32,093 nt of DNA from NCBI GenBank assembly GCA_944393745.1, contig CALYBD010000030.1:1-32093 (forward strand), written 5' to 3'. A program made the position numbers and the translations under genes. This document shows positions 1 through 32,093 of the stretch, piece after piece. The stretch is from an uncultured Alphaproteobacteria bacterium. GTDB lineage: Bacteria; Pseudomonadota; Alphaproteobacteria; CAAGCB01; CAG-977. The notes under the pieces are model-generated. The model saw only the letters and a list, made by a program, of their open reading frames with translations. It did no database searches and was not told the origin of the DNA. The stretch's first letter is position 1. Each line of letters opens with the position of its first letter.

Positions 1-101
1 GCCTTACACTGAGCCGACGTTGCATAAGTAGCTTGGGAATCTGACGCGGATAAGAACACCGCGATCAGTGTTGATAAAAAGATTAAAGTTGTTTTTTTCA
101 T
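1..101 (-). CDS. Secreted protein, N-terminal fragment (runs off left edge)
   Basis: This is an open frame from an ATG at 99-101 reading leftward off the window, with 33 codons and no stop. The residues begin MKKTTLIFLSTLIAVFLSAS and continue to ATYATSAQCK, a clear Sec signal peptide (lysines, then a hydrophobic core, then small residues), so the product is exported. A good ribosome site (AAAGGAT) lies about 11 bases upstream. A cysteine appears right after the predicted mature start; the gene at the opposite end of the window is a secreted cysteine-repeat protein, but no homology can be judged from so little sequence. The gene sits behind a long structured leader at 104-303. Function is unknown. 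Confidence 0.75.
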   Translation of the reverse strand, partial: MKKTTLIFLSTLIAVFLSASDSQATYATSAQCK

Positions 102-103
102 CT

Positions 104-303
104 CTGAACAATCCTTTTTGTTTCGGTTAAACAAAAACCTACCCGAAAAGGTAGGCGGATGTTCAGAAACCGTATATCAGTTTACGGCTCGGCGGTTTCG
201 CGCAAAGCCTTATAACGCCGACACCCGCCCGCATGGGACAGAAATCGGCATAATTATTTAAAGTCGCTTTATGCATCGCGACTACTGATAAAAGGGTTTC
301 TGA
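104..303 (-). promoter_or_regulatory. Structured RNA leader, copy 1 (candidate riboswitch-like element)
   Basis: Read on the minus strand, a long-range helix closes the element: TCAGAAACC (303-295) pairs with GGTTTCTGA (171-163), and ATCAG (289-285) with CTGAT (180-176). Inside are a hairpin AGTCGC/GCGACT (283-278 with 267-262), a helix ATGCCGA/TCGGCGT (251-245 with 221-215), and a 14-base block GGCGTTATAAGGCT (219-206) identical in copy 2 at 18649-18662. A terminator-like hairpin CCTACC/GGTAGG (155-150 with 143-138) is followed by TTTTTGTTT. The 3' strand of the closing helix, CTGAACATCC (166-157), can alternatively pair with GGATTGTTCAG (114-104), which contains the ribosome site. I do not recognise it as a known riboswitch class. 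Helices were found by eye, not by a folding program. Confidence 0.7.
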
Positions 304-338
304 CGCCCTGAGCCGTTGATTTAAACGACCTGAGAAAA

Positions 339-347
339 ATTATATCA
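339..347 (-). promoter_or_regulatory. Extended -10 promoter for the leader and secreted-protein gene
   Basis: On the minus strand the sequence reads TGATATAAT, a perfect -10 hexamer with the TG extension. A TTGACG lies at 362-357 but only 12 bases away, too close to serve as its -35, so the TG motif would have to compensate. It would start a transcript near 332, giving a leader of about 230 bases that includes the whole structured element. Confidence 0.45.
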
Positions 348-661
348 AAAATAAACCGTCAACACCAGTACAAACTGACCTTTTCATTTGACTGCCTTTT
401 TGCTGTTATTTGTTGGTCAAAATTCGCGAAATCGGTATGGTTATTTACAGCGTCAATTGACTTTCATAAAATGAATCGACCACTCTAAAAAAGACACATT
501 TGAACGCATTACATAAAACCGGAAACTTTAATAGCCTTGGGCAGCCTGTTGTTATTGATGTGCGTGTTTGCCAACAGAATTTCCAGTAATTTTTTTAGCT
601 GTAAGCATAAACATAATTTTATTCTGCAAAGTTAAATAATTATATTCGGTCTTTTGTTTTT
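348..661. other. Gene-free stretch, possibly eroded coding DNA
   Basis: I see no intact gene here on either strand. One short plus-strand frame near 530-595 reads NSLGQPVVIDVRV before a stop. The LGQPVV piece resembles the GQPVV segment of SecD proteins and would fit a decayed secD upstream of the secF relic at 662-1019. It is too short to claim with confidence. The rest is AT-rich without clear repeats or hairpins. Confidence 0.4.
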
Positions 662-1019
662 ATTTTCCGGCGGGTAGAAACGGTCGAGCCGCGCGTCGGT
701 GCCGAATTGATCCGAAACTGTGCCCGGGCACAGATTTTGGCCGCCGTCATGATTACGACCTATGTCCGGATACGTGTTTTGAACGGGAATTTGCGTTGGG
801 CACAATGTTGTCTTTGTTTCGCGATATTTTGATTGCCATCGGATTGTTTTCCGTCTTTCAATTAAATTTCGATATAACGATTATGCTGTTTACGGGCTCT
901 CCCGTATTGCAAAGATTTGCTTTGATTATGTTGCAGGGATTGTTGTCAGAACGTATTCGTCCGTTTATGTCGCCATGCCGGTATTGATGTATCCAGACGT
1001 TCGCAAGACAAAAAAATAA
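662..1019 (+). pseudogene. secF: secF relic (protein-export membrane subunit), frameshifted and internally deleted
   Basis: Three frames together spell pieces of SecF. First, FRRVETVEPRVGAELIRN and a hydrophobic stretch ending VRIRV (about 665-775). Then, in another frame, FEREFALGTMLSLFRDILIA through FQLNFDITI (about 778-880). The third piece continues PVLQRFALIMLQGLLS (about 900-947) and, after another frame change, TYSSVYVAMPVLMYPDVR with a stop at 1017-1019. Intact SecF has these blocks in the same order: the VGPxVGxELIR region before TM2, the FALGAVxALxHDxLIT block, then VLxxFALxMLxGxxxGTYSSxxxA near the C-terminus. Roughly 60 residues, including the conserved segment after DLTI, are missing at about 882. 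There is no start codon or ribosome site. It is a dead duplicate; a working secF must lie elsewhere. Confidence 0.75.
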
Positions 1020-1112
1020 AGAACTTAAATCCCTTCGAAAACACCTCAACATAACAAACACTCCGCCCTGCATGAAGGTTTTATTAAAAAATGTTTTCGG
1101 GACACTTTGTTT

Positions 1113-1778
1113 TTATACATAAACAATCTGTTTTTCAATTTCTCGCGCATTGGCGAATTGAACCAACAAAGCCTCTGTTTGATCCAGCCGGCCGGACAGG
1201 TCCCCTGCCCCGTCAAAAGCATAAATCACATATAACAGCCGCCTGTTTTGACCCGAATTGATCATCGTTCTGCGACTGTCGCTGGTCGGATTGCCGAAAA
1301 CGCCTTCGTCATCATACAGGCCCGGCAGATGTTCTATATTTAAAACGTCTTTGCCGATTCCCTGATATTTTTCACCGTCCGGCGTTCTTTTCCAGACAAT
1401 TTGCCCTTTAACGGCCGCCAGATCGTATGATCCCAAAGAATACCCCGATTCCACTGAAATCATATTGTTGACATCAACCGCATTATTGACCCGGTACAAA
1501 CCGTTTTTTTTGGCGATTCGGCGCAGCATTGCTTCGGCCGAATTGCGGTATTTCAAAGGATCTTTTCCCAAAATTTTATAGGCTTTGCGCGTTGCGGCGA
1601 TTTTCGGATTCTGCGCGATCAAAGACAAATCATTATATCTTTGTTCCAGCATTTTTATTAAAGAATCAAATTGCGCCGACTGTTCAACCGAACTTTCCGA
1701 CACGTCCGCCCGACAGCGCAACACGCCCAAAGCCGCCTGCGGTAAAAGCGTTTTCAAAGAATCATCAATTAAAATCAT
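1113..1778 (-). CDS. B3/4 (PheRS beta-like) domain protein
   Basis: The 221-residue product matches stand-alone proteins carrying the B3/B4 domain otherwise found in the phenylalanyl-tRNA synthetase beta subunit. Typical features are the RKAYKILGKDP segment (about 64-74), the RNSAEAMLRRI helix, NNAVDVNNMISVESGYSLG in the middle, and GNPTSDSRRTMI (about 162-173). In the synthetase this domain takes part in editing mischarged tRNA; free-standing versions are thought to deacylate or bind aminoacyl-tRNA-like substrates, but the role is not settled. No signal peptide or membrane segment. The ATG at 1776-1778 has an AAGGAAACGT site just upstream. It is divergent from ygeW across a 173-base gap that carries promoters for both. 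Confidence 0.85.
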   Translation of the reverse strand: MILIDDSLKTLLPQAALGVLRCRADVSESSVEQSAQFDSLIKMLEQRYNDLSLIAQNPKIAATRKAYKILGKDPLKYRNSAEAMLRRIAKKNGLYRVNNAVDVNNMISVESGYSLGSYDLAAVKGQIVWKRTPDGEKYQGIGKDVLNIEHLPGLYDDEGVFGNPTSDSRRTMINSGQNRRLLYVIYAFDGAGDLSGRLDQTEALLVQFANAREIEKQIVYV

Positions 1779-1861
1779 TTACGTTTCCTTTTTTAAATAA
1801 CACGTTCAAAAATTTCGTTATTTTGCAAGCGTTTTTTTTCATACTTTTTCACATAATGCTG

Positions 1862-1889
1862 TTGACTTCAACCAGAACGCCTTTAGACT
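1862..1889 (+). promoter_or_regulatory. Candidate ygeW promoter and leader stem-loop
   Basis: TTGACT (1862-1867), 16 bases, then TAGACT (1884-1889) makes a plausible sigma-70 promoter. Just downstream, TCAAACGA (about 1895-1902) can pair with TCGTTGA (about 1910-1916) ahead of a T6 run, a weak terminator-like hairpin in the leader that could act as an attenuator. Both readings come from the sequence alone. Confidence 0.4.
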
Positions 1890-1951
1890 ATTTGTCAAAC
1901 GAAGATAAATCGTTGATCATTTTTTGAATTTTTATTGAGTTAGGAGTCATC

Positions 1952-3229
1952 ATGGCTGAAACAAAAAAGAAATGCTGCAAAAAATCCGCAAAAACCTGCG
2001 AAACGAAAAAATCGTGTTCCACCAAAGCGGAATGCTGCTGCAAGCATTACGAAGAACTGATTAAGGAAATCAAAAGCTATAAGTCCGATCTGGATAAAAA
2101 AGATTTCCTGCTGACCTGGGAACAAAGCGAAGACGAATTAAAACGCGTTTTGGCCGTAGCCGAAATTTTAAAACTGTTCCGCGATAAAAACATTTCTTCC
2201 AAAGTTTTTGAAACAGGCCTGGGAATTTCTATTTTCCGCGACAATTCGACGCGTACGCGTTTCTCCTTTACGTCCGCTTGCAACCTGTTGGGATTGGGCA
2301 TGCAGGATCTGGACGAAACAAAGTCTCAGATTGCCCACGGTGAAACGGTTCAGGAAACAGCGAACATGATTTCTTTCTGCGCCGAAGTCATCGGTATTCG
2401 TGATGATATGTACCTGGGCGCCGGCCACACCTATCAGGTCGAAGTCGCCGACGCTTTGGATATGGGCTATAAAGAAGGCGTTCTGCCGAATCGTCCCGCG
2501 ATGATCAACCTGCAGTGCGATATCGATCACCCGACACAGTCCATGGCCGACTTGGCGTGGTTGAAGGAACACTTCGGCGGATTGGAAAACCTGAAGGGCA
2601 AAAAATTGGCGATGACATGGGCTTATTCTCCGTCTTACGGCAAGCCGTTGTCCGTTCCGCAGGGCATCATCGGATTGATGACCCGCTTCGGCATGGACGT
2701 TTCCCTGGCCTATCCGGAAGGCTACAACCTGATTCCCGAAGTCGAACAGGTCGCCGCCAAGCAGGCCAAAGCCAACGGAACGAAGTTCGAAATCGTCCAT
2801 TCAATGGAAGAAGCCTTCAAAGACGCCGATATCGTTTATCCGAAGTCTTGGGCGCCTTATGCCGTTATGGGTCGTCGTACCGAATTGCTCAAGGCAAAAG
2901 ACATGGACGGCTTAAAGGCTTTGGAAAAAGAATGCCTGGCCAATAACGCCAAGTTCAAAAACTGGGAATGCACCGAAGAAAAAATGAAACTGACAAAAGG
3001 CGGCAAAGCATTGTACATGCACTGCCTGCCCGCAGACATTACCGGCGTTTCCTGTAAAGAAGGCGAAGTTGCCGCTTCCGTATTCGACCGCTATCGTCTG
3101 GACACCTATCACGAAGCCGGTTGGAAACCTTACATCATCGCTTCCATGATTTTGAACCGCCGCTTTAAAGACGTGGCCGGCGTTTTGGAAGCCATGAAAG
3201 AACGGGCAACTCCGCGAATTAATTTCTGA
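1952..3229 (+). CDS. ygeW: Knotted carbamoyltransferase YgeW
   Basis: The 425-residue product is a member of the aspartate/ornithine carbamoyltransferase superfamily, YgeW branch. The carbamoyl-phosphate loop STRTR is at 99-103, HPTQ at 193-196 and HCLP at 357-360, all in the expected order. YgeW proteins are usually near 395 residues; the excess here is an N-terminal tail with seven cysteines (8, 9, 16, 22, 28-30) and many lysines. In Enterobacteria ygeW lies with ygeX, ygeY, ssnA and ygfK in the selenium-dependent purine-catabolism region, and its natural acceptor substrate is not firmly known. The ATG follows TTAGGAGTCATC, a good ribosome site, so the tail is probably translated. A terminator separates it from ygeY. 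Expected to be cytoplasmic. Confidence 0.92.
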   Translation: MAETKKKCCKKSAKTCETKKSCSTKAECCCKHYEELIKEIKSYKSDLDKKDFLLTWEQSEDELKRVLAVAEILKLFRDKNISSKVFETGLGISIFRDNSTRTRFSFTSACNLLGLGMQDLDETKSQIAHGETVQETANMISFCAEVIGIRDDMYLGAGHTYQVEVADALDMGYKEGVLPNRPAMINLQCDIDHPTQSMADLAWLKEHFGGLENLKGKKLAMTWAYSPSYGKPLSVPQGIIGLMTRFGMDVSLAYPEGYNLIPEVEQVAAKQAKANGTKFEIVHSMEEAFKDADIVYPKSWAPYAVMGRRTELLKAKDMDGLKALEKECLANNAKFKNWECTEEKMKLTKGGKALYMHCLPADITGVSCKEGEVAASVFDRYRLDTYHEAGWKPYIIASMILNRRFKDVAGVLEAMKERATPRINF

Positions 3230-3241
3230 TTTTTCAGGGGT

Positions 3242-3286
3242 GAAGCCTTCGGTTTAATCGGAGGCTTTCCCTTTTTCTTTTTTTTA
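3242..3286 (+). terminator. Terminator-like hairpin between ygeW and ygeY
   Basis: AAGCCT (3243-3248) pairs with AGGCTT (3262-3267), with a short inner CG/CG pair, followed by T-rich sequence through 3286. It implies ygeW and ygeY are at least partly uncoupled. Confidence 0.65.
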
Positions 3287-3312
3287 GAATCTAACGAAAG
3301 GATCAAAATCCA

Positions 3313-4533
3313 ATGGATACAAAAATCATTCAGGCCGCTGAAAAATATCGCGACGACATGACAAAATTCCTGCGCGATATGGTTGCCATTCCGTCCGAAT
3401 CCTGCCAGGAAAAAGACGTTATCCTGCGCATCAAACAGGAAATGGAAAAAGTCGGCTTTGACGAAGTCCGCATCGACAAGATGGGCAACATTTTGGGTCG
3501 TATCGGACACGGCAAACATGTTATTGCCATGGACGCTCATATTGACACGGTCGGGATTGCCGATCCGAAATTGTGGTCCTGCGATCCGTACAAAGGCAAG
3601 CTGGAAAACGGCATTATCTATGGTCGCGGCGCTTCTGACCAAGAAGGCGGTATGGCTTCCATGGTTTATGCCGGCAAGATTATTAAAGATTTGGGATTAG
3701 AAGACGATTACACCTTGTGGGTCACCGGTACCGTTCAGGAAGAAGACTGCGACGGTTTGTGCTGGGACGTGATCATGAAAGAAAAAGTTCTGGATCCCGC
3801 ACCTGAAATCGTTGTCATTACGGAACCCACGAACCTGAACATTTATCGCGGTCATCGCGGCCGTATGGAAATTTGCGTGCGCACGCACGGTGTTTCTTGC
3901 CACGGTTCTGCGCCGGAACGCGGCAAAAACGCCGTTTATATGATGGCAAAGATTGCCAATGAAATCGAAAAATTAAATGATCGTCTGCACGTTGATCCGT
4001 TCTTGGGCAAAGGCACGATTACGATTTCCTATATTGACTGCAAAACGCCGTCTTTGTGCGCCGTTCCCGATGAAGCTTACATTCATTTGGATCGTCGTCT
4101 GACGGCCGGTGAAACCGAGGAAATCGCCGTCAACGAAGTCAAAGACGCCGTTAAACGCGCGGGCTTTGAAGTCGGTAAAGACGCCGATGTCGAAGTTTTG
4201 ACCTACACGACACCGTCTTATACGGGATATGTACCGAACTTTAAAAAGTACTATCCGACATGGGTGCTGGAAGAAGATCACCCGGGCTGTGTCGCCGCTG
4301 TCGAAGCGTACAAAGACACGGTCGGCCCGACACCGAAGGTTGACAAGTGGACGTTTTCGACAAACGGCATTGCCACGATGGGCTTGCACAAGATTCCGAC
4401 AATCGGATTCGGTCCGGCCAACGAAATCTATGCCCATACGGTTGAAGATCAGTGCCCGGTTGATCATTTGGTCAAGGCAGCAGCTTTCTACGCCGCTTTC
4501 CCGGCTAAGTATCTGGCTGCCATTAAGAAATAA
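3313..4533 (+). CDS. ygeY: YgeY family M20 hydrolase (selenium metabolism-linked)
   Basis: The 406-residue product is an M20-type metallohydrolase. Two-metal site residues are visible: AHIDTVG (His76, Asp78), GRGASDQEGG (Asp109), VQEED (Glu143/144, catalytic base plus ligand), TEP (Glu171) and IYAHTVED (His375). The lid-domain signature HGSAPERG lies near 197-204. YgeY is the M20 subfamily that accompanies ygeW and selenium-dependent molybdenum hydroxylases; relatives cleave N-acyl or carbamoyl amide bonds, and the true substrate is unknown. No signal peptide, so cytoplasmic. The AAGGATC ribosome site precedes the ATG by about 10 bases. Neighbouring ygeX, ssnA and hyuA of the enterobacterial region are absent here. 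Confidence 0.92.
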   Translation: MDTKIIQAAEKYRDDMTKFLRDMVAIPSESCQEKDVILRIKQEMEKVGFDEVRIDKMGNILGRIGHGKHVIAMDAHIDTVGIADPKLWSCDPYKGKLENGIIYGRGASDQEGGMASMVYAGKIIKDLGLEDDYTLWVTGTVQEEDCDGLCWDVIMKEKVLDPAPEIVVITEPTNLNIYRGHRGRMEICVRTHGVSCHGSAPERGKNAVYMMAKIANEIEKLNDRLHVDPFLGKGTITISYIDCKTPSLCAVPDEAYIHLDRRLTAGETEEIAVNEVKDAVKRAGFEVGKDADVEVLTYTTPSYTGYVPNFKKYYPTWVLEEDHPGCVAAVEAYKDTVGPTPKVDKWTFSTNGIATMGLHKIPTIGFGPANEIYAHTVEDQCPVDHLVKAAAFYAAFPAKYLAAIKK

Positions 4534-4551
4534 CTTCTCCTTGGAAGTCAA

Positions 4552-4586
4552 AAGCCCTCCTTTGGCAAAAGGGGGGCTTTTTTTAT
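4552..4586 (+). terminator. Rho-independent terminator after ygeY
   Basis: AAGCCC near 4553-4558 pairs with GGGCTT near 4575-4580 and is followed by T7. It lies 20 bases past the ygeY stop. Confidence 0.8.
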
Positions 4587-4625
4587 TCACAACACTGCTG
4601 CTCTTTTCTGTTTTTTATCACACGT

Positions 4626-4631
4626 TATAAT
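4626..4631 (+). promoter_or_regulatory. -10 element upstream of lemA
   Basis: A perfect TATAAT lies 40 bases before the lemA ATG; no good -35 is visible at the right spacing. Confidence 0.3.
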
Positions 4632-4671
4632 GTTACACTTTTGCAGGGCTTTATTCCGGAGATCAAACATC

Positions 4672-5223
4672 ATGCAGATTTTTACCGTTCTTTTGTTATT
4701 AATAATTTTAGCGATTTTATATCTTGTTTTTCTTTACAACCGTTTTGTTCGAATGCAAAATCAGTGTGAAGAAGGCTGGAGCGGCATTTCCGTTCAGCTG
4801 AAACGCCGTTATGACTTGATTCCCAATTTAGTGGAATGCGTCAAAGGTTATGTAAAACACGAACAAAACACTTTGCAGCAAATCATTGAAAAGCGAAACG
4901 CGGCGATTAAGGCCGAATCACCGGTTCAGAAGGCTTCTGCCGAAAATGAACTGACGCAGGGATTAAGGTCTTTATTTGCCCTCAGTGAAGGATACCCCGA
5001 TTTAAAAGCCAGCAATAACTTTATCGAATTGCAAAATTCCCTGAATAAGGTGGAAGACGATCTGCAAAACGCCAGACGTTATTACAACGCAACGGTACGC
5101 AACTATAATACGGCCGTGGATTCTTTTCCTTCCAATCTGATAGCAGGGCATTTCGGTTTTTCCAAAAAAGACTTTTTTGATATCGAAGATTCTGCGCGGG
5201 AAAACGTCAAAGTGGCTTTTTAA
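4672..5223 (+). CDS. lemA: LemA family membrane-anchored protein
   Basis: The 183-residue product has one N-terminal membrane segment (about residues 3-20) followed by the LemA helical domain: YNRFVRMQNQCEEGWSGISV, LKRRYDLIPNLVECVKGYV, and the C-terminal RRYYNATVRNYNTAVDSFPS with FGF near the end. I chose the ATG at 4672 because GGAGA sits 10 bases before it; an earlier ATG at 4630 overlaps a -10 element and has no ribosome site. LemA proteins are envelope helical bundles of uncertain role, commonly encoded beside DUF2207 or TPM-domain proteins, as here, where the next ATG follows the stop directly. Confidence 0.9.
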   Translation: MQIFTVLLLLIILAILYLVFLYNRFVRMQNQCEEGWSGISVQLKRRYDLIPNLVECVKGYVKHEQNTLQQIIEKRNAAIKAESPVQKASAENELTQGLRSLFALSEGYPDLKASNNFIELQNSLNKVEDDLQNARRYYNATVRNYNTAVDSFPSNLIAGHFGFSKKDFFDIEDSARENVKVAF

Positions 5224-6951
5224 ATGAAAAAACTTCTGTTCTTTTTGATTTTTTGCGTTACCGGATCCGCTTTTGCCGCCGAAGAAATTTTAAACTATGA
5301 CGTTGTTATTCGTGTTCAGACAGATGCCTCTGTCATTGTTCGCGAACGCATAACCGTTCGGCGCGAAGGAAAAAGCATAAAACGCGGCATTTATCGCAGC
5401 TTGCCGCGAACCAAAGGAGTCACATACGAGGTTTTGTCCGTACGCCGAAATGATCGGCCGGAACCGTATTTTATCGAAAAAACCGGCAGGTCTTTTATTA
5501 TTAACACCGGTACGGATCAGTTACTGCCGAACAACGGTATTTATTCTTTTGAAATAACTTATCGGGCTTCAAATGTTATTTCCGGGTTTAAGGAATATGA
5601 CGAACTTTACTGGAATGTTACGGGGGATCAGTGGGCTTTTCCGATTCTTTCCGTTTCTGCCGCCGTTGTTTTGCCGGATTCTCTTTCCCCGCGTCAGCAG
5701 GCCGTTTATATCGGGCGGCGGGGATCCAAAGAAAAAGGCGTTTATTCAAACGGCCGTTTTTATGCCGGGCGGCCTTTGGCTGCGCGGGAAGGATTAACCG
5801 TTGCCGTCGGATTTGACAAAGGCGTTGTTCGCCTTCCCGTTCTGCCTTTTTATGACAGACTGCCGTTAACACAAACTTTCCGCCTTTCTTCCGTTATTTT
5901 TCTGGCTTATTTACTGGCAACATGGTTCTTGTTCGGAACAGATCCGAAAAAGGACGCCGTCATGCCCCGTTTTAACGGCGTCCCTGATTTAACTCCCGCC
6001 CAGGCCGGCTGGATTTATTCATACGGCAAAGATAAAGACGGCTGTTTGGCTGCCGCATTAATCCAAGGGTGTATCTCGGGATTCTTGAAAATCAAAGAAG
6101 AGGCGTCTTTTCATATTACGCGACTGCGCGACGGTCAAAACGGTGAAGAAAAATTTTTTGAAAAACATCTGACTTTTCCGTTGACGTTGTCAAAAACCTA
6201 TTCGCAAAAAATGGAACTGTTTTCAACGGATTTTCAAAATTTTCTAACCATGAAAACCGGAGAAAAATATTTTACGACAAATTGTTTTTTCACAATCGGA
6301 GCCATACTTTTGCTTTTGGGATTAACGACGTACCAATGTTACCTGGCCGAAGTGTTGCCGATGGCCGGAACAATGGCTTTTTACCTTTTGTTTTTAATTC
6401 CGGCCGGCAAGGATATTACGAAAATGATTGCCACGGGCGTTTTTCGATTTATGCCTTTTTTCATTTTGTTTTTTATCGGATTGCATTTTGTTGTCTTCAC
6501 TTGGGGATCGGCTGCATCGGATCCGGAAATCCTTCATATTTGCCTTTTTTATGCGGCAGGGTGTCTCGGCATTTTATTTTACGCTCATCTGATTATCCGG
6601 CCGACCCGGGAAGGCATGCAGGTCATCGCCCATATTGACGGCATTAAAATGTTTTTAAAAGCCGTTCAGACGGGCCTGCCCGCCGAAGTCAATTTTGATA
6701 AAATGGAAAAGCTGCTTCCCTACGCGATTTTGCTGGGACTGGAAAAAGAATGGAACGAAAAAATGCAGCAGATGACCGACAGCATACACTTTCAACCAAG
6801 CTGGTATTCCGGTCATACATTTTCCGCAACGCGTTTTAATGCTTTGCGATCAAACGTAAGGGCGTCTTGTTCCCGTCCGTCCCGATCAGGATCGGGCGGC
6901 GGCGGATTTTCGGGCGGCGGTTTCGGCGGCGGCGGCGGCGGCGGACGTTAA
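5224..6951 (+). CDS. DUF2207 domain membrane protein, LemA partner
   Basis: The 575-residue product starts with a signal peptide (MKKLLFFLIFCVTGSAFAA), followed by the DUF2207 beta-rich domain (about 20-210: repeated RERITVRREGKSIKRGIYR-type strands), a membrane segment near 222-240, a cytosolic stretch, two or three further membrane segments (about 355-460), and a glycine-rich tail ending GGGFGGGGGGGR. This layout and the tail are typical of the family that accompanies lemA. Function is unknown; an envelope role is likely. The ATG abuts the lemA stop, so the two are probably translationally coupled. The stop codon abuts that of the convergent EFR1 gene with no spacer, and no terminator is visible between them. 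Confidence 0.88.
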   Translation: MKKLLFFLIFCVTGSAFAAEEILNYDVVIRVQTDASVIVRERITVRREGKSIKRGIYRSLPRTKGVTYEVLSVRRNDRPEPYFIEKTGRSFIINTGTDQLLPNNGIYSFEITYRASNVISGFKEYDELYWNVTGDQWAFPILSVSAAVVLPDSLSPRQQAVYIGRRGSKEKGVYSNGRFYAGRPLAAREGLTVAVGFDKGVVRLPVLPFYDRLPLTQTFRLSSVIFLAYLLATWFLFGTDPKKDAVMPRFNGVPDLTPAQAGWIYSYGKDKDGCLAAALIQGCISGFLKIKEEASFHITRLRDGQNGEEKFFEKHLTFPLTLSKTYSQKMELFSTDFQNFLTMKTGEKYFTTNCFFTIGAILLLLGLTTYQCYLAEVLPMAGTMAFYLLFLIPAGKDITKMIATGVFRFMPFFILFFIGLHFVVFTWGSAASDPEILHICLFYAAGCLGILFYAHLIIRPTREGMQVIAHIDGIKMFLKAVQTGLPAEVNFDKMEKLLPYAILLGLEKEWNEKMQQMTDSIHFQPSWYSGHTFSATRFNALRSNVRASCSRPSRSGSGGGGFSGGGFGGGGGGGR

Positions 6952-7713
6952 TCAGCTGTCTTCCAGTAATTTTTCGGAAAAAACGTATCTCTTTTTATTT
7001 TTGGTATAATGCCCGTATTGAACGGCCTGTTGCGGACAATAATTCAAGCAGGCCTGACACAATTCGCAATGATCGCCCCAGACGGGTTTTTCGGTTACGC
7101 GAATATTGCCGACGGGACAAACTTTTGCGCACAGGCCGCACCGATTACAGGCATCGGTGACATAAAAACCTTTGACCGTCATAAATTTTTCAAACAACGG
7201 CCGTCCGATTCCGGACAAAAGAGAGGCCCCCAATCCGCGTCTGAGTTGAAAAACATTTTTTTTCTTTTGAATTTTTTCCGCAATTAAATCCAAATGGACC
7301 TGCGCCTGTGCAAGCAGCTGTATTTTCTTTTTTTCGGAATCGGTTTTTACGAACGGCGCCAACAAATAATTATTCGGCATTCTTAAAGAAAATCCCGCCT
7401 GACACGGCAACCCTTTTTTCGCAAGGGCTTTTTTCATTATCCTGTCAATCGTTCCTGTTTGCGTGTGACACGTACAAACAAAAAACACAAAGGGATTATT
7501 GACGTTTTCAAAGCGAACGCGATTGATAAAATCAAAAACGATCTTTGGTGCCGACCAGGCATAAATCGGAAACACAAATCCGATTTTTTCATCATTGCCC
7601 AACTTGTATTCCTTTTTGGCTTTGGGGATCAGGACGGCTTTATCTTTTAACCGTCGCGCCAATTCTTCGGCCACCCATTGCGAATTTCCCGTTCCCGAAA
7701 AATAAAAAATCAT
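6952..7713 (-). CDS. EFR1-type flavodoxin-ferredoxin fusion
   Basis: The 253-residue product has a flavodoxin-like N-terminus (MIFYFSGTGNSQWVA, the FMN phosphate-binding loop) and, near 187-240, two cysteine clusters CNRCGLCAKVCP and CELCQACLNYCP that would hold two [4Fe-4S] clusters. This is the EFR1 family, electron carriers common in anaerobes. The second ferredoxin motif is complete. It overlaps the upstream flavin reductase by four bases (ATGA), a coupled pair, suggesting that reduced flavin and iron-sulfur electron transfer work together. Cytoplasmic; the partner enzyme cannot be told from the sequence. Confidence 0.9.
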   Translation of the reverse strand: MIFYFSGTGNSQWVAEELARRLKDKAVLIPKAKKEYKLGNDEKIGFVFPIYAWSAPKIVFDFINRVRFENVNNPFVFFVCTCHTQTGTIDRIMKKALAKKGLPCQAGFSLRMPNNYLLAPFVKTDSEKKKIQLLAQAQVHLDLIAEKIQKKKNVFQLRRGLGASLLSGIGRPLFEKFMTVKGFYVTDACNRCGLCAKVCPVGNIRVTEKPVWGDHCELCQACLNYCPQQAVQYGHYTKNKKRYVFSEKLLEDS

Positions 7714-8225
7714 GTTTCCGCCTTCAGTAATATTTTTTCGATTTCCGCTATGTAAAGCGTATGATAGTCCTTTTCAGGATACCACTTTTCACGCGCCGCG
7801 ACATCAATAAAACAATCGGGCGACATTTTTTGTGCATACATTTTTTTACAAATCATAACGGCCGTTGCTTCTTTGAAATAAGGCGTTTTCCCGTCATACA
7901 CAACCGTCAGACCCGTTTCGGCAATTTTATTTTCGTTGCGTCCGGAAACGGTGCCCATATAGGTTAGCATGTCTTTGTAACAATCCCCGAAAAAAGATAA
8001 AGAAAACGTTTCAGCCGTATCGACAAATTCTTTTGTATACCGCTGCGGGCGGATAACGATATAAGCCGCATTTTTGCCCCACATAACGCCCAATCCGCCC
8101 CAAGACGCCGTCATGGCATTGACTTTCCCGTCTTTTTCGGCGCAGATCAGCTGCCAGATTTTCCCGATCAGATGAAACGGACTTTGGATAAACTTCTCCG
8201 GATTGATTTCATAAAATTCCGACAT
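7710..8225 (-). CDS. Flavin reductase family protein
   Basis: The 171-residue product matches the flavin reductase-like FMN-binding split-barrel family: NAMTASWGGLGVMWGKNAAY (about 36-55), IRPQRYTKEFVDTAETFSLSF (about 57-78) and GTVSGRNENKIAETGL (about 91-106). Such proteins bind FMN and use NAD(P)H or donate to a partner. It is first in a two-gene minus-strand operon with the EFR1 gene. The ATG has an AAAAAGGAAAAATC site. No signal peptide. Confidence 0.9.
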   Translation of the reverse strand: MSEFYEINPEKFIQSPFHLIGKIWQLICAEKDGKVNAMTASWGGLGVMWGKNAAYIVIRPQRYTKEFVDTAETFSLSFFGDCYKDMLTYMGTVSGRNENKIAETGLTVVYDGKTPYFKEATAVMICKKMYAQKMSPDCFIDVAAREKWYPEKDYHTLYIAEIEKILLKAET

Positions 8226-8404
8226 GATTTTTCCTTTTTAACAAAAATTTCCGATCAGCCCATCATATTTCGTTTTTTCCAAAAGCCCATATCTTCAAAA
8301 GGATTTATCTTTTTTCTTTTTTGCTGAAAGCCGGCTTTCGTCTTGCATTTTTATAAAAAAGCATCAACAATAATAAACAGATTAATTTTTACCGGAGAAT
8401 TGCC

Positions 8405-8905
8405 ATGAAAAAATTGTTTGCTTTATTAACGGCTTGTTTTTTATCTGCCTGTTCGGCATCAACGGAACCGCTGGACGACAGAACATATCAGCTGCAAAAT
8501 GCCATGAATGAAGCGCAAATAACGATCAGTTTTAATCCGGCAGAACTTCGCTATGCCGGAAAATCCGCCGTGAACCGCTATTTCGGTACTTATAAAGCAG
8601 ACGACAACAAACTGACGCTGGGACCGGCGGGCGTCACCATGATGATGGGGCCGCAGGAATTAATGCAGGCCGAACAAAATTACCTGCAATCACTGGCAAA
8701 AGTCGTTTCTTTTGAACGCAAAGGCGATGAACTGACTCTGAAAACCGCCGACGGTCAAAAACTGGTTTTCCGGCAGATAAACGAAACAAACGAAGACGCA
8801 CAAACCGAAACGAATGCAGACGGTGAAACAAACGAAACTGTTCCGCCTGAAATGAATGCGGACGGCGAAGTAAACGAAGCCGGTCTGTCCGAAACAAACG
8901 AATAA
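8405..8905 (+). CDS. META (HslJ-like) domain lipoprotein
   Basis: The 166-residue product begins with a lipoprotein signal, lipobox LSAC (13-16), so Cys16 is the likely acylation site. Residues about 25-122 resemble the META domain: FNPAELRYAGKSAVNRYFGT, then KLTLGPAGVTMMMGPQELM and KTADGQKLVFR near the end. The tail (about 123-166) is acidic and repetitive, with NADGE-x-NE twice and several ETNE blocks. META/HslJ proteins are small envelope proteins of unclear role, some linked to stress tolerance. Monocistronic as far as seen, with GGAG upstream of the ATG. Confidence 0.75.
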   Translation: MKKLFALLTACFLSACSASTEPLDDRTYQLQNAMNEAQITISFNPAELRYAGKSAVNRYFGTYKADDNKLTLGPAGVTMMMGPQELMQAEQNYLQSLAKVVSFERKGDELTLKTADGQKLVFRQINETNEDAQTETNADGETNETVPPEMNADGEVNEAGLSETNE

Positions 8906-8978
8906 GTTTATTTTGCTTTAAAGAACCGGTCACGTCTGGTATAACAGCCATAACTTTATTTTCTGAAAGAGGATTGTT

Positions 8979-10661
8979 ATGGCTTCATACCAGTATATTT
9001 ACGTGATGAAAAATCTGTCCAAAACATACCCGGGCGGCAAAAGGGTGCTGAACAACATCTGGTTGTCTTTCTTCCCCGGGGCAAAGATCGGTGTTTTGGG
9101 CGCGAACGGTGCCGGTAAATCGACATTGTTAAAGATCATGGCCGGCATTGAAACCGAATTTAACGGCGAAGCTTGGGCTGCCGAAGGGGCAAGCGTCGGC
9201 TATCTGCCGCAGGAACCGCAACTGGATCCGACAAAAAACGTCATGGAAAACGTCATGGACGGTTGCGGGGAAACACGCGATTTATTAAAGCGTTTCGAAG
9301 AACTTTCCATGAAATTCGCCGAAGAAATGACTGACGACGAAATGAACGCTCTTATCGCCGAACAGGCCGAATTACAGGAAAAAATCGACGCCTGTAACGG
9401 CTGGGATTTGGAACGCACGATTGAAATTGCCATGGACGCGCTGCGCTGTCCGCCGGCAGACGCGGACGTTACAAAGCTGTCCGGCGGTGAAAAACGCCGT
9501 GTCGCGTTGTGCCGTTTATTGCTTTCAAAGCCGGATTTATTGCTGTTGGACGAACCGACAAACCATCTGGACGCGGAATCCGTCGCCTGGCTGCAGCAGC
9601 ATTTGCATGATTATCCGGGAACCGTTGTCATGGTCACACACGACCGTTACTTTTTGGACAACGTCACCGGTTGGATCCTAGAGCTTGACCGCGGCGAAGG
9701 CATTCCTTACGAAGGTAACTATTCGTCCTGGCTGGAACAAAAGGAAAAACGTCTGGCGCAGGAGGCCAAAGAAGAATCCGCCCGCCAGCGCACAATCAAA
9801 CAGGAGCTGGAATGGATCCGTCAAAGCCCGCGTGCCCGCCAGGCAAAATCCAAAGCCCGTATTCAGGCATTTGATGCTTTGGTGAACGAAGCCGACAAGC
9901 AAACGATTGAAAACGCGCAGATCGTTATTCCGCCCTGCCCGCGTTTGGGTGATCTGGTGATTGAAGCCAAGAATATATCCAAAGGCTACGGCGATCGTTT
10001 GTTGATTGATGATTTATCTTTCAAGCTGCCTCCGGGCGGTATTGTGGGGGTTATCGGTCCGAACGGTGCCGGCAAGACAACTTTAATGCGCATGATTACA
10101 GGCCAGGAAACGCCGGATTCCGGAGATTTTCGCATCGGCGAAACCGTTGTTTTAGGCTATGTTGATCAAAGCCGGGACGCCTTGGATCCCAACAAAACCG
10201 TTTGGGAAGAAATCTCCGGCGGCAATGACGAAGTGACGTTGGGTAAACGTAAGATTCCTTCGCGCGCTTATGTCGGCCAGTTTAATTTCAAAGGTCCCGA
10301 TCAGCAAAAAAAAGTCGGACAACTGTCCGGTGGCGAACGCAACCGCGTTCATATGGCCAAAATGTTAAAATCGGGATCCAACGTTATTTTACTGGACGAA
10401 CCGACAAACGATCTGGACGTGGATACTCTGCGCGCTTTGGAACAGGCTTTACTGGCTTTTCCGGGCTGTGCCGTCGTTACCTCGCACGACCGTTGGTTTT
10501 TAGACCGTATCGCAACGCATATTCTGGCGTTTGAAGGCGACAGCCACGTCGAATGGTTTGAAGGCAACTACGAAGAATACGAAGCCGATAAAAAACGCCG
10601 TCTGGGTGCCGAAGCCGATCAACCTCACCGCGTGAAATACAAACCGTTGGTCCGAAAATAA
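8979..10661 (+). CDS. ettA: Energy-dependent translational throttle protein EttA (ABC-F)
   Basis: The 560-residue product has two fused ABC ATPase domains and no membrane segments. Domain 1 has Walker [10 protein letters not shown] (41-49), signature LSGGEKRR and Walker [13 protein letters not shown]; domain 2 has [17 protein letters not shown] and [12 protein letters not shown]. Between them is the charged linker (about 240-300) with [17 protein letters not shown], typical of EttA and its tRNA-contacting region. EttA binds the ribosomal E site and gates the first steps of elongation according to ATP/ADP. The length is that of the family. The ATG follows GAGGATTGTT, a good ribosome site. A TGGTATAAC extended -10 lies about 45 bases upstream. 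Confidence 0.95.
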
Positions 10662-10675
10662 TCGTATTTTTAAAG

Positions 10676-10706
10676 AAAAAGCCCCTTTAAAAGGGGGCTT
10701 TTTTAT
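10676..10706 (+). terminator. Terminator after ettA
   Basis: AAAAAGCCCC pairs with GGGGCTTTTTT around a TTTAAAAG loop. The A- and T-flanks allow it to serve the convergent DUF2155 gene as well. Confidence 0.85.
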
Positions 10707-10788
10707 TATTCAAACTCAATTTTCCCCGTTTGCCGTAAAAACGCATTAAACGAACAATGAATAAATCAGATTGGAATCCGTTATGGCA

Positions 10789-11958
10789 TCAGTATTCGTC
10801 TGTTGAAAAAATCGCTTTTTCCATCATTTCGGATTCTTCGGAAAACAGCCCCCCCTGTTGTGCCGGCAAATCGTCAAAATCGTCCTCTAAAATATTCGGG
10901 ACGGGAAGCAACGGAGCGCTGTCTTCTTCCGGTTCAATTTCCTGTTTCTCGGGAACAATTTCCGTTTCACCGACAGATTCAACGACAGATTCTGTTCCGA
11001 CTTCCGTTTCACCGACAGATTCAACGACAGATTCTGTTCCGACTTCCGTTTCACCGACAGATTCAACGACAGATTCTGTTCCGACTTCCGTTTCGCCGAC
11101 AGATTCAACGACAGATTCTGCCCCGACTTCCGTTTCACCGACAGCTTCAATGACAGGTTCTGCCCCGACTTCCGTTTCGCCGACAGATCCGATAACAGGT
11201 TCAGCCTCCGACTGATTTTCGCCCGGAATAGCATCGGAATCGGGCATCATTGTTTCCTGAATGGGGATCAATCTGAATTCCTGCGGTTCCATATCCGTTT
11301 CGGTATTGCCGTCGTCTGCATCAACAGACGAAGTTTGTTCTCGCGGTTGTTCGATATGAATAACGATTGAATCCGTTTCCTGCATTTCTTCCGCGGAAAC
11401 CGATTCCGTTTGCGTATTTTCCGGTTGATTTTCCGGATCGATCGGTTTTTCTTCTTCGGACAAATCGGAAACGTCCGTTATGGTTTGATTTTCTTCGTCC
11501 CAGACAATTTTTAACTTCGGCTGAACCGGTTTGATTGCAATCGGATTTTCCAAAACCAACGGTTCCGGCGCAGGCGGATCAACCTGATCGCCCTGACATT
11601 TAATCACCCACACGTCGTAAACGGCGTGATCCATCGCCGACAAAGCAGGCGAAGAAGAAAACATCCAGCCTGAAAACAGTTTCAGCTGACCTTCTTCTTT
11701 TTTTTCAACAACTTCCAGAAAGGCAGCATTTTCGGGAGTTTCTTCGGGCGGGTGAGCATAACAGACGCGCGTATAAATATCCAAAGCGCCGAAAGTTGTT
11801 TTTTCCCCGACATTAACGGTCATTGTGCTTAAACGACCGGTCACTTTATCCAGTCCGCGCAAAACAACCTGGCTGTAAGAAATATCATCGGCCAGCGCCA
11901 AAGAAGATGAAATTGATAAAAGAGCGGTCAATCCGATTGTCTGAAATGTTTTTGTCAT
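10789..11958 (-). CDS. DUF2155 domain exported protein with repetitive acidic tail
   Basis: The 389-residue product has a signal peptide (about 1-23, ending SLALA) and the DUF2155 domain at about 26-122 (SQVVLRGLDKVTGRLSTMTV, then LFSGWMFSSSPALSAMDHAV and YDVWVIKC). DUF2155 proteins occur mainly in Alphaproteobacteria, are about 130-200 residues and have unknown function. Here about 265 extra residues follow: a proline/glutamate-rich linker and a 14-residue repeat (VGETEVGTESVVES type) at about 250-333. It is last in the greA-mlaD-mlaD unit, 4 bases past the second mlaD. The context suggests an envelope-lipid or periplasmic role. Confidence 0.85.
   Translation of the reverse strand: MTKTFQTIGLTALLSISSSLALADDISYSQVVLRGLDKVTGRLSTMTVNVGEKTTFGALDIYTRVCYAHPPEETPENAAFLEVVEKKEEGQLKLFSGWMFSSSPALSAMDHAVYDVWVIKCQGDQVDPPAPEPLVLENPIAIKPVQPKLKIVWDEENQTITDVSDLSEEEKPIDPENQPENTQTESVSAEEMQETDSIVIHIEQPREQTSSVDADDGNTETDMEPQEFRLIPIQETMMPDSDAIPGENQSEAEPVIGSVGETEVGAEPVIEAVGETEVGAESVVESVGETEVGTESVVESVGETEVGTESVVESVGETEVGTESVVESVGETEIVPEKQEIEPEEDSAPLLPVPNILEDDFDDLPAQQGGLFSEESEMMEKAIFSTDEY
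10961..11212. repeat. Six-copy 42-bp tandem repeat inside the DUF2155 gene
   Basis: Units start at 10961, 11003, 11045, 11087, 11129 and 11171, exactly 42 bases apart, each containing TCCGTTTC(A/G)CCGACAG. The first three units are nearly identical and later ones diverge (GAT to GCT, ACGACA to ATGACA). Because 42 is a multiple of three, copy-number change keeps the reading frame. The unit codes for 14 residues rich in Glu, Val and Gly. Confidence 0.95.
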
Positions 11959-11962
11959 GCGT

Positions 11963-12412
11963 TTAATCTTCTTTTCCCGTAGCTAAAAAAATGACTTCGC
12001 TGATCATGTCTTCCAATGATCTGAAATCTTTTGTTTTTTTGATTTTGTCACCGGCTTTTAAAAGCTCTTTTGATTTTCCCGGATCCAGCTGAACAAAAGT
12101 ACCGCCCATCAATCCGTCCGTTGTAATCAATGCCGTTGTATCGACCGGTAATTCAACGCTGTCTTTGACATTCAGCGTTACTTTTGCCGTATATTCCGGC
12201 GTTAAATCCAGCCCGACAACGGAACCGACTTTGACCCCGCTGATACGGATATCATTGCCGCTTTCCAATCCGCCGGAACGGGTAAATACGGCCGTTAATT
12301 CATATCCCTGCTGCGGGCGTGCATCAATTTTGCTGGCGGCAAAATGAACAAAAAAGACCGCCACCAAAATAACCAAAATTCCCAACACCGTTTCAATCGG
12401 ACTTTTTTTCAT
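11963..12412 (-). CDS. mlaD: MlaD family lipid-transport substrate-binding protein (second copy)
   Basis: The 149-residue product has one N-terminal membrane anchor (about 8-27) and a single MCE domain: YELTAVFTRSGGLESGNDIR, ISGVKVGSVVGL, then LITTDGLMGGTFVQLDPG. MCE/MlaD proteins form periplasm-facing hexamer rings on an inner-membrane ABC transporter that moves phospholipids between membranes. The permease (mlaE) and ATPase (mlaF) are not beside it. It follows another mlaD by 18 bases and precedes DUF2155 by 4. Confidence 0.9.
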   Translation of the reverse strand: MKKSPIETVLGILVILVAVFFVHFAASKIDARPQQGYELTAVFTRSGGLESGNDIRISGVKVGSVVGLDLTPEYTAKVTLNVKDSVELPVDTTALITTDGLMGGTFVQLDPGKSKELLKAGDKIKKTKDFRSLEDMISEVIFLATGKED

Positions 12413-12430
12413 ATTTCAACCTCTGTCAAT

Positions 12431-12898
12431 TTATTGACTTTTATTTTTTTGTCTGTTGGCCTTGGCCATCGAAATGACTTTATCCAGCAAATTTTGCAAA
12501 TTGGGTGAATCCTGCGTAAATTCAATAAAACCGCCGTCCGGCAACATCTCTTCGGATCCGCCGGGCTGCAGTTCGATATATTTTGTCCCGATCAGGCCGG
12601 AAGACTGAACTGCTGCGCCGCTGTCTTCGGGAATCAAGATATTTTTTGGCAGCGAAAACGTTACGACAACGCCGTAGTAATTATCCAATTCCTGCGAAAT
12701 CACCCGTCCGACAGGAATACCGGCCAAACGAATATCGCTGCCGACGATCAGGCCTTCCGTTTGATTAAAGCGTGCGCGCAGTGTGTACGTATCGGACACA
12801 CCGTGTACGGCGGACGTTGCCCCGATCAGGTAGAAAACGACCACCGCGGCAAAGAAAGCCAGAGCACCGGCAACCAGTTCTTTTGTTTCGGATTTCAT
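12431..12898 (-). CDS. mlaD: MlaD family lipid-transport substrate-binding protein (first copy)
   Basis: The 155-residue product is anchored by a membrane segment at about 9-30 and contains one MCE domain: YTLRARFNQTEGLIVGSDIR, LAGIPVGRVISQ, then VQSSGLIGTKYIELQPGG. The C-terminal end, LQNLLDKVISMAKANRQKNK, is a predicted helix as in MlaD. Its start lies 3 bases past the greA stop, so it is translated as part of that operon. It is clearly paralogous to the next gene rather than identical, which suggests a mixed ring or two different transporters. Confidence 0.9.
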   Translation of the reverse strand: MKSETKELVAGALAFFAAVVVFYLIGATSAVHGVSDTYTLRARFNQTEGLIVGSDIRLAGIPVGRVISQELDNYYGVVVTFSLPKNILIPEDSGAAVQSSGLIGTKYIELQPGGSEEMLPDGGFIEFTQDSPNLQNLLDKVISMAKANRQKNKSQ

Positions 12899-12901
12899 CT
12901 C

Positions 12902-13375
12902 TCAGACATATTCCACGTTTAAAATTTCATAAGACTTTCCGCCTTTGGGCGAAACGACTTCGACACTGTCGCCGACGGATTTTCCGATCAACGCCCGAGC
13001 CAAAGGCGATTGAACGGAAATCAGCCCGTGTTCCAGATCGGCTTCGTACTGGCCGACGATTTGATATGTTTGTTCGACTTCGGAATCTTCGTCCATCAGC
13101 AAAACAGTAGCGCCGAAAACAACTTTATCACCCTTTAAAGTCGCCGTATCAATGACTTCGGCACAGGAAACCGCATATTCCAATTCCTGAATGCGTCCTT
13201 CGATAAAGCTTTGTTTTTCACGTGCGGCGTGGTATTCCGCGTTTTCGGACAAATCGCCGTGGGAACGCGCTTCCGCAATTGCGGCAATAATCGCCGGGCG
13301 TTCGACAACCTTTAAATTTTTTAATTCTTTTTGCAGGCGTTCAGCCCCTTTTTTTGTCATAGGCACTTTTTGCAT
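12902..13375 (-). CDS. greA: Transcription elongation factor GreA
   Basis: The 157-residue product has the family's length and layout: an N-terminal coiled coil (about 1-75) whose tip carries [12 protein letters not shown], containing the conserved acidic pair that reaches into the RNA polymerase secondary channel, and a C-terminal FKBP-like domain ([18 protein letters not shown]). GreA stimulates cleavage of backtracked RNA. The AAAAAGGATT ribosome site precedes the ATG, and a strong promoter lies about 80 bases upstream. It leads a minus-strand unit into two mlaD genes and DUF2155, which is an unusual partner set. Confidence 0.96.
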
Positions 13376-13456
13376 GAGGTTTAATCCTTTTTAAAAACAA
13401 CAAAAAAACAACTCTTTCGGCCGTTTTTCCGAAAAAGCTTTTTTATCGCACCTGTT

Positions 13457-13485
13457 ATCATACAGGGCTTATTATCTTTCTTCAA
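13457..13485 (-). promoter_or_regulatory. greA operon promoter
   Basis: On the minus strand TTGAAG (13485-13480), 17 bases, TATGAT (13462-13457). Both boxes are near consensus and the spacing is ideal. Confidence 0.7.
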
Positions 13486-13579
13486 GCGTTATCAAAAACA
13501 TCAGCTTGCCAAAAAAAGAAAAAGGGTGTTTTATGACAAAAGATTTAATCCGATACTTTAAAATCAAAGGAGTATTTTT

Positions 13580-14041
13580 ATGCTGCGCGAACAATTAAAA
13601 GCCGCCTTAAAAACGGCAATGATCGACAAAGATACGCACAAAATTTCAACAATCCGCCTGATTTTGGCCGCCATCAAGGATCGGGACATTGCCTCGCGGG
13701 GCACCAGCAAAGACGGCGCCATTTCCAATGACGACATATTACAGCTGTTGCAGTCAATGATCAAACAGCGCAAAGACAGCGTTGCCCTGTACGCCAAAGG
13801 CGGTCGTCAGGATCTGGTTGACAGCGAACAAAGCGAAATCGACATCATTCAGTCTTTTTTGCCAAAGCAAATGGACGAAGCACAAATAAAAACAGCCGTT
13901 GAAGACGTTATCAAAACAACAAACGCCGCCGGCTTAAAAGATATGGGCAAAGTCATGGCGGCGTTGCGCGAACAGTTTGCCGGCCAGATGGATTTCGGCC
14001 AAGCGTCGGCTTTTGTCAAAACAATTCTGGCGGCCAAATAA
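13580..14041 (+). CDS. yqeY: GatB/YqeY domain protein
   Basis: The 153-residue product is a full-length YqeY protein: an N-terminal helical half with RLILAAIKDRDI, the KQRKDSVALYAKGGRQDLV helix and ESEIDIIQSFLPKQM-like segment, then the GatB/YqeY tail with KDMGKVMAALREQFAGQMDF. YqeY resembles the tRNA-binding tail of the amidotransferase GatB, but its own function is unclear. It precedes dnaG by 5 bases, an arrangement often seen next to dnaG and rpoD. The ribosome site AAAGGAG is strong. Confidence 0.93.
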   Translation: MLREQLKAALKTAMIDKDTHKISTIRLILAAIKDRDIASRGTSKDGAISNDDILQLLQSMIKQRKDSVALYAKGGRQDLVDSEQSEIDIIQSFLPKQMDEAQIKTAVEDVIKTTNAAGLKDMGKVMAALREQFAGQMDFGQASAFVKTILAAK

Positions 14042-14046
14042 AAAAA

Positions 14047-15840
14047 ATGCCGTCTCTTCCCGCTTCATTCATTCAGGAAGTCCGCTCCCGTACTTCGATC
14101 GTCAGCATTGTCGGACAAACCGTCAAGCTGAAACGACGCGGCAACGAATATTGGGGGTGTTGTCCTTTTCATCATGAAAAGACGGCCTCTTTTTCCGTCA
14201 GCGATGAACGGGAATACTATCATTGTTTCGGTTGCGGCGCGCACGGCAGCGTTTTTGATTTTGTGCAAAAAACACAATCTGTCACTTTTTTGGAAGCCGT
14301 CGAGCATCTGGCGCGGCTGGCCGGTATGGAAATTCCGCGTCCTTCGGCCCGGGATTACGAACGCGAAAGGAAAAAAACCGGTTTAACCGAAGCATTGGAG
14401 GCGGCCTGTTTGTTTTTTGAAGAACAGCTGTACAAACCGGCCGGACGTCCCGGGCTGTATTACCTGCAGCGCCGCGGGTTGAACGACGAAATCATCAAAC
14501 GGTTTCGGCTGGGGTTTTCGCCGCCCGGAAATGCTTTAAAGGCGCACCTGATCCGTGCGGGATTCAACGAAGACGTTTTAATCGAAGCCGGATTGCTGAT
14601 CCGTCCCGATAACGGTGAATCTCCGTATGATTACTTCAGAAACCGCGTCATGTTTCCGATTACGGACAAACGCGGCAAAGTCATTGCTTTCGGCGGACGC
14701 GTGCTGGACGACGGGGAACCGAAATATTTAAATTCTCCCGAAACGCCCGTTTTTTCCAAAGGCGATACACTTTATGCCCTTCATTTATCCGCACAACAGG
14801 CGCGGAAAATGCAGGAAATCATTGTTGTCGAAGGATATATGGACGTGATTGCCATGGCGGCGGCCGGAATTACGCGTGCGGTGGCGCCGCTGGGCACGGC
14901 CATGACGGAACATCAGATTCAACTGTTATGGCGCTATGCCCCTGAACCGCTGTGTTGCTTTGACGGCGACGGTGCGGGACAACGGGCGGCCATACGCGCG
15001 GCACAAAGGGCTTTGCCTTTGCTGAAGCCCGGATATTCATTGCGTTTTATTACTCTGCCCGACAATCTGGATCCCGACGAATATATCAAGGAACACGGCA
15101 AATCTTCTTTTGAAACATTTTTACAGACCCAGTACAGGCCTTTATTCAAACAGCTTTGGCAGATGCTGCTGGCCGACCGCCCCTTGGACACCCCCGAACG
15201 TAAAGCCGGATTGTCCAAAGATATTGAAGAATGTCTGGAAAAGATCAAGGATCCTGCCGTTAAAAATTTTTACCGGCAGGAATTTAAATCCGCTTTATGG
15301 GAAATAACCTCTCCGTATAAAAATACCGCCGGGGACTTTCCCGTGCGCCGCGGCCCGTATTCGAAACACGGAGATTCTTTAATCACGCACCCTTCCGTAC
15401 GGCCGGATCGGGACGAAACGCGTATGCTGCTGGCTTACGTGTTGCTTTATCCCGATATCGGTGCCGAGTTTTTGGAAGACCTGGCCGAATGTCAATCCTC
15501 TTCCCCGCGGCAAAACGAAATGTTCGGCTTTGTCATGACGGCTTTGTCGGCCGATCCCGACATAACGGCCGACCGGTTAAAAGAGCATTTGCACGCAACC
15601 GATCAGACCGGGATTTATGACTTTGTCGCCGCCGAAATAGAAATGCTGAACAGAAAAAATCCTCTGCCGCAGGAGGCGCGCGAAGATATTTCCCTGATTC
15701 TGTCCGGAATACATAAAAAAGCTTTGCGCGGCGAATTGCAACGCCTGGCGGAACAAATTGCCGATGCCGACGAAAACAACGCCCGGCAATTGTGGGAAAA
15801 ATACCAAAATCTGTTAAAAGAAGAAAAGGATCTTGCATAA
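14047..15840 (+). CDS. dnaG: DNA primase DnaG
   Basis: The 597-residue product makes RNA primers for replication. The zinc-binding domain has Cys39, His42, Cys60 and Cys63 (CPFH...CFGC); the catalytic TOPRIM core shows VVEGYMDVIAM and CFDGDGAGQRAA with its acidic metal ligands. The C-terminal DnaB-interaction region (about 450-597) is divergent, as usual. The start lacks a clear ribosome site, and the gene begins 5 bases after the yqeY stop, so coupling to yqeY is likely. Forms the primase-sigma part of a macromolecular-synthesis type operon with rpoD, although rpoD has its own promoter. Confidence 0.96.
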   Translation: MPSLPASFIQEVRSRTSIVSIVGQTVKLKRRGNEYWGCCPFHHEKTASFSVSDEREYYHCFGCGAHGSVFDFVQKTQSVTFLEAVEHLARLAGMEIPRPSARDYERERKKTGLTEALEAACLFFEEQLYKPAGRPGLYYLQRRGLNDEIIKRFRLGFSPPGNALKAHLIRAGFNEDVLIEAGLLIRPDNGESPYDYFRNRVMFPITDKRGKVIAFGGRVLDDGEPKYLNSPETPVFSKGDTLYALHLSAQQARKMQEIIVVEGYMDVIAMAAAGITRAVAPLGTAMTEHQIQLLWRYAPEPLCCFDGDGAGQRAAIRAAQRALPLLKPGYSLRFITLPDNLDPDEYIKEHGKSSFETFLQTQYRPLFKQLWQMLLADRPLDTPERKAGLSKDIEECLEKIKDPAVKNFYRQEFKSALWEITSPYKNTAGDFPVRRGPYSKHGDSLITHPSVRPDRDETRMLLAYVLLYPDIGAEFLEDLAECQSSSPRQNEMFGFVMTALSADPDITADRLKEHLHATDQTGIYDFVAAEIEMLNRKNPLPQEAREDISLILSGIHKKALRGELQRLAEQIADADENNARQLWEKYQNLLKEEKDLA

Positions 15841-15865
15841 ACAGTCTGAACTTCTTATTTATTTG

Positions 15866-15894
15866 TTGACAAATCTTTGGCAAAAACATAAAAA
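15866..15894 (+). promoter_or_regulatory. rpoD promoter
   Basis: TTGACA (15866-15871), 17 bases, TAAAAA (15889-15894). The -35 is perfect and the -10 is weaker. It lies between the dnaG stop and the rpoD start. Confidence 0.6.
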
Positions 15895-15972
15895 ATGCAG
15901 AATTGACCGGAATGTTTTCCGGGGGTGTTTTGCGCGTGTTCTTTCGCAACAGAAGATAAAGGCTATTTCTAT

Positions 15973-18072
15973 ATGACTACTTCCAATGCCGATGAAGAAA
16001 TCAATCCGACAGACAATACAGAAGACGCTTTGCTGGATTCTTTAAGTGCTTCCGTTAAAAAACTGCTGAACAAAGGGAAAAGTCGCGGCTATATTACCGT
16101 TGACGAATTAAACGGCGCTTTGCCGCCCGAAAAAGAATCGTCCGAACAAATCGAAGACGTCATGGCCATGATTTCCGACATGGGCATCAACCTGATCGAA
16201 AACGAAGACGAGGAAGAAGAATCCTCCGAAGACGAGGACGACGACGGCTTTAAGCTGGACGAAGCGGAAGTCAGCCGAACCGATGATCCCGTGCGTATGT
16301 ATCTGCGGGAAATGGGGGCTGTCGAACTGTTGTCTCGTGAAGGCGAAATCGCCATTGCCAAGCGTATCGAAGCCGGCCGCGATTTAATGATCGGCGGATT
16401 GTGCGAAAGCGCGTTGACGATTAAAGCGCTCAGCGGCTGGCATAATGCTTTGATTTCCGGGAAAATGCTGTTGCGCGACATTATTGATCTGGACGCAACA
16501 TACGGTTCGGACGAAGAAACGCCCGCTTTATCCCTGGCGACTTCTTTGCCTTCCGCCGCCGTAATGGCAGAAGAAAGCTCCGAGATTCGCAGCGAAGACG
16601 ACTCTGCCGAAGAAAAAAACGATGACGAATACGAAGATTATGACGAAGAAGAGTCCGATGAGGAATATGACGATGATGAATCTGAGGACTCCGATATCGA
16701 TGACGATGACGAAGAATATGACGAAGAGTTAGACGAAGACGATTCCTCTGACGAAGAAGACGAAACCGACGAAGAAGACGCCGGTGTCGAAGACGATTCC
16801 GATTCTCCGTCCGTTTCTTTGGCACAGATGGAACAGTCTTTGATGCCGCAGGTGCTGGAACAATTTGAACAAATTCTGGCCATGTATCAGAAACTGAAAA
16901 AAGTTCAGGATCAACGCCTGGCTTGTCTCAAAGCCGCAAAACCCGTTCCCGCCGCCACAGAAAAGAAATTTGAAAAAATCAAACAGGAACTGGTTTCGCT
17001 GATGGAAGGCGTTCAGCTGAACCCTGCCCGCATTGAAATGCTGGTTGATCAGTTAAACGAATACAACAAACGTTTGATGACGCTGGAAGGCAAAATGTTG
17101 CGTATGGCCATCAGCTGCCGCATTAAACGTGAAGATTTTCTGGAAGCTTATAAAGAATCCGAATTTGATTCAAGCTGGATTCAGAAAACGACCGGCAAAG
17201 CCTGGAAAACATTTACGGAAAAGTATGCTCATGAAATAGCTGAAATTCAAAATGCCGTGTCTTCCATGGCCGAAGAAATCGGTATGCCGATCTTTGAATA
17301 CCGCCGTATTTGTTCGATGGTCAAGAAGGGGGAACAGGAATCCAGCCGCGCTAAGAAGGAAATGATCGAAGCCAACCTGCGTTTGGTTATTTCGATTGCG
17401 AAAAAATACACCAATCGCGGTCTGCAGTTTTTGGATCTAATTCAGGAAGGCAACATCGGCCTGATGAAAGCGGTCGATAAGTTCGAATATCGCCGCGGAT
17501 ATAAATTTTCAACGTACGCCACCTGGTGGATTCGCCAGGCAATCACGCGTTCAATTGCCGATCAGGCGCGGACGATTCGCATTCCCGTCCATATGATTGA
17601 AACCATCAACAAACTGGTTCGCACCAGCCGTCAGATGTTGCATGAAATCGGCCGCGAACCGACACCGGAAGAATTGGCCGAAAAGCTGTCCATGCCTTTA
17701 GAAAAAGTGCGTAAAGTCTTAAAAATCGCCAAAGAACCGATTTCTTTGGAAACCCCGGTCGGTGACGAAGAAGACAGTCATTTAGGTGATTTTATCGAAG
17801 ACAGAAACGTTGTTCAGCCGTTGGACGCGGCCATTCAGACAAATTTGCGCGCCACCTGCACGGCTGTTTTGTCCAGCCTGACGCCCAGAGAAGAACGCGT
17901 TTTAAGAATGCGTTTCGGGATCGGCATGAACACGGATCATACGCTGGAGGAAGTCGGCCAGCAGTTTTCCGTTACCCGTGAACGTATCCGCCAGATTGAA
18001 GCCAAGGCTCTGCGTAAATTAAAACACCCCAGCCGGTCACGCAAACTGCGGTCGTTTTTGGATAACGGCTAA
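15973..18072 (+). CDS. rpoD: Primary sigma factor RpoD with large acidic insert
   Basis: The product is 699 residues from the ATG at 15973 (AAAGG about 12 bases upstream; an upstream in-frame ATG at 15925 adds a poor 16-residue lead). Region 1.1 is about 20-80, region 1.2 about 104-140 ([20 protein letters not shown]), region 2 has [20 protein letters not shown] and [20 protein letters not shown], region 3 is [13 protein letters not shown] and onward, and region 4 ends with the helix-turn-helix [18 protein letters not shown]. The non-conserved region between 1.2 and 2 holds an acidic run at about 200-278, mostly Asp, Glu and Ser with scattered Tyr. A further acidic patch sits at 77-91. Confidence 0.96.
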
Positions 18073-18078
18073 AGTAAA

Positions 18079-18112
18079 GAAAGAGCCCGTTTTTTTAACG
18101 GGTTCTTTTTTT
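18079..18112 (+). terminator. Terminator after rpoD
   Basis: AGAGCCCGT pairs with ACGGGTTCT, followed by T7. Confidence 0.85.
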
Positions 18113-18283
18113 ATATCAAGCAAAGATTTTGTTGTCCTGTACGCTTTAACACCGCTGTGCCGACAGAAAAGATCGGCGGCATAAAAATAAGATCTTTTCC
18201 ATCACGTTTTATAATTCCTTTCAAGCAGACGGAGAAGATTTACACGGCAAGAATAAATCCCTTGTATCAATTTCTTTTTTATA

Positions 18284-18311
18284 TTGAAAAAAGTAAAAAG
18301 ATTGATATCTT
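18284..18311 (+). promoter_or_regulatory. tRNA promoter
   Basis: TTGAAA (18284-18289), 16 bases, TATCTT (18306-18311); the tRNA begins 8 bases later. The position of the -10 relative to the tRNA start is right for a tRNA gene. Confidence 0.55.
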
Positions 18312-18318
18312 AACAAGT

Positions 18319-18395
18319 GGGTCCATAGCTCAGTTGGTTAGAGCGGGGCGCTCATAACGCCTTGGTCGGGGGTTCAAGTCCCTCTGGACCTACCA
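18319..18395 (+). tRNA. tRNA with CAU anticodon, probably tRNA-Ile2
   Basis: This is a 77-base cloverleaf: acceptor GGGTCCA/TGGACCT, D arm GCTC...GAGC, anticodon stem GGGCG/CGCCT with loop CTCATAA (anticodon CAT at 18353-18355), T arm GGGGG TTCAAGT CCCTC, and an encoded CCA. The TTGGTC variable region with TTCAAGT in the T loop is like tRNA-Ile2, whose C34 becomes lysidine, rather than elongator tRNA-Met; an initiator is excluded by the lack of its GGG/CCC anticodon stem. The first acceptor pair would be G-U. A terminator follows directly. Confidence 0.9.
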
Positions 18396-18403
18396 AAAAA
18401 CAG

Positions 18404-18434
18404 ACCTCCCTGAAAAGGGAGGTTTGTTTTTTTG
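18404..18434 (+). terminator. Terminator after tRNA
   Basis: ACCTCCC (18404-18410) pairs with GGGAGGT (18417-18423), tight loop, then a T-rich run. Confidence 0.9.
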
Positions 18435-18519
18435 GGGGCTGTCGGAAATAAACGACTTTTCTTTTCAAAAAAAAACATACTTAAAACATTCGGTGTTTTT
18501 CTTGCTCCGGATTGATCTT

Positions 18520-18547
18520 TTGATTAAACTGTCTGTGCGTTTATGAA
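18520..18547 (+). promoter_or_regulatory. Candidate promoter for the barrel gene and its leader
   Basis: TTGATT (18520-18525), 16 bases, TATGAA (18542-18547). Transcription would start near 18554, just before the closing helix of the RNA leader. Confidence 0.4.
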
Positions 18548-18563
18548 AAGATACACGCAGGGC

Positions 18564-18767
18564 TTCGAAAACCCTTTCTTATCTGGTCGCATTGTGTATG
18601 GCGACTGACAAATTATATGCCAAATCTGCCCTATAAGGAGCGGATGATGGCGTTATAAGGCTATGCGCGAAAGCGTCATGCCGTTTTCAGATAAGAACGG
18701 TTTTCGAACATCCGCCCGCCCTTTCGGCGGGTTTTGTTCAATCACATACCGAAAAGGAATGTTCGAA
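18564..18767 (+). promoter_or_regulatory. Structured RNA leader, copy 2 (candidate riboswitch-like element)
   Basis: The closing helix is TTCGAAAACC (18564-18573) with GGTTTTCGAA (18699-18708), extended by CTTATCTG (18578-18585) with CAGATAAG (18688-18695). Inside are hairpin GTCGC/GCGAC (18586-18590 with 18601-18605), helix ATGCC/GGCGT (18617-18621 with 18649-18653), hairpin ATCTGC/GCGGAT (18624-18629 with 18640-18645), and a GAAA-capped hairpin from GGC (18659) to GCC (18682). The block GGCGTTATAAGGCT matches copy 1 exactly. A hairpin CCCGCC/GGCGGG (18715-18720 with 18726-18731) is followed by TTTTGTT. TTCGAACATCC (18703-18713) can alternatively pair with GGAATGTTCGAA (18756-18767), sequestering the ribosome site. 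The ATG follows one base later. Confidence 0.75.
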
Positions 18768-18768
18768 A

Positions 18769-19389
18769 ATGAAAAAACTCTTTTTTATTCCGGCGGCTTT
18801 GATCGCTTTTTTAACAACAAACGCTTCGGCCGCCGAAGTCAAGCCGTTTGCCGGATTGTCAATCAATTACAGTGAATTTGACGGAGATGATGCCGATATG
18901 GATTTGGTTGAAGACCGCTTGTCTTCTTTTACTGTCAATGCCGGCGTTCAAATTAACCGTTATTTTTCTGTTGAGGCTTTTTATCAAAAATCAACAAACG
19001 AAGATAAAACCAATACGGGCTATCAATTAATTGCGACAGGCAACCCCGCCAGCGTAAAAACAAAAGTCAAATTTGATGCTTTCGGGCTTGACTTTAAAGG
19101 ATATCTGCCGACCAGCGTCAACAGCCTGGACGTTTTCGGTTCAATCGGGGTGGGAAAGTATAAATTCAAAGAATCTCTGATTATTTCAGATTTAGTCACC
19201 AGCGATGCCTTGGGCGATAAATATGATGAAGACAATCTCGGTTTCAGATTCGGTGTCGGCGCGCAATACCGTATTAATAATCATTGGAGCCTGAATCTGA
19301 CGGGACGTTACGTCAAAATCGACAACGGATCCGAAGATGTCGTTGAGGATCTGGGAGAATTATCTTTAGGTGTCAAATATTCGTTTTAA
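18769..19389 (+). CDS. Small outer-membrane beta-barrel protein
   Basis: The 206-residue product has a signal peptide ending NASA and then alternating hydrophobic/polar strands with the OMP_b-brl pattern: KPFAGLSINYSEF, FTVNAGVQINRYFSVEAFYQ, FGLDFKGYLP, VFGSIGVGKYKF, FRFGVGAQYRINNHWSLNLT, and a C-terminal strand LSLGVKYSF ending in Phe, the usual sorting signal for barrels. It is probably an 8-stranded OmpA/OmpW-size porin-like protein; the substrate is unknown. The gene is alone between two terminators and sits behind the second copy of the structured leader. Confidence 0.85.
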   Translation: MKKLFFIPAALIAFLTTNASAAEVKPFAGLSINYSEFDGDDADMDLVEDRLSSFTVNAGVQINRYFSVEAFYQKSTNEDKTNTGYQLIATGNPASVKTKVKFDAFGLDFKGYLPTSVNSLDVFGSIGVGKYKFKESLIISDLVTSDALGDKYDEDNLGFRFGVGAQYRINNHWSLNLTGRYVKIDNGSEDVVEDLGELSLGVKYSF

Positions 19390-19396
19390 CGTTATT

Positions 19397-19428
19397 AAAA
19401 AGCCTCTTAACAAGGGGCTTTTTTTTTA
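19397..19428. terminator. Bidirectional terminator
   Basis: AAAAAGCCTC pairs with GGGGCTTTTTTT. It sits between the convergent barrel and mrp genes and can serve both. Confidence 0.85.
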
Positions 19429-19431
19429 TCT

Positions 19432-20253
19432 TTAAATCATCTTTTCCAACAAATCGGCAATCGGGTTTAAAGCGTCCGTGTTGACCTGTTCGACTTTGCC
19501 CTGATCGCACGCCGCGGCGACCGCCGGATCAATCGGCAGACGCGCCGTTGTTTCAATACCGAATTCCTGCGCCGTTTCCTTTATTCTGGATTTGCCGAAA
19601 ACTTCCAGTTCCTTGCCGCAATCGGGGCATTTGAAATAAGACATGTTTTCAACCAATCCCAAAATCGGAATATTCATCATCTTGGCCATTTTAACGGCTT
19701 TTCCGACAATCATCGACACCAGTTCCTGCGGCGATGTGACAACAATGATCCCGTCAACCGGCAAAGACTGAAAAACGGTCAGCGGAACGTCTCCCGTTCC
19801 CGGAGGCATATCGACAAACATCATATCCACGTCGTTCCAAACGACTTCCGTCCAGAACTGACGCACGGTTCCGCCGATGATCGGACCGCGCCATAAAACG
19901 GGATCGCTGTCGTTTTCCAACAACAAATTCACCGACATCATTTCGATGCCCGTTTCCGTTACCGCCGGCATAATGCCCAGTTCGTTACCAAAAGCCTTTT
20001 GCGTAATGCCGAACGCCTTGGGAATGGACGGACCGGTGATGTCCGCGTCCAAAACGGCCGTCTTGCGACCGCGCCTGTTCAAAGCCACCGCCAGCATCGA
20101 GGTAACCAAAGATTTCCCGACACCGCCTTTGCCGCTGACAATCCCGATGACTTTTTTGATCTTGCTTAAATCGTTGGGCTTGTCTTTTTGAATTTCTTTT
20201 CTTTCACCGCAATTTGCGCTGCAGTTGGCGCAATCGTGATTGCATTCGGCCAT
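19432..20253 (-). CDS. mrp: Mrp/NBP35-type P-loop ATPase, iron-sulfur carrier
   Basis: The 273-residue product has the deviant Walker A GKGGVGKS (41-48), DADITGPSI (Walker A' region), the VDMPPGTGD block (about 147-155) and the CPDC pair (Cys209, Cys212) that holds a bridging [4Fe-4S] cluster. The N-terminus adds Cys4, Cys8, Cys11 and Cys15, an NBP35-like cluster site lacking in many bacterial Mrp proteins. Mrp proteins carry and deliver iron-sulfur clusters. The ribosome site AGGAGGA is unusually strong. It lies 72 bases downstream of yqeC in the same direction, so it may belong to the selenium-molybdenum unit, where iron-sulfur assembly would make sense; this is inference. Confidence 0.92.
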   Translation of the reverse strand: MAECNHDCANCSANCGERKEIQKDKPNDLSKIKKVIGIVSGKGGVGKSLVTSMLAVALNRRGRKTAVLDADITGPSIPKAFGITQKAFGNELGIMPAVTETGIEMMSVNLLLENDSDPVLWRGPIIGGTVRQFWTEVVWNDVDMMFVDMPPGTGDVPLTVFQSLPVDGIIVVTSPQELVSMIVGKAVKMAKMMNIPILGLVENMSYFKCPDCGKELEVFGKSRIKETAQEFGIETTARLPIDPAVAAACDQGKVEQVNTDALNPIADLLEKMI

Positions 20254-20325
20254 AAGATTGTCCTCCTGTTTAAAAACCGCTGTCTGGTAATACCTCTATA
20301 AACGTTTTGCGTCAATCTTTGAATT

Positions 20326-21024
20326 TTAAAAGATCTTCGGCGCGGGAAAAAGCGATGTCGTAACGCATTTAAAGGGCGTTAAATAATATGAAATCTTCTC
20401 CGCCGCTTTTAAACGTGCGGGATTATTATCCGCCTTGTTCAACAAAACGACACACGGAAACGGCGTCTTGTCCAAATATCCTTTTTCGATAATCTTGGTA
20501 ACTTCGCGCGGCGTGATACGTTTGTTTTCATCGTCCGTTTTTAAAATCTTCATGACTTCTTCGACACGAAAACACGTTTCTTTTAATTTTCGGCCGATAC
20601 AATCCAAGCCGACAACGATCACAACGATATCCGTTTTTAAGGGCAAGACGGGTTCACTGATGATCGGCGCCTTTAACGGTAACATTTTCGCCCCGTCCGC
20701 TTCGTTAATCGTGACGTCCGCCAAACGTAACGTCTTTTCAAAAACGACCGGATCAACCAAGCCGATTTTGCGATCGTCAAACGGTTTGCCGACAACGACA
20801 AATCGATTTGTTTGAAGTTTCTTTTCAATCTCGTCAACGCGCCATGCCAACAAAGAACGCGGTTCGGGGTGTTTCATTTTTGTGGTTGTGGTAACCGCGA
20901 CTTTCAGACCTTCTGCCAGGTATTCGTTTGCCAACGTGCGCAACACACTGGTTTTTCCGCCGCCGCCGACAACGGAAATCAACGAAAAACGATCCGTTCC
21001 GAATAACAACGAATGCAAGCTCAT
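20326..21024 (-). CDS. yqeC: Selenium cofactor biosynthesis protein YqeC
   Basis: The 232-residue product has an N-terminal nucleotide-binding loop GGGGKTS (20-26), the TTTTKM stretch (about 45-50) and INEADGAKMLPLKAP (about 106-120), all typical of YqeC. YqeC is a marker of selenium-dependent molybdenum hydroxylase maturation, found with YqeB; its chemistry is not known. The ATG overlaps the upstream aminotransferase stop as ATGA. Confidence 0.93.
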   Translation of the reverse strand: MSLHSLLFGTDRFSLISVVGGGGKTSVLRTLANEYLAEGLKVAVTTTTKMKHPEPRSLLAWRVDEIEKKLQTNRFVVVGKPFDDRKIGLVDPVVFEKTLRLADVTINEADGAKMLPLKAPIISEPVLPLKTDIVVIVVGLDCIGRKLKETCFRVEEVMKILKTDDENKRITPREVTKIIEKGYLDKTPFPCVVLLNKADNNPARLKAAEKISYYLTPFKCVTTSLFPAPKIF

Positions 21025-22154
21025 TTTAAAAATTCTCCGATCGCAAACAAAACCGTTTCCAACTCGTCCTTTGTTGTAAAGAAGCCCGAAGAAAATCTGA
21101 CCGTTCCCTGCGGAAAAGTCCCCAACGTTTTATGCGCGCTCGGAGCGCAATGCATGCCGCAACGCGTCATAATGCCGAATTCGGATTCCAGAAAATAAGC
21201 CGCATCGGCATTGTCTTTTTCTTTAAAATCAACGGAAACGACCCCTGTCCTGCTTTCGGTTGTTTCCAATCCGACCAGTCGCAAACCGTCAAGAGATTTC
21301 AAGCCGTCAATTAAAAAGGCGGTATCGTTCATGATTTTGCCTTTGACGGGATTTTTTAAAACGAAGTCCAAAGCCGCGTTCAAGGCATAGATTCCTGAAA
21401 GATTAGGCGTACCCGATTCAAATTTATCGGGTAAAAAGGGCGGGATTTCTTCGGTATCGGACACGCTGCCCGTTCCGCCCGAGATCAGCGGATCGAGTGT
21501 TTCCGCCAGACGTTCGGACAACAACAGGCACCCCAGTCCGGGTGCCGCCATCAAGCCTTTATGCGCCGAAAAAGCCAGAGCGTCAAAGCCTGAACAATCA
21601 AAGTCGATTTTTTCAATTCCGGCCGTCTGCGCCGCATCGATACAAACGAAGACGCCTTCTTTTTTTGCCTGAGAAGCGACTTCTTCAATCGGTTGAATTG
21701 TGCCGCAAACATTGGAAGCGTGCGTTAAGACGACAGCTTTTGCGCCTTTCAGATGCGTTTTAAAATCAAGAAAATCAAAGACGCCCCGCCCGTCCGATTT
21801 CACCCGATAAAAATCGGCTTTGATCTGGTTTAACGGGCGCATCACGGCATTATGTTCCAACGAAGACACCAGCACTTTATCGCCCGCGCGCAACAATCCT
21901 TTGATCATCATATTGATCGCCGTTGTCGCTCCTGCGGTAAAAATCACACGATGAGGATCTTTAACGCCGAACATCTCCGCCGTTTTCTTGCGCGCCTGAA
22001 AAACGGTTTCCCCGACCTCATAGGCCAGAGAATAGCCTCCGCGGGCGACATTCACACCCGCCTGCGTCAGATAATACGCGCTTGCCTCAGCGACACCGTC
22101 CGCCTTTGGAAAAGACGTCGCCGCGTTATCCATGTAAATCAATCGTTTTTCCAT
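21021..22154 (-). CDS. Class V PLP aminotransferase (cysteine desulfurase/selenocysteine lyase-like)
   Basis: The 377-residue product is a fold-type I class V enzyme: MDNAATSFPK at the start, AGATTAINM near 74-82, SLEHNAVMRP (His101), CIDAAQTAG (Asp173, Gln176) and FSAHKGLMAAPG, where Lys199 is the PLP lysine. The RCGMHCAP motif near the C-terminus carries the cysteines likely to take up sulfur or selenium. This subfamily (the EF2568-like branch of cysteine desulfurases) recurs in SDMH clusters, where it may deliver selenium from selenocysteine or sulfur to the cofactor. It overlaps DUF3343 by 16 bases and yqeC by 4. Confidence 0.92.
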   Translation of the reverse strand: MEKRLIYMDNAATSFPKADGVAEASAYYLTQAGVNVARGGYSLAYEVGETVFQARKKTAEMFGVKDPHRVIFTAGATTAINMMIKGLLRAGDKVLVSSLEHNAVMRPLNQIKADFYRVKSDGRGVFDFLDFKTHLKGAKAVVLTHASNVCGTIQPIEEVASQAKKEGVFVCIDAAQTAGIEKIDFDCSGFDALAFSAHKGLMAAPGLGCLLLSERLAETLDPLISGGTGSVSDTEEIPPFLPDKFESGTPNLSGIYALNAALDFVLKNPVKGKIMNDTAFLIDGLKSLDGLRLVGLETTESRTGVVSVDFKEKDNADAAYFLESEFGIMTRCGMHCAPSAHKTLGTFPQGTVRFSSGFFTTKDELETVLFAIGEFLK

Positions 22155-22378
22155 ACCGTTGTAGCCTCTTTGCCGTCATAAAGATAAACGGCTTCCGCTT
22201 CGTTGCCGAACAAAGCGCGTTGATCAACCGCTTCTTTTTCCTCGAAAGAAAGACACGTCCCGCAAGACGAAGACACTTTGCGCGGCACGGGACGCAAAAT
22301 CGCCTTTAATCCCGCCGCTTTGAAATTTTCCGCCGCCTGCATCGCGGCAAAATGAGAATGAAACGTTGCTATGTACAT
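22139..22378 (-). CDS. DUF3343 protein
   Basis: The 79-residue product begins MYIATFHSHFAAMQAAENFK and holds the conserved RPVPRKVSSSCGTCLSFEE block. I chose the ATG at 22376-22378 because the family starts with this TFH strand; an upstream in-frame ATG at 22441 would add a 21-residue AT-rich lead that does not resemble the family. DUF3343 proteins are small, with a conserved CG-containing motif, and recur beside yedE, yedF and the class V aminotransferase. They may carry a sulfur or selenium group on the cysteine; this is inference. It opens the leftward unit and overlaps the next gene. Confidence 0.82.
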   Translation of the reverse strand: MYIATFHSHFAAMQAAENFKAAGLKAILRPVPRKVSSSCGTCLSFEEKEAVDQRALFGNEAEAVYLYDGKEATTVWKND

Positions 22379-22480
22379 AAACTCAAAATAACAGCTTTTT
22401 GTTTTTTTTGAATATTTTTCTTGCTCTGTAAAAATAATCATATAACCTAACGGCTAAGGACGTTGTGGGTTCTCATTTAC

Positions 22481-22597
22481 GTTCGGGTCCGCCTTACGGT
22501 CATAACCGGACAAAATCCGAACAAACGCGTCTGATTTGGGTTCGTCTTCCGCTTTGAAAAATTTCAAACGCGGCTGAACCATAACCAAAAGGATTAC
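22481..22597 (+). promoter_or_regulatory. Two-hairpin leader before the barrel-yedE operon
   Basis: Hairpin 1 is GTTCGGGTCCG (22481-22491) with CGGAC (22507-22511) and CCGAAC (22517-22522). Hairpin 2 is GGTTC (22539-22543) with GAACC (22576-22580), then CCGCTTTGAAA (22549-22559) with TTTCAAA (22562-22568) and GCGG (22570-22573). Immediately after comes ATAACC and the AAAAGGATT ribosome site. The same order, with different but pairing helices, precedes the TonB receptor gene (see 30614-30712). A -10-like TATAAC is at 22441-22446 with a weak -35. Confidence 0.5.
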
Positions 22598-23353
22598 ATG
22601 ATGAATAAATATATTGCGGCGGCTCTCGGAGTCTGCCTGTTTTCTACAACCGCACAATCTGCGGATATTACCAGCTCTTTTTATTTACCGACCAAAACGG
22701 TCATGAGCGACACAAGCTTTACTTACGGTCACACCGTTACAAAAAACGGCAATAAAGCAAAAAGTTACTCCAAAGCTTTAAAAGAAGAATTAACCTACGG
22801 CTTCAATGACGCCGTCGCTCTGCGCGTTTCAGGCACACGCAACTGGGGAAGAAGCGCCAGAAGCGACAATCATTCCAATTCAAACACGTCCGGAATCGGC
22901 GCGTTGTGGAAACCGATCAACGGAACGCACTTTAAATTGTTGACCACTTTTGATTTCACCAACGTTTCTGATACAAAAAGCTATGCCGGTATGGTTCAGT
23001 TCGGATATCTGCCCGTCAGCAACTGGACGCTGTTGGCGCGTTTCTATTATACGGAAGCCCGCGATAACGGTTCAAACACTCATGAACCCGCCGTTCAGCT
23101 GGGCGTTTACACAAAACAGGGAAAAGTCAGCGGATTTGCGGGCATTCGTTACGGCGAACAGGATCAACAGTATCAGCAGATTACCAAAGCGACGACTTTG
23201 GCCGTCAACGCCGATTATCAGTTTAACGACAAGCTGGCTTTGGGAATCCGTACAACCTATTTGTTAGATAAGGAAGTCCGTGACAAAGTGGCCGATCCGA
23301 AAGATAACTTTGAAAACTACTCTGTCGGTATTAACTTGAGATATGTCTTCTAA
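22598..23353 (+). CDS. Outer-membrane beta-barrel protein in the selenium operon
   Basis: The 251-residue product has a signal peptide (cleavage after AQSA) and about ten amphipathic strands: TSFTYGHTVTKNG, LTYGFNDAVALRVSGTRNWG, FKLLTTFDFTN, WTLLARFYYTEARDNG, VQLGVYTKQGKVSGFAGIRY and a terminal YSVGINLRYVF ending in Phe. It is a typical outer-membrane channel or porin-like barrel. There is no recognisable family. The gene is only 11 bases before yedE, so it is cotranscribed with the selenium transporter; an outer-membrane entry role for selenium compounds is plausible but unproven. Either of two adjacent ATG codons could start it. Confidence 0.85.
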   Translation: MMNKYIAAALGVCLFSTTAQSADITSSFYLPTKTVMSDTSFTYGHTVTKNGNKAKSYSKALKEELTYGFNDAVALRVSGTRNWGRSARSDNHSNSNTSGIGALWKPINGTHFKLLTTFDFTNVSDTKSYAGMVQFGYLPVSNWTLLARFYYTEARDNGSNTHEPAVQLGVYTKQGKVSGFAGIRYGEQDQQYQQITKATTLAVNADYQFNDKLALGIRTTYLLDKEVRDKVADPKDNFENYSVGINLRYVF

Positions 23354-23364
23354 GGAAAGTTTTG

Positions 23365-24423
23365 ATGACTGAAAAAAAATTTCTGATTTTTACGGGATTG
23401 ATCATCGGCGTGATTTCGGTCGCGCTGACGGTCTACGGCAATCCCGCCAATATGGGATTCTGTATCGCCTGCTTTATCCGCGATACCGCGGGATCTTTAA
23501 AACTGCATTCGGCGCCGATCGTTCAGTATATGCGTCCGGAAATCATCGGTCTGGTTTTGGGGGCGGCTTTGTCGGCTTTAATCAGACGCGAATTCACGCC
23601 CAAAGGCGGCAGTTCGCCTTTGTTGCGATTCGTGATCGGATTCTTTGTCATGTTGGGCGCTTTGGTTTTCCTGGGCTGTCCGTTCCGCATGATCCTGCGT
23701 CTGGCAGGCGGAGACTTGAACGCTTTGACCGCCGTTATCGGTTTTATCGCCGGAATCGGCGCGGGCGTGTTCTTCTTAAAACGCGGCTTTTCGCTTAATC
23801 GCGCCTATCCGCAGTCCAAAGTCGAAGGTTTGGCATTCTCGATCCTGCAAATCGTTTTCCTGATCGTCTTTGCCGCCGTTCCGACTTTGTTGGTCTTCAG
23901 CACCAGCGGCCCAGGATCAATGCATGCGCCGTTCCTGTTGTCTTTGGCGGCAGGGTTGGTAGTCGGATTCTTCGCCCAAAAAAGCAGGCTGTGCATGGCA
24001 GGCGGTATCCGCGATCTGTTTTTATTTAAAGACATCACCTTGTTGTCGGGGTTTGTGGCCATCTTCGTTGCCGCTTTGATCGCCAATCTGGCTGTCGGAC
24101 AGTTCCACTTGAGCTTTGAGGGGCAACCGGTTGCTCATACACAGCATTTGTGGAACTTTCTGGGAATGTCGGTCGTGGGGTTCGGCTCCGTCCTGTTGGG
24201 CGGCTGTCCTTTGCGCCAACTGATCTTGTCCGGCGAAGGCAATACCGATTCCGCCATGACGATTCTGGGCTTTGCCGCCGGTGCGGCTTTCGCGCACAAC
24301 TTCAGCCTCGCCTCTTCGGGCGCGGGCGCCACAACGGGCGGAAAAATCAGCGTCATTGTCGCTTTGGTCATCTTGACCCTGATCGCCTTTTTCGGCACCT
24401 TTAAAAAAGGAGAAAACAAATGA
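23365..24423 (+). CDS. yedE: YedE family putative selenium transporter
   Basis: The 352-residue inner-membrane protein belongs to the YeeE/YedE group. Two internally repeated halves each carry conserved cysteine motifs: FCIACFIRD (about 31-39) and GCPFRMILRLAGGD (about 113-126) in the first, and CMAGGIRDLFLF with GGCPLRQLILSGEGN in the second. About ten hydrophobic segments are visible. The related YeeE imports thiosulfate through such cysteines; YedE accompanies selD, yedF and SDMH genes and is thought to import selenium species. The ATG at 23365 follows TAAGGAAAG. It ends in ATGA, overlapping yedF. Confidence 0.93.
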   Translation: MTEKKFLIFTGLIIGVISVALTVYGNPANMGFCIACFIRDTAGSLKLHSAPIVQYMRPEIIGLVLGAALSALIRREFTPKGGSSPLLRFVIGFFVMLGALVFLGCPFRMILRLAGGDLNALTAVIGFIAGIGAGVFFLKRGFSLNRAYPQSKVEGLAFSILQIVFLIVFAAVPTLLVFSTSGPGSMHAPFLLSLAAGLVVGFFAQKSRLCMAGGIRDLFLFKDITLLSGFVAIFVAALIANLAVGQFHLSFEGQPVAHTQHLWNFLGMSVVGFGSVLLGGCPLRQLILSGEGNTDSAMTILGFAAGAAFAHNFSLASSGAGATTGGKISVIVALVILTLIAFFGTFKKGENK

Positions 24424-24632
24424 TCGAAATCAATGCCTGCGGGCTTTCCTGCCCCGAACCGGTCGTCATGTTGGCCAAGGCTTTGAAAGATAAGCCAGAA
24501 GAAGCCGTCATCTGTGTCGATGCGCCGGCCGCGTGCGAAAATTGCACGCGCTTTGCCACAAACGCCGGATACAGTGTCGAAAAAACGACTCAAGACAATA
24601 AAACGGTACTGACATGTCGGATAAAACGCTGA
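24420..24632 (+). CDS. yedF: YedF-type TusA domain, short form
   Basis: The 70-residue product is a TusA-like sulfurtransferase domain: GLSCPEPVVMLAKAL carries the catalytic Cys (CPxP-like site, Cys11). A second cysteine pair CENC is at about 39-42. Full YedF proteins are near 190-200 residues with a C-terminal DsrE-like part; here only the TusA half remains. It sits between yedE (4-base overlap) and selD (19-base overlap), so translation is tightly coupled. It may relay selenium from the transporter to SelD. Confidence 0.85.
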   Translation: MIEINACGLSCPEPVVMLAKALKDKPEEAVICVDAPAACENCTRFATNAGYSVEKTTQDNKTVLTCRIKR

Positions 24633-25618
24633 CACAACTTTGCCAAACCGCCGGATGCGCCGCTAAAATCGGCCCCGGCGTGTTGGCCGAAGTCGTTAAA
24701 AACCTGCCCCGTTATGAAAATAAAAATCTGTTGCTGGGCTTTGACACCAGCGACGATGCCTGTGTCTATGACTTAGGTGACGGGAGATACCTCATCGAAA
24801 CCATCGACTTTTTCCCGCCGATGGTTGACGACCCTTACGTCTTCGGACAAATCGCCGCCGCCAACGCGTTAAGCGATGTTTACGCCATGGGCGGAAAGCC
24901 CTTCTTGGCGATGAACCTGTTGTGCTTTCCGACTTGTCTGGAATTGGAACGCGTCAAAGCGATCCTGCAAGGCGGACACGATAAAGCCGTGGAAGCCAAG
25001 ACCGTTATCGCGGGCGGTCATACGATTGACGACTTTACGCCGAAATACGGCTTGTCCGTTTCCGGATTTGCCGCCTCGGATTCTTTGCTGACCAACGCGG
25101 GCGCAAAAGAAGGCGATGTGCTGGTCTTAACCAAACCGCTCGGCACGGGAATCCTGACAACGGCTTTAAAAGCGGAAATGTTGGAAGACAAAGACTATCA
25201 GGCTTTGATCAAATCCATGACAAAGCTGAACAATATCGACTTGAGCGGTATTGAAGTGCACGCGTGTACGGACGTTACGGGCTTTTCTTTGATGGGGCAC
25301 GGACGCGAAATGGCGGACGGCGCCAACGTCACAATCGAAATCTTTGCCGAACGCGTTCCGCAGTTTGACGCGGCGTTGAACTTCGCGCGCATGGGTATGA
25401 TCCCCGCCGGAGCTTATCGCAATCGCGAATTCTTAAAGGATAAAGTCGTTTGCGATGAAATGCCTCTTGAATTAACGGACGTTTTGTTCGATCCTCAGAC
25501 TTCGGGAGGATTGCTGATCGCGCTTCCCGAAAAAGAAGCGGCAAAAATCGATGCTCCGATCATCGGACAAGTCTTGCCGCGCGGGCAAAAAAGCATTCAC
25601 GTAAGGAAAACGGCATGA
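24614..25618 (+). CDS. selD: Selenide, water dikinase SelD (cysteine form)
   Basis: The 334-residue product makes selenophosphate from selenide and ATP. The active-site loop reads TAGCAAKIGPG with Cys15 (often selenocysteine in other organisms) and Lys18. FDTSDDACVYDL supplies metal-binding Asp residues and AAANALSDVYAMGG and GHTIDD are also typical; DPQTSGGLLIA is the C-terminal signature. It is embedded in the SDMH operon, with no selA or selB in the window. Its product here may serve the cofactor ligand rather than selenocysteine; this is inference. It overlaps yedF by 19 and yqeB by 4 bases. Confidence 0.95.
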   Translation: MSDKTLTQLCQTAGCAAKIGPGVLAEVVKNLPRYENKNLLLGFDTSDDACVYDLGDGRYLIETIDFFPPMVDDPYVFGQIAAANALSDVYAMGGKPFLAMNLLCFPTCLELERVKAILQGGHDKAVEAKTVIAGGHTIDDFTPKYGLSVSGFAASDSLLTNAGAKEGDVLVLTKPLGTGILTTALKAEMLEDKDYQALIKSMTKLNNIDLSGIEVHACTDVTGFSLMGHGREMADGANVTIEIFAERVPQFDAALNFARMGMIPAGAYRNREFLKDKVVCDEMPLELTDVLFDPQTSGGLLIALPEKEAAKIDAPIIGQVLPRGQKSIHVRKTA

Positions 25619-26421
25619 TCGACAATTTAATCATTATCCGCGGCAGCGGCGATATCGCTTCGGGAAGCATTCATCGTTTAGTTAAATGCGGCTTTCCCGT
25701 TTTGGCTTTGGAAACCGGACGCCCTTCGTCCATTCGCCGGCACATCGCTTTTTCGGAAGCCGTCTATGACGGTACGGCAACGGTTGAAGACGTCACCGCG
25801 GAATTGGTTAAAAATGTCAATGAGGCTCTGGCTTGCATGCGGCGGGGCAATCCGGCCGTCATGATCGACCCGAAGGCTGAAGTTTTATCAAAACTGCAGC
25901 CTTTGGCGGTTGTTGACGCCATTTTGGCCAAGCGCAACATCGGAACGCATCGGGACATGGCACCGATCACGATTGCTTTGGGGCCGGGGTTCAGCGCGCC
26001 CGAAGACGTTGACGCCGTCATTGAAACAATGCGCGGCCATGATCTGGGACGCATTATCACAAACGGCAGCGCTTTGCCGAACACCGGCGTTCCGGGGATT
26101 ATCGGCGGTTACGGCATTGAACGGGTAAACTTTGCGCCGTGCGCCGGAACGTTGCGCAACGTGCGTAAGATTTCGGACTATGTCGAAGCCGGAGAAATCA
26201 TTGCCATAATTGACGACACGCCCGTAACGGCTCAGATCTCGGGAATTATCCGCGGGTTGATCCGTGACGGTTTTCAGGTCACGAAAGGATTTAAAATCGC
26301 CGATGTCGATCCGCGCAAAGAACAAAAGAAAAATTGCTTTACCATTTCGGATAAAGCCCGTTGCATTGCGGGTTCCGTTTTAGAAGCAATCCTTTATCTG
26401 CGCCGGATCAAAGGGATTTAG
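25615..26421 (+). CDS. yqeB: YqeB (EF2563-type) selenium-dependent molybdenum hydroxylase maturation protein
   Basis: The 268-residue product begins with IIIRGSGDIASGSIHRL, a Rossmann-like motif, and contains PAVMIDPKAE (about 80-89), IGTHRDMAPITIALGPGFSAPEDVD and GPGF. This matches YqeB, the hallmark of SDMH systems. Its role in inserting or activating the selenium ligand of the molybdenum centre is known only from genetic context. The gene starts in the selD stop codon (ATGA). It ends with a 14-base overlap with the convergent binding-protein gene and no terminator. Confidence 0.93.
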   Translation: MIDNLIIIRGSGDIASGSIHRLVKCGFPVLALETGRPSSIRRHIAFSEAVYDGTATVEDVTAELVKNVNEALACMRRGNPAVMIDPKAEVLSKLQPLAVVDAILAKRNIGTHRDMAPITIALGPGFSAPEDVDAVIETMRGHDLGRIITNGSALPNTGVPGIIGGYGIERVNFAPCAGTLRNVRKISDYVEAGEIIAIIDDTPVTAQISGIIRGLIRDGFQVTKGFKIADVDPRKEQKKNCFTISDKARCIAGSVLEAILYLRRIKGI

Positions 26422-27412
26422 TTGTCAGCTTTTCATATTCTTCCACAGACAGATCCTGTTGATAGAACAGCCGATAAAAGCGTTTTGTTTCTTCGTATAA
26501 ATCATATTTCGCCTTTTCCGGATACAGGACTTTTGCCAGCCAGAGCAGTCCCAGAAAACGGTTCACGGCCGGCGGAGACGTTACCCAGCTGTACGGTTTG
26601 TCGGGAACGCGATAAATTCTTTTTTCTTTAACAGCAGGAACCGTCTGCCAGACCGGATTTTTTAAAGCAGCGTTATAAGCCGCTCTGTCGGCAATGATAT
26701 ATTCCGGATTCCAGTTCAAGATCTGTTCCAGATTGGTTTCATTGCCTCCGCCTGTTGTTAAAACGACAGGGAAAAGAGCGACATTATCGCCCATCAGGTC
26801 AATCACTTGTCCGTGAAAGCTCCCCTTGCCCAAAACGGACAGGCCTTTATTGCCGCTGATATATAAAACGCGTTTTTTGGTTCCGACTTCGGAAAGGATC
26901 TTTAAAATCCTGTCGTACACTTCCTGCGTATACGCGGCGAACTCTGCCCCTTTTTGCTCCAGATTCAATAACTCGCCCAACAATAAATAAGACTTTGACG
27001 TGTTCTTTAAAGACGAATCAATATGAACGGTTCGGATTCCCAAACGCTTTTCCATATTATTCATATCCGATTCTATTTTTTCTTTGGATTCGCCGATATC
27101 AACAAACAACTGCGGATTGATAACCGCCAATTCTTCCAGATTCAAATCCGCCGACCCGTAAAGCTGTCCGACAACTTTTTTTTGACGATCCGCCGGACTT
27201 AAATGAGCCTTTTGAGATTCCCTGTTTGACAAAGCGACGACTTTTTCGGGCGCGAACGTCATCAGCGTCATCTGCGCGATCGGCCCTGAAGGCACGACAC
27301 GGTCTATTTTTTCGGGAATTTCCAAAGTCCTGCCGGCGGAATCGGTAAACGTCCGCGCATGAACGGAAGAACAAAACAATAAAACGGACAAGAAAAAAAG
27401 CTTATTTTTCAT
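26408..27412 (-). CDS. Periplasmic binding protein of FecB/BtuF type
   Basis: The 334-residue product has a signal peptide (about 1-19, ending VHA), then two lobes typical of the class III binding-protein fold: FTDSAGRTLEIPEKIDRVV (about 22-40), ELAVINPQLFVDIG, and near the C-terminus KPYSWVTSPPAVNRFLGLLW. Family members bind siderophores, haem or cobalamin, and a subset (MolA-type) binds molybdate or tungstate. In this context molybdate is an attractive guess but not shown. No permease or ATPase lies beside it. It starts inside the end of xdhC (11-base overlap), so it belongs to that unit. Confidence 0.88.
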   Translation of the reverse strand: MKNKLFFLSVLLFCSSVHARTFTDSAGRTLEIPEKIDRVVPSGPIAQMTLMTFAPEKVVALSNRESQKAHLSPADRQKKVVGQLYGSADLNLEELAVINPQLFVDIGESKEKIESDMNNMEKRLGIRTVHIDSSLKNTSKSYLLLGELLNLEQKGAEFAAYTQEVYDRILKILSEVGTKKRVLYISGNKGLSVLGKGSFHGQVIDLMGDNVALFPVVLTTGGGNETNLEQILNWNPEYIIADRAAYNAALKNPVWQTVPAVKEKRIYRVPDKPYSWVTSPPAVNRFLGLLWLAKVLYPEKAKYDLYEETKRFYRLFYQQDLSVEEYEKLTTKSL

Positions 27413-28418
27413 CGAAACGTTCCGCCCGCACCTGAATCATCTGCGCCACAATGCTGACGGCGATTTCAGCCGGCGTTTCGGCTTTAATCGGCAGGCCGAC
27501 CGGCGTAATAACGCGGTCAATGTCTTTTTGAGAAAAACCGTCTTCGGCCAGCCGTTCGCACAAACGTTTATATTTCGCTTCACTGCCGATCACGCCGATA
27601 TAGCACGCGGGCGTCTTTAAGACTTGCACCTGCAAGATATAATCGTTTTGATGACCGCGCGTCATAATCAAAACAAAGTCGTTTTCCGTGATATGGATTT
27701 CCTTTTCGATCTGATCGAAACCGCCGAGAATGATTCTTTCGGCGTCCGGAAACAGATCGGGGGAAGCGAATTGTTCGCGTTCCTCATACAGCGTGTAGCG
27801 GAAACCGACCGAATGCAACAACGGCGCAACGGCCTGAGCCACATGTCCGCCGCCGAACAAATAAACTTGTCCCGCCAAAGAAATCGGTTCGGCATAAAGT
27901 CTGGAGCCGTCTTTGTTTTTATTTTGCTTTGCCTTACGCATCAACAACGGCTTAAATTCTTCGCCGCCCTCAATACTTTCAAATCCGTCTTCGGGCGTAT
28001 AAAAACCCATTTCCCATTTAAAATCGGAAGAAATACGCGCGACAATCCACGCATCGTCATGTTTATCAATCAAAGCCAGCGCCCGATCACAAAAATCAAT
28101 GGCGCTTTGATCCATATATTGGAACAAAATCGTCACGTTCCCGCCGCAAATCATACCGATGTCGGCGACTTCGTTCGGGCAAAGCCGATAATCCTGAATA
28201 AAGTTCTCTTTTGTCTTCAACAGTTCTTTGGCCTTGATCTCCGTTTCATATTCGACCCGTCCGCCGCCGACCGTCCCGATCGTTTTCGATTGTTCGCTGA
28301 CCAACATATGCGCCCCTTTGCCACGCGGGCAGGAACCGCTGTTATCGATAACCGTGCATAAAACCGCTTTTTCGCCTTTTTCCAATTCGGCTTTCAATGT
28401 TTCCAAAATATGTTTCAT
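27402..28418 (-). CDS. xdhC: XdhC family protein
   Basis: The 338-residue product has an N-terminal XdhC/CoxI domain (AVLCTVIDNSGSCPRGKGAH, then TIGTVGGGRVEYE, about 18-60) and a C-terminal Rossmann domain (VYLFGGGHVAQAVAPLLHSV, about 186-205; IGVIGSEAKYKRL). XdhC proteins bind and sulfurate molybdenum cofactor before its insertion into hydroxylases; this type recurs with yqeB/yqeC in SDMH systems. It follows a terminator downstream of the TonB receptor and is coupled to the binding-protein gene. Cytoplasmic. Confidence 0.92.
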   Translation of the reverse strand: MKHILETLKAELEKGEKAVLCTVIDNSGSCPRGKGAHMLVSEQSKTIGTVGGGRVEYETEIKAKELLKTKENFIQDYRLCPNEVADIGMICGGNVTILFQYMDQSAIDFCDRALALIDKHDDAWIVARISSDFKWEMGFYTPEDGFESIEGGEEFKPLLMRKAKQNKNKDGSRLYAEPISLAGQVYLFGGGHVAQAVAPLLHSVGFRYTLYEEREQFASPDLFPDAERIILGGFDQIEKEIHITENDFVLIMTRGHQNDYILQVQVLKTPACYIGVIGSEAKYKRLCERLAEDGFSQKDIDRVITPVGLPIKAETPAEIAVSIVAQMIQVRAERFDEK

Positions 28419-28438
28419 TTTTATTCCTTTTATAAAAC

Positions 28439-28470
28439 AAAGGCGGAACGGACAACCGCTCCGCCTTTTA
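28439..28470 (-). terminator. Terminator between the TonB receptor and xdhC
   Basis: AGGCGGA (28441-28447) pairs with TCCGCCT (28460-28466); on the minus strand a TTTGTTTT run follows. It separates the receptor from xdhC, though some read-through is possible. Confidence 0.75.
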
Positions 28471-28480
28471 TTTAGTCAGA

Positions 28481-30613
28481 TCAGAACTTCGTTGACAAGG
28501 TCAAAAAGAAGTTTCTGCCTTCGGACGGATAACCGGCTGAAAGCTCATAATCTTCATCAAAGATGTTCGCCGCTCCGATTTCAATATCCAGATTCTTCAT
28601 CGGACTGTAAACAAACTTCAGATCCGCCGTCATAAATCCGGACGACTTCACCGCGTCCGCCGGAGCCACCGCACCGGATTCCGCCGGAGAACCGCCCGCC
28701 GGAGAATAACGCGAAGAATACGCCGTAATCACCGGAACAACCCGCAAACTTTCCGTAATGCCGATATCCGCATACAAATTGAACTTATGTTTCGGCACGT
28801 TCGTCAAAACCGACAATAACGGATTGTCTTTGAGTTTTTTGCGTAAATACGTATAGCCCAACCCGACCGAAACATCATCGCTGAACTGATACCCCATCGC
28901 CAATTCCAAACCGTAAGATCTGGCTTTTCCGACATTTTGAACCTGCATACAGACAGTATCATCATTCTTACCGCAATTTTTATTTGTCGGATCAGGAATG
29001 ACCGCCATTAAAGCATCATCAATATCATTATAGAAAATATTGCTTTCCACTTTAAACCGATCGGCAAACGTGTCGGTAAAACCGATTTCATAATTGATCG
29101 CCTTTTCAGATTCCAACATCGGATTTTCAATGTATGTGTTTTGACGTGTCGAAAAACGTTCTTTCTGTGTCGCAAAACGGTTTTTCTTCGCCACACCCGC
29201 ATAAACCGTTCCCGTATCGCTGTAACGATGACGCAATGCTGCCATCGGATTAAAGGAATCGTCATCTTTCCGATAATCAAGATCCTTTAAATCCTTATTG
29301 TTTTTCGGAGCTTTCGTTTCCAACCAATCATAGCTGGCACCGATAATCAAATCCGTATTTACAGTCAGATGAACGGTATCTTCCAACGCAACGGAATAAG
29401 TGTCATCGACATAACGTTCCCACAAATCGTCCGTATACAATTCGCGTTTCGTATGAACGTCACGGCGATAATGAAAAGCCGCTTTTATTGTGTTGTAGCT
29501 GTTCAGATCAACACCGCCTTCGATGTTCGCTCCGAAATCATAGTCCTGATAATCATCGGGCGCAAAACGGGTTTGCGTCAAAGACGGATCAGTATAAAAA
29601 TACATATGGTTGGAATATTCGTCATAGAACGCTCGCGTCTTAACATATCCCGTTTCACCGATCGCCGTATTTGTCAGCGTGTAAATCCCCCAATGATTGT
29701 AGGGATCATAACGTCTGTAAGAATTTGGAGTCGGCACGCCTTCCCAATACGGAATCCCCATAATGGCGTGCTGATAGTTATACGCGATCACGTATTCGTC
29801 CGTTTCGTTCGGCGTATAGCCCAGTTTAAAGTTAAATTTATAGTCTTTGGAATCCGAATTTTCACGATATCCGCCGTCTTCGGCGCCGCCTGCGACAGGA
29901 GTATAATCGCGGGATACCTTCCAATGATCAATGTCATTGTATGTCCCGCCCGTTTGCAAATACCAGTTCCCCTGATTGGTCCCCAAGTTAAAGCTGTTTT
30001 GAATACCGTTATATTTTCCGTCATTATCGAATTTGGCTTTGATTGTCAGATTGCCTTCGATTTCTTTTGTCGGACGCTTTGTCACCAAGTTAATCACGCC
30101 GCCCAAAGTGTTCGGCCCGTTTAAAACGGAGCTGATTCCTTTGGCGACCTGAATTTCGGACAAATCATTCGTCAAATAACGTTGCATATCGGGATCGTTG
30201 TCATACGGCAACGCCTGCGACACACCGTCCACCATAACGGAAATCTGACGTGTCGTGAAACCGCGAATGGAAACGCCTTTTTGATTTTTCGCCCCGATCT
30301 GATACGTCAAATCAACGCCGGGCAATAAAGAAACGGCTTTATCCAAAGTGTCCGAATCCGTATAAGCCTGAATTTCTTCTGCCGTAACGGTATTCAGATT
30401 CCCGACATTCGAAACGGACTGATCCGCAACGGAAACGGAAATTTCACCTAATTTAAAAACTTGATTTTCTTGCGCGACCGCGCTTTCTTTTTTTTGAATA
30501 TTTTTTTCTGCCACAACGGCTTTGTCTGTTTGATCGGTCTTTGCCTTTTGAGCATAAGACGGTGAAACAGTTAAAGCTAAGATGGAAGCAGAAAAAAGCA
30601 GAACTTTTTTCAT
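28481..30613 (-). CDS. TonB-dependent outer-membrane receptor
   Basis: The 710-residue product has a signal peptide (about 1-21, ending SYA), a TonB box-like FKLGEISVSV at about 52-61, a plug domain (about 65-180: TLDKAVSLLPGVDL, KGVSIRGFTTRQISVMVDG, GPNTLGGVINLVTKRP), and a 22-strand barrel ending NFFLTLSTKF with terminal Phe. Such receptors move siderophores, cobalamin, haem or other scarce solutes using TonB energy. The barrel holds a Cys pair (CGKNDDTVC, about 549-557) in one loop. It lies in the same direction as xdhC and the binding protein, so it may import a molybdenum or selenium chelate; the ligand is unknown. Confidence 0.93.
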   Translation of the reverse strand: MKKVLLFSASILALTVSPSYAQKAKTDQTDKAVVAEKNIQKKESAVAQENQVFKLGEISVSVADQSVSNVGNLNTVTAEEIQAYTDSDTLDKAVSLLPGVDLTYQIGAKNQKGVSIRGFTTRQISVMVDGVSQALPYDNDPDMQRYLTNDLSEIQVAKGISSVLNGPNTLGGVINLVTKRPTKEIEGNLTIKAKFDNDGKYNGIQNSFNLGTNQGNWYLQTGGTYNDIDHWKVSRDYTPVAGGAEDGGYRENSDSKDYKFNFKLGYTPNETDEYVIAYNYQHAIMGIPYWEGVPTPNSYRRYDPYNHWGIYTLTNTAIGETGYVKTRAFYDEYSNHMYFYTDPSLTQTRFAPDDYQDYDFGANIEGGVDLNSYNTIKAAFHYRRDVHTKRELYTDDLWERYVDDTYSVALEDTVHLTVNTDLIIGASYDWLETKAPKNNKDLKDLDYRKDDDSFNPMAALRHRYSDTGTVYAGVAKKNRFATQKERFSTRQNTYIENPMLESEKAINYEIGFTDTFADRFKVESNIFYNDIDDALMAVIPDPTNKNCGKNDDTVCMQVQNVGKARSYGLELAMGYQFSDDVSVGLGYTYLRKKLKDNPLLSVLTNVPKHKFNLYADIGITESLRVVPVITAYSSRYSPAGGSPAESGAVAPADAVKSSGFMTADLKFVYSPMKNLDIEIGAANIFDEDYELSAGYPSEGRNFFLTLSTKF

Positions 30614-30712
30614 ACTTTAAATCCTTTTTGGTTATGGTCACGCCGAAAGACAACACCATGCTTTCCCCGGCGAGCGGACCCAAAACGAATACATCATCTT
30701 AGAAATGTATTC
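30614..30712 (-). promoter_or_regulatory. Two-hairpin leader before the TonB receptor
   Basis: Hairpin 1 is a perfect inverted repeat, GAATACAT (30712-30705) with ATGTATTC (30694-30687), at the very start of the transcript; it could also be an operator. Hairpin 2 on the minus strand is GGTC (30680-30677) with GACC (30639-30636) and CGCCG (30672-30668) with CGGCG (30645-30641). It is followed by ATAACC and AAAAAGGATT, the same order as the barrel-yedE leader. Confidence 0.5.
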
Positions 30713-30879
30713 TTGAGGACTAAAATAGAACTTTCGATAGTGACAGGCAAGTCTTTTTGAACAAAACAAACCGGCCTGATGCACGATCGCAGAGCTTCCG
30801 GTTTCTTAATTGAAAACGAAAAAATCACTACACCTGTCGACAAAATTACAATTGCGAGAAATTTAAAAACCATGTTCAA
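30694..30879 (-). CDS. Possible small membrane peptide (doubtful)
   Basis: A 61-codon frame starting TTG at 30879 (59 codons from an ATG at 30873) reads MVFKFLAIVILSTGVVIFSF, a clear hydrophobic segment, followed by a basic stretch with two cysteines. There is no good ribosome site and the frame overlaps the TonB receptor promoter. It could be a relic or chance. No family is recognised. Confidence 0.2.
   Translation of the reverse strand: MNMVFKFLAIVILSTGVVIFSFSIKKPEALRSCIRPVCFVQKDLPVTIESSILVLKNTFLR
30722..30750 (-). promoter_or_regulatory. TonB receptor promoter
   Basis: On the minus strand TTGCCT (30750-30745), 17 bases, TATTTT (30727-30722). Transcription would start near 30715, right at the first hairpin. 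Confidence 0.5.
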
Positions 30880-31372
30880 AAACTTGATGGCCGCTAATGA
30901 TTTAAACGATCGCGCATACCGTTCGCGCCTTGTCTGCAGAATTAAATATTTCCAAACCGGCGGTATATGGGAATCCTCTTTTTAATTATTAAAAAGGAAC
31001 GTTGATTTTTTTTGCGTCCTTTTAAATTACTGATTTCCATTGAAGTAACGGCGCCGACAACGACCAACTGTTCGGGCGAATCAAAATCCTTAATGCGCAA
31101 AAATTTCAAGACGTTGAAACAGCCTCGTACTATCGTAAAAGTTAACGCCTTCTTTGGGAAGGCCGGAAAAAAAATCAAAACAAAAAACATTCATACGTTA
31201 TAGAATACTTTTTTCAGTATCACTCTTTTTATCAACAAACAAAAAAAACCTTTCGGTTGTGATACGTTATCTGTTTTTAGAAAGAAAGAAATCCCGGATA
31301 ACCGGGCAAAAAACGCTTTAATTTGTTTTGTTTTTTATAAAAAACATATGTTACACTTTTGTTACAAATATG
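30880..31372. other. Gene-free stretch with possible eroded coding scraps
   Basis: No intact gene is visible. Plus-strand scraps look protein-like: a frame at 30779-30985 with KITIARNLKTMFKN and MAANDLNDRAYRSRL resembles the start of XRE-type helix-turn-helix regulators, and another at 31044-31145 reads SNGADNDQLFGRIKILNAQK before a stop. They may be two ends of one decayed gene. Near 31305 a small CCCGG/CCGGG hairpin occurs. AT-rich promoter-like sequence leads into the C tract. Confidence 0.3.
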
Positions 31373-31384
31373 CCCCCCCCCCCC
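31373..31384 (+). repeat. Run of 12 C in the upstream region of the cysteine-repeat gene
   Basis: Twelve consecutive C bases lie 71 bases before the ATG. A TTGTTA is at about 31360-31365 upstream and a TTTTTATAG (possible -10) follows at about 31387-31396, so the tract may sit in a promoter spacer. Length change by strand slippage would alter promoter geometry. Confidence 0.85.
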
Positions 31385-31455
31385 ATGTTTTTATAGATGA
31401 AGCCCTCTGTTCGCTGAATAATAGTAACATCTTTATGTCTTATATGGAGGGATCT

Positions 31456-32093
31456 ATGAAAAAATTTCTTTTGTTTCTCTTATTTTGTTGTTTCGTGCCC
31501 CCTACGGCGCACGCAAACGATGCTGTCTTTAATACAAAAGCCGCCTTCTCTTTGGCTAAAGTGGTCAAGTTAGGGCGCGGAAGTGCTTATTCCGTCAACG
31601 GCAGTCAAAAGTTAGCCGGTGATGCAACGGCCAGCATCGCGGATCCTTGCGGCAGCAGTTGCAGCAAGTGCAATCTGTCAACGGGAAAGTGTTCTGCTTG
31701 TAAAAGCGGGTATTACCTTGAAGGCGGTACCTGTCACAAGGAAAAAACTTGTGTCGCAAATTGTTCGGACTGTAACAAAAAAACAGGTAAGTGTTCGGCC
31801 TGTTATTCGCCGTATCTGTTTAACGGTTCGGCGTGTGTCGAAGAAAAAAAATGTGATGCCAACTGTACCGGCTGCGATCCGTTTACGGGCAAATGTTCTG
31901 ATTGCAAAAGCGGGTACTATGTCAGCAGCGGTTCCTGTGCCGCGGAAAAAGAATGCGGTACGGGGTGCTCCAACTGCGATAAGACAACGGGTACATGCAA
32001 AGGCTGCTCCGGCGGTTACTACCTCAGCGGCGGAAAGTGTATTGCGGAAATCTCTTGCGGTACGGGGTGTTCCGACTGCGACAAGACCACCGG
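31456..32093 (+). CDS. Secreted cysteine-repeat protein (runs off right edge)
   Basis: This is an open frame of 212 codons from the ATG at 31456, with a strong GGAGGGATCT ribosome site and no stop before the window ends. A signal peptide (cleavage after AHA, residue 20) precedes about 44 ordinary residues. From Cys65 a cysteine repeat begins with starts at 65, 99, 133, 167 and 201, exactly 34 residues apart, of pattern CxxxCxxCxxxTGxCxxCxxGYYxxxGxC. The spacing is reminiscent of furin/EGF-like or VSP-like surface proteins, but I cannot assign a family. The protein is probably exported, with disulfides or bound metal. Confidence 0.85.
   Translation, partial: MKKFLLFLLFCCFVPPTAHANDAVFNTKAAFSLAKVVKLGRGSAYSVNGSQKLAGDATASIADPCGSSCSKCNLSTGKCSACKSGYYLEGGTCHKEKTCVANCSDCNKKTGKCSACYSPYLFNGSACVEEKKCDANCTGCDPFTGKCSDCKSGYYVSSGSCAAEKECGTGCSNCDKTTGTCKGCSGGYYLSGGKCIAEISCGTGCSDCDKTT
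31648..32093 (+). repeat. 102-bp coding repeats in the cysteine-repeat gene
   Basis: The 34-residue period equals 102 bases; the last two units are closest in DNA (GGTACGGGGTG in both), a sign of recent expansion. The array continues beyond the window. Confidence 0.75.

Follow-up and report, generated by a model that had tools for sequence, protein, structure and literature searches.

The window, that is, the whole 32,093-nt stretch of alphaproteobacterial DNA analysed here, carries two leader sequences that stand before different genes, and the question raised by this locus is what kind of RNA they encode. The first-pass annotation had described leaders at 104-303 (minus strand, copy 1) and 18564-18767 (plus strand, copy 2) with a common order of helices and an identical 14-base block; both leaders, their helices and their hairpin are present at these positions, and within the window the block (GGCGTTATAAGGCT) is seen at two sites and no others, 206-219 (minus) and 18649-18662 (plus). 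Copy 1 has TCAGAAACC/GGTTTCTGA as its outer helix and copy 2 has TTCGAAAACC/GGTTTTCGAA, an inner helix of the ATGCCGA/TCGGCGT type is found in both leaders, and the AGTCGC hairpin of copy 1 is a GGTCGC hairpin in copy 2. Pairwise alignment of the two leaders gave 72% identity, and both fold more stably than shuffled sequences (z of -5.7 for copy 1 and -6.7 for copy 2; 0 of 200 shuffles as good). The full element reaches from about 99 to 344 (minus) for copy 1 and from 18520 to 18771 (plus) for copy 2. This extension was absent from the first-pass annotation, as were a hypervariable private helix inside the outer one, an alternative fold, and pairing with the Shine-Dalgarno (SD) and start region.

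The pairing segments a1, b1, a′, b′, a2 and b2 are named here after the literature on phage P1, in which a1-b1 lies upstream of the C4 RNA. From 5′ to 3′, the element consists of a -10-like box, a variable hairpin, an AGGG/CCCT hairpin with a1 in its loop, b1, an AGTCGC-type hairpin, ATGCCGA, a body, a terminator-like hairpin and the SD/a2 region, with a2 overlapping the SD and extending into the start codon. The body is ~80 nt long and has three stems (GGCGGATG/CATCCGCC, TCGGCG/CGCCGA and CCGT/ACGG); the loop of the third holds b′, and a′ follows. The parts of copy 1, all on the minus strand, are:

339-344, minus: -10-like TATAAT just upstream of the leader, with TATAAT/GATAAT-like boxes at the same position in other copies
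311-330, minus: 5′ hairpin P0 (GGTCGTT/AACGGCT), from a family-wide hairpin test
293-309, minus: AGGG..CCCT hairpin with a1 exposed in its loop; paired in 98.6% of cells, with changes from AGGG/CCCT to CGGG/CCTG
295-303, minus: a1 (TCAGAAACC), the first of the partners of a′; the a1:a′ helix is paired in 99.4% of cells, with double changes in 3 pairs
284-289, minus: b1, the private key (ATCAGT), complementary to its own b′
262-283, minus: AGTCGC/GCGACT hairpin; 97.5% of cells paired, covarying
245-251, minus: ATGCCGA, upstream partner of TCGGCGT in fold 1; 90.2% of cells paired, 2 pairs with double changes
154-229, minus: putative antisense RNA body, sRNA-Xcc1-like; RF02221 positions 1-87 aligned at 145-230 with 31.9 bits, fold-2 helices covarying
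within 154-229, minus: body stems P1 (GGCGGGTG/CATCCGCC), P2 (TCGGCG/CGCCGA) and P3 (CCGT/ACGG)
176-181, minus: b′ (ACTGAT) in the P3 loop, complementary to b1
157-171, minus: a′ (GGTTTCTGAACATCC), pairing with a1 or with the SD/start region by predicted duplex energies
130-156, minus: terminator-like hairpin with a T-run
99-117, minus: SD, a2 and start codon (AAAGGATTGTTCAGAGATG), more complementary to its own a′ than to those of other copies (0 of 5000 permutations)
1-101, minus: start of the putatively regulated gene (MKKTTLIFLSTLIAVFLSAS..., signal-peptide-like), 33 aa before the contig end cuts the gene off

A consensus scan found no full sigma-70 match near copy 1, and from the sequence we infer that the promoter of this leader lies at TATAAT. 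The corresponding parts of copy 2, on the plus strand, are:

18536-18559, plus: 5′ hairpin P0 (TGCGT/ACGCA)
18559-18575, plus: AGGG/CCCT hairpin, supported by covariation, with a1 (TTCGAAAACC) at 18564-18573
18578-18585, plus: b1 (CTTATCTG), with 10 contiguous pairs to its own b′
18585-18606, plus: GGTCGC/GCGACT hairpin, supported by covariation and folding
18640-18716, plus: putative antisense RNA body, Xcc1-like; RF02221 positions 1-87 at 18638-18725 with 28.7 bits
18688-18695, plus: b′ (CAGATAAG), complementary to its own b1
18699-18713, plus: a′ (GGTTTTCGAACATCC), from predicted duplex energies with a1 and a2
18714-18738, plus: terminator-like hairpin
18752-18771, plus: SD, a2 and start codon (AAAAGGAATGTTCGAAAATG), with 12 contiguous pairs to its own a′
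18769-19389, plus: putatively regulated gene, encoding a 206-aa outer-membrane beta-barrel protein (Pfam OMP_b-brl, E 4e-22)

A tRNA gene lies at 18319-18392 of the window, ~140 bases upstream of leader copy 2.

When copy 1 was used as the query, 29 matching places were found in its own genome (2.25 Mb in 60 contigs, with an alphaproteobacterial tmRNA). A leader covariance model was then built from 55 full copies and gave 26 matches in the same genome, well beyond chance, which bears out the earlier reading of the leaders as a structured RNA family. The model also matched 21 places in the relative G004 and mostly 4 to 7 in each of the other family members (10 of 12 family genomes positive), and in a class-wide sample it found the leader in 22 of 385 genomes, spread over more than 10 other families. 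The search for further copies that had been proposed found them in the genome, the family and the class, with covariation persisting across the 55 copies. Many copies lie at contig ends, as is expected of repeats in a draft assembly. The leaders are a large, widespread and uncatalogued family in small-genome alphaproteobacteria. Scans of viral contigs for the a′/P1 motif and a plasmid search for the leader returned no match. A record from human feces labelled 'Bacteriophage sp.' (MT836653; L230, 560-780) carries a leader before a gene for a repetitive protein of the exported type (890 aa), and a resolvase-like reading frame lies farther along; the record may be a bacterial contig mislabelled as phage, and a phage origin of the leader was not accepted from it, the phage label of the record being unverified.

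The closing helix had been said to covary on the strength of two copies, and in the 55-copy alignment 99.4% of the outer-helix cells are paired and 29 show double changes. The alignment holds two sets of helices. Fold 1, made up of a1:a′, b1:b′ and ATGCCGA:TCGGCGT, is paired in 96.0% of cells and shows 56 double-change cells vs. 13.4 in shuffles; fold 2, in which the body pairs with itself, is paired in 97.8% of cells of the same alignment and shows 63 vs. 15.8. When the partners were slid out of register, the paired share fell to 29-46%. Nearly every copy thus keeps two competing folds, both of which covary. The 5′ hairpin P0, the sequence of which varies, has at least 6 pairs in 51 of the 55 copies compared with 17% of shuffles (mean stem 7.5 vs. 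4.6), and a terminator-like hairpin occurs 3′ of the body in 45/55 copies and 5′ of it in 0/55.

The helix nested inside the outer one is private to each copy. In 52/55 copies, b1 is complementary to its own b′ over at least 6 pairs, forming a helix of 6-10 bp, and the mean b1:b′ run is 8.1 in cis vs. 4.2 in trans (0 of 10,000 permutations as good). Wholly different keys are found even in near-identical copies, and in genome G000 all 13 of 13 b1 keys are distinct. Several keys recur in the related genome G004, where L071 and L079 have one key in common, and strict uniqueness of the key per locus was consequently dropped. The pairings of a′ are also copy-specific: 0 of 5000 permutations were as good for a1:a′ in cis vs. 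trans and likewise for a′:a2, the latter reaching at least 6 pairs in 49/53 copies. A b2 segment is absent from the ribosome-binding site of the window family (cis 6.23 vs. trans 6.28). Among trans pairs in G000, 60% reach 80% of the cis energy for a′:a2 and 0% do so for b′:b1; within a genome, a′ is largely common to the loci and b′ is private. A strict a2 pattern occurs at 6 places in the genome of the window, all 6 of which are leader copies by coordinate comparison, and no leaderless trans target with this pattern was found there. The few copies without a good a2 match or with mismatched keys are L043, L114 and L057, the three in which b1 does not match b′; they look chimeric or decayed, as could result if copies recombined with each other or at an attachment site.

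In the window copies, the predicted a1:a′ duplex energy is -13.6 kcal/mol (copy 1) and -13.5 (copy 2), and the predicted a2:a′ energy is -18.1 and -17.1 kcal/mol, respectively. The predicted full-length minimum is the a2-paired state (a′:a2) in copy 1 and the a1-paired state (a1:a′) in copy 2. These opposite modelled minima would show that the two states are close, as expected of a switch near balance.

Although the first-pass annotation recognized no known riboswitch or ncRNA core, this did not hold. At the Rfam gathering threshold, the sole match in the window was the tRNA, but a permissive Rfam scan gave sRNA-Xcc1 (RF02221) as a lead; the matches to 'drum', 'PyrD leader', Xoo2 and Afu_263 were weak or inconsistent and were set aside. 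RF02221 aligns end to end (87/87 positions) with both window copies, but the scores, 31.9 and 28.7 bits, do not reach the curated cut-off of 53. In the same genome, it aligned over model positions 1-87/87 at 16 places with E of 1 or better, the best copy scoring 40.7 bits, and end to end in at least 13 leader copies. Thus the leaders fall short of the curated cut-off for sRNA-Xcc1 membership, while their three stems align with the model from end to end and the helices covary. Scanning the named genome contigs with a single Xcc1 pattern gave four places, all unrelated.

True Xcc1 loci were collected with the RF02221 family model, which had matches in 58 of the 398 genomes of a phylum-wide sample, with 39 over the cut-off. 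The flanks of 30 Xcc1 loci showed the plan of the window leaders and, in addition, both a and b repeated at the ribosome-binding site of the gene that follows (permutations as good, of 5000: b1 5, b2 0, a1 0 and a2 9). The window family and Xcc1 therefore have in common the 87/87 alignment, the three stems, b′ in the third-stem loop followed by a′, an upstream a1-b1, an a2 where the next gene starts and, in some genomes, several copies per genome. They differ in score (28.7-40.7 of 53 for the window family), in b2, which the window family lacks and Xcc1 loci possess, and in the terminator-like hairpin, which follows the body in the window family (45/55) but precedes it in Xcc1 loci (21/30 before the body, 1/30 after). 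The novelty claimed relative to Rfam is reduced by this match, but is retained in view of the sub-threshold score and the different wiring. The Xcc RNA is 88 nt long (PMC2996969), and a 2025 study had already observed that Xcc1 precedes symE in integron cassettes of Xanthomonas (PMC12444791).

Ten loci found with RF01695, the C4 antisense RNA model, follow the same plan, with b1, b2, a1 and a2 all supported; Xcc1 and C4 loci share a1-b1 upstream, a body with b′ and a′, and a2-b2 at the ribosome-binding site of the next gene. C4 of phages P1 and P7 is an antisense RNA that RNase P releases from a longer transcript by cleavage 5′ of P1, and it binds target mRNA through a′ and b′, both at the ribosome-binding site and upstream of it (PMC5320573); the c4-a1b1 motif entry supports an upstream a1-b1 (PMC2864571). 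When the window family was compared with this plan, a1-b1 was found upstream and a2 at the ribosome-binding site, b2 was lacking, and RF01695 matched none of the leader copies, its only hit in the same genome being one 20-bit place on another contig. The likeness to C4 of P1/P7 thus lies in a1-b1, in a body with b′ and a′ and in having the ribosome-binding site of the neighbouring gene as target, whereas a′, rather than b′, covers the SD in the window family. Its body starts with GG(C), resembling reported RNase P sites (PMC5320573). The Group 1 C4-like sRNAs of Acinetobacter baumannii, for which processing from longer transcripts has been reported, likewise occur in many near-identical copies per genome with a short variable pairing segment; there, however, the variable part is the target-specific a′ loop, whereas in the window family the variable b′ pairs only with b1 of its own leader and the start-pairing a′ is shared (PMC5320573). 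In Rfam, c4-2 belongs to clan CL00128 and RF02221 has no clan, the Xcc1 and C4 covariance models did not overlap on the loci tested, and in the searchable literature we found no paper joining Xcc1 with C4, one listing both as separate families. The shared layout nevertheless suggests that sRNA-Xcc1 is of the C4 type. A c4-2 RNA-like place (RF02944, 34.8 bits, cut-off 41) was observed at L139, 2890-2958 (minus), in the same 3-kb locus as a true sRNA-Xcc1.

The genes that follow the leaders differ, as the first-pass annotation had proposed for a reusable leader with envelope proteins as the regulated set. In the genome of the window their products are mostly exported and comprise OMP_b-brl beta-barrels, Cys-rich repeat proteins, lipoprotein-like proteins and a few unknowns; in other families, lipoprotein-like, pilin-like, helix-turn-helix and unknown proteins were found. 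This agrees with both suggestions. The exported Cys-rich repeat proteins of G000 (L010, L009, L011, L012, L016 and L020) have similar signal peptides and diverse bodies, and they weakly match profiles of Giardia variant-specific surface proteins, probably owing to cysteine spacing alone. Ten downstream proteins were subjected to a domain test, nine after Xcc1-type leaders and one after a window-type leader. Eight of the nine were recognized, as Bro-N (three), KilA-N, P22_AR_N, Rha and SymE (two), and the tenth, after the alphaproteobacterial window-type leader L212, is a helix-turn-helix protein. Targets are thus mostly envelope proteins in the window family and phage antirepressors or SymE in Xcc1.

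Taken as a whole, we consider it probable that the leader forms an alphaproteobacterial branch of C4/sRNA-Xcc1-type antisense RNAs, placed in cis before the gene that it controls, and that a′ released from the body blocks translation. The family would be a rewired C4/Xcc1 variant in which a′ pairs with the SD/start region (a2), b2 is absent and the terminator comes after the body. The transcript would carry, in order, a1-b1, an antisense body of ~80 nt (b′ in a hairpin loop, then a′), the terminator, and a2 at the SD and start codon. In the unprocessed RNA, b1:b′ and a1:a′ would hold the antisense strand within the leader, so that the ribosome-binding site can be free. The body would adopt its own three-stem fold and probably be cut free by RNase P, as C4 is, after which the freed a′ would pair with a2 and translation would be blocked. 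Since b1:b′ is private to each locus and a′ common to many, the freed RNA could act not only on its own mRNA but also on those of sibling loci. The structure and pairing of the leader are supported by sequence covariation; we infer the transcription start, RNase P processing, the direction of regulation and trans action, the last three by analogy with C4. Against this reading stand the RF02221 scores, the best of which is 40.7 of 53, the failure of the C4 model to match any leader copy and the absence of b2, a segment that helps to define the C4 plan, and the terminator ahead of the gene (45/55) means that some read-through would be needed, with no clear element that switches it.

A riboswitch binding a metabolite or ion would also account for two mutually exclusive, covarying folds that end in SD sequestration and for the strong conservation of unpaired bases: the conserved core (the UUAUAAGG/UGAAUAAGG bulge, GCCGU and P1) would form the ligand pocket, and a1:a′ vs. 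a′:a2 the expression platform. We regard this as quite unlikely, because the layout recurs in Xcc1 and C4 loci, C4 being a known antisense RNA (PMC5320573), the downstream genes share no pathway, and 13/13 private keys that differ within one genome are unusual for a riboswitch. That the RNA is instead a free-standing, trans-acting sRNA whose place before genes is incidental would be in keeping with its own terminator after the body and with the description of Xcc1 as trans-acting, which is given in the title of Chen et al. 2011 as cited in PMC12444791. The copy-by-copy complementarity of a′ to the start region of the very next gene, and the restriction of the a2 pattern in the genome of the window to places where a leader copy is present, make this improbable.

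Lastly, the copies are numerous, dispersed and often at contig ends, prophage or island integrases lie directly at some of them, and Xcc1 is found on integron cassettes (PMC12444791), all of which would suit a mobile DNA element or recombination site (an attC-like hairpin or MITE) rather than an RNA. However, the compensatory changes follow a strand-specific order with the SD and start codon, the orientation before genes is fixed, with the terminator after the body, and insertions interrupt copies without defining them, so that we judge this reading very unlikely; a chromosomal integron (attC) was ruled out, the copies being dispersed and gene-oriented.

Signs of mobile DNA were seen at individual leaders. 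At L202 (minus strand) and at L029 (1-1400), which also encodes a phage tail-fibre-like protein, a tyrosine-recombinase-like integrase gene lies just downstream of leader copies cut at CGGTTTCTGA; the leader RNA seems to serve prophages or islands as an attachment site, a role that tRNA genes play for others. Insertions were also found at one spot of the body, after GGCGGAT, with one sequence in C57 and C24 and another in C1, C35 and C28 (the copies being L027 in C57, L018, which is the second copy of C24, L015 at ~2430-2640, and the starts of L017 and L029). This suggests that site-specific transposable elements target the leader RNA body.

The reading of the leader as a cis-linked C4/Xcc1-type antisense RNA links sRNA-Xcc1 (a 'trans-acting sRNA' of unclear role), the C4 immunity RNA of phage P1 and an alphaproteobacterial leader family, so far treated apart, and predicts cis-linked antisense regulation by sRNA-Xcc1 of the gene beside it (SymE or phage antirepressors). 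In one genome, a phage-style RNA switch with private and shared pairing elements has apparently spread across many envelope genes. A doubtful but possible extension is a genome-wide RNA circuit, in which the private lock b1:b′ would silence the antisense until the body is processed and the shared a′ would let one envelope gene repress its siblings; if true, an RNA of the phage-immunity type would provide coupled or mutually exclusive expression of a Cys-rich surface protein family.
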